From an uncultured Phycisphaeraceae bacterium (GTDB lineage Bacteria > Planctomycetota > Phycisphaerae > Phycisphaerales > UBA1924): a stretch of DNA of 64,000 bases. The stretch is from positions 1 to 64,000 of the forward strand of contig CALCCF010000026.1 of assembly GCA_937899905.1 (NCBI GenBank), written 5' to 3'. A program made the position numbers and the translations under genes. The notes beneath the pieces are model-generated. The model had not been told where the DNA came from. It worked only from the letters and a program-made list of their open reading frames with translations, and made no database searches. Below are positions 1 through 64,000 of the stretch, in pieces. Numbering within the stretch: position 1 is the stretch's first letter; each line of letters opens with the position of its first letter.

Positions 1-356
<356 letters not shown>

Positions 357-377
357 TCCTCGCGTGAAGGGACACTC

Positions 378-857
378 ATGAAGCGAGCGATCCAGGTCAT
401 CCTGGTGGTGGGGGTCATGGTTGCCGCGGCCGCCGCGCTCGCGTGGGGTGCCGCGGTGTGGTTCCTCGGCCCGTATCTCATCTGGGCGCCCGAGGGCATC
501 CACACGAGTGCGCAGGCACCCGAGGCGGTTGCCGTGGGTGACACCCTCGAACTGACGGTTCGCATCCGCAACGACGGCCCCGAGGATCGCACGCTCGAGG
601 CCATCTCGCTCGAGCTTGGCCTGCTCAAGGGCTTCGCGATCGAGAGCGTCGAGCCGCCGTTCGAAGAGAGCGATCCAGCGACCGATTACCGTGTCTACCG
701 ATTCGACGAGGTGATCCCCGCGGGCGAAGTCACGCCCGTGCGGTTCAATCTCACGGCGATCGAGGCCGGCGTGTACCAGGGCCGAGTCGAGATCCAGTTC
801 GTGGACGAGAGCCGCATCAGCTCGACCACCGCGGCGACGGCTGTACGCAGCCGATAA
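378..857 (+). CDS. Hypothetical membrane-anchored protein with CARDB-like extracellular domain
   Basis: N-terminal TM segment followed by VAVGDTLELTVRIRNDGPEDRTLEAI-type beta repeat. Confidence 0.6.
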   Translation: MKRAIQVILVVGVMVAAAAALAWGAAVWFLGPYLIWAPEGIHTSAQAPEAVAVGDTLELTVRIRNDGPEDRTLEAISLELGLLKGFAIESVEPPFEESDPATDYRVYRFDEVIPAGEVTPVRFNLTAIEAGVYQGRVEIQFVDESRISSTTAATAVRSR

Positions 858-1015
858 GGGCATTCGCCCTTCTCTGGCGGCCGCGAGGGCGGTGGGTCGA
901 TGCTAGAAATACCGTGAAATCCGGGACGCGGCGTGGGAGTCACGCCGGCAGGAAGCACGCCCGCTGACGCGCCTCGCGTCGTTCGGGCGAACAGGTCCAC
1001 CGAGGGAGCGACGCG

Positions 1016-1924
1016 TTGACCCTGTTCCAGAGATTCGTACGAATTCTGACCCACCCGCAGCACGCCGGCGAGCCGATGCCGGCTAAGAAGCCGCGCAGGA
1101 CCAAGCCCGCCGCGGTCGCTCCGGCGCCGATGAAGGTCGCCAAGAAGGCACCGGCGACGACGGTGGAAGCCGAGGACTCGGGTGTGAGCGTGGCCGTCGC
1201 GAGCACACCCAAGATCCCGACAACGCCGCAGCGTCCGGTCGAGATCTTCGCGCCCGATCGCGAGTCGAGCGATGAGCAAGAGCCGACCGAGCCCATCGGT
1301 ACCGGCTCGCTGCTGGACGACCTCGATGACTCGAGCCTGGGCATCGAAGACGCCGAGCCGGTCGCGATCATCGAGTCCAAGCCCATCGACAACGCCCCCG
1401 AGCCCTCGGGGCCAGAACTCGTCGAGGTCTTCGATCTCATCGAGAAGCTTCGCGACCACGTCGACGCCCAGAACGGGCGTTTCGAGCAGGCCATGGGCGT
1501 GCTTGATCAGATCAAGACTTCGGCCGCGGCCCTTCCCGAGATCCGCGAGCGCATCGACACGATGCTGGCGTCGATCGATGAGCTCAAGGCCAATCAGTTC
1601 AAGGGCCACGAGAAGGTCGAGCGGGCCCTGGCTGCCCAGAGCGCCCGGCTGGACACCATCGCCCAGGCCATCGAGCGAGCGACGGAGCGTGAGGAGCGGC
1701 TGGCGACGAGCCTGGTGGAGATCAACCAAACGATCCTCTCGGTCTCGACTACCAACGACCGCTTGGCCAGCGTCATCGACGCCATGCGGCGGCACGAGGC
1801 CGAGCGAGACGCCCGCATCGGCCGGGCCCTGACGGGCGCCCAGCGTTGGCTGGTCGTTCTCACGCTGGTGATGGGTGCCGGGATGGTCGCGACGATCATC
1901 ACGGCCATCCTCGCCAGCGGCTGA
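1016..1924 (+). CDS. Hypothetical coiled-coil protein with C-terminal TM helix
   Basis: Long ORF; charged linker, heptad-like middle, C-terminal hydrophobic segment WLVVLTLVMGAGMVATIITAILASG; start uncertain (TTG). Confidence 0.55.
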   Translation: MTLFQRFVRILTHPQHAGEPMPAKKPRRTKPAAVAPAPMKVAKKAPATTVEAEDSGVSVAVASTPKIPTTPQRPVEIFAPDRESSDEQEPTEPIGTGSLLDDLDDSSLGIEDAEPVAIIESKPIDNAPEPSGPELVEVFDLIEKLRDHVDAQNGRFEQAMGVLDQIKTSAAALPEIRERIDTMLASIDELKANQFKGHEKVERALAAQSARLDTIAQAIERATEREERLATSLVEINQTILSVSTTNDRLASVIDAMRRHEAERDARIGRALTGAQRWLVVLTLVMGAGMVATIITAILASG

Positions 1925-2023
1925 GGCTGATCCCGAGTCGGGGCTCAGGCTGACGCGGCCAAACTCGTATGAGGATTCAGTGTAGATTTGCCCAACGCCC
2001 GGCGATCGGTGTACGGTTGCCCG

Positions 2024-3601
2024 ATGGACACACACACCACCTTCCTCGCTCGGTTCGCTCTGACACTCGCGACCACCGCCGGCCTCGCCACGATCGCCGC
2101 GTGCTCGGAGTCCGAGACCTCGGTCTCGGCCGAGCCGGTCTCGGCGCCCCTGGACCCCGCCTCGACTGAGATCGCCCTGGCGGAGGCCGCCGAGGCGCTC
2201 CAGTCATGGTCGGGTGACCTGACGATCACGATGGACGGCGACGTGAGCGATTGGCCGGACGACATCGCCGCGGTTGCCGATGCCCACTGGCTGTACCTGC
2301 GGTTCTCGCTCGGCAGCCAGACGCAGACGCTCCAGGGCATGCCCACGCCGGTTGCGGTGTGGATTGACGCCGACGGCAACCCCAGCACCGGGCGATCCGT
2401 CGAGGAGCCGAAGGTCGAGGGTGGTCTGGGCGCCGACATCGAGGTCATCTTCTCGCCCCGCGAGCCGGACGCACGCCGGCCTGGGGCGGGCGTGATGTTC
2501 CGCGTCCACACACCCGACGGCAGCACTCGAGATATCAGCCACGAAGACTTGGGCTTCCATTTCACGCCTTCGCACGCCGCGGAGTGGTACGAGATGCGGA
2601 TCGCTCGATCGGTCGCGGCACAACTCGGGATCTCCACCGATGGCCTGGGCACCAGTGGTCGGATCGCGGGCGTGGTCGCGATGTTCGATCGGGACCGTCA
2701 GGTTCGCGCGTGGGCAGACCCGTTCGAGGTCATGGCAACCCAGGCCGCGAGTTGGGAGCCGTCGGACGTCCGCATCCCGGCACGTCCCGACGATGCCCTC
2801 CGCGTGCTGAGCTACAACGTCGAGCATTCGAGCCCGGTGAAGAACCCCGAGCCGTTCGCGCGCGTGATCCGTGTGCTTGATCCCGATGCCATCCTCTTCC
2901 AGGAGTGGGTCGAGGGCGACGCTGAGGCGCTCAAGGCGTGGCTCACGGCGTACGTCGACGACCAGGCCGATTGGCACGTGCTCAAGGGCTCGGCATGGGG
3001 CGTCGCCGTCGCCTCGAAGCACCCGTTGACGGCCCTGACCGACATGGACACGCCCAATCCGATGCGCAGCGATCGCACGCTGCGGTTCATCGGCGCGCTG
3101 GCTGAGACGCCGATGGGGCCGCTGGCCGTTGGTTCGACACACCTCAAGTGTTGCGGCACCAAGGACAGCCGCGAGGACCGCCAGCGCGTCGCTGAGGCGT
3201 CGCTAATTGCGAGCATGCTGACCGAGGCGCTGGGCCAGTCGCCGGGCGCTGAAGCGGTGTCAGTCGTCGTCGGCGGCGACCTGAATCTTGTTGGTTCGCG
3301 GCCTCCGCTCGAGGCGATCGGCGCTGGTGTCGACCTCGACGCCTCGTCGCTCACCGTCGCCGAGGCGATGCTGCTCGGTGACAATGCGATGTATACCTGG
3401 TACGACGCCGGCAACACGTACACGCCGGGCCGGCTCGACTATCTGCTCTACAGCGATTCGGTCGCCGAGGCGGCCAACAGTTTCGTGCTCGACACCAGCA
3501 AGCTCAGCGAGGCGGCTCTCGCGCGCTTGGGCCTCGATGCAACGGACACCGCCGCGAGCGACCATTTGCCGGTGGTGCTCGACGTGAAGCCGCTGAGGTA
3601 G
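2024..3601 (+). CDS. Endonuclease/exonuclease/phosphatase family lipoprotein
   Basis: Signal/lipobox TIAACSE; LRVLSYNVEHSS...ILFQEW...STHLKC...GGDLNL...SDHLPVV EEP-superfamily motifs. Confidence 0.8.
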   Translation: MDTHTTFLARFALTLATTAGLATIAACSESETSVSAEPVSAPLDPASTEIALAEAAEALQSWSGDLTITMDGDVSDWPDDIAAVADAHWLYLRFSLGSQTQTLQGMPTPVAVWIDADGNPSTGRSVEEPKVEGGLGADIEVIFSPREPDARRPGAGVMFRVHTPDGSTRDISHEDLGFHFTPSHAAEWYEMRIARSVAAQLGISTDGLGTSGRIAGVVAMFDRDRQVRAWADPFEVMATQAASWEPSDVRIPARPDDALRVLSYNVEHSSPVKNPEPFARVIRVLDPDAILFQEWVEGDAEALKAWLTAYVDDQADWHVLKGSAWGVAVASKHPLTALTDMDTPNPMRSDRTLRFIGALAETPMGPLAVGSTHLKCCGTKDSREDRQRVAEASLIASMLTEALGQSPGAEAVSVVVGGDLNLVGSRPPLEAIGAGVDLDASSLTVAEAMLLGDNAMYTWYDAGNTYTPGRLDYLLYSDSVAEAANSFVLDTSKLSEAALARLGLDATDTAASDHLPVVLDVKPLR

Positions 3602-3617
3602 ATCCACATCTGGGCGG

Positions 3618-4373
3618 CTACGCACCCGCCGAGTCGTTGTGGACCGACTCGATAAGGCGCAGCTCGCCATCGGTGGTGCGTTCGATGAGGCCGATCTCGT
3701 GCAGGGCTTCGAGGGCTGCAAGCTGCTCGGCCCGCTTCTTGCTCTGCGCCCACTTGGCGGGGTACTGGCAGCCGTCGATCTCGACGGCGATCTTGAAGCT
3801 CTTGGCGTGGTCGGGGCCTTCCTCGTCGAGCACGCGGTACTGCGGCGTTGCGCCCAGGTTCTGCTGGGCGTGCTGCTGGAGCACGCTCTTGAAGTTCTCC
3901 TGGTGGCCCAGGCGCGCAGCCTTCTGGATGCACGAGTCGAGCTTGGGCACAAGGAACGTACGAACGGCATCGAGCCCGCCGTCCAGATAGATCGCTGCGA
4001 TGATCGCCTCGAGCGCGGCCGCTGAGAGCGATCGCGGCAGCGGCGCCCCGCCGCGCATGCCCTTGCCGAGGAGCAGGAGATCGAGCAGGCCCATCGCGTC
4101 GGCGATGTCCGCGCACGTGCGCCGCGAGACGGCGGTCGACTTGATCTTGGTCATCTCGCCTTCAAGCAGGTTTGGGAAGAGCGTGAAAATCCGCTCGCTG
4201 GCGATAAGCCCCAATACGGAGTCGCCCAAGAACTCCAGCCGCTCGTTGGAATCCACGCGGGCATCGGAGATCGACGCGTGCGTCAAGGCTTTCACCAGCA
4301 GACTGGTGTCGTTGAACGTGTGCCCAATGGCACGCTCAGCGGTCTCGATGCAGAGTTCACCAGAATCGTGCAT
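3618..4373 (-). CDS. rnc: Ribonuclease III
   Basis: NERLEFLGDSVLGLIASE signature; C-terminal dsRBD FKSVLQQHAQQNLGATPQYRVLDEEGPDHAKSF. Confidence 0.92.
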   Translation of the reverse strand: MHDSGELCIETAERAIGHTFNDTSLLVKALTHASISDARVDSNERLEFLGDSVLGLIASERIFTLFPNLLEGEMTKIKSTAVSRRTCADIADAMGLLDLLLLGKGMRGGAPLPRSLSAAALEAIIAAIYLDGGLDAVRTFLVPKLDSCIQKAARLGHQENFKSVLQQHAQQNLGATPQYRVLDEEGPDHAKSFKIAVEIDGCQYPAKWAQSKKRAEQLAALEALHEIGLIERTTDGELRLIESVHNDSAGA

Positions 4374-4574
4374 AAACAACCTCGGCAAGATGGGCGTCGG
4401 CAACGGAGTCCGCCCATCAGAACAACAGCCAAGGGATTCCGGCATCCGACAGTCGATCAATGCGTCGCATCGTCGACGGCTGTATGCTGTAACCCGCTTT
4501 ACACCTTTCTACACGATCTTCGGCCAAACCACAAGTGAATTCCAATTCTCGAAGCACGGGAATCACCAGACCGC

Positions 4575-4603
4575 TTGGCGGATGGAGCCAGCGGGCCTAT
4601 ACT
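4575..4603 (+). promoter_or_regulatory. Predicted sigma-70-type promoter of rpmH (TTGGCG-17-TATACT)
   Basis: -35-like TTGGCG at 4575-4580, 17 nt spacer, TATACT at 4598-4603, 45 nt upstream of rpmH ATG. Confidence 0.55.
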
Positions 4604-4647
4604 CCCCACCGCACGCAATTGACTAGGGATTTCCCGAGGCTTCTTCC

Positions 4648-4785
4648 ATGCACTATCCACGCCGATTGAGCAAGATCTCCCGGGCCCGCAAGATGGGCTT
4701 CCGTGCCCGCATGCGTACCAAGGGTGGCCGCAAGATGATCAACCGCCGCCGCCGTATCGGCCGCTCGCTCAACTTCAAGAAGTAG
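4648..4785 (+). CDS. rpmH: 50S ribosomal protein L34
   Basis: 45 aa ORF MHYPRRLSKISRARKMGFRARMRTKGGRKMINRRRRIGRSLNFKK matches L34 GFRARM.T..GR....RR..GR pattern; not in supplied ORF track (too short). Confidence 0.9.
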   Translation: MHYPRRLSKISRARKMGFRARMRTKGGRKMINRRRRIGRSLNFKK

Positions 4786-4810
4786 TGACCGCTGGTACAT
4801 CGGAATCGTC

Positions 4811-4840
4811 GAAGCCCCGGACCTCCCGGGGCTTCTTTGT
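4811..4840 (+). terminator. Rho-independent-like terminator after rpmH
   Basis: Perfect 10-bp stem gaagccccgg/ccggggcttc, 5-nt loop, followed by tttgt. Confidence 0.65.
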
Positions 4841-4853
4841 GCGCGGTTCGCGA

Positions 4854-6572
4854 TCAGGGCAGGGCGCGATCGAGGTCTCGACGCAGACGCTCGGCCTCGC
4901 GGTCGCGACCGGCATCGAGCAGCATCTGCTCATACTCCTTGCCTACGACCATGAAGGCGCTCGCCCTTGCGACGGCTTCCTGTGACGTCCGTGGCGCGCG
5001 CAGGCGGCGATGCGTCCGGCCGTAGAGATCGAAGAGCTCGCCCTCACGACCGTCCTGCAGGAGGATCGACCGCAGGCGTGCGAGCGCGTCAAGTGCCAGG
5101 GGCGAACCGTCGGCATGGCGGTTGAGCATTTCGGCGAAGGTCGTCTCAGCGGCGTCGCGATCGCCGCGATCAAGGGCGGCATCTCCGATGGCCAAGTGCA
5201 CGGCCGCGGCTCGCTCTGGGTCTCGACGGCTCGTGAGCGCCATCCACTCGAGCATCGCGTCGCGATTGCTCCCCATCGCATCGATTTGTTCGAGAGCCAA
5301 GAGTGTGCCGAACTCCGGCGAGATCCGGTCGGCTTGCTCCAGCAGGTTGGCGAGGACGCGTTGCGGCCCATCCGGCTCGGCCGCCGCGGCCTCGAGCTCG
5401 AGTTCCAGGGTGCGACGCCAGAGCTTGGCGAAGCCCACCGTGCGCTCGCGTGCTGCCTTGAGCATCGCAAGGCGAGCAACCGGCGGCGCATGCTCCGCCG
5501 CCCGGAGCAGGGCCCACGCCTCGCGCGTCGCATCGATGCCAGCGCTCGCGAGATCGGCGGAGACCATGAGCTCGGCGAGCAACATCGGGTCGCCGGTCAC
5601 CGGGTGTGCCGTCGTGCCCATCGCCACCCCTGGATGGTCGGGAATGGCGTCGAGGTTCCATTTGAATTGGCGGCGATTGCTATCAAGGAAGATCGGGGCC
5701 TGGAAGTTGCGCACTCCGAGATGGCCCGTGGCGATGGAAACCGGCCAACCGAAAGCCTGGCCGAGCTGCTCGGCGTAGAACGAACGCAGGGGACCGGTGC
5801 CGCCGGACTCTGCGATGCGCGGGAGCGTGAAGTCGTCTGGGGTGGGCGCTGCCTCGCCAGACAGCAGCGTCGGCTGCACGTACGCGACGCGCTCGTAGTG
5901 CTCCAGCGGCGTGATTGCGCGTTGGTCCTGGATGGCCTCCCGGATGCCCTCGCCGGTCAGGGCGAAGTCGGTAAGGTGCACGAGCAACTCCGCTGGTAAT
6001 TCGTCCAACCGGTGCGCCGTCACGCGGCGATCCTCGTCGGCGAACACCAGAGCGTCGAACACGTTCAACGCCGATGGCTGGACGCTGCCGAGCCCCGGAA
6101 ACGAGTGTGGGCGGTCGAGCACAGCGCATGCCGCGGCCGCGAGTTGGGCGTAGGCCTGCATCGCCTCTGGGCTGCCGATGGCGATGGACTGGGCTTCTTC
6201 GGCCAGCCTGGCTCCATCGTTCGAATCGGTAACGACTCGCGCTAGAGCACCCATGAACTCCGGCTGATCGATCCACAACTCGCTGAGCGTGGCTTGGGCC
6301 GAGGGAGGCATGCCCGCGACCATCTCGATGATGGCATGGTGCTCGATGGCTTGCACGAGCGCGGCACGATCGCCCGTGGGCCAGGCCGCGATCTGTGCGT
6401 CGCGGTCCTTCTCTGCCGCGGTGAGCGCCGCTTGCGGGTCGTCGCGGAGCACTTCTGCCGCGATCCCAATTGGCCCGGGCGTTGCCGGCGCCGAAGTCTG
6501 CTCCTGGGCAGGACTCGCGAGGAGCACGCCGGCCGAGGCCAGCACGAGAGCGGCGGCGGTACGAATGTTCAT
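4854..6572 (-). CDS. Hypothetical secreted protein with TPR-like C-terminal region
   Basis: Signal peptide MNIRTAAALVLASAGVLLASPAQ; long ORF with alanine-rich helical repeats. Confidence 0.6.
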   Translation of the reverse strand: MNIRTAAALVLASAGVLLASPAQEQTSAPATPGPIGIAAEVLRDDPQAALTAAEKDRDAQIAAWPTGDRAALVQAIEHHAIIEMVAGMPPSAQATLSELWIDQPEFMGALARVVTDSNDGARLAEEAQSIAIGSPEAMQAYAQLAAAACAVLDRPHSFPGLGSVQPSALNVFDALVFADEDRRVTAHRLDELPAELLVHLTDFALTGEGIREAIQDQRAITPLEHYERVAYVQPTLLSGEAAPTPDDFTLPRIAESGGTGPLRSFYAEQLGQAFGWPVSIATGHLGVRNFQAPIFLDSNRRQFKWNLDAIPDHPGVAMGTTAHPVTGDPMLLAELMVSADLASAGIDATREAWALLRAAEHAPPVARLAMLKAARERTVGFAKLWRRTLELELEAAAAEPDGPQRVLANLLEQADRISPEFGTLLALEQIDAMGSNRDAMLEWMALTSRRDPERAAAVHLAIGDAALDRGDRDAAETTFAEMLNRHADGSPLALDALARLRSILLQDGREGELFDLYGRTHRRLRAPRTSQEAVARASAFMVVGKEYEQMLLDAGRDREAERLRRDLDRALP

Positions 6573-6635
6573 CGGGGGATTGTTCCACCCCCGAGCGGGG
6601 AAGTCGGCCGTCAGACGATGCTGGGTTGCTGCTCG

Positions 6636-7205
6636 CTAGACGCCGACGCGCACGCCCACGGGCTGGGGCGTGTTTTGGTGGGTTGGCTGCACGGCGATGC
6701 CAAGCGGGATGCGGCGGCCGTCGGGGCCCTTGGGCGGGATGCCGTCCTCGTCGATGATCCGCTGGATGGCCATGATGCCCTCGAGCAGCATCTCCGGTCG
6801 CGGCGGGCAGCCAGGGATGTACACGTCCACGGGGATGAACTGGTCGATGCCCTGCACGGTGGCGTAGGTGTCGAACACGCCGCCTGTCGAGGCGCACGCG
6901 CCCATGGAGATGACCCACTTGGGCTCGGCCACCTGCTGGTAGATGCGCTGCAGCACGGGCATCATCTTGATGCCGATGCGGCCTGCGACGATGACCAGAT
7001 CGCTCTGGCGGGGGCTGAAGCTCATGCGCTCCATGCCGAACCGCGCGAGGTCGTAGCGGCTCGACGCGGTGGCCATCAACTCGATACCGCAGCACGCGGT
7101 GGCGAATGGAATCGGCCAGATGCTGCTGCGCCGTGCCCAGTTGATGACGCGCTGCAACTGGGTGGTCAGGATGGCGTCGGTCGGTAGTGCGGCTTCGATG
7201 CCCAT
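6636..7205 (-). CDS. nuoB: NADH-quinone oxidoreductase subunit B
   Basis: FATACCGIELMATASSRYDLARFGMERMSFSPRQSDLVIVAGRIGIKMMP...SMGACASTGG...VDVYIPGCPPRPEML. Confidence 0.93.
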   Translation of the reverse strand: MGIEAALPTDAILTTQLQRVINWARRSSIWPIPFATACCGIELMATASSRYDLARFGMERMSFSPRQSDLVIVAGRIGIKMMPVLQRIYQQVAEPKWVISMGACASTGGVFDTYATVQGIDQFIPVDVYIPGCPPRPEMLLEGIMAIQRIIDEDGIPPKGPDGRRIPLGIAVQPTHQNTPQPVGVRVGV

Positions 7206-7266
7206 GGCTTCTCCGTGGAGCGGGTCGATCTTCCCGAGAACATCGACATTTTAGACCGATTCGTCC

Positions 7267-7539
7267 CTAGCGATCACGGGCTGGGCGGACGTCCCTAGTT
7301 TCTCGGCGGGTTTCCGTGGTGATGAAGTCTAAGGGCTCGCGCTCGTACTCGCTGCGGAGCTTCGTGCTATCGGCCCCTAGCCCGCGGGCATCCACGACCC
7401 GCCGGTAACACCCGGACATGGGCAGGACGGCACCGACGATCAACGCAAACGCCGTGATCCCGGTCAGGACGTGCCGGCTTCGGGGTGTCCGCCAGCCGGC
7501 TTGGGGCCGGATTGGGTGCTCGTCTTGGTCTCTGGGCAT
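7267..7539 (-). CDS. Small hypothetical lipoprotein-like protein
   Basis: TM/lipobox-like GITAFALIVGAVLPMSGCYRR; overlaps the 3' end of the upstream gene. Confidence 0.4.
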   Translation of the reverse strand: MPRDQDEHPIRPQAGWRTPRSRHVLTGITAFALIVGAVLPMSGCYRRVVDARGLGADSTKLRSEYEREPLDFITTETRRETRDVRPARDR

Positions 7540-9077
7540 GGTGCGTCCTTTGTGGCCTCGGCTGCTCCGGCGTCGGGCTCGGGGCTTTCGGTCAGGCGGG
7601 ATTGTAGTGTCGCCTTGCCAAGAGCTTGCACCGTGGCCTCAGACAGCTCTGCCGACGCCGAGCCAGGCGGCGTGGCCAGCCGGGCGGCCGCGGCGATATC
7701 GGCGAGTTGGATCTTGTCGGCGGGCCTTGACAGCGTGAACCCGCCGCCGTTCTCGATCTGCCGCACAAAGCCGGCCTGCTCCAGGCTGTCGATGATGCGA
7801 GAGGTCTGGTCGCTCGCCAGGGCGAGTTCGTTGGCGACATCGGATGTCCGGGCGGAGAGGCCATCGCCGAAGCGGCGCGCGATCGCGGCTGCCGCATCGA
7901 TCATGACACCGGGACCCGCGAGGACGAGCGACTGCTCGTCGTTGTCCTGCTGGGGCACGCCGTCCTCGAGCATCTGCACGCCGTACGCGACCTGCAGGCC
8001 GAAGAGCACGATGAGCCATGTCAAGAACACCCACAGCATGAACAGCGGGATGAGCGCGAGCGAGCCGTAGAGCGCCGCGTACGTCGAGTTTGTCGAGATC
8101 CCGATGTATTGCGTGAAGCCCCACTTGGCGGCTTCCCATGCGATGGCAGCAACGGTGGCACCTGCAAGGACCGGACGCAGCCGAAGTCGGCGGTTGGGCA
8201 GGATCATGTACGCCAGCGAGAGCAGGCCCGAACTGATCGCCACGGTGACGATAAAGCCGACGGCACCGACGATGAAGCGCCCGAGCGCGTCGCCCTCGCC
8301 GGCCATCGCGCGCACCCACTCCCTGAACTGCACGCTCACGAGGAACGTCAGCGCGATCAGGATCGCGCCCAGTGTCATGAGCGTCCAGTACTGCGTGATA
8401 CGCCGAACCCAGCTCCTTCCACGCTGCGCGCGGCAGACCTGGTTGAAGCAGCGCTCGATCTCGATGATCATCGCCAACGCGGCGTAGATCAGCAGCAGCC
8501 CGCCGATGAGCCCGATGGCGTCGAAGCGGATCGTGCCGAACTCACGGACGATCCTGTCGACGGTGGCCTCAAGACTGGGGACTAGGGCTTCAGCCGATTC
8601 CTCACTCTGGGATTCGGTGGGGTCGGCACCCTCGGTTTCGTCCGAAACAAGGGGCGTCTGCCCGACGACGGCGGGTATCGGCACGAACGCCAGCGACGAA
8701 CCAGTCGCTGGCGACAGGGCCCTGGGCTCGAGCATCGCGAAGAAGTTGTCTGCTGCAGACCGCTGCGCGGTTCCGAGTGCCGATGGCTCGCCCGTCGCGT
8801 CCTGGATCTCCGCCTCGATCACTTCGGCGACGCCCGTAAATCGGATCGCTTGCTCGACGAGCCGCTTGAGGTCGTCGTCACCCACAAACATCCGCACGAT
8901 GACGAGCGCGACGATGCTGATGGGCAGCAGCCCAAACAGCGTGCGATAGGCGAGTGCGGCGGCCATCTGCGGCAGGCGGCTCTGGAGCATGCCGCGCAGG
9001 GCCATCCGGCTCACGTAGGTCGCCCGCGCCATCTCCTGGGCGTCGGGCAGCCGGAGCCAATCGGGCGTGCGTGACAT
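7464..9077 (-). CDS. YihY/virulence factor BrkB family membrane protein with C-terminal wHTH-like region
   Basis: AAALAYRTLFGLLPISIVALVIV, multiple TM helices, C-terminal DVANELALASDQTSRIIDSLEQAGFVRQIENGGGFTLSR. Confidence 0.8.
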   Translation of the reverse strand: MSRTPDWLRLPDAQEMARATYVSRMALRGMLQSRLPQMAAALAYRTLFGLLPISIVALVIVRMFVGDDDLKRLVEQAIRFTGVAEVIEAEIQDATGEPSALGTAQRSAADNFFAMLEPRALSPATGSSLAFVPIPAVVGQTPLVSDETEGADPTESQSEESAEALVPSLEATVDRIVREFGTIRFDAIGLIGGLLLIYAALAMIIEIERCFNQVCRAQRGRSWVRRITQYWTLMTLGAILIALTFLVSVQFREWVRAMAGEGDALGRFIVGAVGFIVTVAISSGLLSLAYMILPNRRLRLRPVLAGATVAAIAWEAAKWGFTQYIGISTNSTYAALYGSLALIPLFMLWVFLTWLIVLFGLQVAYGVQMLEDGVPQQDNDEQSLVLAGPGVMIDAAAAIARRFGDGLSARTSDVANELALASDQTSRIIDSLEQAGFVRQIENGGGFTLSRPADKIQLADIAAAARLATPPGSASAELSEATVQALGKATLQSRLTESPEPDAGAAEATKDAPCPETKTSTQSGPKPAGGHPEAGTS

Positions 9078-9080
9078 AAG

Positions 9081-9980
9081 CTAGCGGCGCTCCTGGGACC
9101 GTCGATTCGAGGGCCGACGCTTGGAACGCCCGCCCTTGCCAGCATCGATCAGCCCGACGGCGATCTTGAGATCACGCAGCTCGCTCGGGCGGATGTCGCG
9201 CCAGTGCCCGCGTCGCAGGGTGCCCAGTCGCACGGGGCCGATGCCGACACGCTCGAGCTTGCGCACGGGGCAGCCCACGCGGGCGAGCACGCGGCGGACC
9301 TCGCGGTTGCGACCCTCGGTCAGCGTGATCTCCAGGTGGGCCCGATCGCGCAGCTGCTTGAGCACGGTGACCTCGACGCCCTGGGTTCGCTTGGCGCCGC
9401 TGGTCCGGCCCTTAGTGCGGTGGGCGAGCACGACGCCGCGCTCGAGTTCGGCGAGGCGGTCGTCGTCCATCACGCCGCTCACGATGGCGCGATAGGTCTT
9501 GGGCACTTCGTAGCGAGGGTGCGCGAGCCGGTTGGCCAGCTCGCCGTCGTTGGTCACGATGAGCAGGCCCGTCGTGTCGTAATCGAGCCGGCCGACGGGG
9601 AAGAGCCTCGGCGCCATCGGGTGCTGGACGAGGTCCATCACCGTTCGCCGGTCCATCCCTGGCTCGTCGGCGGCCGTGGTCAGCGTGGCCGTGGGCTTGT
9701 TGAATATGACCGTGACCGTCTGCTCGGGTCGGCGGATACGTTGGCCGTTCACGCGGATGTCGTCGCGAGAGGGGTGGGCGAAGGCGGGCAGGTCTGTCAC
9801 GATCTGCCCGTTGACCTCGACCGACCCGTCGCGGATCAGCTGCTCGCAGGCCCGCCGGCTGGCGACCCCGGCGTCGGCAAGGACCCGTTGGAGGCGTTCG
9901 TGGCCCGCGGGAGCGGCGTTCTGGGGCTGGGAGGCTGGCACGGGGGATGGTATTCGCCCGATCAGCACGCCTCGGTCCAC
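9081..9980 (-). CDS. rluB: RluB-type pseudouridine synthase
   Basis: S4 domain RLQRVLADAGVASRRACEQLI; catalytic PVGRLDYDTTGLLIVTNDGELANRLAHPRYEVPKTYRA. Confidence 0.88.
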   Translation of the reverse strand: MDRGVLIGRIPSPVPASQPQNAAPAGHERLQRVLADAGVASRRACEQLIRDGSVEVNGQIVTDLPAFAHPSRDDIRVNGQRIRRPEQTVTVIFNKPTATLTTAADEPGMDRRTVMDLVQHPMAPRLFPVGRLDYDTTGLLIVTNDGELANRLAHPRYEVPKTYRAIVSGVMDDDRLAELERGVVLAHRTKGRTSGAKRTQGVEVTVLKQLRDRAHLEITLTEGRNREVRRVLARVGCPVRKLERVGIGPVRLGTLRRGHWRDIRPSELRDLKIAVGLIDAGKGGRSKRRPSNRRSQERR

Positions 9981-9992
9981 CCCCGCCCGCGA

Positions 9993-10039
9993 TTGCCAGA
10001 GCCAAAGGTCCCGCTAATATCGTTGAGATCCGGTCTCAA
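9993..10039 (+). promoter_or_regulatory. Predicted promoter (TTGCCA-16-TAATAT) with overlapping operator-like palindrome TTGAGAtccggTCTCAA
   Basis: TTGCCA 9993-9998, TAATAT 10015-10020, inverted repeat 10023-10039 just downstream of -10. Confidence 0.55.
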
Positions 10040-10093
10040 TTGGGGGCGTTCGTCGCAGATGCATCGCCGACCCGGAGATCCAGGGAGAACACG

Positions 10094-11137
10094 ATGATCG
10101 CGATTGTTTCAGCCATCCTCACGCTCATGGCTTCGGTGCTCGCCTCGCCGGCCGCCGACGCCACCGGCAGCGACGAGGTCGTCAATGTCTATTCCTCGCG
10201 TCACTACGACAGCGACGACGCTCTGTATGAGCGCTTCACCGCCGAGACCGGCATCCGCGTGAACCTCATCGAGGGCGGCAGCGACCAATTGCTCGCCCGC
10301 CTCGATCGCGAGGGTGAGCTCAGCCCGGCCGACGTCTTTATCACCGTTGATGCGGCCCGCCTGGAGCGCGCCTTGCAGGCCGGCGTGCTGGCCTCGGTGC
10401 AGTCCGACGAGCTGGAGCGCCGAGTGCCCGAGAACCTGCGCGATCCAGAGGGCCGTTGGTTTGCGCTGACCAAGCGTGTTCGCCTGATCGTGGCGTCCAA
10501 GGAGCGCGTGCCGGCGGGCGCGATCACGAGCTATGCCGATCTCGCCGACGAGCGGTGGCGCGGTCGCGTGCTGATCCGTAGCTCTTCGAGCGTGTACAAC
10601 CAGTCGCTGATTGCCTCGCTCATCGAGCGCATCGGTGCCGAAACGACGACGGCTTGGTGCGAGGGTGTTGTGGCCAACTTCGCGCGCACGCCCCAGGGTG
10701 GGGACCGCGACCAAGTCCGCGCGATCGCTGCTGGCGAGGGCGACGTTGCCGTGGTCAACCACTACTACGTGGCGCAGATGCTCGCTGGTGACGGTGCTGA
10801 TCGGCGTGCGGCCGAGTCCGTGAGGGTGATCTTCCCCGACCAGGGCTCGAGCGAGACACCCCTCGGCGGCGCGCACGTGAACATCAGCGGGGCCGGCGTG
10901 ATCAAGACCGCGCCGAACCGCGAGAACGCGATCAGGTTCATCGAGTTCCTGCTTCGCGACGAGTCCCAGAAGGCGCTCGTGAGCGGCACCCTGGAGTACC
11001 CGGTGGCCGAGAACGTCGAGATCCACGAGATCTTGCGCGGCTTCGGGGCCTTCCGTCCGGCCGACGTACCCGTGTCGGCCATGGCCGAGCGCAACCGCGA
11101 GGCCGTGCAGACCATGGACCGAGCGGGCTGGCGCTAA
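10094..11137 (+). CDS. Iron(III) ABC transporter substrate-binding protein (FbpA/FutA-like)
   Basis: EVVNVYSSRHYDSDDALYERFTAETGIRVNLIEGGSDQLLARL; downstream permease and ATPase. Confidence 0.87.
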   Translation: MIAIVSAILTLMASVLASPAADATGSDEVVNVYSSRHYDSDDALYERFTAETGIRVNLIEGGSDQLLARLDREGELSPADVFITVDAARLERALQAGVLASVQSDELERRVPENLRDPEGRWFALTKRVRLIVASKERVPAGAITSYADLADERWRGRVLIRSSSSVYNQSLIASLIERIGAETTTAWCEGVVANFARTPQGGDRDQVRAIAAGEGDVAVVNHYYVAQMLAGDGADRRAAESVRVIFPDQGSSETPLGGAHVNISGAGVIKTAPNRENAIRFIEFLLRDESQKALVSGTLEYPVAENVEIHEILRGFGAFRPADVPVSAMAERNREAVQTMDRAGWR

Positions 11138-11180
11138 GCCGAAACACATCACACCGAACGAGCAGAGAGAGGAGCGACGC

Positions 11181-12053
11181 ATGCAGCGACGCGAGTTCAT
11201 GATGGCGGGGGTTGCCGCGGCCGCGGGCGCCACCCTCGGGAGCAGGGCCCTTGCGGGCAGCGATGCCGCTCCGCGTCTCCGTAGCTTGGGCACGCCCGAG
11301 CACGATCGGGCCGTGGCCGAGGGCATCGCCTACTTCCAGCGTCGATGCCGCGATCAGCTGCCGCTGGTGCAGGATCTCGCGGCCGCGGTCGCCAGCGGTG
11401 ACCTCGACCGCGCGAAGCGCGCGTACGTCGAGTCCCGCCCGCCGTACGAGGAGATCGAGGTCCTCGCCGCGTCCTTTGAGGACAGCGATTCGGATATCGA
11501 CGCCCGGCCGTACGCCTTCGAGGGCGGCGAGAGCGACCCAGAGTTCCGCGGCTTCCACAAGGTCGAGGCGCTGATCTTCGCCTACGAGGACCTCGCGGCC
11601 GCAAAGCCGTTCGCCGATCGCTTGGTCCGTAGCGTGCAGAAGCTGAGCAGAGAGCTCGGCGAGCTCGACCGCTTCAGCGTCGAGGGCCAATTCGGCGGCA
11701 TGTACGCCCTGACGAACGAGGTCTCCGCCAAGAAGGTGTCGAGCGAAGAAGAGACCTGGTCCGACCAGAGCCTGCTCATCTTCAGGCACAACTGGATCGG
11801 CGTGTACAGCCAGTTCAAGCCGTTTGCCAGCGTGCTAGCCAATGGCCATCAGCCCAAGGTTGATGCTGTGGACGAGGCGTACCGCGCGGCGATGGCGACC
11901 CTCGACGGCCACTTCCGCGAGGGCTCGGCCGCGGGCACGCCGTACAGCCAGATCCGCATCGCCGAGCGACGCACGATGGCCGACGCGAGCAACCGATTCC
12001 GCGACGCGATCGTCGAGGCCGGGGCTGCCCTGGGCGTTCGCCTTCCGGCATGA
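11181..12053 (+). CDS. Imelysin/EfeO-like iron-uptake protein with Tat-like signal
   Basis: MQRREFMMAGVAAAAGATLGSRALA signal; YVESRPPYEEIEVLAASF...DPEFRGFHKVEALIF resembles EfeO/EfeM (peptidase M75) family. Confidence 0.8.
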   Translation: MQRREFMMAGVAAAAGATLGSRALAGSDAAPRLRSLGTPEHDRAVAEGIAYFQRRCRDQLPLVQDLAAAVASGDLDRAKRAYVESRPPYEEIEVLAASFEDSDSDIDARPYAFEGGESDPEFRGFHKVEALIFAYEDLAAAKPFADRLVRSVQKLSRELGELDRFSVEGQFGGMYALTNEVSAKKVSSEEETWSDQSLLIFRHNWIGVYSQFKPFASVLANGHQPKVDAVDEAYRAAMATLDGHFREGSAAGTPYSQIRIAERRTMADASNRFRDAIVEAGAALGVRLPA

Positions 12054-13705
12054 CCGCACCCGTCGGGCGAGGCAGGGGGCTGGCGTGGCGGACGCTGGCC
12101 TGGATTCTGACACTGAGCACGCTGTTGCCAATTGGCGTGGTGCTCGCGAGCATCGCCGGCGATAGCGAAGGCGTGTTTGCGCACATCGCCGAGACTCGGC
12201 TGGCGACGTACGCCACCAACACCGTGCTGCTGACGTTGGGCGTAGCTGCTGTCACGCTCGCGCTCGGAGTATCGACGGCGTGGCTGGTCACGATGTGCCG
12301 GTTTCGGGGGCGGTGGCTGCTGTCGATCCTGCTCTTGCTGCCCATGGCGGTGCCCGCGTACATCGCGGCGTATTCGGTGACGGACCTGCTGCAACCGGCC
12401 GGGCCGCTCCGGGCGATTGCGATCGGGGAGGACGGCGTGCGTTGGTGGTGGCCGCGAGCGCGGTCGCTGCCAGGGGCCACGATCATCCTCGCGTTGTGCT
12501 TGTATCCATACGTGTATCTGGCGGCCCGTGCGGCGTTCATAGCGTTGCCGGCATCGCTGCTCGATGCCGCCAAGACGCTGGGGTTCGGTTCGATCGGCAC
12601 GTTCGCGCGGGTCGTCGTCCCCGTTTCGGCGCCGACCATCGGGGCCGGGCTCTTGCTGGTCATGATGGAGACCGTGTCGGACTTCGGCGCGGTCGACTAC
12701 TGCGCCGTCGATACGTTCGCGACGGGCGTGTACCGCGCATGGGCCACGCTCGGCTCGCCGATCGCCGCGGCGCAGCTCGGGTCGGTCGTGCTCGGCGCGG
12801 TGGGTGTCGTCTTGCTCATCGTGGCGGTCGTGCGAGGACGCCGGAGGTTCGATGCCTCGGGCGGGCGATCGCAGCGTCCGCGGCCGGTCGAGCTCCGGGG
12901 CGTGCGGGCGTTGCTTGCGGCGTTTGTTTGCGCGGTGCCGGTGCTCGGTGGTTTTGTGTTGCCCGCGGGATGGCTGGCGGTGCTTGCGATCGATCAGGGA
13001 GACCAGCGGGCAACCGAATTGCTCGTCGATCACGGGCTGGCGACGGTCTTTCTTTCGGCGCTCGCGGCCGTGCTCGTGGTTGGGCTCGGGCTGGTGCTGG
13101 TCGAGGCGAAGCGGATGGCCGGCGGCTGGGCCACACGCGTGCCGGTGCGCATCGGGCAGCTGGGGTACGCGGTGCCCGGGACGGTGCTGGCCGTTGGGTT
13201 GCTGATCCCATTGGCGTGGCTCGACCATCGGCTGAACGATGTCTGGGGCTGGCTGACCGGGGAGCGGCTCGGGCTGGTGCTGACCGGGACGATCGTGGCC
13301 GTGCTCGTGGGGTACCAGACGCGTTTCATGGCAGTGGGGGTCGGGCTGCTGCGGGCGAGCCTGGATCGTGTGCCGCCCCGGCTCGACGAGGCCGCGACGA
13401 CGCTGGGCTGCTCGTCGCTTCGGATCATCGGTCGCATCCATCTGCCCATGCTGCTCCCGCCGATCTGCGCGGCCATGCTGCTGGTGTTCGTCGACGCGGC
13501 CAAGGAGCTGCCGATGACGCTCATGCTCCGGCCCTTCGGCATGGACACGCTTGCCGTGCGTGTGTACCAACTCGCCAGCGACGAGCGTCTGGGTGAGGCG
13601 TCGACTGGCGCACTCGCGATCGTGCTCGTCGGGCTGATCCCGGTGATCGTGCTCTCGCGATCGATGGGTGTGCGCACGCGGAGCGCGTTGGAGGTCGAGC
13701 GGTGA
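12050..13705 (+). CDS. Iron(III) ABC transporter permease (FbpB-like)
   Basis: Two permease modules; DAAKTLGFGSIGTFARVVVPVSAP and DEAATTLGCSSLRIIGRIHLPMLLP (EAA loops); ATGA overlap with upstream gene. Confidence 0.87.
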   Translation: MTAPVGRGRGLAWRTLAWILTLSTLLPIGVVLASIAGDSEGVFAHIAETRLATYATNTVLLTLGVAAVTLALGVSTAWLVTMCRFRGRWLLSILLLLPMAVPAYIAAYSVTDLLQPAGPLRAIAIGEDGVRWWWPRARSLPGATIILALCLYPYVYLAARAAFIALPASLLDAAKTLGFGSIGTFARVVVPVSAPTIGAGLLLVMMETVSDFGAVDYCAVDTFATGVYRAWATLGSPIAAAQLGSVVLGAVGVVLLIVAVVRGRRRFDASGGRSQRPRPVELRGVRALLAAFVCAVPVLGGFVLPAGWLAVLAIDQGDQRATELLVDHGLATVFLSALAAVLVVGLGLVLVEAKRMAGGWATRVPVRIGQLGYAVPGTVLAVGLLIPLAWLDHRLNDVWGWLTGERLGLVLTGTIVAVLVGYQTRFMAVGVGLLRASLDRVPPRLDEAATTLGCSSLRIIGRIHLPMLLPPICAAMLLVFVDAAKELPMTLMLRPFGMDTLAVRVYQLASDERLGEASTGALAIVLVGLIPVIVLSRSMGVRTRSALEVER

Positions 13706-14394
13706 GCCGGGGTGCGATCGATAATGGCAGCGTGAGTGGTAGTGGGCTTGGGTTGAGCGTCCGAGGCTTGTGCTTCGCGTATGCGCGCGGCGATGACATC
13801 GTGTGCGATCTCTCGATTGACGTGCCCGCGCGCGGCGTGCACGCGGTGCTCGGGCCCTCAGGCTGTGGAAAGACCACGCTGTTGCGCCTTGTTGCGGGGC
13901 TCGAGCGGCCGCGCGCGGGGACCATCGAGGTCGGCGGCGAGCGTGTTGCGGGCGAGGGCGTGTTCGTGGCGGCGGCGCGGCGGCGCGTGGCCGTGGTGTT
14001 CCAGGATTATGCGCTCTTCCCGACGATGACCGCGCTGGCCAACATTCGCCTTGCGCTTCGGCACCACCCGCGCGGCGAGCGCACCGAGCGTGCGAAAGCG
14101 CTGCTCGACGTGGTGGGCATGGGCGGCTTCGCGGGCGCGATGCCGCACACGCTGAGCGGCGGGCAGCAGCAGCGCGTGGCCCTTGCACGCTCGCTGGCCA
14201 GGGAGCCGACGGTCATGCTGCTCGACGAGCCGTTCGCGAGCCTCGATCCCGGTTTGCGGCGGGCGCTCCGGGATCGCACGCTGGCGACGCTCCGCGAGCG
14301 GGACATCGCGACGGTGCTGATCACGCATGATGAGGCGGAAGCCGCACTGGCCGATGCCCGGACGGTCATGGCCGACGGAGCGGCTCCCTGCTGA
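13702..14394 (+). CDS. Iron(III) ABC transporter ATP-binding protein (FbpC-like)
   Basis: Walker A GPSGCGKTT, LSGGQQQRVALARSLA, Walker B VMLLDEPFASLD; GTG start overlapping upstream TGA. Confidence 0.88.
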   Translation: MSRGAIDNGSVSGSGLGLSVRGLCFAYARGDDIVCDLSIDVPARGVHAVLGPSGCGKTTLLRLVAGLERPRAGTIEVGGERVAGEGVFVAAARRRVAVVFQDYALFPTMTALANIRLALRHHPRGERTERAKALLDVVGMGGFAGAMPHTLSGGQQQRVALARSLAREPTVMLLDEPFASLDPGLRRALRDRTLATLRERDIATVLITHDEAEAALADARTVMADGAAPC

Positions 14395-14425
14395 CTGGCC
14401 CTGGTTCCGACAAGAAATACGAAAA

Positions 14426-14453
14426 TTGTTTGGTATAAACATTGACCAAACAA
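14426..14453. promoter_or_regulatory. Operator-like inverted repeat TTGTTTGGT-N10-ACCAAACAA upstream of the imuA cassette
   Basis: Perfect 9-bp arms 14426-14434 and 14445-14453 in the fbpC-imuA intergenic space; contains TATAAA. Confidence 0.5.
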
Positions 14454-14475
14454 ATTCCGGTACTACGCTGGTCTT

Positions 14476-15195
14476 GTGATTGTCTCCGGGGTCCATAGCC
14501 ACGCACTTGAGCGGCCAGGGGGTGCCGGGCCGGGCGTTGATTTTGGGATGGATGAGGCCGATCTGGGCCTGAGCCCGGGGGCGATCCACGACTGGATCGC
14601 CGAGCCGCTGACGCCGTTGTCGATCTTGGCGGGTTTGGCGGGGACGGCCGTGCGTGGGTGTGGCTCGAGGCGGGTGCTCTGGATCGGTCGGCGGTGCTGG
14701 CCGTATCCGCCCGGATTGGTCGGGCCCGGTGGCAACGCGGCGTTGCTCGAGCGATCGATCTTCGTGGACCCACCGACGCGCGATGAGCGGCTGTGGGCGA
14801 TCGACGTGGCGTTGCGCTCGCCGGCGGCGCTGGTGGTGGTGGCCGACGGCACGGGATTGGCGATGGCCGGTTCGCGCAGGTTGCAGCTTGCGGCCGAGGC
14901 GGGGCGGACGCTCGGGCTGATCGCGCGGCCGCACCGCGAGCGTGGGGAGCTCTCGGCGGCGGCAACACGGTGGCTCGTATCTCCCGGGCCGATGGATCCG
15001 GCCAATCCGATTCTTCCGACATGGACGCTCGAACTGCTGCGCCGCAAGGGACTGCGGCCCATCTCGGAGGGCGCACGGGTGATGACCGTGCGTGTGGAGG
15101 ATGCCACGCGCCTTGTCAGTGTGGATGCCGACGCTGCCGATCGATCTGCTGCGGCGACGGGACCGGGCCGATGGGCGGCCCAGCGCTCGGGCTGA
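14476..15195 (+). CDS. imuA: ImuA-like (SulA/RecA-like) mutasome accessory protein
   Basis: Position upstream of imuB/dnaE2; RVLWIGRRCWPYPPGL...VVVADGTGLAMAGSRRLQLAAEAG; GTG start. Confidence 0.7.
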   Translation: MIVSGVHSHALERPGGAGPGVDFGMDEADLGLSPGAIHDWIAEPLTPLSILAGLAGTAVRGCGSRRVLWIGRRCWPYPPGLVGPGGNAALLERSIFVDPPTRDERLWAIDVALRSPAALVVVADGTGLAMAGSRRLQLAAEAGRTLGLIARPHRERGELSAAATRWLVSPGPMDPANPILPTWTLELLRRKGLRPISEGARVMTVRVEDATRLVSVDADAADRSAAATGPGRWAAQRSG

Positions 15196-16636
15196 GCGTG
15201 TCCTGATCGTGCGGGCCGAGGGGCAGCGCCGGGTGGTGGCGGCGTGCTGCGATCGGGCGGCCGATGCGGGCGTCGTGCCCGGCTTGCCGGTGGCGCAGGC
15301 GCGCAGCGTGCTGCCGGCCGGTTCGGTGCGCGTTGTAGAGCACACGCCCGAGCGTGATGTGGCGCGGCTGCGCGCGCTGGCGGTGTGGGCGCGTCGGTTC
15401 TCGCCGCTGGTGCAGACCGACGGCGTCGATGGGCTGTGGCTGGACATCACCGGGTGTGCGCACCTGTTTGGTGGCGAGCGGGGGATGTGCGAGATGGTCG
15501 TCGATGGCTTGCAGAAGCTGGGCGTTCGGAGTCGGGTGGCGATCGCGGATACGCATGGGTGTGCGTGGGCCATCGCGCGGTATGCGACGCCTCGGTCTAG
15601 TGAAGACGGTTCATCGATCGTGCTGCCGGGGGAGCAGCGTGGGGCGATGGCCCCATTGCCCATCGCGGCGCTGAACATCGACGACGCCACCGTTTCGGCG
15701 CTGGCTGACCTTGCGATCGATCGCGTGGGGCAACTGCTCGAGATCCCGCGGCGTGTGCTGCCTTCGCGTTTTGGGAACGCGCTGCTGCTGGCGCTCGATT
15801 GCGCGCTGGGGCACGCGATGGAGCCGCTGACGCCGATCCGGCCGGTGGCGCCGTGCCGGAGCGAATCCGTGTTCGATGGCTATACCACGAATGTTGAGGC
15901 GATCGAGCTGGCTGTTCGTGAGTTGCTGGACGATGTGTGCGATCAGCTGGCCGGGCGTGGGCGCGGTGCTCGGCGGCTCGTGCTCGAGCTCGGTCGGTAC
16001 GAGCTCGACGCCCTGGCGATCCACGTGACGACGAGCGTACCGACGCGGGATGCAAAGCATTTATGGGCGCTCGTGCGGCCCAAGCTCGAGCGGGCCCATC
16101 TCGGGTTCGGGGTTGAACGCGTCACCGCCACGGTCTCGCGCGATGCGCTGATCGTCCCGAGCCAGATCGTGCGGTGGGGGGGTGGTGATGACGCGGACGG
16201 ATCGGCGGGCGAGGCCGAGGCGGCGGAGCTTGTTGACGTGCTGGCGGGTCGGCTAGGGAAGGGGGCGGTGCGTGGGGCCGTGCTGAAGGAGAGCCATCTG
16301 CCCGAGCGTGCGTTCGAGTGGGTCTCGCCGGCTGCCCAGCGATCGGGCGCGGACATCCGTCCGCCGGGCGAGCGGCCGACCACGCTGCTCGATCCGCCGA
16401 TGCCGACGACCGCGATCGCGCTCACGCCCGATGGGCCGGTGCATCGCATCCGCTGGCAGAACGAGGACCGCATGGTGGTCGCGTGCGTGGGGCCCGAGCG
16501 CATCGGCGGCGAGTGGTGGCGCGGGCACGGCACGACGCGCGATTACTTCCGCGTGCGGTGTGAGGATGGCGTCTGCCTGTGGGTGGCGAGAGCGCGTGAG
16601 AGCGGGCGGTGGTACGTCCATGGTGTGTGGGCCTGA
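15125..16636 (+). CDS. imuB: ImuB-like Y-family polymerase paralog
   Basis: DGLWLDITGCAHLFGGERGMCEMV...GVRSRVAIADTHGCAWAIARYA; C-terminal RIRWQNEDRMVVACVGPERIGGEWW. Confidence 0.85.
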   Translation: MPTLPIDLLRRRDRADGRPSARAERVLIVRAEGQRRVVAACCDRAADAGVVPGLPVAQARSVLPAGSVRVVEHTPERDVARLRALAVWARRFSPLVQTDGVDGLWLDITGCAHLFGGERGMCEMVVDGLQKLGVRSRVAIADTHGCAWAIARYATPRSSEDGSSIVLPGEQRGAMAPLPIAALNIDDATVSALADLAIDRVGQLLEIPRRVLPSRFGNALLLALDCALGHAMEPLTPIRPVAPCRSESVFDGYTTNVEAIELAVRELLDDVCDQLAGRGRGARRLVLELGRYELDALAIHVTTSVPTRDAKHLWALVRPKLERAHLGFGVERVTATVSRDALIVPSQIVRWGGGDDADGSAGEAEAAELVDVLAGRLGKGAVRGAVLKESHLPERAFEWVSPAAQRSGADIRPPGERPTTLLDPPMPTTAIALTPDGPVHRIRWQNEDRMVVACVGPERIGGEWWRGHGTTRDYFRVRCEDGVCLWVARARESGRWYVHGVWA

Positions 16637-16651
16637 ATTTCGAGGACGTGC

Positions 16652-19600
16652 ATGCCGGACAACGAGTTCCCGAAGATCAAGGCCCATCCTTTCCGCAAGG
16701 TCCAGCATCGGTCGGTCGATGCGATGTCGGCGTATTCTCGCGCGTCGACGCCCTACGCCGAGCTGTCGGTGACATCGAACTACACGTTCTTGAGGGGCGC
16801 GAGCCATCCCGAGGAGTTCGTCGAGCGGGCGGCCGAGCTCGGGCACGCGGCGGCGGCGATCGCCGACACGAACACGCTGGCCGGGGTCGTGCGTGCGCAC
16901 GTTGCCGCGAAGGAGGCGGGCATCCCGCTGGCTGTTGGGTCGCGGTTGGTCTTCGAGGATGGGCCCGACGTGCTGGCGTTCGCGACGGATCGGTCGTCGT
17001 ACAGCCGGCTGAGCCGGTTGCTGACCCTTGGCAAGCGCAGGGCACCCAAGGGCGAGTGCCACCTCGTGTTGCACGATCTGCTCGAGCACCAGAAGGAGTT
17101 GGTCGCGGTCGTGATGCCGCCGGCTGTGCTCGATGATGATGCGATCGCGGTGCTACACGGATTGCGTGACGCATTTGGCGATCGGCTTTCGCTGGCGGCC
17201 GCACGCGGGTATCGCCCGGGCGATGCCGAGCGGCTCGACCAGCTCGCGTCGCTCTCGCACGCCGTGGATGTGCCGTTGGTCGCCGTGAACGATGCCCATT
17301 ACCACTGCCAAGATCGCCGTGACCTACAGGACGTGCTCACGTGCATCCGCCACGGCTGCACGGTCGACACCGCCGGGTATCGCCTACATCCCAACGCCGA
17401 GCGGCATCTCAAGCCCACGGACGAGATGGCCCGGCTGTTTCGTGATTTTCCAGGTGCCGTTGAGCGATCCGCCGAGATCGCGTTGCGCGCGTCGGCGTTC
17501 AGCATGGACGAGCTGCGATACCAGTACCCGTCCGAGGCGTGCCCGGCGGGCGTGTCGGCGTCGGCGTATCTGCGGCAGGCGACGATGGCAGGCGCGACGT
17601 GGCGGTACGGCGATGATGTGCCCGAGTCGGTGCGCGGGACCATCGAGCACGAGCTGTCGATGATCGCCGAGCTCGGGTACGAGGCCTACTTCCTGACATG
17701 CTACGACATCGTGAACTTCGCGCGGTCGCGTGGCATCCTGTGCCAGGGCCGCGGCGGTGCGGCGAACAGCGCGGTGTGCTATTGCCTTGGCATCACCGAG
17801 GTCGACCCGGCTACGCACCACTTGTTGTTCGAGCGGTTTATCAGCCGCAGCCGGGGCGAGCCGCCGGATATCGATATCGATTTTGAGCACGAGCGACGTG
17901 AGGAGGTGATCCAGTATCTGTACCAGAAGTATGGACGCGATCGTGCGGCGCTGACCGCTGAAGTCATCACGTATCGCGGTCGGAGCGCCGTTCGCGAGGT
18001 TGGCAAGGCGATGGGGCTCTCGCTCGATGGCGTTGACGCGCTCGCCAAGAACCTTGACCGCTGGGGCGATGACGCGACGCCCGAACGCGTGCGTGAGGCC
18101 GGCTTTGACCCCGAGGACCCGACGATTGCCGCCATCATCGGCCTGACACGCCAGCTCATCGGCTTCCCGCGGCATCTCTCGCAGCACGTGGGCGGGTTCG
18201 TGATCACCGAGGGCCCGCTGCACGACCTCGTGCCCATCGAGAACGCGGCCATGGAAGACCGCACCGTCATCGAGTGGGACAAGGACGACATCGACGCGAT
18301 GGGGATGCTGAAGGTGGACTGCCTTGGGCTGGGGATGTTGACGTGTGTGCGGAAGGCGTTGGAGATGGTTGTTGGGAGAGAGACGGAGAGACGGAGAGAC
18401 CAAGAGACAGAGTGTGGGGGGTTCTATGGCGAATGTGAAGACGTTTCGGGATCTTGTGGCGTGGCAGAAAGCGATGGAGTTGGCTGTCATGGTCTACGAG
18501 GTGACCAAGTCGATGCCCGAGGGCGAGCGGTTTGGTCTGACCAATCAGATGAGGCGGGCGGCGGTGTCGATTCCTTCGAACATCGCCGAGGGCTTTGGCC
18601 GGGAGAGCCGGGGAGACCTTCTGAAGTTCTTGCGGATTGCCCGAGGATCGCTCAACGAGCTTTCGACCCAAGTCGAGCTTTCGGCACGGCTCGAAATCCT
18701 CACGATCGATTCGGGAATGACGAGCCTCATCGACGAGGCCGATCGCGTACTCCAGGGACTGATCCGAAGCCTGAAAAGCAAAGAATCGTAACACATGCAA
18801 CCACTTCGTCTCTCCGTCTCTGTATCTCTCCGTCTCTCTTTGAGCAAACCCTCACCCTCTTCCGAACCATCGCCTCCAACCCCACCGATCCCGCCGTCTA
18901 CGAGATGATCTCTCACGCCGACACCGTTGGCGTATTCCAGATCGAGAGCCGGGCGCAGATGTCGATGCTGCCTCGGCTCAAGCCGCGGTGTTTTTATGAT
19001 CTGGTGATCGAGGTCGCGATCGTTCGGCCCGGGCCGATCCAGGGGAACATGGTGCACCCGTACCTGCGTCGGCGTGAGGGCGCCGAGCCGGTGAGCTACC
19101 CGAGCGAGGAAGTGAAGGCCGTCCTGGAGCGCACGCTTGGGGTGCCGCTGTTCCAGGAGCAGGCGATGCAGCTGGCGATCGCGGCCGCGGGGTTTACGCC
19201 CGACGAGGCCGATGCGCTGCGCAAGGCGATGGCGGCGTGGAAGCGCAAGGGTGATGCGATCTACCGGTTCGGGCAGCAGCTCATCGATGGGATGGTCGCG
19301 AATGGGTATCCGAAGGAGTTCGCTGAACGCTGCTTCGAGCAGATCCGTGGGTTCAGCGAGTATGGGTTCCCCGAGAGCCATGCGGCGAGCTTTGCGATCC
19401 TGGTCTGGGTCTCGTGCTGGCTGAAGCGGTACAAGCCGGCGGCGTTCTGCGCGGCGATCATCAATAGCCAGCCGATGGGTTTCTATCAGCCGGCACAGAT
19501 CGTGCGCGATGCGAAGGAGCACGGTGTTGTCGTGCGGCCGATCGATGTGAACGAGAGTGTGTGGGATTGCACACTCGAAAGATGTGGAGAAGGGGCGGAG

Positions 19601-20395
19601 CGACGAAGCGGCGGAGGGGTTGGGGAGCCGCCGCATACGTGGGGATTGGGCGGGCCGGCGGTTCGGCTTGGGATGCGGTTGGTGAAGGGGATGGTCGAGG
19701 CGGATGCGCATCGGATCGCTGAGGCGGTGGGTGTGCACGGGCCGTTTGCGACGATCGAGAGGCTGTGGCGTGCGAGCGGGGTGAGCGTTCGCAGCTTGCG
19801 GGCGTTGGCTCGGGCCGACGCGTTCGGTTCGATGGGGCTCGATCGGCAGCGGGCGTTGTGGCAGATCAAGCCGTTGTGCGATGACCCGTTGCCACTCTTT
19901 GATGACACGGATCATGGTTACACGGTCGATGACGATCCCGATGGGCTCGGCTCGCTCCCCGCCGTGCCCGCGAACCGGCTGGTGCTTGAGGATTACTCGA
20001 GCACGGGGTTGTCGTTGAAGGCGCACCCGCTCTCGTTCGTGCGGGAGTCGCTCCGGGCGCGTGGCGCGATACCGGCGTCGGATCTGCGAAGCGAGCGGCT
20101 GTGCCCGCAGGGGCGCACGGTGTCGGTTGGCGGCTTGGTGCTCATGCGGCAGCGGCCGGGCACCGCGTCGGGGGTGGTGTTCATCACGCTGGAAGACGAG
20201 ACGGGCATCGTGAACCTGATCTTGTGGCGTGACGTGTTCGAGCGTTTCAGGCGAGTCGCGAGGCTGAGCCGGGTCATGCTCGCCCACGGGCACATCGAGC
20301 GGCAGGGCGAGGTCGTCCATCTGCATGTCCATGGGCTGGAGAGTCTGGACGACCAACTCGATGCGCTGGTCGCTCGCAGCCGCGACTTCCACTAG
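16652..20395 (+). CDS. dnaE2: Error-prone DNA polymerase III alpha, DnaE2, containing a large in-frame insertion
   Basis: PHP-like N-terminus, [102 protein letters not shown]; anomalous stretch at ~18376-18840. Confidence 0.92.
   Translation: [1247 protein letters not shown]
18378..18838. mobile_element. IVS-like element: inverted arrays of octamer GAGAGACG flanking an S23/IVP ORF, inserted in dnaE2
   Basis: 5' array GAGAGACG GAGAGACG GAGAGACC AAGAGACA (18378-18409); 3' array CGTCTCTC CGTCTCTG TATCTCTC CGTCTCTC (18807-18838); about 26/32 complementary; interrupts DnaE2 homology. Confidence 0.75.
18426..18791 (+). CDS. Four helix bundle protein (23S rRNA intervening sequence protein / S23 family)
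   Basis: MANVKTFRDLVAWQKAMELAVMVYEVTKSMPEGERFGLTNQMRRAAVSIPSNIAEGFGRESRGDLLKFLRIARGSLNELSTQVELSARLEIL: hallmark W(Q)KAM.L...Y, RRAAVSIPSNIAEGFGR, FLRIARGSLNEL. Confidence 0.9.
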   Translation: MANVKTFRDLVAWQKAMELAVMVYEVTKSMPEGERFGLTNQMRRAAVSIPSNIAEGFGRESRGDLLKFLRIARGSLNELSTQVELSARLEILTIDSGMTSLIDEADRVLQGLIRSLKSKES

Positions 20396-20429
20396 CCAGC
20401 GCACTTGATCGATTTGGCTAGAATGTCGC

Positions 20430-21635
20430 GTGACACGCAGAGCTGCTATCTTGTCCGCCCTTCGAACGCCGATTGGTCGGTACGGTGGCCAGTTGGCCTC
20501 GGTGAGACCCGACGACCTTGCGGCGCTTGCGATAAAGGCCGTAGTCGAGCGATCCGGTGTTGATCCCGCGTCGATCGATGATGTCTATCTCGGTGCTGCG
20601 AACCAGGCCGGCGAAGACAACCGCAACGTGGCACGCATGGCGGCGCTGCTCGCCGGGCTGCCCGAGTCGGTACCTGGCGCGACGGTCAATCGGTTGTGCG
20701 CGTCGGGGCTCGAGGCGGTCAACGTTGCGGCCCGGATGATCGAGGCCGGAATGGGTCACGTGTTCGTCGCGGGCGGGGTCGAGTCGATGAGCCGGGCGCC
20801 GTACGTGCTGAGCAAGGCCGATGCCGCATTCGGTCGCGGTCAGGAGATGCACGATACCTCCATCGGGTGGCGATTCGTGAACCCGCGGTTAGCCGGGATG
20901 CACCCGCCATATGCGATGGGGGAAACGGCAGAAAACGTCGCGCGCAAGCACGGCATCAGCCGCGAGGATCAGGATGCGTTCGCGCTGCGCAGCCAGAAAT
21001 GCTGGGTAGAGGCGCACGAGGCCGGTCGCTTTGCGGACGAGTTGCTGCCAGTTGATGTGCCCCAACGCCGCGGTGATCCGGTTCGACTAGAGGTTGACGA
21101 GCATCCCAGGCCAGATACAACCATCGAGAAGCTGGCCAAGCTGCGGCCGGTCTTCGCCAAGGACGATCTGGGTACAGTCACCGCTGGTAATTCATCGGGT
21201 GTGAACGACGGCGCGGCGGCACTCCTGCTGATGGAAGCCGAGCGTGCGAAATCGCTTGGGCTGAAACCGCTGGCGTATGTCGGCGTGAGTGCATCGGCTG
21301 GAGTCGACCCCGCGTACATGGGCCTCGGCCCAATCCCAGCGACTCGTAAGGCTCTCGATCGAGCGGGCGTGTCATTGGCCGATGTGGGACGCTTCGAGAT
21401 CAACGAGGCATTCGCAGCGCAGGCGGTCGCGTGCCAGCGTGAACTGGGCATTGAGGATGAATGCCTGAACGTCAACGGCGGGGCGATCGCCATTGGCCAC
21501 CCGCTAGGCTGCAGTGGCGCTCGGCTCGCGGCGACACTCGTGCACGAGATGCGTCGAAGCGACACGGAGCGTGGGCTGGCTTCGCTGTGCGTCGGTGTCG
21601 GGCAGGGGCTCGCGACCGTGTTCGAGCTTGCGTGA
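20430..21635 (+). CDS. Acetyl-CoA acetyltransferase / 3-oxoadipyl-CoA thiolase family
   Basis: [61 protein letters not shown] start. Confidence 0.9.
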
Positions 21636-21638
21636 GGC

Positions 21639-22964
21639 CTACGGCATCGATGCGATCTTGGCGAGGCCGGACTCTGTCGCAGCGACGAGGTGGTCGATCT
21701 CGGACTCGGTCATCGGCGTAGAGAGTGCTGCCGTGCACGTGTTGATCATGATGCACCCGTGGTCGAACAAGTGATCGAGCAGTACGGCCAGTCTCGCGTT
21801 CTCTTCGGCTGTCGTGTGGGCCTCTCGATAGTTGTGGGGTGCACTCGCCTTCATGTGAACGCGGAACATCGACCCTGTGCCGGTGACACACGCCTTCGCG
21901 CCAGTACGCTCGATCGCGGACTCGATGCCTTGCTTGCCGCGATCGGCGAGCGCGTTCAGCCGCTGGACAGCGGATCGATCGAATTTGCACATCGCCGTCA
22001 GGCCAGCAATGGTGCTGATCGGATTCGCCGAGAAGGTGCCCGAGTGTGGGAAGAGGTAGCGATCGCCGCGCGGGTTCATGGTGTCCATGACCTCGGTGCG
22101 ACCGGCAACCGCACCGATCGGGAAGCCGCCGCCGATCAGCTTGCCGATGGCGGTCAGGTCTGGAGTGATGTCGTATCGCTCTTGAAGGCCGCCGAATTCT
22201 GAGCGGAACGTGATGACCTCGTCGAGCACAAGCAGCGCGCTATGCCGCTCGGTCCACTCGGCGATTGCCTTCGCGAATTGCGGATCGACCGGATTCAGCC
22301 CAACGCGGTGGGGCATCAGGTCGAGAAGGACGCACGCGAGTTCGTGCGCGTGCTCGTTCAGCCTGGCGATCGCTCGGTCGATGTCGTTAAACGGCAAGAT
22401 GACGACGTCGTCGAGGGCGGATCGGGGCGTGCCGTGCACGAGCGGCACGGACTCGGGCCGATCGACATCGCCCCAAGTCTCGGGCTTGGGGGCCTGGCTG
22501 ACCTCGGCGTAGTCGTACCCGCCGTGGTAGGCACCCTCGATCTTGGCGATCTTGGACCGCCCGGTGTGCGCCCTTGCCGCCTTGAGGCACACCATCAGCG
22601 CCTCTGTGCCCGAGTTTACGAATCGCATCTTCTCGAAGGCTGGGCTCCGGCTACAGATGTGCTCGGCGTACTCGACCTCGGACTCGGTCGCCATCATGAA
22701 CGCACTGCCACGGGCAAGCTGGTCGGTCACCGCGTGCTCGATGTCCGGATCGGCGTGTCCGTGGATGAGCGAGCACATGTTGTTCGAGAAGTCGATGCGC
22801 TCGACGCCGTCGAGATCGGTGATGCGGCAGCCCTTGCCGAAGGCGGCGTACGCGGGGTGGGGGGAGCGGAGCACGGTGTTGCGGCTTACGCCCCCGGGCA
22901 GGACGCGCTTGGCGCGCTCGAACAGTTCGGCGCTGCGGGTGGCTTGTGCGGTGTCGGGTGTCAT
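21639..22964 (-). CDS. Class III aminotransferase (glutamate-1-semialdehyde aminomutase-like)
   Basis: [74 protein letters not shown]. Confidence 0.87.
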
Positions 22965-23623
22965 GGCTGAAGAAGTGGGGCTCCGGTGCGTTCCTGGACG
23001 TAACCGAACTCGACGCCGGGACTCAGCTCGACGAGTCGAAATCCGTCGGGCGTGATGTCGATCACGGCGAGGTCGGTGTAGACGCGATCGATGACGCCGA
23101 GCCCGGTCAGCGGATAGGTACATGCGGGGACGAGCTTGGGTTCACCAGTCTTCGTGGTATGCTGCGTGATCGCAAAAACCTTCTTCACCCCCGCGACAAG
23201 ATCCATCGCGCCGCCGACCGCTGGGATGGCGTCCGGAGCGCCGGTTGACCAGTTTGCAAGGTCGCCGTTGGCCGCGATCTGCAGCGCACCGAGCACGCAG
23301 AGATCGATGTGCCCACCGCGAATCATCGCGAAGCTGTCGGCGTGGTGGAAGAACGAGCCCCCGGGGTTCACCGTCACGTGACGCTTGCCGGCATTGATCA
23401 GCTCGGGATCTTCGCTGCCCTCGGCCGGCGAGGGTCCCATGCCGAGCAGGCCGTTCTCGGTGTGGTAGACGACCTCACGTCCCACGGGGACGTACTTGGC
23501 AACCAGCTCGGGTATGCCGATGCCGAGGTTGACGTACGAGCCATCGGCGATGTCCTGCGCGAGCCGCTCGGCCATCTGCTCGCGCGTGCGCCCGATGCGT
23601 TCGCTGGCGGTCGCGGGTGTCAT
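22961..23623 (-). CDS. 3-oxoacid CoA-transferase subunit B
   Basis: ADGSYVNLGIGIPELVAKYVP, YHTENGLLGMGP, FAMIRGGHIDLCVLGALQ. Confidence 0.9.
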   Translation of the reverse strand: MTPATASERIGRTREQMAERLAQDIADGSYVNLGIGIPELVAKYVPVGREVVYHTENGLLGMGPSPAEGSEDPELINAGKRHVTVNPGGSFFHHADSFAMIRGGHIDLCVLGALQIAANGDLANWSTGAPDAIPAVGGAMDLVAGVKKVFAITQHTTKTGEPKLVPACTYPLTGLGVIDRVYTDLAVIDITPDGFRLVELSPGVEFGYVQERTGAPLLQP

Positions 23624-24330
23624 GGGTAGGTCGCTCCAGCCGCAACAAGCTCGGACTCGTGAACCGGACTGGCGACCTCGACGACTCGATCGATGAAGAT
23701 CCCCGGAGACACGACGATTTCGGGATCGATCCCGCCGGGCTCGACGATCTGCTCAGCCTGCACGATGGCCACGTTACTCGCCATGGCCATCGGCGGCCCG
23801 AAGTTTCGTGCGGTTTTGTTGTAGATGGTGTTGCCGTGGGTGTCGGCGCTCTTGGCCTTGACGAGCGCGAAGTCGGCTCTCAAGCCGTGCTCCAAGATGA
23901 ACTCGCGTCCGTCGAATGTGCGTTGCTCTTTGCCCTCGGCCAGCGGTGTCCCAACGGCCGTGGCTGTGTAGAACGCTGGGATGCCTGCACCGCCAGCGCG
24001 GATGCGCTCGGCGAGGGTGCCCTGGGGCACCAGCTCGAGCTTGGTCTTCCCGGCGCGGTACAACTCAGGGAACACGGTGGAGTTGGCCGTTCGCGGGAAG
24101 GAGCACACCACCTTCGAGACCCGGCCCGCCTTGAGGAGCGCGGCAAGGCCAACCTCACCGCTGCCGGTGTTATTGCTCACCACGGTGAGATCGGTCGCGC
24201 CTTGATCGATGAGCGCGTGGATCAACTCGACCGGGCTGCCGGCTTCTCCGAAGCCGCCAACCATGATCGTCGCGCCGTCGAACACGTCCGCAACGGCCTC
24301 GGACGGGCTACCGACGCGCTTGTCGATCAT
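23620..24330 (-). CDS. 3-oxoacid CoA-transferase subunit A
   Basis: ATIMVGGFGEAGSPVELIHALID, LTVVSNNTG, ELVPQGTLAERIRAGGAGIPAFYT. Confidence 0.9.
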   Translation of the reverse strand: MIDKRVGSPSEAVADVFDGATIMVGGFGEAGSPVELIHALIDQGATDLTVVSNNTGSGEVGLAALLKAGRVSKVVCSFPRTANSTVFPELYRAGKTKLELVPQGTLAERIRAGGAGIPAFYTATAVGTPLAEGKEQRTFDGREFILEHGLRADFALVKAKSADTHGNTIYNKTARNFGPPMAMASNVAIVQAEQIVEPGGIDPEIVVSPGIFIDRVVEVASPVHESELVAAGATYP

Positions 24331-25796
24331 CCGCAGGGCCCGGTCATCTGCGGCATCGAAGCGGGCATGCCGGGCGTGCCATGCTGTTTGGTGCGGGTGT
24401 AGTCGAACAGGCCCGCCTCATCGAAGAGGACGCGATCCTCGTAGTCGTCGAACCACAGAGCCTCGGGGTTGCGGCCCACAATGCAGACCTTGCCGATTTC
24501 CTTCGCACCGCCGGAATTGCGCAGCAGCTTGAAGATGACGACGCCGTTCTCCGAACCCTTCAGGCCGGGGATCGGCTCGTTGGTCACGGACGCGACCTCG
24601 GTCTTGCCCTTGTAGTGCGTGATGGAAAGGCGGGCGTGCTTCTCGACGCCCGAGAGGCCCATCTGCGACTCGTTGAGGATCTGCCAGGCCCTCTCCATCG
24701 GGATGTTGAATGCCTTGTACGCGACGATGTCGCGGCCGCAGAAGAAGTAGTGGTTCTCGCCGCCGGCTCGCTTGAACTCGCGCTGCAGGATGCGCAGGGC
24801 ATCCGGATCGTCGTTGATGCCCTTGATGATCGGAGCCTGGTTCTGCACGGTGAGCCAGCCGCGGCCGGCGAGGCCACGCATTGCCTCTCCCGTCGCCGGG
24901 ATCCACTGCTTAAACCCACGCTCGTCTTCGACGTAGTTGCCGTCGGGATCCTTCGCGAGGATCTCGTCGGGGTGCTCGAAGTGCAGCATGAAGTTCATGC
25001 CGACCTCGGGGTACAGCTCGTGGAAGCGGTCGAGCATGTTAAAGAAGGTCTGATCGAAGCGCTGCGGGAAGAAGGCCATCTCCTTCGTGCCCACACGGAT
25101 TGTCTCGACGCCGGCCTCGGCGAGGGCCGCGAACCAGGCCGCGAGCTTGGCGTTATTCAGCACCATCGCATCGCCACCGGACAGCAGGATCTCGCGGAGC
25201 TTCTCGCGGCCGGTCTCGGGGTGGACACCGCCGTTGGACGCCACGATCGCGTTGTGCTGCTTGATGTACGGGATGATCTCGGAGATCTTGGCCAGGCCCT
25301 TCTTCTTGACCGTGCCGTCAATACGTTTCACGTCCTTGCGGGCGATCAGCTCCTCGCGGTAGCAGAAGCGGCAGTGTGCCGAGCACGTCGAGATGACGTA
25401 CATCAGGCCCATCTCGTACTTATGCAGCAGGCCCTCGACCGGGCTGTAGTCCATCTGGTTGCCGGGGTCCTCGGAGCCCTGGAGGTTGTCGGTCTCGTCG
25501 GGGCTGGCCTTCACGATGCGCTGTATGGCCGCGCTGTTCTTGGCGATCTCGTAGTAGTGCCGAGTCATCTTCACCGGCATACGAGACTCGACGTCGCGCT
25601 CGGTGCCCTTGCGCACGCGGAGGGCCACGATCTCGTCGCCACCGTAGAAGTTGAGCATGTCTTCTGGAGCCTTCTCATCGAAGAAGGGCTTGAGCCCGTT
25701 GATGATGCCGCGCTCGTAGCGGGGGTCCTCGACGGTCTCGAGGAACGCCTTCTCGCGGTCGGTAGGGCTGTATTCGTAGCTCTGCTCTTGGATCAT
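24327..25796 (-). CDS. KamA family radical SAM protein (lysine 2,3-aminomutase-like)
   Basis: Radical SAM motif CSAHCRFCYREELI; LREILLSGGDAMVLNNAKLAAWFAAL; VQNQAPIIKGINDDPDALRIL. Confidence 0.85.
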   Translation of the reverse strand: MIQEQSYEYSPTDREKAFLETVEDPRYERGIINGLKPFFDEKAPEDMLNFYGGDEIVALRVRKGTERDVESRMPVKMTRHYYEIAKNSAAIQRIVKASPDETDNLQGSEDPGNQMDYSPVEGLLHKYEMGLMYVISTCSAHCRFCYREELIARKDVKRIDGTVKKKGLAKISEIIPYIKQHNAIVASNGGVHPETGREKLREILLSGGDAMVLNNAKLAAWFAALAEAGVETIRVGTKEMAFFPQRFDQTFFNMLDRFHELYPEVGMNFMLHFEHPDEILAKDPDGNYVEDERGFKQWIPATGEAMRGLAGRGWLTVQNQAPIIKGINDDPDALRILQREFKRAGGENHYFFCGRDIVAYKAFNIPMERAWQILNESQMGLSGVEKHARLSITHYKGKTEVASVTNEPIPGLKGSENGVVIFKLLRNSGGAKEIGKVCIVGRNPEALWFDDYEDRVLFDEAGLFDYTRTKQHGTPGMPASMPQMTGPCG

Positions 25797-25859
25797 GCGC
25801 GTTTGCTCCTGAGCGGTTAGTGAGTTTTCTGGCTCGAGACTGAAACGAATCGTACAGTA

Positions 25860-25875
25860 TGCACTAGAGAGTGCA
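25860..25875. promoter_or_regulatory. Operator-like palindrome TGCACTAGAGAGTGCA in kamA/rpiR divergent region
   Basis: Perfect 6-bp arms with 4-nt spacer; overlaps predicted minus-strand -35 TTGCAC (-10 TACGAT, 16 bp spacer). Confidence 0.45.
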
Positions 25876-25912
25876 ACAAAATGACCAGGATCGCCGAGAG
25901 CGTAGCCACCCC

Positions 25913-26743
25913 ATGACCGTGCAAGACCGCATCGCCGAGTACGGGGATCGCCTAACCCCCACCGATCGCCGAATCGCCGAGGCGGTTTCCAGCGACCCAA
26001 CGTTGCTCGCCTTCGGCACCGTATCGGACCTTGCCGCCCGCTCGGGCGCCAGCCGGCCTTCGATCGTGCGATTCGCGACCAGGTTGGGGTTCTCGGGCTA
26101 CACGGAACTGCAGGATTGGGTCCGCGAGGCGATGTCCGAGCAGTTGTCGAGCCCGAGCGCCCGTATCCGGCAGCATTCGACCGAGGCCGACGGCTCCCGG
26201 GACACCATGATCGACGCGCTGCAGCACGTGTTCGACGTACTCGATGACGCCAAGCTGCGGACGATGGCCGAGCCCATCGTCAGCGCCCAGCGTGTGTATG
26301 TGCTGTCCGGTGAGACCTCGATGGCGGGGGCCCGGGCGCTGCAGAGCGGGCTGAGCATGGTGCGGCCCAGCGTCCTGCTCGTTCATGCGCACTCGGTTGG
26401 TCGCGACTTGAGCGGTGCGGGGCCCGGCGATACGGCCGTCGTCTTCGACTTCGCCCGGTACCGGCGCAGCGCCGTGACGGCGACGCGTACGCTCGCGAGC
26501 CTGGGCGTGACGATCGTTGCGTTGACCGACGGCCCGCTTTCGCCTCTCGCGGCAGTTGCGGACCATTGGTGCGAGCTACGGGTGCCTGCGGTCGGGCCCT
26601 TCGATAGTTCCGGTCCTGCCGTCGCCGCCGCCGAGTTGCTGATCGCGCGTGTAACCGCCGACCTGGGTGAGGCCGCCCGCGAACGCATCGATCAACTCGA
26701 GACTGTTTGGCGTGCGACAGGAACTTTCATCGACGAGCCGTAG
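25913..26743 (+). CDS. MurR/RpiR family transcriptional regulator (HTH + SIS domain)
   Basis: TPTDRRIAEAVSSDPTLLAFGTVSDLAARSGASRPSIVRFATRLGFSGYTELQ; SIS-like region from RVYVLSGETSM. Confidence 0.88.
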   Translation: MTVQDRIAEYGDRLTPTDRRIAEAVSSDPTLLAFGTVSDLAARSGASRPSIVRFATRLGFSGYTELQDWVREAMSEQLSSPSARIRQHSTEADGSRDTMIDALQHVFDVLDDAKLRTMAEPIVSAQRVYVLSGETSMAGARALQSGLSMVRPSVLLVHAHSVGRDLSGAGPGDTAVVFDFARYRRSAVTATRTLASLGVTIVALTDGPLSPLAAVADHWCELRVPAVGPFDSSGPAVAAAELLIARVTADLGEAARERIDQLETVWRATGTFIDEP

Positions 26744-27088
26744 GTGCGATGGCATCTCGCCTCCCGACGGATGTCTCTTTGCGGCCTAGTCGATCCGCTG
26801 GAGCTGGATGTACCTGCTCCGTAGGACCGTGATGTAGATCAGGGCTAGTGGTTGACGTCACCCCGTTGCTGATGGCATGCAGCGAAACACGACCGGCTGG
26901 GTGCTGGGTTCCGGTAGAACCGGTTGGTCGGTGATGGGATGCTGTCCTTACTTGTGTGAGCGACTCGGCTGTAGAGGATCGAATTGAGGCTCTAACGACC
27001 CCAGACGTGCGTCGCGAAGGCGGTAGCAAGAAGCTCGCACGCTCGTTCTCTGTTGCGTTCGACCATGAGAACCGCCCGAGTGACTCGG

Positions 27089-28315
27089 CTAGTCGTCTGC
27101 TGGCGCGGCCGCATACGGACCGTCGAACATGGCTTCGAGAGTCTCCTGCAAGCGCGCCTTCACGATGGTTGCGACTTCCGACGGATCGAGATGTTCAGAG
27201 ATGCCCGAGAAACTCCGATCGCGAATTCCCTCGAGCGTCGCTCCAGTGACCTCGCTTGGATGCTGCTGCTTTCGCTTGATCGTGAACTGCGCTGCGGACT
27301 GGCGCGCGGCGGGTGGACTTCCCCACGCGTGCCAGTACAGGTGCTGCATGGACTCGAGCGTCGGTAACAGCCGTGCCCAGAACTCTGCATCGATGCCCTG
27401 CTCGATCGCGAGCAGGGCAAACTCGGCAAACAAGAAGATTGCGGGCCCATCCGGCGCCGCCTCCGCAACGAGTAGGTCTTTGTGGTACGCGACGGTCGAT
27501 CCGGTGGCGTCAGTGAGCCGCGTCAGGAGTTCGCCTTTCGCAAACCGCTCGAACGCGAGTCCGAGCGGATGTCCGCGGAGCGTGCCGCCTTCGTGCCACT
27601 CGGGAAAGAAGCGTTGGATGATGCACCGCTGGATGTCGGAGAGGAAGGCTACCAATCGCCTATGCTCGGGCTTGAGCGGAGCGCTGTAGCCCATCCCCTG
27701 ACGCGCGAGCACCCGAGCCGAGAGGTGCTGGAAGATCTCATGGACCGCCCAGACACGGAAGCCAATCTCTTCCTTGCCCACTTCGAGACCGTCTTTCAGT
27801 GCCGCTGCCGGCCAGTTCCGAAGGAAGGGCTCGTGGGTCTGGACCTCGTACTGCATGAAGAACCAGGCGGCATGGTCTGGCCCGGGAGGCTGCGGGTGGT
27901 TGTCGAGAACCGCCGAACTCGCGGCGAGCATGTAGGAACGGGGCTGTGACACACCGGGCGGAAGGGCGGGCTCTTCATCGAGCAGCGCTCCGGTCGCTTC
28001 GGGCTGCCACTCGGGCTCGACTCGTGCCTCGTAGCGCGGCCGATTGAGGGCCCATTCCAGGTCGATCGGTGTGATGCTCTGGCCTTCGCCATCGGTCACC
28101 TCGAGGACGAGCCGGGCGTGTCCCGGGACGTCATCGATCCGGCTGGAACACACGAGGCAGCAGGCCGAGCCGAAGCGCTCGAGCAGAAGTTCTCCAAGTT
28201 CGCCCGATTCCGAGTCGTCATCGGCGCGCCGCAGGCTGGCGCGTGTCGCCCGCTTGGGGTGGTCGTACTTGAAACGCAAGATACGATCTACTCCGCGGTC
28301 GGGCACCTCGGTCAT
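27089..28315 (-). CDS. Hypothetical protein of accessory operon
   Basis: ORF coupled (ATGA-type overlap) to upstream 28312..28752 gene; no family recognised. Confidence 0.55.
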   Translation of the reverse strand: MTEVPDRGVDRILRFKYDHPKRATRASLRRADDDSESGELGELLLERFGSACCLVCSSRIDDVPGHARLVLEVTDGEGQSITPIDLEWALNRPRYEARVEPEWQPEATGALLDEEPALPPGVSQPRSYMLAASSAVLDNHPQPPGPDHAAWFFMQYEVQTHEPFLRNWPAAALKDGLEVGKEEIGFRVWAVHEIFQHLSARVLARQGMGYSAPLKPEHRRLVAFLSDIQRCIIQRFFPEWHEGGTLRGHPLGLAFERFAKGELLTRLTDATGSTVAYHKDLLVAEAAPDGPAIFLFAEFALLAIEQGIDAEFWARLLPTLESMQHLYWHAWGSPPAARQSAAQFTIKRKQQHPSEVTGATLEGIRDRSFSGISEHLDPSEVATIVKARLQETLEAMFDGPYAAAPADD

Positions 28316-28752
28316 GCGGTCACCTCGCACGCTCTGAGGTACACGTAAATTGTCCCGTGGTACTGCACGTTCTGGACCTGGGTGCTTACCTTATCCGTCC
28401 ATCCGCCGCTCGGCGGCGGAGTATCTGGGACGATGATGGCGGTCGCCTCATGCCCGCCGTCATTGGTCGGCCGCCAGCGATCCTGATTCGTTGATGTTGC
28501 CCCCGTGTTGGTGTCCAGGCTTGCGCAGCCAATATCGGTGGCGATCCATCCGGCCACGACCTCGATCGCGGCCTCGCAATTGGCCGCGTCCGCCTGGGTC
28601 ATGGCGAAGAACTTGTCCGATGATCGAGTATTCTGCAGGCCGAGCATTGCGGCGTGGAGGGCAGCGTCAATCGATGGCCGGATCAGCGGCGACGCCTGCT
28701 TGTAGTCGTCGCATTCGACATACGGCGTGGCCAAGACAATAAAATCACTCAT
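28312..28752 (-). CDS. Hypothetical protein of accessory operon
   Basis: ORF in operon; 4-nt overlaps on both sides; no family recognised. Confidence 0.55.
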   Translation of the reverse strand: MSDFIVLATPYVECDDYKQASPLIRPSIDAALHAAMLGLQNTRSSDKFFAMTQADAANCEAAIEVVAGWIATDIGCASLDTNTGATSTNQDRWRPTNDGGHEATAIIVPDTPPPSGGWTDKVSTQVQNVQYHGTIYVYLRACEVTA

Positions 28753-30962
28753 CGTTCGTTCCTTGTGGATTGCGGTGGGGGTGTCAGGCTACGGGCGGCT
28801 CGTAGGCCAACCCGGAAGGAGTGTGCGCTCACGGGAAGCGTCTTGTGCTGCGTTAGATCTACTGCGGGGAACGGATCGGACCAGTCCAGGCCGCGGTACA
28901 CCGGATTTCCATCGAGCAGCGTACTCGTCCACTCGCCAGCGTTCCCGAGTGTATGGAGGATTGGTGTTCCATCAGACCTCAGGTCTAGCGCAGCAACTTC
29001 GACGGTTGCTCCGGTGTATGCCACGAGCTGATCGCGCCACGCGCTCGAGTTGGCCAAGGCCGGATCGGGCAGGGCGACGGCGTCGTTCATTGGTGCCTCG
29101 TCGCCCCAGGGGAACCGGGCTCCCTCCGGGCCGCGAGTGCCCGCGTCCCACTCTGCGCTGGTGGGCAGGCGCTTCCCTACCCACGCCGCGTAGGCCGCCG
29201 CATCGGTGATCGTGATCTTGACGACGGGCCGGTCGCTCAGGTCGATGCCCCGGATGGCAGCTGGTCGATCGGGGTGGTTGAGGTCCAGTATGAGATCCCA
29301 ATGGGTCGGCGGCGGATGGCCCGTTGCTCGTAGGAAGGCCGCGTACTCGCTGTTGCTGACTTCGTGTACGTCGATCGCGAACGGTGCAAACTCCTGCACG
29401 CGCTCGGCGAGTGGCCCGCTCGCGAAGCCTGGTTCCCCGACACGGTATCGCCCAGGCGCGACGGGATGCATGTCGATCGGTGGATCCGCGTCGAGCAAGC
29501 GCACGAGATAGTCGATTCGTCCTTCGCCGGTAGCGGGCGGTTCCAGTGGGTCTCGCTCGAACGCGCGCACGGAGACTGTGCGAGTCTTCGCTGGATCGAT
29601 CAGCAGATCCAGCTCGCCGAACGCGCCATCAGGCTCGACAATTGTGACCCGGTACATGCCCGCTGGATATCGGCGGGTGAGCGGGAGTGCGCGCGCCGTA
29701 GGCCAGGCCTCGAGCTCTCCCGTCTCGGGATCTGATCGCCGTATGTGCACCACGGATCCCGAGATGTCGGCGTCGATCCTGACCCGAACCAGCGACTGGT
29801 TCGCGATCGACCGTGCCCACACCCCCAGGAAGACGGAGACGCCGACCAAGGCCACGATCACGAACGCGGTCAAGGTGAGCCGGTGCGTCCGAACCTTGCG
29901 CAGCCCACGCCGCGAGAGGCTGGGGGGGCGCGCCAGGATTGGTTCGTCGAGCCTCCAGGATCGGAGGTCCGCCGCGAGTTGGATCGCGGACTGATAGCGG
30001 TCCCGCGGGCGCTTCTCCAGAGCCTTGTGGCAGATCGTCGCGAGATCTCGCGGGATCCATGGACAAACCGACCGTACGGTGGGCGGATCGACGGTCCGGA
30101 GCTCGTGGAGAACCTGGAGCGTGGTGTCGCCGTCGAATGGCCGCTGCCCCGTCAAGAGTTCGTACAGGACGACGCCGAGCGAGAAGATGTCCGACCGGTG
30201 ATCGACGACGGCGCTCTCTGCCGACGCCTGCTCTGGGCTCATGTACTGGGGCGTACCCGGAATGTCGCCTTCCAGCGTCAAGGGCACGGCTGATGCCATG
30301 CGCGCGATGCCGAAATCGGTGAGCTTGGGCTTGCCCTCAGCATCGAGGAGGATGTTGGAGGGCTTCACATCACGGTGGATGACCGGCGGAACCTGCGTGT
30401 GCGCGGACTCGAGGGCGCTTGCGATCCGTTCGACGAAGGAGGCGACCTGTCGCGTGTGCCGACGCTGCGCTGCGGCCCCGCGTTGTGGAGGCGGGTGTTG
30501 GGTGAGCCAGTCCGCGAGTGTGCCGCCGTCCAGGTACTCCATCGCGATGAAGTGCTTACCAGCGCTCTCGCCGTACTGGAACACGCGTGCGACCGCTGGA
30601 TTGTCGATCTGCCCGGCCGCTCGCGCCTCGTTGTAGAAGCGGGCGCGGGCCGTCTCCGAGCCCGTGTAGCGGTCCGCGAGGACCTTGAGCGCGATTTGGC
30701 GATCGAGGATCTCATCGTGGGCTAGGTAGACCACGCCCATCCCGCCCTCGGCGAGCTTGCGGATGACGCGAAACTCCCGTACAGCCTCGGGAGCTCCGTC
30801 CGGCCCGTCACCCCCGCGACTCGAGTGGAGAGCGAGGAGCCGTTCGATCCTCGCCTTCTGGTCCGCGTCTTCGCAGGCTCCGAGAAGGAACGGTTCGCGG
30901 TCCTCTGGGGCGAGATCCAGTGCCGCGAGGAAGATCTCCTTTTCGCTCGAGCCGCTGTTCAA
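28749..30962 (-). CDS. Ser/Thr protein kinase with TM helix and C-terminal formylglycine-generating-enzyme-like (FGE-sulfatase) domain
   Basis: VIHRDVKPSNILLDAEGKPKLTDFGIARM; TM LTAFVIVALVGVSVFLGVW; FGE-type RLPTSAEWDAGTRGPEGARFPWGDE...FRVGLRAAR. Confidence 0.9.
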   Translation of the reverse strand: MNSGSSEKEIFLAALDLAPEDREPFLLGACEDADQKARIERLLALHSSRGGDGPDGAPEAVREFRVIRKLAEGGMGVVYLAHDEILDRQIALKVLADRYTGSETARARFYNEARAAGQIDNPAVARVFQYGESAGKHFIAMEYLDGGTLADWLTQHPPPQRGAAAQRRHTRQVASFVERIASALESAHTQVPPVIHRDVKPSNILLDAEGKPKLTDFGIARMASAVPLTLEGDIPGTPQYMSPEQASAESAVVDHRSDIFSLGVVLYELLTGQRPFDGDTTLQVLHELRTVDPPTVRSVCPWIPRDLATICHKALEKRPRDRYQSAIQLAADLRSWRLDEPILARPPSLSRRGLRKVRTHRLTLTAFVIVALVGVSVFLGVWARSIANQSLVRVRIDADISGSVVHIRRSDPETGELEAWPTARALPLTRRYPAGMYRVTIVEPDGAFGELDLLIDPAKTRTVSVRAFERDPLEPPATGEGRIDYLVRLLDADPPIDMHPVAPGRYRVGEPGFASGPLAERVQEFAPFAIDVHEVSNSEYAAFLRATGHPPPTHWDLILDLNHPDRPAAIRGIDLSDRPVVKITITDAAAYAAWVGKRLPTSAEWDAGTRGPEGARFPWGDEAPMNDAVALPDPALANSSAWRDQLVAYTGATVEVAALDLRSDGTPILHTLGNAGEWTSTLLDGNPVYRGLDWSDPFPAVDLTQHKTLPVSAHSFRVGLRAARSLTPPPQSTRNER

Positions 30963-31047
30963 CGTCGCGTCCTTTGCGGGAGCCGGCTGACTCCTTGGCG
31001 TACCACCGCGAGCGTTCCGGTGGTGTGCGCGCCCGAGGGGGTTCTTT

Positions 31048-31623
31048 TCACCGGTCGGTCTGCTCGCGAAGCCAGGCGATCGCGTAGCCCAGATCCCTGC
31101 GAACCGTGTGCAGCGATAGGCCGGTCAGGTCCGAGATCTCGCGGAGTGTGCGGCCGCTGTACACCCGGTGTTCCAGGATCCTCGCCGACTGCTCGTCCTC
31201 CTGTCGCAACGCTTCGAGCGCGTCATCGAGCTCCAAGGCATCGATTTGCAGGCATTCCTCGCCAGTTGGTACATCGATGAGGGGCTGACGCTCTCGGTCA
31301 CCCCCGCGCTTCTTGGCCGTGGCCTGTCGAGCCAGATCCGCGAATGCATCGCGCATCGCGCGGCCGAGTAAGTAGAAGAAGTGTGCCCGGTCCTCGGGGG
31401 CCAGAGACTCGCGACCGAGGAGTCGGAGGCACGCTTCGTTGGCGAGCTCGGTCCCCGACAGCGAAGCGCTGCGGATCGACAGCCCATTGAGCTTCGCCTG
31501 TGCGATCCGGCGAACCTCGGGGTGGACCTGGGCCCAGAGCTGTTCGCTCGCACCCGGCTCTCCTGCACGAGATCGCTGGATGAGCGAAGTAATCGTTCCC
31601 GGATTGGTGCCCCCGGTCGTCAT
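31048..31623 (-). CDS. ECF sigma factor (planctomycete Sigma70_ECF type)
   Basis: LIQRSRAGEPGASEQLWAQVHPEVRRIAQAKL...ELANEACLRLL...FFYLLGRAMRDAFADLARQATAKKRGGD...SLHTVRRDLGYAIAWL. Confidence 0.88.
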   Translation of the reverse strand: MTTGGTNPGTITSLIQRSRAGEPGASEQLWAQVHPEVRRIAQAKLNGLSIRSASLSGTELANEACLRLLGRESLAPEDRAHFFYLLGRAMRDAFADLARQATAKKRGGDRERQPLIDVPTGEECLQIDALELDDALEALRQEDEQSARILEHRVYSGRTLREISDLTGLSLHTVRRDLGYAIAWLREQTDR

Positions 31624-31775
31624 TGCGAGTCATGTTAGCCCACCACGACATTATTTTGGAAGTGCGCGCATGCGGCCTGGTAGATTGCGGTGGAGCGGTG
31701 ACAAGGAGTTCGTCCGGCTGTCGATCCACGGGCGACCGGCTCCCCCTCGCCTTTCGAGCAGTCCCGTCCCCCGTC

Positions 31776-31814
31776 GGACAGTGAGGCCGGACAGCGAGGC
31801 CGGACAGCGAGGCC
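31776..31814. repeat. Three tandem 13-bp repeats GGACAG(T/C)GAGGCC
   Basis: GGACAGTGAGGCC GGACAGCGAGGCC GGACAGCGAGGCC, upstream of 31893 CDS. Confidence 0.8.
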
Positions 31815-31892
31815 GGGCCGCGATCGTTCATGGGGCATCGTCGAATTGAACATGCGTGCGACTGGGCGCGGATTCCCAGAGAAAGGCGAGTG

Positions 31893-33149
31893 ATGTTACG
31901 TGTCCGGTCGAATTTGCGAGTGGCGGTGGTCGTTGTGCCGGTTCTTACCCTGGGTGCTTGTGCCGGTCTGCCCAATTCGTTCGACCGCAAGGGCGAGCGC
32001 GTCCAATTGAACCTCCTCACCTACGACCAGCTGGAGGCGTATCCCCAGCGGGCCAACTGGCGCGAGGGGAACCCGCGTAAGACCGAGTTCGAGGCAACCC
32101 TTGCATCCATCCTGCCGGAAGAGCGGCTGAATTCGGCCGAAGCGTACAGCCCGATCGAAGAGGGGGCTCGAACCGAGAGCGTGGCGATCGCGGCAGCGGC
32201 GATCCCCCTGGTTGCCGGATTCGTCATCGATACCGTGCAGAGCGAGCTCTCGAAGGATGCCAAGCGATACGAAGCGCAGTTCGGCTCGGTGACCTACCAC
32301 TACAGCTTCTGGACAATCGATGCTCTGGGCGAGCAACCGATTGAGTCCGAGGCTGAGCGCCGGTTGTACGAGTTCATGGCCGGGGAGATCGATCAAGCCG
32401 TCGAGGAGCGCCTCGTAGCGATTCCCAAGTCGCTGATTGCGGGCGAGTCAGCCCGCCCGGTACCGGTCGATGATCTGGTTGAAACGGTGCAGAACGATCC
32501 GGATAGCGATTGGGGCACCACGTCTGAGATGATCCGCCGATCCGGAGAGCTCCAGGAGACCCTGTTGGCGGGGCGCTCCACGCTGCGTCCGACCTTCGCA
32601 GGATTCGAGGTGATCCGCCGGACCAGCAAGTCCGATCCCGCGTTCCGCTTCGTTGGAGCGTTCGTACCATCGCGCGCCGATCCTCGGCTGTTCCTGATCC
32701 GTCCCCTGTTCCTTGAGGTGGATTCCTCGAAGGCGAAGGTCGCGAAGACCGACGGCGCGTCGCTGACCATCGAACTGGACATGGAACTCGTTGGATCGTG
32801 GCTCGCGAAGAACGACGCCTTCCAGACCGCAACGCTGGCAACGGCCAAGTGGGCCTGGTCTGGTTTCGATATGACCTCCGAAGACCACTTCATTTGCGCG
32901 GACTTCGCGGACCCGGACGGCGGCCAGATCGACGGTCCGCACATCGCCGGGTGGTTCCCGGGTGTGCCCCGGTCGAAGGACATCCCCGGCCGTGACCCGG
33001 GCGCACCGCACGGCGGCGCGTTCCGGCTTGCCATCAACGTGACCGAACGCGACGAGAGCAAGGCGCCGCAGTACCTTGAGCGGGCAGCAAAGCTGCTTGG
33101 AGACAACAAGGAACAGATCATCAAGCAACTCCAGAGTGCGGTGCAGTAG
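31893..33149 (+). CDS. Hypothetical lipoprotein
   Basis: MLRVRSNLRVAVVVVPVLTLGACAGLPN lipobox; long ORF, unknown family. Confidence 0.6.
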   Translation: MLRVRSNLRVAVVVVPVLTLGACAGLPNSFDRKGERVQLNLLTYDQLEAYPQRANWREGNPRKTEFEATLASILPEERLNSAEAYSPIEEGARTESVAIAAAAIPLVAGFVIDTVQSELSKDAKRYEAQFGSVTYHYSFWTIDALGEQPIESEAERRLYEFMAGEIDQAVEERLVAIPKSLIAGESARPVPVDDLVETVQNDPDSDWGTTSEMIRRSGELQETLLAGRSTLRPTFAGFEVIRRTSKSDPAFRFVGAFVPSRADPRLFLIRPLFLEVDSSKAKVAKTDGASLTIELDMELVGSWLAKNDAFQTATLATAKWAWSGFDMTSEDHFICADFADPDGGQIDGPHIAGWFPGVPRSKDIPGRDPGAPHGGAFRLAINVTERDESKAPQYLERAAKLLGDNKEQIIKQLQSAVQ

Positions 33150-33151
33150 CG

Positions 33152-33826
33152 ATGCCCCCCGGCCGTCACAGTGTTGCGCCCCTGATCCGAGCCGCCGCAC
33201 TGCTCGTCGACGGCGGCGAGGCCCCGTGCCCAGAGCGGCTGAGGTCCGACGCCGAAGCCACGAGGCGGAACAACGCGGGCTGGCTTCACGCCCCCGGCGT
33301 TCTGGGGGTTGGCATAGGCCGACGCGTTTGTGGTGGGGAGACGCTCGAAGAACTCGTCCTCACGGTGTTCGTGCGGCACAAGCAAATGCCAGTTGACGCA
33401 AGCTCGAGGGTCCCAAAGTGGATCCGCATACCGGGCTTGAAGGAGCGTGTGCGCACCGACGTGGAGCCCCTTGGCGATCTCCGCCCCGAGACCAATCTGG
33501 CTCGTGTGAGACCGATCCAGCCTGGCTACAGCGTCGCCCATCCAAAGGCAGCGCCCGGTTCTATCGGGTGCTTGCTCCGAGAACGGAGCACGGATGAACT
33601 CTACATCCTCAGCAATTCGCATGTGCTCGCGGACTCGGGCGTCGGGCGACGCGACGCGTGGGTGCTGCAGCCGGCGGCGGGTGATTGTTCGCGTACGAGC
33701 CGTTCCCGCGTGGCAAAGCTCGCGGATTGGATACCGTTTCGCTACTCACTTGCGCTCTACAACAACGAGGTGGACGCAGCGATTGCCGGTCCGATCGACC
33801 GGGATGACGCAACGAGCTTCATCTAG
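33152..33826 (+). CDS. Trypsin-like serine protease, N-terminal segment (His/Asp part)
   Basis: GSIGCLLRERSTDELYILSNSHVLADSG (catalytic His), NNEVDAAIAGPI (Asp); ends at TAG, same frame as next ORF. Confidence 0.7.
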   Translation: MPPGRHSVAPLIRAAALLVDGGEAPCPERLRSDAEATRRNNAGWLHAPGVLGVGIGRRVCGGETLEELVLTVFVRHKQMPVDASSRVPKWIRIPGLKERVRTDVEPLGDLRPETNLARVRPIQPGYSVAHPKAAPGSIGCLLRERSTDELYILSNSHVLADSGVGRRDAWVLQPAAGDCSRTSRSRVAKLADWIPFRYSLALYNNEVDAAIAGPIDRDDATSFI

Positions 33827-33835
33827 GAGAGCGGT

Positions 33836-34219
33836 GTGCCCGCCGGGATTGCCAGGGCGAGCCGTGTGGGGGGCTGCGTCCAGAAGAGTGGCCGCACGAC
33901 GGGACAGACCGTTGGCGAAGTGAAGCACGTGGGCTGCCGCCTCTCGCTCGAGTACAAGCGACGCGGCCGGCGTGGCATGCATCGCGTCGGCTTTAGCGGG
34001 CTTGTCCGTTGCACATCGTTCACCGAGGGTGGCGATAGCGGGGCCGTGGTCCTGAATCGGGCGCGCCGCGTCGTTGGTCTCCATGTCGCAGGGTCGAGAT
34101 CGAGCAGCTTCTTCTGTCCGATCCAGTCGGTGATTGACGCGTTCGACGAGCGGGGATGGGACCTCGAGGTTGTCACCACCAAGTCTGCCCGCCGCCGCCC
34201 AAGCACGCTTCCCTGCTAG
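33836..34219 (+). CDS. Trypsin-like serine protease, C-terminal segment (Ser part)
   Basis: GCVQKSGRTTGQTVGEVKHV...SFTEGGDSGAVVLNRARRVVGLHVAG (catalytic Ser in GDSGA); GTG start preceded by AGGAGA. Confidence 0.65.
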   Translation: MPAGIARASRVGGCVQKSGRTTGQTVGEVKHVGCRLSLEYKRRGRRGMHRVGFSGLVRCTSFTEGGDSGAVVLNRARRVVGLHVAGSRSSSFFCPIQSVIDAFDERGWDLEVVTTKSARRRPSTLPC

Positions 34220-34228
34220 AGAGCCATC

Positions 34229-35203
34229 GTGATCCAGGAGCCACACATGTTCACACACATACTCGCCGTCTCAGTCGGCTTCGTCGCGATCATCTTGTTG
34301 CTCAGCCTCATTGTGACGATCATCTCCGACACGGTGCTCGTGCTGTTTCGTATTCGTGGTCGGCTTTTTTGCTACGGCGCGGTGTCGTGCATCAACGCGA
34401 CATTCCCAAAATTTCGAATCAAGTTGTCGGATCTTAAAAAGGCACAAAAGGAGTACGGCCATCTCATCCCTCGGGGGCGCATCGAAGCCAAGGACCTTGA
34501 GCAGCTTGCCCACATCCTTGGGGCGCCGGCGATGGACGACGCAATGACCGAACGGCTCCATGGCATGTTCCACCTGATGGAACGGAGGACAAGTGAGTGC
34601 TTCAAGGGTTGGGTTCGCATCGTCACCGTGTCCGTGTCGCTCGTCGTCGCGATCGCAATGCCAGCCGACAGCTTCGATATCATCCAGCGTCTCGACCGAG
34701 ACGCCGCGTTGCGCGCAACACTCGTCGATCTCAGCCGGACCGTTGTCGAGTCCGACATCCAGCGGCCAGACACCACCATGGAGATAGCCGCGGCGGCTCT
34801 CAACGAACTGGCTGAGACTCGTTCGGACGTGCCGGCCGTGATCTGCGCCCCGCGCGATCGGACCCCCGAAGAGGTCATCGCAGGTCTATGCGATGAGCTC
34901 GCCGGCAATGCAGAACTCGCCGAGATCGTTCAGGAGTATCGCGGGCTCGTTCGGAAGCTCGAGACACGCGCCCGTGCCGAAGCGAACCAAACGGTCTCAC
35001 AAGCCTCTTTGCATCTCGCAGAGCTCGTGCTCAAGCCGTTCAACTACAGTTCGGACTCTTTCGCAAGCCCGTCAAGCTACCTTGGGGTGCTCGTGACGGC
35101 GCTCTTGTTAAGTCTCGGAGCTCCATTCTGGTTCGACACCCTGGGACGCCTCATCGGCATGCTCGACCGGTCGAAGAAGACGGGCCGCGTTGAAGCGAAG
35201 TAG
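34229..35203 (+). CDS. Hypothetical membrane protein
   Basis: TM helices at N-terminus, middle (IVTVSVSLVVAIAMPADS) and C-terminus (YLGVLVTALLLSLGAPFWFDTL). Confidence 0.6.
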   Translation: MIQEPHMFTHILAVSVGFVAIILLLSLIVTIISDTVLVLFRIRGRLFCYGAVSCINATFPKFRIKLSDLKKAQKEYGHLIPRGRIEAKDLEQLAHILGAPAMDDAMTERLHGMFHLMERRTSECFKGWVRIVTVSVSLVVAIAMPADSFDIIQRLDRDAALRATLVDLSRTVVESDIQRPDTTMEIAAAALNELAETRSDVPAVICAPRDRTPEEVIAGLCDELAGNAELAEIVQEYRGLVRKLETRARAEANQTVSQASLHLAELVLKPFNYSSDSFASPSSYLGVLVTALLLSLGAPFWFDTLGRLIGMLDRSKKTGRVEAK

Positions 35204-35338
35204 ATGCACGTCGGAGCGATACCAATTGTGTCTCGGCCTCGTGCATGAGACCGGATTGAGTCGGAGTTAACCCCGATGCCACGATGCCCGGCGGCCGGCC
35301 TGGGGCGAGCGGGGGTCTTCGATGTCAGATAGTGTCAC

Positions 35339-36199
35339 TCAGTGCGCCGCAGGTGAGTGCATCGACTCGACCCGCTCGATGGCACGAACCAGGCGATGCG
35401 ATATAGGCATCTCGTCCCGGATCTTGACCGTCGAGGCTGTAGCCTCCAGGTGTGAGGGAACCCAGCCGGGGAAGAACGAGAGGCTGGTGCGCGACTCGAT
35501 CTCGGCGACTGTTGATCGATACGCAAGCGGTGAGCCGCCAGACGTGTCTTGTGGGATCAGCAGCGCCAGAACGTCGACGTTCGACATCCGGTCGTAGGGC
35601 CAGCGCCTCGGGTCCACGGTGATGCAGAAGTAGGCTTCGGGAATCGGGACGCGCTTGCCGTTGTCACGCTCGATGACATCTGGATCATCGCCGAAGACCG
35701 GGCCGATCATCGCCCAGACGTGGTCCTCGCCGCGGGTATTCTCGATGTCGAGTATGGCCCGCTCGAGCTTGAGCCAGACGCCTGTGTTCAGAGAGCCACG
35801 CTGCGGGCTCATGTTGGACATGAAGAACGTCTCCAATTGGGCGCGGCGTCCAAACTGCTTGTTGATGGCCTGGTTGGGGGCCATATGCCCGACGTGGTAC
35901 TGCACTCCGTTGTGCTTGCCGAAGGTCTTGCTGCTCAGGCGAGCCTCCGGCGCGATTCTCTTGTCCTCGTAATACAAGTGCGGTCGCTCGAAGTCGACAT
36001 CACGATCCGCGTGAGCGATCCTGTACGCGACCCAGGATGGCTGGTACCGCTTCGGGCAGAATCCGACTACGAATCCCGTGTTCACGAGCACCTCTACCGG
36101 GTGATTCGCGTCATGATTTTCCGGAGGCCCAAGGAAGCAAAACAGGTCGATGACATGCGCCTCGTGTATCGACGAAGGATGGACCGTCGTAAGTGTCAT
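35339..36199 (-). CDS. DNA/RNA non-specific endonuclease (NUC1-type)
   Basis: GVQYHVGHMAPNQAINKQFGRRAQLETFFMSNMSPQRGSLNTGVWLKLE; catalytic H(V)GHMAPN, normally DRGH. Confidence 0.8.
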   Translation of the reverse strand: MTLTTVHPSSIHEAHVIDLFCFLGPPENHDANHPVEVLVNTGFVVGFCPKRYQPSWVAYRIAHADRDVDFERPHLYYEDKRIAPEARLSSKTFGKHNGVQYHVGHMAPNQAINKQFGRRAQLETFFMSNMSPQRGSLNTGVWLKLERAILDIENTRGEDHVWAMIGPVFGDDPDVIERDNGKRVPIPEAYFCITVDPRRWPYDRMSNVDVLALLIPQDTSGGSPLAYRSTVAEIESRTSLSFFPGWVPSHLEATASTVKIRDEMPISHRLVRAIERVESMHSPAAH

Positions 36200-36593
36200 G
36201 TGTTTACCTCCACTCGCGTTGCCTCAGCGCTGCATATCTCCTCTGAGCCGGAGTCTGAGGCCCTTGCCCGGGCACCTGACATGGCCCTGGCCTGCTACGT
36301 GCGATCACTATACAAGAAGTTTGTACAGAAGTGACACTGAACGAGAATCAAGGCTTGGATCGACGGTCGGTCTCCATCGATTCGACACCGAAAGCCGTTG
36401 GGACGACTTTGCTGCCGAATGCGTGTAGAGACGGATGCGATGTCGGATCCGCGCATGCCAGGGCATGGCTCGGGGCTTGGGTCACCAACTGGCACAGCCG
36501 CCCGAGCTTTCCTGTCGCTCGATTCGGCCTTAGCAGGGACACTATTGGGACACCGGCCTGATGAGACCTGTCCGACCCGCCGCAACCGCCCAC

Positions 36594-36621
36594 AAAACAA
36601 GGCCCTGCGATTGCAGGGCCT
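36594..36621 (-). terminator. Rho-independent terminator downstream of tRNA-Ser
   Basis: On minus strand AGGCCCTGC-AATC-GCAGGGCCT followed by TGTTTTG. Confidence 0.7.
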
Positions 36622-36628
36622 CTGGGAA

Positions 36629-36716
36629 CGGAGAGGGGGGGATTCGAACCCCCGATGACCACGAAGGCCATACCGGATTTCGAATCCGGCGCGTTCAACC
36701 GCTCCGCCACCTCTCC
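36629..36716 (-). tRNA. tRNA-Ser(CGA)
   Basis: 88 nt; acceptor GGAGAGG/CCTCTCC, discriminator G, anticodon arm CCGGA-TTCGAAA-TCCGG (anticodon CGA), long variable arm, T-loop GGTTCGAATCC. Confidence 0.93.
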
Positions 36717-36782
36717 AGTGGGGGGCAATTTGTAGGCTCGCAGACGCTGGCGGGCGACGTGAAATGCCAACAATGACCGCAC

Positions 36783-37373
36783 ATGGCCCAGCCTACCGAC
36801 CTCACTCGCACCGAGAACCCTCCGATCACCAGGGCGCACCTTTGGGCGTTGGGCATCCCGGGCTTCGCGCTGCTTACCGCCCTTGGGGCGCACATCGCGA
36901 TCCCGTTGCCGCCCGATGGAGTGCCGATGACGCTCCAGACGCTGTTTGTCGTGCTGGCGGCGATGTGCCTAGGGCCTAGGGCCGGCACGCTCAGCATGGT
37001 TCTCTACATCGCGGCTGGCATGATCGGCGTCCCGCTGTTCGCCGAGGGCGAGGTCGGGCTCGCGGTCATCCTCGGCCAGACCGGGGGCTATCTCGTTGGC
37101 TTTGTGCTGTGCCAGCCGGTGGTGGGGCTCGTCGTCAGGCGAAGAGATGGCTCTTCGCGCGGCTGGCTCGCCATCGTGACCGCCGTGCTGGCTGCCCACG
37201 CCGTGGTGTTCGCGGTGGGGGTCCCTTGGCTGGCCGTCGTGCGGGAGTTCTCGCTCTGGCGAGCGATCGAGGGCGGCATGGTGCCCTTCCTCCCTGGCAT
37301 GGTCATTAAGAGCATCATCGCCGTGCTGATCGGCTTGGTGTGCATGCCGTGGTGCATGCGGCGGGTCTGGTAG
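36783..37373 (+). CDS. bioY: Biotin transporter BioY
   Basis: IPLPPDGVPMTLQTLFVVLAAMCLGPRAGTLSMVLYIAAGMIGVPLFAEG...GQTGGYLVGF. Confidence 0.9.
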   Translation: MAQPTDLTRTENPPITRAHLWALGIPGFALLTALGAHIAIPLPPDGVPMTLQTLFVVLAAMCLGPRAGTLSMVLYIAAGMIGVPLFAEGEVGLAVILGQTGGYLVGFVLCQPVVGLVVRRRDGSSRGWLAIVTAVLAAHAVVFAVGVPWLAVVREFSLWRAIEGGMVPFLPGMVIKSIIAVLIGLVCMPWCMRRVW

Positions 37374-37488
37374 ATTTTTTTCTGACTCGTGTCGAAAACG
37401 GCGTGGGCCGTTCGTCTACAGGACGAACACCAAGGCCGCACGCGTCTGGCGGCCTGAAACACCACGGGATACCCGAGAGGAGCCCACC

Positions 37489-37839
37489 ATGTCCAAGTTC
37501 GTCATGATGCTGTTCGACAACCCCGCCGACTTCGCCGATTTCTCGCCCGAGCAAATGCAGCAGGTCGTCCAGGAATACGGCTCGTGGGCCGAGCAGATGG
37601 CCAAGGAAGGCAAGTTTGTGAGCGGCGAGAAGCTGACCGAGGATGGCGGCAAGATCATCGCACGCCGCGGCGACGGGATCACGGTGACGGACGGCCCTTT
37701 TGCGGAGAGTAAGGAAGTGCTCGGCGGCATCTTTATCATCCAAGCGGCGTCTTACGACGACGCTGTGGAGATCGCCAAGACGAGCCCGCACGTGAAGTAC
37801 GGCGCGTCCACCCACGTTCGCCAGATCGATGACGTCTGA
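37489..37839 (+). CDS. YCII/DGPF domain protein
   Basis: MSKFVMMLFDNPADFADFSPEQMQQVVQEYGSWAEQM...VTDGPFAESKEVLGGIFIIQA. Confidence 0.88.
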   Translation: MSKFVMMLFDNPADFADFSPEQMQQVVQEYGSWAEQMAKEGKFVSGEKLTEDGGKIIARRGDGITVTDGPFAESKEVLGGIFIIQAASYDDAVEIAKTSPHVKYGASTHVRQIDDV

Positions 37840-39076
37840 ACACACGATCGACACGAGAGTCGACCACCTGTTCCGGCACGAGTCGGGGCGGTTGGTCGCT
37901 TCGTTGGTGGCCATCTTCGGACCCAGCCGGATCGACCTCATCGAGGATGTTGTGCAAGAGTCGCTCGTCGAGGCGCTCCGGCACTGGAGATTCCACGGCG
38001 TGCCGGAAAATCCCACGGCGTGGCTGACCCAGGTCGGCAAGCGTCGTGCTCTTGACGTGCTGCTCCGCGACACCACGCTCCGCCGACACGAGCGCGATCT
38101 GAAGGCTCGTGTCGAGCGTCTGCACGAGAGATCGAATCACGACGGGCTTGATGACCAGCTCCGACTGATGTTCTTGTGCTGCCACCCGGAGGTGCCCATC
38201 GAATCACGGGTCCCGCTCACGCTCAAGCTGGTCGGCGGCATGGGGATGGGCGAGATCGCCAGGGCGTACCTCGTCACCGAGCCCGCCATGGCCCAGCGGC
38301 TCGTTCGAGCGAAGCGAGCGATACGAGATCAGGGCATCTCGCTGGACATGCCCGAAGAGAGCGAGCTTCCCGGCCGGCTGCACAGCGTGCTCCAAACGGT
38401 GTACCTGCTCTTCAACGAGGGCTACGCCGCGGGCGAGGGTGACGCGGTGATCCAACGCGATCGGCTTGAGGAAGCCTGCCGCCTTGGATTGATGCTTGTT
38501 CGCGACGCGCGCACGGCTTCACCAGCGGCCCACGCGTTGCTCGCGCTGATGCTGTTCCACGCCTCGCGTCTCGACGCGCGGTGCGATGGGAGCGAGCTGC
38601 TCCTGCTCGAGGATCAGGACCGCGATCGGTGGGATCGAGCGCTCATCCAGCAGGGCTTCCGGCATCTCGGGCTCGCACAGGCCGGAGCCGAGCTGACGAC
38701 GTTCCATCTCGAAGCCGGCATCGCGGCCGAGCATACCCGAGCGGCGAGCTTCGACCAGACCGACTGGTCCGTGATCGAACGTCTCTACGACATGCTCTAC
38801 ACGAACGCCCCCAGCCCGGTCGTCGGGCTTAATCGCGCGGTGGCGATCGCCATGGTCCACGGTCCAGACGCCGGCCTCGAAGCACTCGACGAGATCGGCG
38901 CCCCCCGCGGCTACGTCCATCACGCGATCGTGCGCGGCGAGCTGCTCCGCCGAGCCGGGCGCACGGAAGAGGCCCGCGAGCAACTCCGGCTGGCACAGCA
39001 GATGCCAAGCTCGGTGCCGCAGCGGGCTCTCATCGAGCGAAGGCTCACAGAGCTTGGGGGAACACAGCCGGGGTAG
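37829..39076 (+). CDS. RNA polymerase sigma factor, ECF42-like (DUF6596-containing)
   Basis: DVVQESLVEALRHWRFHGVPENPTAWLTQVGKRRALDVLLRD...LTLKLVGGMGMGEIARAYLVTEPAMAQRLVRAKRAIR. Confidence 0.88.
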   Translation: MTSEHTIDTRVDHLFRHESGRLVASLVAIFGPSRIDLIEDVVQESLVEALRHWRFHGVPENPTAWLTQVGKRRALDVLLRDTTLRRHERDLKARVERLHERSNHDGLDDQLRLMFLCCHPEVPIESRVPLTLKLVGGMGMGEIARAYLVTEPAMAQRLVRAKRAIRDQGISLDMPEESELPGRLHSVLQTVYLLFNEGYAAGEGDAVIQRDRLEEACRLGLMLVRDARTASPAAHALLALMLFHASRLDARCDGSELLLLEDQDRDRWDRALIQQGFRHLGLAQAGAELTTFHLEAGIAAEHTRAASFDQTDWSVIERLYDMLYTNAPSPVVGLNRAVAIAMVHGPDAGLEALDEIGAPRGYVHHAIVRGELLRRAGRTEEAREQLRLAQQMPSSVPQRALIERRLTELGGTQPG

Positions 39077-39079
39077 CGA

Positions 39080-39460
39080 TCAGGGGTGTTCCTTGTACGC
39101 CGCCCTCTCGAACGGATTGTCTCGATACGCGTCGCGTCCGCGCAGTCGAAGCACGAGCGAGCACGTGAGATATGCGGGGATGAAGAACGGACCCCAACGC
39201 TCGTATTGACTCACATGCACCAACTCGTGCTCATGGCATCGGTCGAGAGCTTCGAGCGAGCACCCAAGGATCACGTGCCCGAGTGTAAGTGCGAGCGGCC
39301 GAACTGGGGCACGGTCGAGCAGCCACGTTACGGCACCGCCGTGAAACTCCAGCACTCGACCGGATCGTCTGGTTCGACCACCCGTGATCAGCCCGAGCAC
39401 GCCGACAAGCAGCCCGATGAGCGTGGCTGGCGATGCCCAGAGAATGAGCAGCAGGCGCAC
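39080..39460 (-). CDS. Small protein with HExxH-type motif (HELVHVSQYERWGPFFIPAYL)
   Basis: N-terminal TM and HELVH motif followed by QYERWG. Confidence 0.55.
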   Translation of the reverse strand: MRLLLILWASPATLIGLLVGVLGLITGGRTRRSGRVLEFHGGAVTWLLDRAPVRPLALTLGHVILGCSLEALDRCHEHELVHVSQYERWGPFFIPAYLTCSLVLRLRGRDAYRDNPFERAAYKEHP

Positions 39461-39482
39461 GCTCAGAACTCGTCGAAACCGA

Positions 39483-40655
39483 TTAGCGTCGGTAGGCCGC
39501 GGCGACCTTCGCCACCGCCTCGCCGATGCGCTCGATGGTGGGGCCGTCGAGCTCGTGGTGCATGGGCAGGCTGAAGACCTTGGTCGACAGCGTGTCGGCG
39601 ACGGGCGGGTGCCCGCCGTTGGCCTCGCTCACGAAGTCCTGGAACGCCGGCTGCCGCGTCAGCGAGCGCGGGTAGTGGATGGCCGTGGGCACACCCTCGG
39701 CGTGCAGCGCCTTGGTGAACGTGTCGCGGTCGCAGGTGAACTGGTCGAGGTCGAGCTTCGCGGTGTACAGGTGCCATGCCGAGTCGGCGCCGGCCGTGCG
39801 CGTCGGCGGCAGCACGCCGTCGATCGCGCCGAGCACCCGGTCGTAGTGGTCGGCAGCCGCGCGGCGGGCGTTGGTCTCGTCCAGCAGGCGATCGAACCGC
39901 GAGCAGCCGATCGCGCCCGTGATGTCGTTCATGCGGTAGTTGAAGCCGATGCTCTCGTGCAGATACTTGTCGCTCTCGCCGTGGCTGCGGAGCAGGGCAA
40001 CTTTGCGGGCGAGGTCGTCGTCGTTGACGGTGATCATGCCGCCCTCGCCGGTGCCCAGGTTCTTAGTCGCGTAGAACGAATACGTACACGCATCACCAAA
40101 CGTGCCGATGCCCTTGCCGTCCACCGTCGAGAGGTGCGCCTGGGCGCAGTCGTAGACGACCTTGAGGTCGTGGGCCTTCGCGAGCTCCGCGATCGCGTTG
40201 ACGTCGACTGGCATGCCGTACAGGTGCGTCGCGGCGATGCCCTTGGTGTTCGGCGTCACCTTCTTCGCCGCGTCGGCCACATCGATCTGCATCGTGTCCT
40301 CGAGAGAGTCGACCCAGACGGGCTTGAGCCCGGCGGCCACCAGCATGCTTGCGGTCGCGACGTACGTCCACGCGGGCACGAGCACCTCGTCGCCGCGCTC
40401 GAACAGCGGGGCGTAGGCGAGTTGCAGCGCGCAGGTGCCGTTGGCGCAGGTCATCGCGTGCCTGGCGCCGGTCGCCTTTGAGAAGCGTGCTTCGAGCTCG
40501 GCGCACTTGCCGGCGGCGCGGAGCATGCCGCTCTTGAGCACGGCGTGCGCGGCCTCGACGTCCTGGGGCTGCAGCTGCGGCCGCATGAAGGCGACGGGGG
40601 AATCGAAGACGGGCGTGCCGCTGTCGACGGCGAGTGAGGCCGTGGCCTGGGTCAT
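39483..40655 (-). CDS. DegT/DnrJ/EryC1/StrS family aminotransferase
   Basis: CANGTCALQLAYAPLFERGDEVLVPAWTYVATASMLVAAGLKPVWVD, FYATKNLGTGEGGMI. Confidence 0.92.
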   Translation of the reverse strand: MTQATASLAVDSGTPVFDSPVAFMRPQLQPQDVEAAHAVLKSGMLRAAGKCAELEARFSKATGARHAMTCANGTCALQLAYAPLFERGDEVLVPAWTYVATASMLVAAGLKPVWVDSLEDTMQIDVADAAKKVTPNTKGIAATHLYGMPVDVNAIAELAKAHDLKVVYDCAQAHLSTVDGKGIGTFGDACTYSFYATKNLGTGEGGMITVNDDDLARKVALLRSHGESDKYLHESIGFNYRMNDITGAIGCSRFDRLLDETNARRAAADHYDRVLGAIDGVLPPTRTAGADSAWHLYTAKLDLDQFTCDRDTFTKALHAEGVPTAIHYPRSLTRQPAFQDFVSEANGGHPPVADTLSTKVFSLPMHHELDGPTIERIGEAVAKVAAAYRR

Positions 40656-40794
40656 TGATCTCTCCAAGGGCGGCCGCCGGTACGCCCTTCCGGTGGGGTC
40701 GGGGGCCGCGAAGTAGCCAATGGGAATGATAGGAGCAGCGGGTCTTTGACGCCGTTGTTGGGCCACGGCCCTCGATTTCCCTAGAGTGGCCGCT

Positions 40795-41361
40795 ATGGCC
40801 CCTCTCCAATCAGGCGATATCGAACGCATCCTGATCGACCGGTCCACCATCGCCACGCGGGTCGCCGCGATGGGCGAAGAGATCGCCAGCGATCTCGAGC
40901 TGGCCACCGGGGCCGACCGCCTCGTGGTCGTCCCGGTCATGACCGGGGCCCTGGTCTTCGCGGCCGACCTCGTCCGCACGCTGCCGATGCGTCTGCGCTT
41001 GGAGCTGCTGGAGGCCTCGAGCTATCCGGGCGCGAGCACCACCAGCCAGGGTGTGACCCTCAGCGAAGGCCCCGTCGGCGAGCTCACCGGCGCCCACGTG
41101 CTCATCCTCGACGACATCTTCGACAGCGGCCGCACGCTCGCCGCGGTCAAGCGCCTGGTCGCCGAGCACAACCCCGCGAGCGTGCGCACGGCCGTCCTGC
41201 TGCGCAAGCTCGTCGAGCGCGCCCCCGACGTGTCACCCGACATGGAACCGGACTACGTCGGCTTCGACGTGCCCAACGAGTTCGTCGTGGGGTATGGGCT
41301 GGATCATGACGGGTGGTATCGGAACCTGCCGGATATTGGGGTGTTGGGGCAGAGCGACTGA
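40795..41361 (+). CDS. hpt: Hypoxanthine phosphoribosyltransferase
   Basis: GEEIASDLE...VVVPVMTGALVFAADLVR, VLILDDIFDSGRTLAAV, FDVPNEFVVGYGLDHDGWYRNLPDIGVL. Confidence 0.92.
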   Translation: MAPLQSGDIERILIDRSTIATRVAAMGEEIASDLELATGADRLVVVPVMTGALVFAADLVRTLPMRLRLELLEASSYPGASTTSQGVTLSEGPVGELTGAHVLILDDIFDSGRTLAAVKRLVAEHNPASVRTAVLLRKLVERAPDVSPDMEPDYVGFDVPNEFVVGYGLDHDGWYRNLPDIGVLGQSD

Positions 41362-41365
41362 GTGG

Positions 41366-41389
41366 AAGAGACGGAGAGACGCATAGACC
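41366..41389. repeat. Solitary octamer array AAGAGACG GAGAGACG CATAGACC
   Basis: Same octamer as the arms of the dnaE2 insertion; 4 nt after hpt stop. Confidence 0.7.
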
Positions 41390-41543
41390 TGGTCGTCCCT
41401 TTCCGAGCCGCGTGCGTGAGCACGCGGACCAGCACGCGTCCGCCTTACACCAAAAAGCCGAGCGCGGACGAGACCGCGATCGGCCCCGCCCGCGCTCCGC
41501 ACACCGTTCGGTGTGTCGCGCTTGCCCTTGTGCTGCCGGGCGC

Positions 41544-42254
41544 TTAGCCGGCCTGCTGCGTCGGCCCGGTCGCCGGCGAGATGCTGCCGATGACCTGGTT
41601 CTCCGGCACGCCCAGATAGATCGTCTGCGTGCTGGTAAAGCTGCTGTAGCGCGGGCCCGCGTCGGTGTTGCCGGCGCCAGCGGCGGGCTTGACGGCGCGC
41701 AGGCGGTAGCCGACCTGGGCGCTGCCGGCGGGCACGCCCGCGTCGCTGAGGCTGCGCGCCGGGACGGTGCCGATGCTCGTCCAATCGCCCTGGCCGCCGA
41801 TCTGACGCTGCACTTCGTAGGTCGTGCCCTGCGCGACCGAGCCCTTCCACCTGATGTCGATGATGCCCTGCGGCCGCAAACTCAGCTCGATGTCGGTGGG
41901 CGGCACCGGGTCGGCGCTGGGCGTGGGCGGGGCGGGCGGGTCGAACTGGGCCAGGTTGTACACGTTCTCGTCGTCGTTCGCGTCGGCGAAGGCCTTGATG
42001 GTCGCGATGAGCGCGGTGGCGAGCTGACGCATGTCGGCGATGGCCTCGTCCTGCGTGCGCGTCGCGTCCTTGGCGATCTGCCGCTGCTGCTGGGCGTTCT
42101 GGTAGCTGCCGCGTGCCGCAGAAATGAGCGTGCCCATCTGCGCCGCCTGCTCGGTCGAGAGCCCGATGGCCGCGGCGTTGTCGGTCCACGCCTGGATACG
42201 GGTCTCGAGCCAGGTGATCGGGGCGTCCTTGGGCGATGAAGGCAGCAATGACAT
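41544..42254 (-). CDS. Hypothetical protein with fibronectin type III-like C-terminal domain
   Basis: IDIRWKGSVAQGTTYEVQRQIGGQGDWTSIGTVPA...GYRLRAVKP. Confidence 0.6.
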   Translation of the reverse strand: MSLLPSSPKDAPITWLETRIQAWTDNAAAIGLSTEQAAQMGTLISAARGSYQNAQQQRQIAKDATRTQDEAIADMRQLATALIATIKAFADANDDENVYNLAQFDPPAPPTPSADPVPPTDIELSLRPQGIIDIRWKGSVAQGTTYEVQRQIGGQGDWTSIGTVPARSLSDAGVPAGSAQVGYRLRAVKPAAGAGNTDAGPRYSSFTSTQTIYLGVPENQVIGSISPATGPTQQAG

Positions 42255-42472
42255 GGTTCGCGTCCTTGTCTCACCGGCGAGGCAATCGCCGCGCCGTGCG
42301 TGTCCGTGCCGGCCCCGCCCACGAGGGCGTGTTCGACGGGGCATACCCCGCCGGCACCGGAACGGACATCGACGCCCACGCGACCCGACTCCAATGCAAC
42401 TTCCAATGATCCATAACGAAGTTCCTTGGAAGCCCTCCGGTGGACCCCAGAGGTCCCAGAAGACGCGCAGGA

Positions 42473-42500
42473 GTTCATCTTTGCGGCCGCAAAGATGAAC
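42473..42500. repeat. Perfect 28-bp palindrome GTTCATCTTTGCGG|CCGCAAAGATGAAC within a degenerate 21-nt periodic tract (42474-42599)
   Basis: Read directly; units translate as FIFAAAK/MNFWTGK/IILRAAR/LVLRAAR/IVVAAKR/ARLSAAK. Confidence 0.8.
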
Positions 42501-42797
42501 TTTTGGACCGGAAAGATCATCTTGCGTGCGGCTCGACTTGTTCTGAGGGCCGCCAGAATCGTGGTTGCGGCCAAACGGGCCCGGCTTAGCGCCGCAAAAG
42601 GCGGGTAAGTGGCCCCAACTGCCGTCTTTAAAGGCGCAAAAACGGCTTATTGGCTGTTTCCAGGTTGCCAATCTACCCACTCACTATCAAGATGCTTGAG
42701 AGCTGAGCCGATTGCCCTGGTCTTTTGCAAGACCGACCTAGATGGGGTTGTGCCTATGATGTTTGGAATGTGATTGTAGGTGATTGCGAGGTATGTC

Positions 42798-43355
42798 ATG
42801 GCTAACCAGATTCGAGTGCGTCTGCGTGCGGGGGAGCACGAATTCGAAGCCGAAGGGCCGCGTGAACTCGTTGACGAATTGCTTAAGAAGTGGTGGGGGG
42901 AAGATGGCGTACCTACGCCCGCTTCCGGATCCACAGCGAGTGCACGATCAACTCCGCGCCAAACGGCAAGACGTAAGTCGTCTGCCAGGCCGACTGGGTC
43001 CGCCCGGCAGTCGGAGAAGGGCGACAAGTTCGATCCTCAGCCGATTGTAAATGGAATGCGCGACCACGATGAGTTTGAGCATTGGCAAGAACAAGTACTA
43101 GACCAGCGAGCTGGAATCAACAAGGTCATGTTGGTGAGTTGGTATGCCGACCGAGATCTCACAACGGGTGAGATTGCATCAGTATTTGCTGGGTTGGGAG
43201 TGAAGACGTCGACCTCTAGCGTGTCGAAAGCTGTCGATGCGAATCTCTCCAGTTTTCTTCAAAGCGGAGCACGCAAAAAGGGAACCATTGTCAAGTATCG
43301 GTTGACCGCCAAGGCTCGCAGAGATTTCGAGGCACAGCTAGCCAGCGATGACTGA
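42798..43355 (+). CDS. Hypothetical protein with wHTH-like C-terminal domain
   Basis: VMLVSWYADRDLTTGEIASVFAGLGVKTSTSSVSKAVDANLSSFLQSGARKKGTIVKYRLTAKARRDFEAQL. Confidence 0.65.
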   Translation: MANQIRVRLRAGEHEFEAEGPRELVDELLKKWWGEDGVPTPASGSTASARSTPRQTARRKSSARPTGSARQSEKGDKFDPQPIVNGMRDHDEFEHWQEQVLDQRAGINKVMLVSWYADRDLTTGEIASVFAGLGVKTSTSSVSKAVDANLSSFLQSGARKKGTIVKYRLTAKARRDFEAQLASDD

Positions 43356-44085
43356 TCTCGCCGATTTTGCGGGCCATCTAGCCAAAGAGAGCTTGTCGCA
43401 AGCGGACGTTGCCATCGCGCTTTTGTGGTTCAAGGATCACGAAGATTCAGGTATCTCTTCATCACCGCGTGAGCTTGCCATGTTGATGCATGAGCTGTCG
43501 CTCACCGGTATGCCGAACGTGTCTCGGCTCGGCAAGCAGCTATCCGCTCATTCAGATACTGTCCAGGGCAGTACGAAGGGCACTTACAAGCTGCGTGCAA
43601 GCAGCCGCGATCGGCTAGACGACACATACTCGCCAATACTCGGCCGGCGCAGGGTCAAGCCATCAGATTCACTGGTTCCAAGGTCGCAGTTCGCCTCGCG
43701 CCGCAAGGCATGGAGAGATCTTGTCGAGCAGATAAACGGATGCTACGACCATGGCTTTTATGATGGTGCCGCGGTACTCTGCCGCCGGCTCGTCGAAGCG
43801 CTCATTGTCGAGGTCTACAAGGCAAAGGGCTTGCAGTCTCGTATCCAGAATTCCAAGGGCGACTTCTTGATGCTCGATGGGTTGATTGGGGAATTGAGTA
43901 AGGGGCATGAAGTTCGGCTGTCGAAGTCGGCCAAGCCCGGTTTGGAGCCGATTCAACGCATCGGCAACACTGCAGCTCACTCTCCGTACCACATTACGAC
44001 TAAGCAGGACATCGACAAGGTTGATCACGTTTTACGCGTGATGATCTCCGATCTGCTCGGATTGTTGGAGGATGCCGGACAATAG
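43348..44085 (+). CDS. wHTH-like + HEPN/DUF4145-like domain protein
   Basis: C-terminal FYDGAAVLCRRLVEALIVEVYKAKGL...LEPIQRIGNTAAHSPYHITTKQDIDKVDHVLRVMISDLLGLL (DUF4145-like GN.AAH signature); overlaps upstream gene by 8 nt. Confidence 0.65.
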   Translation: MTDLADFAGHLAKESLSQADVAIALLWFKDHEDSGISSSPRELAMLMHELSLTGMPNVSRLGKQLSAHSDTVQGSTKGTYKLRASSRDRLDDTYSPILGRRRVKPSDSLVPRSQFASRRKAWRDLVEQINGCYDHGFYDGAAVLCRRLVEALIVEVYKAKGLQSRIQNSKGDFLMLDGLIGELSKGHEVRLSKSAKPGLEPIQRIGNTAAHSPYHITTKQDIDKVDHVLRVMISDLLGLLEDAGQ

Positions 44086-44133
44086 CGACCCCATTAGAAG
44101 GGGCGCTGGATGTACACCAATCCGATTGTGCGT

Positions 44134-45006
44134 CTACTTGGCCGTCGCCATGCCCGTCTCCACCGCCGCCTCCACCGCGTTGATGAACATCCGCAGCCCC
44201 GGCGAAGGCTCGCCGGCGAGGGCGGCGCGGTCGAGCCGCGTGTAGTGGGGGTGGCGCGTCCAGTCGAGGAAGCGGTCGGGGTGAGGCATGAGGCCAAGGA
44301 TGCGGCCGGTGGGGTCGCACACGCCTGCGATGGCGTGGGATGAGCCGTTGAAGTTGTCGACGTAGCGCAGCGGGGCCTGGCCGTGCTCGATGAGGCGGGC
44401 GGCCATCGCACTGCTCGCGACGAACCGGCCCTCGCCGTGGCCGACCGGCAGCATGAACACTCCGCTTGGGTCCTCCGCGAGGCCCTGCGTCCAGACGCAC
44501 GGGCTGCCGGCGTCGACCTCCATCCGCACCCAGCGGTCGGTGTAGCGCCCGGCCGCGTTGTCGCACAGGGCGATGGTGGGGGAGGCGGGTGTCTCGGGCC
44601 ACTCGGTGCCACTCCCCTCCGACCCATTGCCCATTGCCGATCGCCCATTGCCTTCCCCCGGCCCCGGCAGCAAGCCGATCTGCGTCAGCACCTGGAATCC
44701 GTTGCAGATGCCCAGCATCGGCACGCCGCGGGCCGCGGCTCGTCGCAGGGCGGGGTACAGCCGCTCGCGGACGAGCAGGGCCAGCACGCGGCCCGAGGCC
44801 ACGTCGTCGCCGTAGCTAAAGCCGCCGGGGAAGCCGATGACGCCGTAGCCGTCGAGGCGGTCTGGGTCCTCGGCCAGGAGGGTGATTAACTTGGTCACGT
44901 GCACCAGATCGACCTCGGCCCCGGCCAGGCGGAAGCCGCGGGCCATCTCCTCGTCGCAGTTGATGCCGGCGGCCCGGATGACCAGTGCTCGTGTCGTGGG
45001 GGACAT
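44134..45006 (-). CDS. purQ: Phosphoribosylformylglycinamidine synthase subunit PurQ
   Basis: ALVIRAAGINCDEEMARGFRLAGAEVDLVHV, GFPGGFSYGDDVASGRVLALL, MLGICNGFQVLTQIGLLPG, GLMPHPDR. Confidence 0.92.
   Translation of the reverse strand: MSPTTRALVIRAAGINCDEEMARGFRLAGAEVDLVHVTKLITLLAEDPDRLDGYGVIGFPGGFSYGDDVASGRVLALLVRERLYPALRRAAARGVPMLGICNGFQVLTQIGLLPGPGEGNGRSAMGNGSEGSGTEWPETPASPTIALCDNAAGRYTDRWVRMEVDAGSPCVWTQGLAEDPSGVFMLPVGHGEGRFVASSAMAARLIEHGQAPLRYVDNFNGSSHAIAGVCDPTGRILGLMPHPDRFLDWTRHPHYTRLDRAALAGEPSPGLRMFINAVEAAVETGMATAK
44623..44652. repeat. Heptanucleotide repeat CCCATTG CCCATTG CCGATCG CCCATTG CC inside purQ
   Basis: Read directly on + strand; lies in a low-complexity segment of PurQ (GNGRSAMGNGSEGSG). 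Confidence 0.75.
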
Positions 45007-45132
45007 GGGAGAGTGTACGTCCGGTGGCGGGGGGCTACTCGGCCGGCCATCGGGCATATCCTTGGGGCTGCCGCGAGGGGCTCGGGCCCCCGGGGATGAC
45101 TCCAGTGTGGTGTTTCGTCTGTTGAGGAGGGT

Positions 45133-46509
45133 GTGCGCATGCCCGCAGTGTTCCCGTTCCGTGCCGTCCAGTTCAACCAGGGCAAGGGTGATGTGAGTGC
45201 GTTCATCGCGCCGCCCTACGACGTGCTCGACGCCCGCGGCAAGGAGACCCTGCTGGGCAAGAGCCCAGCCAACGTCGTCGCCGTCGACCTGCCCCACACG
45301 CCCGCCAAGGAGCTCGGCCCGCCCGAGGCCTACAGCAACGCCGCCCAGACCTACAAGGGGTGGCTCGAGAGCGGCACGCTGAGCGCGACCGATCGCCCGT
45401 GCGTGTTCGCCTATCGCCAGACCTTCGACTTCATGGGCCAGCGCTACGAGCGCAGCGGCATGGCCTGCACCGTCGAGACGCGCCCCTTCGGCCCGCGCGA
45501 GGGCGGCGGCGTGCTGCCCCACGAGCAGACCTTCAGCGGCCCCAAGCAAGACCGCTTCGCATTAATGGAAGCGAGCGCGACCCAGTTCAGCCCGATCTTC
45601 GGCCTGCACGCCGACGAAGACGGTGCCGCGACCGCGCTCATCAAGACCGTGATGGACGGCCGCGCCGCGGACATGACCGCCGAGATGGACGACGGCGTGA
45701 AGCACGAGGTCTGGACCATCGAGGACGACGAGACCATCGCCGCCTACCAGAGCGCGCTGCAGGGGGAGGACGTCTTCATCGCCGACGGCCACCACCGCTA
45801 CACGACCGCGATCAACTACCTCGCCAAGCTGCAAGAGGGCGGCAAGGACGTGCCCGAGGACCACCCCGCGCGCCGCACGATGATCGTGCTCGTGGGCATG
45901 AGCGACCCGGGCCTCGCTATCGGCGCCACCCACCGCGTGCTCGGCGGCATGAAGGACTACGACTTCGACGCGCTGACCAACGAGCTCGGCAACTTCTTCG
46001 CGCTCGACGCCGTCGGCACCGACACGTCGGCGATCGAGGCCGAGATGGAAAAGCGTTCGGGACCCGGCAAGAACGTGCTGGGGTTGATCGACCTGGCGAC
46101 CAACCAGTGCCACGTCGCGACACTGAACGCCGGCGATCCGCTGGCCGACAAGTTCGGCGACAAGCCCGAGGCCTGGCGCACGCTCGACGTCGCGCTCGTG
46201 CAGCACCTGATCGTCGAAAAGGTCTGCGAGCCGAAGTTCAACGGCGGCGAGCCCGTCAAGTGGGCCTTCCCCCACACCGTGCCCGAGGTCATGGAGATCG
46301 CCAGCGGGCAGGAGACCGGCGCTGGCGGCGGCGCGGGCTTCGCGCAGGTCGCCGTCATCGTTCGGCCCACGCCGCTCGGGGCCGTCAAGGACATCGGCGC
46401 TGCGGGCGAGCTCATGCCGCAGAAATCAACCTTCTTCTACCCGAAGCTGGCGACGGGACTCTTCATCAATCCGCTGAACAGCGAGTTGCCGGTGGGCGCG
46501 GGGGCCTAG
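45133..46509 (+). CDS. DUF1015 family protein
   Basis: FPFRAVQFNQ...FIAPPYDVLD, VFAYRQTF, LPHEQTFSGPKQDRFALMEASATQFSPIFGL, EDVFIADGHHRYTTAINY. Confidence 0.9.
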   Translation: MRMPAVFPFRAVQFNQGKGDVSAFIAPPYDVLDARGKETLLGKSPANVVAVDLPHTPAKELGPPEAYSNAAQTYKGWLESGTLSATDRPCVFAYRQTFDFMGQRYERSGMACTVETRPFGPREGGGVLPHEQTFSGPKQDRFALMEASATQFSPIFGLHADEDGAATALIKTVMDGRAADMTAEMDDGVKHEVWTIEDDETIAAYQSALQGEDVFIADGHHRYTTAINYLAKLQEGGKDVPEDHPARRTMIVLVGMSDPGLAIGATHRVLGGMKDYDFDALTNELGNFFALDAVGTDTSAIEAEMEKRSGPGKNVLGLIDLATNQCHVATLNAGDPLADKFGDKPEAWRTLDVALVQHLIVEKVCEPKFNGGEPVKWAFPHTVPEVMEIASGQETGAGGGAGFAQVAVIVRPTPLGAVKDIGAAGELMPQKSTFFYPKLATGLFINPLNSELPVGAGA

Positions 46510-47378
46510 GACGCTTTCGCGTCCGCCTCAGTCGCCCAGGCACGAATCCGTTCGGCGTGTTCCTGTAGATCAGCCAGCACTCGGTCGAGCGTCGAGTCGC
46601 TGCTGAGTTGGAACCGATCCGTCGAGACGTTTGCGAGCTCGCGAACGAGCCTGCGCACGGCTCGGGCGCGCATGGGCTCTCGGAGCGCGCGGACGGCGAG
46701 CGTTCCGCCCGCGGGCGGTAGCTCAGCGAAGGCCTCCACGCGCGGGTCGACACCCAGCGCCATGGCCCAATCGAGCCACTTCAGTCCGTGGACGTGGATG
46801 CCCTCTCGCCGCCAGGCCGCCGCCGCGAACCTGGCCCACGGCACGCGTAGCGCGTCTGCCAGGATCGCGCCATGCATCGCCTCGGCGACGATCGCCTTGC
46901 ACGAGGCGATCGCATCGAGCACTTCGGTGACGTCTCCGGTCGGGTCGATGTAGCGCATGCCGAGACGCTCGGCGATGCGGGGCCACGGTGCCGCTCGAAG
47001 GCTCCCAAAGTGCGGCATCAATCCGACCGGCCCCGCGCCCGCGGCGGCATGCTCGTACCCGGGGAGCATCCGCACGGCGTACGCGGGGTCGGCGACGAAC
47101 GGCGCGCCGGTAACGCGCCCGCTGATCGGTCCACGCACGAATCGAACGTCCCAATCGTCGAGGCTCTTCGGACGGCTGAGGCCGCGAACGCCGGATCCAA
47201 AGACGATTCGGGTTCCCTCCGCATCGGGTAGACGGTCGTCCAGGATGGTCCCGATGCCAACCATGACTCCGCTGGGGCCATCGGCCGAGAAGGCCTCTGG
47301 CATGATGGCGGGCAGCAGGTGGGCATTGAGTTCATCGCCGAAGTTCCGGTCGTTCGACTTGAAGTAGAATAACTCCAT
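46506..47378 (-). CDS. Polysaccharide pyruvyl transferase family protein
   Basis: FYFKSNDRNFGDELNAHLLPAIM...FGSGVRGLSRPK...RGPISGRVTGAPFVADPAYAVR...AIVAEAMHGAILADALRVPW. Confidence 0.82.
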   Translation of the reverse strand: MELFYFKSNDRNFGDELNAHLLPAIMPEAFSADGPSGVMVGIGTILDDRLPDAEGTRIVFGSGVRGLSRPKSLDDWDVRFVRGPISGRVTGAPFVADPAYAVRMLPGYEHAAAGAGPVGLMPHFGSLRAAPWPRIAERLGMRYIDPTGDVTEVLDAIASCKAIVAEAMHGAILADALRVPWARFAAAAWRREGIHVHGLKWLDWAMALGVDPRVEAFAELPPAGGTLAVRALREPMRARAVRRLVRELANVSTDRFQLSSDSTLDRVLADLQEHAERIRAWATEADAKAS

Positions 47379-47381
47379 CGC

Positions 47382-48881
47382 TCATGCCCTCCTGCGGTAA
47401 TTGCTGAGCAGCCACCGAGCCTCAGCCAACATCGCACGGCCCTGGAAGACCAGCCATACGAGAGCGATCGACACACCAAAGACCATGAGCACGACGGCAT
47501 CATGCCAGCCTTGGCCAAGCAGGACCGGGCGCAGCGAGTACAGGCCGACAGCCAGCGCGAGTGCGATGAGAAGTGGGGCCGCCGCACTCCGGAGCATTGA
47601 CGAGAGCGGCAGTGGGGTGTTGCGGACGGTCATCGCAACCAGCATCGGCGTGCGCACGAGGACCGCTCCAAGAGAGAAAGCCAGCGCCACGCCGAGGGCC
47701 CCAAAGGAGGCCCCGATGATCACCGAGAGCACGGCAAGCCCGGCATTGAGCGCCGAAAAGACGAGCAGTGCGCGAGACTTCCCTGTCGCCGTCAGCACCC
47801 AGACGCAGAGGCTCGCGATGACCTGCGTCACCGCGAGCGGCGCCAGCGCCCGAAACAATGGCACCGCTTCGGACCACTGCACGCCCGCCATGATCGCAAC
47901 GATCTCATCAGCACCGCAGAAACACAGCACGCTCACCGGCAGCGTCGCGTGGAGCGCGATACGCAGCAGCCTCGCGTGCGCACGAACGAGCGCCGGCCCA
48001 TCGTCTTGCAGACGCGCGAGCATCGGAACGGCGACGAGCCGGATTGGAGGCAAGAGACGCTCGAGTGGGAGGACGAGAAGGTGGTAGGCTCGATCGAAGA
48101 GTCCAACTACTGCGGATGAAGCCATGGTGGCTAGGACGGCATTGGGCGCGATGACGCGGACCATGTTGAAGACCGAGGCCCCCGTTAATCCCGCGCCAAA
48201 ACCCAGCATCGGGCGAACCTCCGACAGCGGCGCGGGCCTCGAAGGCGACCAGCCGCTGAGGATCCAGAGGATCGATGTGCGAGAGACCGCCGTGGCCACC
48301 GCGAGCACGACCGGGGCCCAGTATCCGAGGCCAATCGCCGCGGCGTGGATCCCGCACGCAGCCCCCAACGCCATACCACCGGTGTCGGCGATCGCCAATG
48401 GCAGGAACCGCATTCGTCGCTGGAGCATGGCCTGATGCTGGCCCGCCATGGCACCGACGATGAACATCGGAGCGCATGCGATTGCCACGCCGATCAAGCG
48501 GGGTTCATCGAACGCCAATGCGACGAGCGGGCCCAGGCCAGCGGCGACAGCCGCCGCGAGCAGCCCCAGACCCCCGTTCAGCCAGAAGAGTGTCGACACC
48601 TGCCGCTGATCGATCTCGCGAGCCTGGACGGTGGCAGCGCCGAGCCCGGCCTCATGGAAGATGTTCGCGAACGTGGCGATCACGACGAACTGGGCGAACA
48701 CGCCGACCTCATCGGGCGTGAGCAACCGCAACATGGCCGCGGTCGCCAGAAGTTGTAGGATGAACCGCAGCCCCTGAGCCGATACGGTGACAGCGCCGCC
48801 CCTCGTTGAGCGATGGCGTAGCTCTCGCCGGAGGTCCCCGTCCGATGCCCCATCCCGATTCGACGCAGCGCCACTCTTCAT
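47382..48881 (-). CDS. Wzx-type oligosaccharide flippase / polysaccharide biosynthesis protein
   Basis: RLLTPDEVGVFAQFVVIATFANIFHEAGLGAATVQAREIDQRQVSTLFWLN; many TM helices. Confidence 0.85.
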   Translation of the reverse strand: MKSGAASNRDGASDGDLRRELRHRSTRGGAVTVSAQGLRFILQLLATAAMLRLLTPDEVGVFAQFVVIATFANIFHEAGLGAATVQAREIDQRQVSTLFWLNGGLGLLAAAVAAGLGPLVALAFDEPRLIGVAIACAPMFIVGAMAGQHQAMLQRRMRFLPLAIADTGGMALGAACGIHAAAIGLGYWAPVVLAVATAVSRTSILWILSGWSPSRPAPLSEVRPMLGFGAGLTGASVFNMVRVIAPNAVLATMASSAVVGLFDRAYHLLVLPLERLLPPIRLVAVPMLARLQDDGPALVRAHARLLRIALHATLPVSVLCFCGADEIVAIMAGVQWSEAVPLFRALAPLAVTQVIASLCVWVLTATGKSRALLVFSALNAGLAVLSVIIGASFGALGVALAFSLGAVLVRTPMLVAMTVRNTPLPLSSMLRSAAAPLLIALALAVGLYSLRPVLLGQGWHDAVVLMVFGVSIALVWLVFQGRAMLAEARWLLSNYRRRA

Positions 48882-49951
48882 CGGATGGTCGCGCCCAATC
48901 TCGAGTCCTGCTCGGACCAACCTTCGCGGACAACCCGTACACGCAGCGGCACGTCGATTCGCTGCGCAGTTTGGGCATCGATGTTCGCACGCTGGACAAT
49001 CCCGCCAGGCTGGGTGATGAGGCTACGAGTCTCGATCAGGGCGACGTCTTCCACCTCCAATGGGCGCACGTGTTCACGGCCGGCCGACACCTGCCCGCAA
49101 GCGTGCGTGGTACGCGACGGCTGCTCTCCACGCTCGACGGCATACGACGCCGAGGAATCAGGGTCGTGTGGACCGTGCACAACCTGGTACACCACGAAGC
49201 AAAGGGAGGCGCGCTTGGGCCCAAGTTCCAGATGTGGGCTATGCGACAGATCGCACGCCGCTGCAATGCGCTCATCGTGCACGGCGAGCACGGAGCCGCA
49301 CTCGTTCGCGAGCGGTACCGCGTTCCGGACGTCCCGATCGCCGTCGTCGATCATCCCTCGTTCATCGGCAGTTATCCGGCCGAAGTCTCGCAAGAGGATG
49401 CCAGGGCCGAGCTCGATCTGCCCCAAGACGCAACAGTCCTCGCGCACGTGGGCCAGCTCCGACGGTACAAGGGCGTGATCAGCCTGATCAACGCCTTCAA
49501 GCAAACCGAGCGAGACAACGCCTTCCTCCTGGTTGCGGGCCGAATCAGCGACGAGCCAACCAGACGAGCCCTCACCGAGGCCTCCGACAGTCGCATCCGG
49601 CTGCACGAGGGATTCGTCCGCGATGAGAAGCTCCAGGTCTTCTTCCGCGCCGCCGATGCCGTCGTCCTGCCATATGCGCGAGTGTTCACTTCCGGCAGCG
49701 CCGCACTCGCCGGAACGTTCGGCCGGGCCGTCATCGCGCCCAACGTGGGGTGCTTGCCCGATCAGATCGGCGACGCGGGCATCCTGTACCCGCCCGCCGA
49801 TCGCGATGCCCTGCCTTCGGCGCTTCAGCGAGCGATGGGTGATCGTGACGCGATCCGAGAGATGGGAGAGCTCGCTTGGTCCTTCGCTCAAGAACGGACA
49901 TGGGACGCGCTCGCCGAGGCCGTCGCCGCGACGTACCAATCTGGAGACTGA
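48845..49951 (+). CDS. Glycosyltransferase (GT-B / GT4-like)
   Basis: VLAHVGQLRRYKGVISLINAF...VVLPYARVFTSGSAALAGTFGRAVIAPNVGCLPDQIGDAGILYP. Confidence 0.85.
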   Translation: MPHPDSTQRHSSSDGRAQSRVLLGPTFADNPYTQRHVDSLRSLGIDVRTLDNPARLGDEATSLDQGDVFHLQWAHVFTAGRHLPASVRGTRRLLSTLDGIRRRGIRVVWTVHNLVHHEAKGGALGPKFQMWAMRQIARRCNALIVHGEHGAALVRERYRVPDVPIAVVDHPSFIGSYPAEVSQEDARAELDLPQDATVLAHVGQLRRYKGVISLINAFKQTERDNAFLLVAGRISDEPTRRALTEASDSRIRLHEGFVRDEKLQVFFRAADAVVLPYARVFTSGSAALAGTFGRAVIAPNVGCLPDQIGDAGILYPPADRDALPSALQRAMGDRDAIREMGELAWSFAQERTWDALAEAVAATYQSGD

Positions 49952-49956
49952 ACGGC

Positions 49957-50916
49957 TCACTGTGCGGAAGGCCCACTCGTTGCCGGCTCACCCGTCCACT
50001 CCCCACGCCTCGACCAGACCTGTTGGTACACGCCGGGCTCTTCGCCACTGCTCCTTCCAAGCCGTCGCACCCGTTCCGCGCTGAACCGGATGAACACGCC
50101 CAGCATCGGCCCGGCATCCGCCCACCATTGCCAACCGCGGCGCCAGTGCCGGGCGTAGAGCTGGCGGCGAGCCCGAAACAGCCGCACGATCTTGTCCGGG
50201 CGTACGCGATCGGATTGGCCGCCGTAGTGCACGATGTCGGCCTCTGCCGTCACCATCGGCCGCGCGCCACGCGTGCGCGCCCGGAGGCACAGGTCGGCAT
50301 CTTCGCCGTACATGAAGAACTCGGGATCGAACCCGCCGAGCTCGTCCCAGAGGTCGCGATCGATAAGCAGCAGGCAGCCCGTCACGATGTCCACGGGCAG
50401 CTGCGCTCCATCGGGCAAGACCCCGAGCGATTCGGGATTAAGTACACGGGATCGCCTGAAGAGTCGAGACAGGCCGATCGCGGAACACAGCACGCTCCAG
50501 GGCGTCGGCCTTCGCCAGCAACTGCTCGGGTTGGGCGAGCCGTCCGCGAATCGGGTTCGGCCGCCCCAGATCCTCGCTTCCGAGTTGCGATCCGCGAACT
50601 CGACCAACGCGTCGATCGCGCCCGCATCGACGAGCGTGTCCGGGTTGAGTAGCAGCAGCCGCTCGCCGCTGGCAACTTCGCCTGCGCGGTTGTTCGCTCG
50701 CGCAAAGCCGAGGTTCTCATCCGATGCCATGAGCCGAAAACCCGGAAACGCCTTCCCAATCGCTTCGGCCGAACCATCCGACGAGTCGTTGTCCAGAACG
50801 ATCACCTCGTGGTGCGTGCGCTGCGCTCCCGAAGCGATCGTGGCCAGGCACTCCAGCGTCATCTGCCGGGTGTTGTAGCTGACCACGATGATGGAGACAC
50901 GCGGATGATCAGGCAC
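49957..50916 (-). CDS. Glycosyltransferase family 2 protein
   Basis: VSIIVVSYNTRQMTLECLATIASGAQ...HEVIVLDNDSSDGSAEAI...LLLNPDTLVDAGAIDALVEF. Confidence 0.9.
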   Translation of the reverse strand: MPDHPRVSIIVVSYNTRQMTLECLATIASGAQRTHHEVIVLDNDSSDGSAEAIGKAFPGFRLMASDENLGFARANNRAGEVASGERLLLLNPDTLVDAGAIDALVEFADRNSEARIWGGRTRFADGSPNPSSCWRRPTPWSVLCSAIGLSRLFRRSRVLNPESLGVLPDGAQLPVDIVTGCLLLIDRDLWDELGGFDPEFFMYGEDADLCLRARTRGARPMVTAEADIVHYGGQSDRVRPDKIVRLFRARRQLYARHWRRGWQWWADAGPMLGVFIRFSAERVRRLGRSSGEEPGVYQQVWSRRGEWTGEPATSGPSAQ

Positions 50917-52354
50917 GTCGCGGTCCCTTCGCGCGGTGCGCGAGCCGCCCGCGCTGGGCGGGGCCGAGCGCGGGGCGGCGGGGGGGGCCTGGCAGGCGCC
51001 CGGCGGCCTGCGGATCCGTCGATGGCGCCACGCGTTGGACCGTGCGGGGCCGCGTGGAGGGCAACTGCGCGACGGTGGCCGCGAGCGCGATGCTCAAGAA
51101 CCAAGCAACCGTCGTCTGCCCAAAGTAGGACACGCCGATGAAGCACATGCAGTGGGTGAACAGGGACGCGCCCACCGCCCATTTGATCCAAAAGTAGCCG
51201 CCACGATCAGGCTCGCTGGCCAGCGCCCGACCAACCGCACGGAATGCGAGCACGATCACCGTCACAAACAGCGCCATGCCCACAAAGCCGCCGCGCACGC
51301 CCTCGAGGATGTACTGGTTCGTGACATCTTGGAGGCCGTACCCCCAGTGCACGGTCGAGCGCGTGCCCAGGACCGCCCACTCCGTGAAGTTGGCGATCGT
51401 CCGATCGATGAGGTGGAAGCGGTGCCACCCGGTCGAGCCACCCACGGCGCTCACCCGAGCGATCAGGTGCCACACGGGGGCCTCCATCACGAGGTGCAGC
51501 AAGAACAGCATGACAACGACGCCGATGCGGATCTGCCAGAGCATTGTTCGGATGAACGCGACGCCCATCGCGAGACCGCCGGAAAGAACCGCCAACACGG
51601 GGGTGCTCGACGCGCAGGCGACCACGATCAGCCCCGCCGCAATCGAACCGGCGATCATCGTCATCCGCTGCTTGCCGGCCATGAAGTAGCCCGAAGCGAG
51701 CACCATCACGATCGCAAAGAAGCAGCCCGCCATGATCGGGTGCGTGAACGCGCCCTGCGCTCTCATCCTGCCCTGGCGTTCCATCGTGAATTGTGGCACA
51801 CCGCCCATGACCGAGAACATGTTCCGCCCGGTGCTCCGCTCGAACAGGAAGAAGAACACGACCGGTATCGAGAGCACCGCGAAGATCTGCACCGCTCGCT
51901 CGATGTCCTTCCAAGACCGCAAGAGGCAGCGGAAGGTCACGTACACACCGAGCGACTCGTAGATGTACCCCGCCCGATTGGTCACCGCGCCCATGTTCGA
52001 CCACTGCAGCATGTACACCAGTGAGCCGACGAGGATCCACGCCACAACGCACCAGTCCAATGCGGTGAGCCGCACGCCCTTGTAGTCCTGGAACGCGAGT
52101 ATGCGGATCCAATACGCGATGACCAAGAGCCGCAAGAACGAGAAGTCCATCGAGAGCAGCACGATGCGCTGCCCGGCTGGGACAAAGCACGCGAGGACCA
52201 GGAGCGGCCCGAGCGACCACGCCCGGGGCAGAGCGAAGACCAGCACCCCGAGTACCAAGAGCACGGCCAGGCCGACCGGGTGCACGGAAGTCTGGTTCGC
52301 CCAGGCCACGTTGTCGCCCGCGACCTGTGCGAGAAGGAGGTCCAGGCCCATCAT
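50909..52354 (-). CDS. O-antigen ligase/polymerase-like membrane protein
   Basis: Many TM helices; RAQGAFTHPIMAGCFFAIVMVLASG and WGYGLQDVTNQYILEGVRGGFVGMALF, O-antigen ligase-like; in EPS gene cluster. Confidence 0.75.
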   Translation of the reverse strand: MMGLDLLLAQVAGDNVAWANQTSVHPVGLAVLLVLGVLVFALPRAWSLGPLLVLACFVPAGQRIVLLSMDFSFLRLLVIAYWIRILAFQDYKGVRLTALDWCVVAWILVGSLVYMLQWSNMGAVTNRAGYIYESLGVYVTFRCLLRSWKDIERAVQIFAVLSIPVVFFFLFERSTGRNMFSVMGGVPQFTMERQGRMRAQGAFTHPIMAGCFFAIVMVLASGYFMAGKQRMTMIAGSIAAGLIVVACASSTPVLAVLSGGLAMGVAFIRTMLWQIRIGVVVMLFLLHLVMEAPVWHLIARVSAVGGSTGWHRFHLIDRTIANFTEWAVLGTRSTVHWGYGLQDVTNQYILEGVRGGFVGMALFVTVIVLAFRAVGRALASEPDRGGYFWIKWAVGASLFTHCMCFIGVSYFGQTTVAWFLSIALAATVAQLPSTRPRTVQRVAPSTDPQAAGRLPGPPRRPALGPAQRGRLAHRAKGPRRA

Positions 52355-53718
52355 CGAGCACCCTCCCGCACGCAAGCGCTCAGGAGCTCTGCGAATCTGC
52401 TTGCGATCTCTCGGCGATCGAATCGCGTCAGATCAGGATCACTGAGGGCAGGTTCAACCAATGCCCCCTTGCTCAGGATGAGCCTCTCGAGCCCCGCCGC
52501 GATCGATGACGCGTCGCATGGATCGGCCACAACGCCACGAGCGCGGCTTTGCACGAGATCGAACGCGTCGCCGGCGGGCACGGCTCCGAGGATGGGCCTT
52601 CCGCTCGCAAGGTACTCGTATGCCTTTCCGGGCACGATCCGTGCGCGGTGGCCGGCGGGCAGACCGTGGAGATGCAGGAAGAGCGCGTCGGCACCCATGA
52701 GCCACCCGATGGCTTCGGCGTGGGGCACGTATCCAGTCGCTACCACGATGTCCGACACCGAGCTCTCATCGATCCATCGGCGGGTGTCATCGTCGAGGGT
52801 GCCGACGTTGACGAATCGGAAACCGTCAAGCAGGTCGGGCTTGTCTCGCCGCAAGAGTTCCATCGCGCGCAGCAGGGGGCCGACCGAGCGCCCCATTGGC
52901 TGCAGCGGTTCGGGCCGGTAGTGCACCCTCGACTTCATGCGCGCGACGAGCGTGGGCGGCCGAATCGCCTGCCGAGTGAGAAAGGTCCCGGTATGCACGA
53001 GCATGAAGCTCGTACCCTCGGGCCTGGGCTTGGGTTCAGCGGTTCGGAAGTCCTCGGCATCAAAGCCGTTGCCGATCGCGCGGACACGCTCTGGGGACAG
53101 CGTCCGGAACGTACGCAAGACCACGTCCCGCGCTTCGGGCGTGTTCATCACCACGGCGTGCGCCGCCTCCAGCGTCCGCCCCATGCGTCGCAGGTCCTGG
53201 CGCCACTGGAACCAGTGCCTGTAGATCGGCACGCCGTCCAACGCCCATGGATCCCGAAGATCGGCGATGATCGGCACACGCGGCCCCAGCCGCTCGATGA
53301 GTGGCGCGAGCCAGAACGGCGACATCGTCACCAACACGGCGTCGATCTCTCCGGACTCAACTAGCGCTTCGATGGCGTCGCCGACGCGATCCGTCCACGC
53401 CTCGCCGACGCCCGGCGACCGAACCACTTCGGTCCGCTCGTCGATGTTCGCAAGCAGGCTCTCGTCCTCGGGCGTCCACTGCGAGACCGAACTGCCAGAG
53501 TCGGCGCAGAAGACGGTCGAGGTCCAGCCCGAGTCAGGGAGGTATCGAGCCAACTTGGCGGCTCGCTGCGTGCCGGCACCGCCCGTCGGCGGAAAGAAGT
53601 ACGACACCAGGGCCACGCGCCCGACGACCTTGGGCAGTCCTTCGCCCGCGGCGGCTTCAGGGCTGGCAAGGGGCGCGGGCATGGTGCGGTGGTCTTCCGT
53701 TTTCGCGGGTTCGGTCAC
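52351..53718 (-). CDS. Glycosyltransferase (GT4-like)
   Basis: VALVSYFFPPTGGAGTQRAAKLARYLPDSGW; VPHAEAIGWLMGADALFLHLHG; GKAYEYLASGRPILGAVP. Confidence 0.85.
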   Translation of the reverse strand: MTEPAKTEDHRTMPAPLASPEAAAGEGLPKVVGRVALVSYFFPPTGGAGTQRAAKLARYLPDSGWTSTVFCADSGSSVSQWTPEDESLLANIDERTEVVRSPGVGEAWTDRVGDAIEALVESGEIDAVLVTMSPFWLAPLIERLGPRVPIIADLRDPWALDGVPIYRHWFQWRQDLRRMGRTLEAAHAVVMNTPEARDVVLRTFRTLSPERVRAIGNGFDAEDFRTAEPKPRPEGTSFMLVHTGTFLTRQAIRPPTLVARMKSRVHYRPEPLQPMGRSVGPLLRAMELLRRDKPDLLDGFRFVNVGTLDDDTRRWIDESSVSDIVVATGYVPHAEAIGWLMGADALFLHLHGLPAGHRARIVPGKAYEYLASGRPILGAVPAGDAFDLVQSRARGVVADPCDASSIAAGLERLILSKGALVEPALSDPDLTRFDRREIASRFAELLSACVREGAR

Positions 53719-54479
53719 AACGCCGGCGGAGCACCAAAGTCGGCCAGGCAGTCAACAAGTCTTGCCTGGCTGGCTGCCTGGCGGGAGTGCTTGCGGATTG
53801 CCTTATAGATCGGCATCATCAGGCTCCCCCTGAGCGTATTCGTGCCCAGGAGTGCCGCGCACGTGGGGATCACCCCACGGGATCGCCACTTCTCCGCGAG
53901 GACCCGGCTGCTGACGGAGAATTTGTCGTCGAGACGGCCGCCCGACAGATGCACGACCGGGGCGTTTATCACGACCGCGTCCAGCCCCTGAGCAAGGCTC
54001 TGGAGCACAATATCGGTCCCATAGCAGTGGAAGTGGGGCACCGATTCGTCAAAGGCCAGGCCGTGCTCGCGGTCCACGATGATGAGGTGCTCATCCAGCG
54101 AGACGATGGGGTGCGGGAATGGCCCGGTCCTGCGGTGGCCGTGCGGGTCGAGCAGGTGTCCTCGAAAGCGACCGAGAGCGTCCACGCCGAAGGTGCCCGC
54201 GACGCCTACGGGCCGTGGCAATGCGCTCAGCTGCGAGTGCGCCCGAGGCCACCAGCCGGTGGGGAACAGGACATCCTGGTGGGCGAGCACGGCCCAGCGA
54301 TGCCGCGCCTCCGCCAGCCCCGCGTTGAGGCCCTCGGCGGCCGACCACCCGTTGGCGTTCGCGTCGATCGGCACCACCTGGACTTCGGTGTCGCCGATCC
54401 CGTCCTGAAAGGACTCCCTGCACAATGAGAAAAGCTCGTGATCGGTCACGAGCGTGAGCAGTGAAACGCCTTCGGCCAT
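53715..54479 (-). CDS. Glycosyltransferase-like protein
   Basis: GLNAGLAEARHRWAVLAHQDVLFPTGWWPRAHSQL; in EPS cluster, 4-nt overlap with downstream GT. Confidence 0.6.
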   Translation of the reverse strand: MAEGVSLLTLVTDHELFSLCRESFQDGIGDTEVQVVPIDANANGWSAAEGLNAGLAEARHRWAVLAHQDVLFPTGWWPRAHSQLSALPRPVGVAGTFGVDALGRFRGHLLDPHGHRRTGPFPHPIVSLDEHLIIVDREHGLAFDESVPHFHCYGTDIVLQSLAQGLDAVVINAPVVHLSGGRLDDKFSVSSRVLAEKWRSRGVIPTCAALLGTNTLRGSLMMPIYKAIRKHSRQAASQARLVDCLADFGAPPAL

Positions 54480-54519
54480 GTCTACCCCGTGTGCACCGGT
54501 CCACTTCGGACCGCCGATG

Positions 54520-56733
54520 CTATCGCTCGATGGCCCCCAGGGTGCCGGGCAGGTCTCGGTAGCTCGCGCCCAGATCCGAAGGCACGAGCGTCTGATCGAC
54601 GCGGCTGGTCAGCGGATGGCCCGGGTTGGGCGCTGGGACCATCGCGCCCGCCGGCGTGCTCATGGGCACCGGACCGAAGGTTGCGCTAAACGAGCTGTCG
54701 GGGTGGCTCCGGCCGCGGTTCAGATAGTGGTTGTTGTCGAACCAGTCGACCCGCAGCGGGAACTCGGCGAACATGTCGCTGAAGATGCTGTTGCGTACCG
54801 AGACGTTCGAAGCCGAAACGGAATCGGAGAAGCGGTCGGGATCGGTGCGCCACCCGAAGTTCATGTTCAGGTGGGTGACGTGCCAGAGGAGGACGTGGTC
54901 GATCATCGGGCTGCGGATCTGGCTGTAGCCGACGTGGTCGGGCGCCTGATCGAAGGCGACGTTCACGAAGGCCGAGTTCGTCAGGCCGTCGACACCTCGC
55001 ACGAAGAGGCCCTGGCTTGAGAAGTCGCTGGCTTCGAGCCCATACACGATGACGTTGTCAACGACGTTGTCGGGAGCGAAGATCTGAAAGATATCGGGGT
55101 GGTGGGGCGTGCCGCGGTGGTCGATGTCCCAGGTCCGCGAGTTGAGCACGAGATACGAGTTACTGAAGGAGTCGGAAGAAATCGTGTGCACGTCGACGTT
55201 TCGTACAAGCGGGGCGCTGACGCCATTCATGGCGTTGGACACCTCGACATCGGTGTAGTACACGTGCGTCCAGCCGCCAGTAAACGGTGTGGTCGCCGTT
55301 CGGCCCGCACTCTCCATGGTGCTGTTGCGGACCCAGAGCACGCAGTCGTCGTGCCCCGTGTTGGTCAGGCCGCGACGTGCGCCGGCGTCGAGGCGGATGT
55401 GGGCGCCATCGATGAGTAGGCGCTGGATCCGGAGCCCATCGCCACTCTCTGAGCCGATGAGCGGTGCGTCCTCGGGATCAACGCCGTCCGCCGGCGTGAT
55501 GCGAAGGAACCGATCGCCGGTGCTCGCACGCATCGAGAAGCTGTACGGCCCGAGCATGTGCTCGCCTTCGAGGAGGTAGATGGTGCCGCCACCGGCCTGC
55601 CCGCCCTGGAGCTGCGCGAGCTCGCGCGCCGCCCGCATCGTGGTCCGGAACGGATTTCTGCGGCTTCCGTCGCCCCTGTCGTCGCTGCCCGTTCCCGAGA
55701 CGTATACCTCAAGGCTCGTATCGACGAGTTCGGGCGTCGCCAGGATTAGCGAGTGGTTGCCCGTGCTGACCGAAGCGGGAGTCAGGTCGCCGGCGAGCAC
55801 ACGCGCCTGTCCGGCGCCAGACGGGAAGACACGGGCGCGGACCTCGATCGAATCACCGGCAAACTGTGAGGCATCGATCGTGGCCGCGTACTCCCACACG
55901 CCCGTCCGAGGGTTGAGCTGCATCGTGTCGACGGCGGTCCATGGTCCGCCCTCGAGGCTGAACTCGACGCGGTCGATGCCGTTCATGTGGAAGGCGACCA
56001 CGCCCACGTGGAACTGCCCGTCGATCTCCTGGTACGGCACGACGTCCCAGCGGGCGATCGCCCGGGCGTCAAAGCCTGCCATGCCCGGGTTGCCGATCGG
56101 TGCCGGCTCCGCGGTTGGGCCCGAGAATCCACGGCCCGCCTCAAGGACTGGGAAGTCCCCGCTGGATCCCGATCCAGACTTTGGATCGCCAGGATCCTGG
56201 GACCCTCCGCCCTCGCCGCCCTCGCCTGGATCGACTGGATCGGCCTGCGAACTCGGCCCCGAGAACAGCGTCGGATCGGGCTGCGGGCGGCCTCCGCCGG
56301 GATCGCCCGGGAGCGGTCCGCCGATATCGAGCACGAGTCGCCCGAGCGTCGGGTGGCTGAGCACCACACCGCCTCCGGGATCGGAGGGGTTGCCGCCGCC
56401 CGTGCGATCACGCACGAGCCGGCGCTGGGCCGCGCGGATCTCGGCGAGTTCTTCCTCGGTGTATGTTCGAGAGCCCAGCGATTGTGTGGCGGGCTGGCGG
56501 ACGCTGCGCAGCGCCCCAAAGCGGCTCGGTCCGGTGAGGACGAATCTGGCGTCGTTCGATCTCGCGTTCAGCAGCGCTCGGACATCGCGCTGGAACGAGT
56601 ACGAGATGGTGCGGTTCGCGGACGCGGCCCTCGACTCTCCGCTGGTTTCCTCCTGCGCGAGCAGGCAGGTGGGGAGGGCGAGAAACGGGGTGGCCGCAAG
56701 CAAGGCCATCGCGGTTCGGCTTCGTTCGAGCAT
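54520..56733 (-). CDS. Secreted right-handed parallel beta-helix protein
   Basis: Signal peptide MLERSRTAMALLAATPFLALPTCLLAQ; GDGSRRNPFRTTMRAARELAQLQGGQAGGGTIYLLEGEH. Confidence 0.75.
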   Translation of the reverse strand: MLERSRTAMALLAATPFLALPTCLLAQEETSGESRAASANRTISYSFQRDVRALLNARSNDARFVLTGPSRFGALRSVRQPATQSLGSRTYTEEELAEIRAAQRRLVRDRTGGGNPSDPGGGVVLSHPTLGRLVLDIGGPLPGDPGGGRPQPDPTLFSGPSSQADPVDPGEGGEGGGSQDPGDPKSGSGSSGDFPVLEAGRGFSGPTAEPAPIGNPGMAGFDARAIARWDVVPYQEIDGQFHVGVVAFHMNGIDRVEFSLEGGPWTAVDTMQLNPRTGVWEYAATIDASQFAGDSIEVRARVFPSGAGQARVLAGDLTPASVSTGNHSLILATPELVDTSLEVYVSGTGSDDRGDGSRRNPFRTTMRAARELAQLQGGQAGGGTIYLLEGEHMLGPYSFSMRASTGDRFLRITPADGVDPEDAPLIGSESGDGLRIQRLLIDGAHIRLDAGARRGLTNTGHDDCVLWVRNSTMESAGRTATTPFTGGWTHVYYTDVEVSNAMNGVSAPLVRNVDVHTISSDSFSNSYLVLNSRTWDIDHRGTPHHPDIFQIFAPDNVVDNVIVYGLEASDFSSQGLFVRGVDGLTNSAFVNVAFDQAPDHVGYSQIRSPMIDHVLLWHVTHLNMNFGWRTDPDRFSDSVSASNVSVRNSIFSDMFAEFPLRVDWFDNNHYLNRGRSHPDSSFSATFGPVPMSTPAGAMVPAPNPGHPLTSRVDQTLVPSDLGASYRDLPGTLGAIER

Positions 56734-57131
56734 CGATTCCTCCAGCGCCCCCAACGCACTCTGGACGCACCCCCAAGTTCGATTCCAAACGCCAGACGGC
56801 CAATCGCCTTTACCCCGCTTGGCAGCCTTTTCAGGCTTGCCCCGTCGGTACCAACGGCACAACCGGTGCGATCCGAGCTCGGAGCTTCGGACGTTCGATT
56901 TCGAGAGTGGGTGCCCCGGCAGCGGTATGACGCTCCGGGTGTATCGGACGCCGGCCTCCGTACCGGTGTCTCGGACCATCGCTCGAGGCTCGGGCCTGCG
57001 AGCGGCGGTGCGGGGCAACCGTACTGCCGCTGAGAAGCTGAGGCGAGGATCTGGCGTGTGATACCCACGTGTCATGTCGCGGACCACGCAGATCGCTCAG
57101 CCCGGACATGCCCCGATCGACACAAGTCGAT

Positions 57132-58241
57132 TCATAGCAACGGGTTCTTCGATCCGTGGATGTAGTCGCGTGTTGGGCTGAGGTTCGGTTGCGGGAAAAC
57201 AAAGACGTCCGAGTACAACTCCTGGTCCACATCCGGGGCCTCGGCCGACTCAGCAAACTCGACCGAATCCTTCACCTCGTCGCGGATCTCGGAACGCATG
57301 GCCTTCCACGCATCCTCGTCTATGGCCCCGCGATCATTCATCAGGTGGTCGAGCAGCGCGGCGATCGAGTCCTTGGTCTTGAACTGATCGACCTCGTCCT
57401 TCGTGCGGTACTTCTGCGGGTCGCTCATCGAGTGGCCCTGGTACCGGTAGGTCAGCAGATCAACAAACGCCGGCTTCTGCTCCTCGCGGCACATCTCTAC
57501 CACGGGCTGGAACTGGTCGTACACATCGCGGATATCCAGCCCGTCGATCTGGACCGAGTGGATGCCGTAGCTCTTGCCACGATCGATCAGGTTCTCGTGG
57601 TTCGCGGTGTGGCGGCCGATCGCCGTCCCCATCGAGTACCCATTGTTCTCGATGATGTAGATCACCGGCAAGCCGAACAGTGCCGAGAGGTTCAGCGCCT
57701 CATGGAACGCCCCCTGGTCGACCGCGCCATCGCCGAGATAGCAAAGGCATACGCGCTTGCTGCCCTTGCCCATCACTTCCCACTCGTAGCGAGTGGCGAA
57801 CGCGAGGCCTGCGCCCAACGGCGTCTGCGCACCGACGATGCCGTGCCCGCCGTACAAGTGGTTGGGCTTGTCGAACATGTGCATCGAGCCGCCCTTGCCC
57901 TTCGCACAGCCGGGGGCCTTGCCGTACATCTCGGCCATGCACGCTCGGGCGGTCATCCCGCGGGCCAATGCGTGGCCGTGATCGCGATAGGCCGTGATCA
58001 CCGGATCATCATCCTTCAGGCAACCAATCGTGCCGACAGCGCACGCTTCTTGCCCCGAGTACACGTGGCAGAAGCCGCCGATCTTGGCCTGCTGGTACGC
58101 CTGCTGGGTGCGAGTCTCGAACTCGCGGATCAACTGCATCGAGCGGAGCCAACCCAGGAGCGTCTCATTCGAGAGCGAGTCGACCGGTCGGCGACTGGAC
58201 GAGGGCTTTGGGGGGCTACCGGGGGTTGTCACTTGGGCCAT
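57132..58241 (-). CDS. pdhA: Pyruvate dehydrogenase E1 component subunit alpha
   Basis: QLIREFETRTQQAYQQAKIGGFCHVYSGQEACAVG, YRDHGHALARGM, GGSMHMFDKPNHLYGGHGIVGAQTPLGAGLAFA, GDGAVDQGAFHEALNLSALFGLPVIYIIENNGYSMGT. Confidence 0.93.
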   Translation of the reverse strand: MAQVTTPGSPPKPSSSRRPVDSLSNETLLGWLRSMQLIREFETRTQQAYQQAKIGGFCHVYSGQEACAVGTIGCLKDDDPVITAYRDHGHALARGMTARACMAEMYGKAPGCAKGKGGSMHMFDKPNHLYGGHGIVGAQTPLGAGLAFATRYEWEVMGKGSKRVCLCYLGDGAVDQGAFHEALNLSALFGLPVIYIIENNGYSMGTAIGRHTANHENLIDRGKSYGIHSVQIDGLDIRDVYDQFQPVVEMCREEQKPAFVDLLTYRYQGHSMSDPQKYRTKDEVDQFKTKDSIAALLDHLMNDRGAIDEDAWKAMRSEIRDEVKDSVEFAESAEAPDVDQELYSDVFVFPQPNLSPTRDYIHGSKNPLL

Positions 58242-58398
58242 GTTTCGCCGTGCTCCGGAAACGCCAGGGCACTGGGCCACCGGCGTCGATGCTTCCTCGC
58301 GGGCCCCGCAAGCTGGGGGCAAGGAACAAGTCTAACGCCCCACGAACGAATTGTCGCCCGATGGGCCAGCGGAGATCGGCCCATCTTGGCAGCCTGGG

Positions 58399-60741
58399 TT
58401 ACGGCGTCCGGCGCTGCTCCTCGTCGGGAAGCATCGCCGCCGCCGGGCCCATCGGCCGAGTCTGGCTCTGCAACAGCACCAGCGCGGTCCACAGCTGGAG
58501 GTCCATGCCCTCATCGATCAGACGCGACGGATCGGGGCGGTCTTCCTTAGCGGGCGGGTTGCCGTCCTCGTCGAGCACCAGCACATCCGCTTCCTGGCGC
58601 AGGATCAGGCTCTCGGCCACCTGCTCGGGCAGCATCGACAGCGACAGATCCGGCACCACGCCGTGCTCGGTCGTGCCCGGGACGCGGTGGATCATCCGCC
58701 CGCCCGGCAGCACGTAGTACTGCGTGGTGAGCTTCATGAGCGCCCGCGGCGAGGAACGACGCTCGGGGTCGATCGGCACCACATTCTGCACGCTGCCCTT
58801 GCCGTAGCTCGTCTGGCCGAGCACGACGGCGTTCGCCGCCGAGTTGTCGGCGTAGTCCTGGATGGCGCCAGCGACGATCTCGCTCGCCGAGGCGCTGCCC
58901 TCATTGATAAGTACCACAACGGGCATGTCCGGCAGCGGTGTATCGCGACGCATCAGACGCTCGGGCGCCATGCCCCGGCCGTCGATCCGGTCGTTCCGCG
59001 TCGACACCACGACCCTGCCAAGCGAGCGCCGAGCCTGGGTGTAGTCCACGAATCGGCTCGTGATCTCGACCGCTTGGTCAAGCAGGCCGCCGCGGTTAAA
59101 CCGCAGATCCAGCACCAGCCCCTGGAGGTTCTGCGTGCGCATCTGCTCGATGGCCTTGTCGAAGTCCTCGGATGTGTTCTCGGTAAACCCGGTGAGGCGG
59201 ACATAGCCGATGCCGTGGACCGGATCGATCATCCAGTCCCAGTTGTCCTCGGTCGCGTCGATGCGCTCCCAGCCCTTCACGGTCTTGAGCTCGACGGTGT
59301 CGCGCACGATCGTGAACGTGACCTCCTGGGTGTCCTCGTCCTCGCCGCGCTCAACGGTGATGTCTACCGGCGTGCCCTTGGGCCCGGTGATCTTGTCTAC
59401 CGCCTGATTCAGCGAGATGCCGAAGATCTTCTCACCGTTGACGGCCGTGATGATGTCCTCGGCCCGCACGCCTGCGCGCTGGGCGGGCGTGCCGTCCAGC
59501 GGCGTGACCACCTGGATCTTGCGCTCAGGGTTCATCTGGATCGAAACGCCGATGCCGCTGAAGTTGCCGCGCGTGCTGCGCTCGAACTGGCGGACATCGA
59601 ACGGCCAGATGATCTCGGTGTACTCATCCAGCGACCGCATCGCGCCGTCGCCGAACACGCGGAGCACCAGTGCGTCGGGCAGTCGCACCGTCTGGCGGTT
59701 CCACGACTGGATCTCACGAACGATCTGCTGCAGCGTCTGATCGGTCACGCCCTGGGCCCGGTCGACATCCGCGGCCCGCGACGCCAACGCCTCGACGAAG
59801 CGGCTCCGGGCGGCCTCGTCGGCCAGCTGCGGGTAGGTCTCGTGCAGGTCATCGGTTTCGGCCATCAGGCGTACCGCCTTCAGACCGGCGACCAGCAGGC
59901 CCTGCATCTTCGCGCCAGACACGTGGTGGCGGTCTGCGTTGAGCATCGCGGAGAGCAGCATCAACGGCTTGACGTCCGCCAGCCGCTCGTCCACCGAATC
60001 ACCGGCAGGGTTGTACGGCGGCAGGGGCTCCTCGCCGCTCTCGACCAATCGCTCACTGCGCAGCTGGTGGTTGCGCTCCGGGGCGTACAGCGCGATCAGG
60101 GACAACCGCTTGAGCTGACGCTGCCGATCGGGCTGGTAGACGCCCTCGTCCTCGTACAAGGCGTGCAGGCGCTCGAACATCTCGGCAGCCGCGTACCAGC
60201 GACCATCTTCCTCGGCCAGGTGTGCCAGGCGATCGGTCTCGGACACGAGTTCCAAGACGTTCGGCTCATCGAGCACGGCTTCCTTGTCGTCGGCGAGCAT
60301 GTGCAACGCGATGGCGGCGCTCATGCCCTCCATGAGCGCGTCCTCGCGCTCCGATTGGTCTTGCGCCTCGGCGATGGTTGTCAGTGTCTGCGCGATCGTT
60401 TCGCGATGCTCGGCGACCTTCTCGCCCCGAGCGATCGTGTTCTCGTCGAGCGCCACGCCCAGCGCGGTCGCCGCATCGGCGAGCGCAACATCGGTGACCT
60501 CGCCTTGGGCGCGATGCAGCAGCGCGATGAGCGCGGCGTGATCGCCATCAGAAGCGGCGTTCCAGAACTGCTCGGTCCACGCCTGGCCGGACTGCGCCGT
60601 TGCGTCGATCTGGATGGACGGAGCTGGCGCGTTCGCCTCCTGGAGGCTCCACGAGGCGGGCGCGGCCCCGGCGATGCCGATGGCGGCCAGCAGCATGGCT
60701 GCCGTCCTTACGGCGCGGGTGCTCGTTCCGGTCTTTCGCAT
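58399..60741 (-). CDS. Carboxy-terminal processing peptidase (S41, PDZ domain)
   Basis: PDZ IQVVTPLDGTPAQRAGVRAEDIITAVNGE; S41 LVLDLRFNRGGLLDQAVEI, VVVLINEGSASASEIVAGAIQDY, GQTSYGKGSVQNVVP. Confidence 0.9.
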   Translation of the reverse strand: MRKTGTSTRAVRTAAMLLAAIGIAGAAPASWSLQEANAPAPSIQIDATAQSGQAWTEQFWNAASDGDHAALIALLHRAQGEVTDVALADAATALGVALDENTIARGEKVAEHRETIAQTLTTIAEAQDQSEREDALMEGMSAAIALHMLADDKEAVLDEPNVLELVSETDRLAHLAEEDGRWYAAAEMFERLHALYEDEGVYQPDRQRQLKRLSLIALYAPERNHQLRSERLVESGEEPLPPYNPAGDSVDERLADVKPLMLLSAMLNADRHHVSGAKMQGLLVAGLKAVRLMAETDDLHETYPQLADEAARSRFVEALASRAADVDRAQGVTDQTLQQIVREIQSWNRQTVRLPDALVLRVFGDGAMRSLDEYTEIIWPFDVRQFERSTRGNFSGIGVSIQMNPERKIQVVTPLDGTPAQRAGVRAEDIITAVNGEKIFGISLNQAVDKITGPKGTPVDITVERGEDEDTQEVTFTIVRDTVELKTVKGWERIDATEDNWDWMIDPVHGIGYVRLTGFTENTSEDFDKAIEQMRTQNLQGLVLDLRFNRGGLLDQAVEITSRFVDYTQARRSLGRVVVSTRNDRIDGRGMAPERLMRRDTPLPDMPVVVLINEGSASASEIVAGAIQDYADNSAANAVVLGQTSYGKGSVQNVVPIDPERRSSPRALMKLTTQYYVLPGGRMIHRVPGTTEHGVVPDLSLSMLPEQVAESLILRQEADVLVLDEDGNPPAKEDRPDPSRLIDEGMDLQLWTALVLLQSQTRPMGPAAAMLPDEEQRRTP

Positions 60742-60951
60742 GATGCCTCCTGTGTCGCCTGGTCCCGCGACATCGCTGTACGGGCCCTTCGTCCTTCGGT
60801 CTCTCCTAGACCGTGCCCCGCATGGGGCCCTTCGCCAACGCATCGGCCGATCGAATCCTTCCGGCCTGCGATCTCGCCCAATCACGAGGATCGTCGGGTG
60901 CGTCTGTGCCGTCAACCCGTCGGGGATATTCGCAGTTTCGCTCCAGCCCGT

Positions 60952-62301
60952 TCAATCGGTAGGGTATTTGTTATTGGTCCCGGGTTCTCCCTCTTGCCGG
61001 CTGCGACGCCCAGAAAGCACCGCCCAGGCCACCGAGCCCAGCCCCAGCACCAGAACCACGCTTCCAGCGATCGCCAGAAGCATCAGGCTCGGGCTCATCG
61101 AAAGTGGCCCGTGTGGCTGAGTGGAGCCCCAGGCCATCAGCCCGACAATCGGGCCACCCAGGTACCCCAGCCCGATGAACGCCTCGTGCTTGCCGCCCGC
61201 GTCGATTTCCGCATGGCCCACTTCCATCGCGTAGTACAGCGCCCCGGTGTACACCATCCCGACGCTCCAGCCCAGCACGGCCAGCCCGCCGAGAACGAGC
61301 ATCCGCGCGACACCAATCGAGTCGAGGTTCGGCCCGATCGTGATCCCCGCGAATCCGACCAGCAGCAGCGAGGCCGCGATCGCTGGCATTGCCCAGCGCC
61401 CGTGCCACCCGTGCCATCGGGTGAGCAGCACGAACGCCGCGACGCGCGTCGCCAGCCACACCGCGGCCGCGGGCGTGCGCCATGGGTCCTCGATCGCCAC
61501 GCTCGCGATCAGGAACGGCGACGCCGGCTCGAGCACCGCGACCACAAGGAAACTGGTTGGAAGCTGCACGCGGAACACCGACAGCAGTTGCTTATACCGT
61601 GCCGGCCTTGTCGGGTGGACATCCGGCAGGCTGCGCGCCGGCTCGCGGCCCATCCAGATTGTCAGCACGGCGCAGATGACATATATCGGCAGCATCGCCG
61701 CGAGCGCCTCGAGTGGTTGGGGCTGGACGAATGGGCCGAGAGTGGCCAGCGTAATGACGATGCAGCCGCCCCAGGTGATATTGAACAGCCCTGTCGCGTG
61801 CCGCAGACTCCCGCCCCGTCGCCCACCGCTGAGATAGCTCTCCACGATCGGCCAGGTCGCGCCGCTGAGCAGCCCCTGGGCGCCCATCATGAGCCAGATC
61901 GCCCATGCGCCCATCAAACCGCCGTTTGGCCCGGGCCGCGTCGCGAGCGGAAGCACTGCGAGCAGGCCGAGCACGAGGCTGATGCCCGCCAGCAGCCTCC
62001 CGCTGGTCAGCCAGTCGTGCCGCGCCGCCATCCTGCGTAAGGCGGGGCCGATGCCAAGCGCCCCGGGGATGTACACCGCGCCGTACAGCAGCGCGAGCAG
62101 AAAGATCTCGATCTCGCCGTACCCATATGCGCTCTGGGCAAGGAACGGCACGCCCGCCGTCGCGACGGCCGTCCCCACGCTGCCCGCAAACGTGAAGCCC
62201 AGCACGGCCCACAGCGGGGCGGGCCGCGGTGCGTCGCCGGTCGCTGGCAGACCGTCTTGGGAAGGCTCGGCCTTGCTTGCCACCGCGGGTGTCCTTATCA
62301 T
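60952..62301 (-). CDS. MFS-like membrane transporter
   Basis: ~12 hydrophobic segments; AILGFTFAGSVGTAVATAGVPFLAQSAYGYGEIEIFLLALLYGAVYIPGALGIGPALRR-type N-terminal half (as ORF translation). Confidence 0.75.
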   Translation of the reverse strand: MIRTPAVASKAEPSQDGLPATGDAPRPAPLWAVLGFTFAGSVGTAVATAGVPFLAQSAYGYGEIEIFLLALLYGAVYIPGALGIGPALRRMAARHDWLTSGRLLAGISLVLGLLAVLPLATRPGPNGGLMGAWAIWLMMGAQGLLSGATWPIVESYLSGGRRGGSLRHATGLFNITWGGCIVITLATLGPFVQPQPLEALAAMLPIYVICAVLTIWMGREPARSLPDVHPTRPARYKQLLSVFRVQLPTSFLVVAVLEPASPFLIASVAIEDPWRTPAAAVWLATRVAAFVLLTRWHGWHGRWAMPAIAASLLLVGFAGITIGPNLDSIGVARMLVLGGLAVLGWSVGMVYTGALYYAMEVGHAEIDAGGKHEAFIGLGYLGGPIVGLMAWGSTQPHGPLSMSPSLMLLAIAGSVVLVLGLGSVAWAVLSGRRSRQEGEPGTNNKYPTD

Positions 62302-62333
62302 CGACCCGCAGCCGGCACCGGGCCGGCCGCTTC

Positions 62334-62407
62334 GAGCCCGTAGCTCAACTGGATAGAGCGCTGGCCTCCGAAGCCAGAGGTTCCGCGTTCGAATCGCGGC
62401 GGGCTCG
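62334..62407 (+). tRNA. tRNA-Arg(CCG)
   Basis: 74 nt; acceptor GAGCCCG/CGGGCTC, D-arm AGCTCAACTGGATAGAGC, anticodon arm CTGGC-CTCCGAA-GCCAG, T-loop GTTCGAATC. Confidence 0.95.
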
Positions 62408-63145
62408 CTTCCCCTTCGACTTCTTCGCCGCTGCGGCGTCGGCCTTCGCGTTCGAGCAGAAGCGCCGGCAGATGTCGTCTTCGGCGCACAGCCCGCCCCG
62501 GGCCTTGCACACCTGCCGCCCGTGGAAGATGATGCGGTGGCTCAGGATGCACCACTGGTCCCTCGGGAAGAGCGCGATCAGGTATCGCTCGACCATTGGC
62601 ACGGTCGCGTCCTCGGGGGCGAGCCCGAAACGCTTGGAAACCCGCTCGATGTGCGTGTCGACGACGAAGCCGTCGTTGATGCCGTAGGCGTTGCCCAGCA
62701 CTACGCTGGCGGTCTTGCGCGCCACGCCCCGAAGCGTTAGCAGCTCGTCCATCGTCTGCGGCACCTGGCCGTCGTATTCCTCGACCAAGCGCGTCATGGC
62801 GGCGTGGATGGCCTTGGCCTTGTTGCGGTACAGCCCGATCGACTTGACGTACTTCTCGATCTCCGCCGGTGTCGCAGCGACGTAGTCCTCGGGCGTCGGG
62901 AAGGCCTTGAAGAGCCCAGGCGTGGCCTTGTTCACCCCGACATCGGTCGCCTGGGCCGACAAGATCGTCGCGTTCAGCAGCTCGTGCGGCGTCGTGAAGT
63001 CCAGCTCGCAGTACGCGTCGGGGTATCGCTCTTCGAGCGCTTTGGCGATGCGCCGAGCTCGGTCCTTCTGTGCCCGCGTCACCTCGGGCACCCGGAACGG
63101 CAGGTCTCGAAGCCCACGCGGATTGTCGGGCGTGCGCACCGTCAA
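62345..63145 (-). CDS. nth: Endonuclease III
   Basis: LDFTTPHELLNATILSAQATDVGVNKATPGLF, LRGVARKTASVVLGNAYGINDGFVVDTHIERVSKRFGL; FeS-type Cys cluster; 3' end antisense to tRNA-Arg. Confidence 0.92.
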   Translation of the reverse strand: MTVRTPDNPRGLRDLPFRVPEVTRAQKDRARRIAKALEERYPDAYCELDFTTPHELLNATILSAQATDVGVNKATPGLFKAFPTPEDYVAATPAEIEKYVKSIGLYRNKAKAIHAAMTRLVEEYDGQVPQTMDELLTLRGVARKTASVVLGNAYGINDGFVVDTHIERVSKRFGLAPEDATVPMVERYLIALFPRDQWCILSHRIIFHGRQVCKARGGLCAEDDICRRFCSNAKADAAAAKKSKGKRARRDSNAEPLASEASALSS

Positions 63146-63789
63146 CGGCGAGGCCCCTGCGCCAGCTTGGGCTCTTGCAGCCTGGGCTTCGCCGGCGTGC
63201 GGTCCTGCGCCTCACCCTGCATCACCCGCCGCGTGCTCACCAGCGTGAAGCCCAGAGCGCCCAGCGACAACGCGAGGCTAGCAACCATCACGTTGCTCGC
63301 CGTCCGGTGGTGCACGTCGTACGCGTTCCGGGCAGCGAGCGCCTGCTCGGTGTGACCCAGTCGGGCCGCCTCTCGGTACGTGTTGAGGTCCTGCTGCATC
63401 TCGGGATCGAGCACGGCAAAGCGGTACGTCATCACGCCGATCAAGGCGATCACGAGCAAGGCTCGGATCGCCGCCGTCCACGTCCGAGGGTGCGGGTACC
63501 CCTTCCAGCACGCCAGCGCGAAGGCACCGCCGCCGATGCAGATCGCCAGGAAGCCGATCGCGTCGGAGCCGAAGAACAGCCGCTCGGCGACGTAGCCGCC
63601 TAGGAGCCTCCAGTGCTCGCCCTCGTACAGCTCGAAGCCCGGCAACGTCGGATCCAGGCGCTTGAGCAGGGTGAACACGAAGTACGCCGTCGCCCCGGTG
63701 ACCAGCAGCGCCCCAGAGAACGTGGCCCAGGCGGCGACCTGGATGGCCTCGAGGCGGTGGGGCGGTGGCTTGCGCAATTCGTCGGGCAT
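63142..63789 (-). CDS. Hypothetical membrane protein
   Basis: Four hydrophobic segments; 4-nt overlap with nth. Confidence 0.6.
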   Translation of the reverse strand: MPDELRKPPPHRLEAIQVAAWATFSGALLVTGATAYFVFTLLKRLDPTLPGFELYEGEHWRLLGGYVAERLFFGSDAIGFLAICIGGGAFALACWKGYPHPRTWTAAIRALLVIALIGVMTYRFAVLDPEMQQDLNTYREAARLGHTEQALAARNAYDVHHRTASNVMVASLALSLGALGFTLVSTRRVMQGEAQDRTPAKPRLQEPKLAQGPRR

Positions 63790-63835
63790 CGGCGGAGGCT
63801 ATGCCGCGGCCAGCGCCTCCCGGCCTACAACATCG

Positions 63836-64000
63836 GGTGTTCCAGCCCAGCACGCATCCGCATCTCGGACTCGCCTTGTGCGCCTGGGCACAGACACCCG
63901 CCCGGCCGGGCATCGCGATCGCCAAGACCCTCGGATACCGGGCGGTCCAGCTCGACGCGACGCACCCGGAGATCCGTCCGAGATCGCTCGATCGCTCCGC
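63836..64000 (+). CDS. Possible sugar phosphate isomerase/epimerase (TIM barrel), 5' end, truncated at window edge
   Basis: Frame reads (GTG)FQPSTHPHLGLALCAWAQTPARPGIAIAKTLGYRAVQLDATHPEIRPRSLDRS. Confidence 0.4.

What the first reader, a model, noticed from the sequence alone, without database searches (positions are those of the whole stretch)
18376..18840. IVS-like element carrying an S23/IVP four-helix-bundle gene inserted in frame inside dnaE2
Seen: DnaE2 homology runs to ...GMLTCVRKALEMVVG and resumes at QTLTLFRTIASNPTDPAVYEM...VGVFQIESRAQMSMLPRL, in the same frame. Between them lie ~460 nt with no DnaE resemblance. The insert has inverted arrays of an 8-mer: four GAGAGACG-like units at 18378-18409 and four CGTCTCTC-like units at 18807-18838. 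In a different frame it carries a full four-helix-bundle ORF at 18426-18791 (RRAAVSIPSNIAEGFGRESRGDLLKFLRIARGSLNEL). The host frame stays open throughout. Known: S23/IVP ORFs occur in intervening sequences of 23S rRNA genes (e.g. Leptospira, Coxiella), where flanking repeats form a stem and RNase III excises the IVS; DGR Avd proteins share this fold. Inference: this is the same architecture in a protein-coding gene, either an RNA-level intervening element, a frame-preserving selfish element (compare Rickettsia palindromic elements), or an insertion that adds ~155 residues to the polymerase in a loop between the catalytic segments.
Basis: partly seen in the sequence, partly recalled or inferred. 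Interest (0 to 1): 0.93.

Follow-up and report, generated by a model that had tools for sequence, protein, structure and literature searches.

The report
S23 mobile element inside polymerase gene
A small mobile DNA element, carrying only a gene for a ring-forming helical protein between two mirrored arrays of an 8-letter repeat, has jumped in reading frame into the same loop of bacterial DNA polymerase genes many separate times, which links the old puzzle of rRNA 'intervening sequences' to a wider, apparently undescribed family of mobile elements.

Summary
A 463-nt insert (18377-18839) lies in frame in dnaE2: two inverted arrays of four GAGAGACG-like octamers around a 121-aa S23/IVP ORF (PF05635, E 4e-35) read in another frame. 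Empty dnaE2 genes exist in the same genus. Across 85 dnaE2 loops of the family, 19 hold an S23 element, with at least six different octamers and both orientations, scattered over the DnaE2 tree (17 changes; shuffles 17.3). The same loop of the replicative paralog DnaE1 holds four more. All are in frame. Sense residents have no host-frame stop (18/18 in dnaE2, against 5/38 S23 ORFs elsewhere, p=1.6e-10), while the S23 frame is under purifying selection. So the insert is most likely read through by the host ribosome, not removed. S23 genes across phyla are flanked by inverted arrays of period 7 or 8 (95/133, against 2/304 control intervals), and array-only copies abound in genomes with the matching S23. 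The Coxiella 23S rRNA IVS also has heptamers before its S23 ORF. Verdict: an IVS-type element, mobile, with a hotspot in DNA polymerase genes. How it inserts remains unknown; no reverse transcriptase or Y1 transposase is consistently present.

The parts
16652..20395 (+). Host gene dnaE2 (error-prone DNA polymerase), open through the insert, 1247 aa
18377..18414 (+). Left arm: array of four GAGAGACG-like octamers plus a short tail
18426..18791 (+). S23/IVP four-helix-bundle ORF (121 aa + TAA), read in host frame +1
18802..18839 (-). Right arm: inverted octamer array, 82% complementary to the left arm
18377..18839 (+). The whole element; outer limits taken from the arms, no target duplication recognisable
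19586..19622 (+). Degenerate octamer array (GGAGCGACGAAGCGGCG) in frame in a second DnaE2 loop, a site that carries array-only inserts in relatives
41365..41389 (+). Array-only stub of the same octamer (GAAGAGACGGAGAGACG, exact), just after the stop of an upstream ORF
15092..16636 (+). imuB-like Y-family polymerase gene (PF00817, PF11799) directly upstream, as in an imuB-dnaE2 cassette

Best explanation
This is a mobile S23/IVP element of the same build as 23S rRNA intervening sequences: inverted array of short repeats, S23 gene, inverted array. It inserted in frame into a tolerant loop of dnaE2, between the KALEMV helix and the DPAVYEM...GVFQIES segment. Its lineage has entered this loop of DnaE2, and the homologous loop of DnaE1, many times independently. 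Step 1 (shown by comparison): the element is an insertion, its relatives are mobile, and the site is a hotspot. Step 2 (strongly indicated): the host ribosome reads through the element, so the polymerase gains about 150 residues of poorly conserved sequence. Step 3 (indicated): S23 is expressed as a protein from its own start codon inside the dnaE2 mRNA. Step 4 (inferred): the S23 ring recognises the repeat arrays and promotes copying of DNA bordered by matching arrays, including array-only copies in trans. Step 5 (unknown): how the strand is cut, copied and joined.
For: Empty sites in the same genus (L134, L135). 19 of 85 dnaE2 loops filled, always in frame, 18 sense and one antisense. Filled state needs 17 changes on the DnaE2 tree against 17.3 for shuffles, at least 7 forced by starred branches. 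S23 and DnaE2 distances are uncorrelated (Mantel r=0.07, 1254/5000); congeners L132 and L133 differ 8% in DnaE2 but 37% in S23 and have different octamers. Four DnaE1 loops filled in the same relative frame, family check on L241 and L246. Host-frame stops: 0 in 18/18 sense dnaE2 residents against 5/38 elsewhere, p=1.6e-10. S23 codon positions diverge .37/.30/.55; identity .53 in the S23 frame against .30 in the host frame. Inverted arrays beside S23: 95/133 above every shuffle, period 7 or 8 in 94 of 95; 2/304 control intervals. Unit and protein distances correlate: Mantel r=0.39 and 0.48, 0/5000 each; nearest neighbour has the same period in 94/107, shuffled mean 53. Non-self arrays of the matching octamer in 17 of 18 type-matched genomes against 60/471, p=7e-14.
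Against: No precise target duplication or clean empty/filled junction was found; the loop evolves fast, and an array-only copy elsewhere seems to replace a loop rather than add to it. Translation of either frame is not shown. The unit-protein correlation could come from co-inheritance within one element rather than binding. Several genomes have arrays but no detected S23 (e.g. G013, G047, G159, G160). The AlphaFold model of the DnaE2 fragment was poor (mean pLDDT 53), so disorder of the insert is not established. In Coxiella the authors conclude that S23p is probably not made in vivo (PMC4990558).
Confidence: 0.75

Rival explanations
1. RNA-level intervening element: the arms pair in the mRNA, RNase III cuts them as in 23S rRNA, and the element is removed (with ligation, or leaving two mRNA halves).
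For: The arms pair in the predicted fold (z -2.8 against shuffles); the known 23S IVS are cut this way (PMC4990558).
Against: Removal would not need an open host frame, yet all 85 dnaE2 and 90 dnaE1 loops are in frame without stops, with significant absence of host-frame stops in resident S23 ORFs. Cutting without ligation would break the mRNA of DnaE1, the replicative polymerase. The empty site is not specially structured as RNA.
Confidence: 0.1
2. Vertically inherited, domesticated insertion: one old insertion at the root of the family, kept for a function in the polymerase and lost many times.
For: Almost all sampled members of one S23 clade sit in DnaE2; filled loci have the same relative frame.
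Against: Filled loci are single tips among empty ones; no tree congruence; congeners have unlike S23 and unlike octamers; one copy is reversed; related elements are in DnaE1. The host-frame residues are poorly conserved (0.30).
Confidence: 0.06
3. Copying depends on a reverse transcriptase, with S23 acting like the Avd partner of diversity-generating retroelements (a variant of the best explanation that fills its unknown step).
For: S23 folds like Avd (4dwl TM 0.75; DGR ribonucleoprotein 8ub8); weak match to the bAvd family (PMC10053308).
Against: No RVT_1 match in the window's genome or its six congeners, nor in 134 of 163 family genomes, although S23 is in 100 of 163. It could still act in a donor cell.
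Confidence: 0.12
4. Assembly error that places an S23 locus inside dnaE2.
For: The window comes from a draft assembly of 113 contigs.
Against: The same arrangement occurs in 18 other dnaE2 loci, including a genome of two contigs (G078), each with its own arrays and an open frame.
Confidence: 0.01

Closest known systems
23S rRNA intervening sequences with S23p ORF (Coxiella, Leptospira, Brucella)
   Same: Terminal inverted repeats around an S23/IVP ORF of about 120 aa; sporadic distribution; the Coxiella IVS has tandem heptamers (GACAGAT) just before the ORF (PMC4990558).
   Different: Here the host is a protein gene, the frame is kept open, the repeat is an octamer, and array-only copies are spread through the genome; RNase III excision is untested and would not suit an mRNA.
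Avd, accessory protein of diversity-generating retroelements
   Same: Same fold; weak sequence match to bAvd.
   Different: No reverse transcriptase detected in this genome, and no other gene in the element.
Rickettsia palindromic elements (from general knowledge)
   Same: Short palindromic repeats inserted in frame into protein genes and apparently translated.
   Different: Those lack a gene of their own; here an autonomous copy with a conserved ORF sits in the gene.
REP/RAYT systems (from general knowledge)
   Same: Palindromic non-autonomous repeats beside a dedicated small protein gene of matching type.
   Different: The protein is not a Y1 transposase and has no known catalytic residues; Y1_Tnp is not found in G078, which carries a filled dnaE2.
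Heptanucleotide STRR repeats of cyanobacteria (from general knowledge; term found)
   Same: S23 genes on Nostoc and Calothrix plasmids are flanked by inverted heptamer arrays of this look.
   Different: To my knowledge not linked to S23 in the literature; no such paper was found in the open-access library searched.

Membership tests
S23/IVP protein family (PF05635) | Sequence match over the curated cut-off and four-helix bundle | tested here: met
   120.6 bits against a cut-off of 33.8; AF2 pLDDT 94, four helices; 2gsc TM 0.89, rmsd 0.8
S23/IVP protein family (PF05635) | Homopentameric ring | not tested
   The solved relatives 2gsc and 2rld have five chains per entry; oligomer not modelled here
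23S rRNA intervening sequence (IVS) | Lies in a 23S rRNA gene | tested here: not met
   Lies in dnaE2
23S rRNA intervening sequence (IVS) | Terminal inverted repeats able to form a stem around an S23 ORF | tested here: met
23S rRNA intervening sequence (IVS) | Short tandem repeats in the terminal region (seen in Coxiella; not a formal definition) | tested here: met
   Octamers here, heptamers in Coxiella
23S rRNA intervening sequence (IVS) | Excision by RNase III without ligation | not testable with these tools
   Needs RNA work
Diversity-generating retroelement | Reverse transcriptase near the Avd gene | tested here: not met
   No RVT_1 in the genome
Y1 (IS200/605, RAYT) element | Y1_Tnp transposase encoded by the element | tested here: not met
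   The element's recognisable gene is S23 alone; Y1_Tnp not found in G078, which has a filled dnaE2
Intein | Translated insert with splicing motifs, excised as protein | tested here: not met
   Pfam and NCBIfam scans of the whole host protein give no intein or Hint match; host-frame residues poorly conserved

The most novel reading that the evidence does not exclude
S23 genes with inverted arrays of 7- or 8-bp repeats form one widespread class of mobile elements without any transposase, recombinase or reverse transcriptase of their own. The class includes the rRNA intervening sequences and may be the source of cyanobacterial heptamer repeats. The S23 ring recognises the arrays and drives their spread in cis and in trans, and one lineage has specialised on the core loop of bacterial DNA polymerases, where the element is coding in two frames at once.
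Probability: 0.5. Interest if true: 0.93.

Novelty: new variant of a known kind. Interest (0 to 1): 0.86.

Why it matters
The origin and purpose of intervening sequences in rRNA have been unclear for over 25 years (PMC4990558), and the S23 family has no known function. The data here suggest that the rRNA copies are one corner of a large mobile family that also enters protein genes, including the replicative DNA polymerase, and they give a testable role for S23: recognition of its own repeat arrays. A mobile element with a conserved gene embedded in a second frame of a polymerase gene is also a clean natural case of two selected reading frames, and the octamer types offer matched and mismatched substrates for binding and mobility tests.

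Tried and rejected
Insertion into a pre-existing mRNA hairpin: the empty dnaE2 site is, if anything, less structured than its surroundings. Rfam on the accB-accC loci, to see whether they were rRNA: no hits. Search for recent transposition on plasmids: the two Calothrix copies share their surroundings, so no empty site. Target duplication from filled and empty alleles: loops too divergent. S23 in phages: none. Spanning ORFs around other S23 loci: two antisense ones (L050, L028) judged chance in GC-rich DNA. Structure of the DnaE2 fragment with the insert: model too poor to use.

Full report
What is in the window. dnaE2 runs from 16652 to 20395 without a stop and matches error-prone DNA polymerase in two stretches, with a gap where the insert lies. 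It stands behind an imuB-like Y-family polymerase gene (PF00817). Between 18377 and 18839 lies a segment with no DnaE resemblance: an array of four octamers, an S23/IVP ORF of 121 aa, and the array again in inverse orientation. The arms are 82% complementary over 38 nt. The octamer is far above chance in the window (12 against 1.0 expected) and in the genome (20 against 0 for the reversed pattern). S23 is predicted with high confidence as a four-helix bundle (pLDDT 94), closest to the Xanthomonas protein 2gsc (rmsd 0.8) and, more remotely, to Avd.

It is an insertion. In the same genus, DnaE2 of G076 and G079 (87-89% identical downstream) has a short loop at this place (L134 and L135). The survey of the family gave 85 dnaE2 loci with both flanking motifs. 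The motifs were sought in any frame of the same strand, so the set was not chosen for open frames. All 85 are in frame with no stop. Nineteen hold an S23 ORF (loop 624-942 nt; most empty loops are 180-204 nt), 18 in the sense direction and always with S23 in host frame +1, one (L136) reversed. A few loops without S23 are longer: some hold arrays only (L164, L182), one (L186, 594 nt) is of another kind.

The insertions are independent. The octamers in the one loop differ: GAGAGACG, GGCACGAA, GAGGTGTC, GCGACGGA, AGGGGCAA, GAGTGGTC and AGGGATGG types, in each case of one type in both arms of the same element. On the DnaE2 tree the filled state needs 17 changes, as many as for shuffled labels (17.3), with at least 7 forced by starred branches. 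S23 distances do not follow DnaE2 distances (Mantel r=0.07, 1254 of 5000 permutations as high). The two filled congeners L132 and L133 differ by 8% in DnaE2 but by 37% in S23 and carry different octamers; L133's S23 is closer to that of L136, from another genus, which has the same octamer type. In the S23 tree the dnaE2 residents form a near-exclusive clade inside the octamer group. A second S23 group sits repeatedly in the gap between accB and accC (L053-L057). Lineages thus seem to prefer sites.

The same loop of the replicative polymerase is hit. A profile search in the order found S23 elements in DnaE1 (L241, L246, confirmed as DNA polymerase III alpha) and in DnaE2 of a different family (L250). 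In 90 DnaE1 loci, all in frame, four hold S23 at the homologous position, again in host frame +1, and further ones hold array-only inserts, for example L342 with inverted GAGAGACG arrays. The window genome's own DnaE1 loop is short (L336, not among the loops over 260 nt).

How the host copes. If the element were removed from the RNA with ligation, its length and host-frame stops would not matter. In the 18 sense dnaE2 residents the host frame has no stop inside the S23 ORF, whereas S23 ORFs elsewhere in GC-rich DNA have 2.5 on average and 5 of 38 have none (Fisher p=1.6e-10). The other forward frame has stops in nearly all members of both groups. The S23 frame is itself under purifying selection (codon-position divergence .37/.30/.55; identity .53 against .30 in the host frame). 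Both frames are thus constrained, which fits translation of both: the host frame by read-through, S23 by internal initiation. Purine-rich stretches precede many of the S23 starts; they were not scored. In L192 the S23 protein has lost conserved residues while the host frame is still open. Translation itself is not shown.

The architecture is general. Of 133 S23 ORFs with flanks, 95 have inverted flanking arms above every shuffle; the period is 7 in 50 and 8 in 44. Random intervals in the same loci reach that level in 2 of 304. Typical octamer units read RAGNNNNN. Period follows the protein (nearest neighbour agrees in 94 of 107, shuffled mean 53), and unit distance follows protein distance (Mantel r=0.39 and 0.48, none of 5000 permutations as high). 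This fits recognition of the array by S23, but linkage within one element would give it too. S23 genes on cyanobacterial plasmids have inverted heptamer arrays. The published Coxiella 23S rRNA IVS has tandem heptamers GACAGAT before its S23p ORF and terminal inverted repeats (PMC4990558), so the rRNA elements appear to share the plan.

Array-only copies. The window's genome has a single S23 gene but several short inverted GAGAGACG-type arrays with other cores (C8, C65, C67), one array in frame in an acyl-CoA carboxylase gene, where it replaces a variable loop (C82), and a stub at 41365. Exact-pattern counts in 163 genomes show amplified arrays, on both strands and with low control counts, in genomes whose S23 has the matching octamer. 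Leaving out the element's own arrays, 17 of 18 type-matched genomes have such arrays against 60 of 471 other genome-pattern pairs (p=7e-14; the type lists were compiled by hand, and genomes are not independent). In the genus, G000 has 7 GAGAGACG and no GGCACG arrays, and G078 has 0 and 16. A second DnaE2 loop also carries in-frame arrays, in several cases of the same octamer as the resident S23 (L133, L052, L136).

What moves it. The element's only recognisable gene is S23. No reverse transcriptase is detected in the genome or its congeners, and no Y1 transposase in G078, G092 and G089, which carry filled dnaE2. The empty site is not a strong RNA hairpin. No target duplication could be read. 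The step of cutting and joining is therefore open, and I state it as unknown rather than guess a host enzyme.

Limits. Most genomes are drafts; the DnaE2 tree rests on about 250 columns; the literature search covers open-access PMC only, so an existing description in a subscription journal or preprint cannot be excluded.

Noticed in passing
L053-L057, S23 ORFs near 3000-3400: A second group of octamer S23 elements sits in the gap between accB and accC in five Phycisphaerae-type genomes, starting directly after the accB stop.
   Followed up: partly
L225 1495-1863: On a Nostoc plasmid an S23 gene with inverted AGTAGGG heptamer arrays lies between the two ribonucleotide reductase subunit genes, another replication-related location.
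   Followed up: no
L171 (G043 dnaE2 loop): Two near-identical mini-elements (GAGGTGTC arrays around a GGGAAGATGTCACC...TCTTTCCC core) are nested on either side of the S23 ORF inside the dnaE2 loop.
   Followed up: no
L008 and L021 (own genome C67, C65): Two array-only elements share a 50-nt hairpin core (GTGAAGAGCGGGCCGAGACGCG...CGCTCTTGCCACTTC), which looks like a non-autonomous family of its own.
   Followed up: no
PMC10910872, figure legend: A survey of CRISPR-linked proteins lists '23S rRNA IVP'; short arrays beside S23 genes might be taken for CRISPR arrays by repeat finders. Not checked.
   Followed up: no
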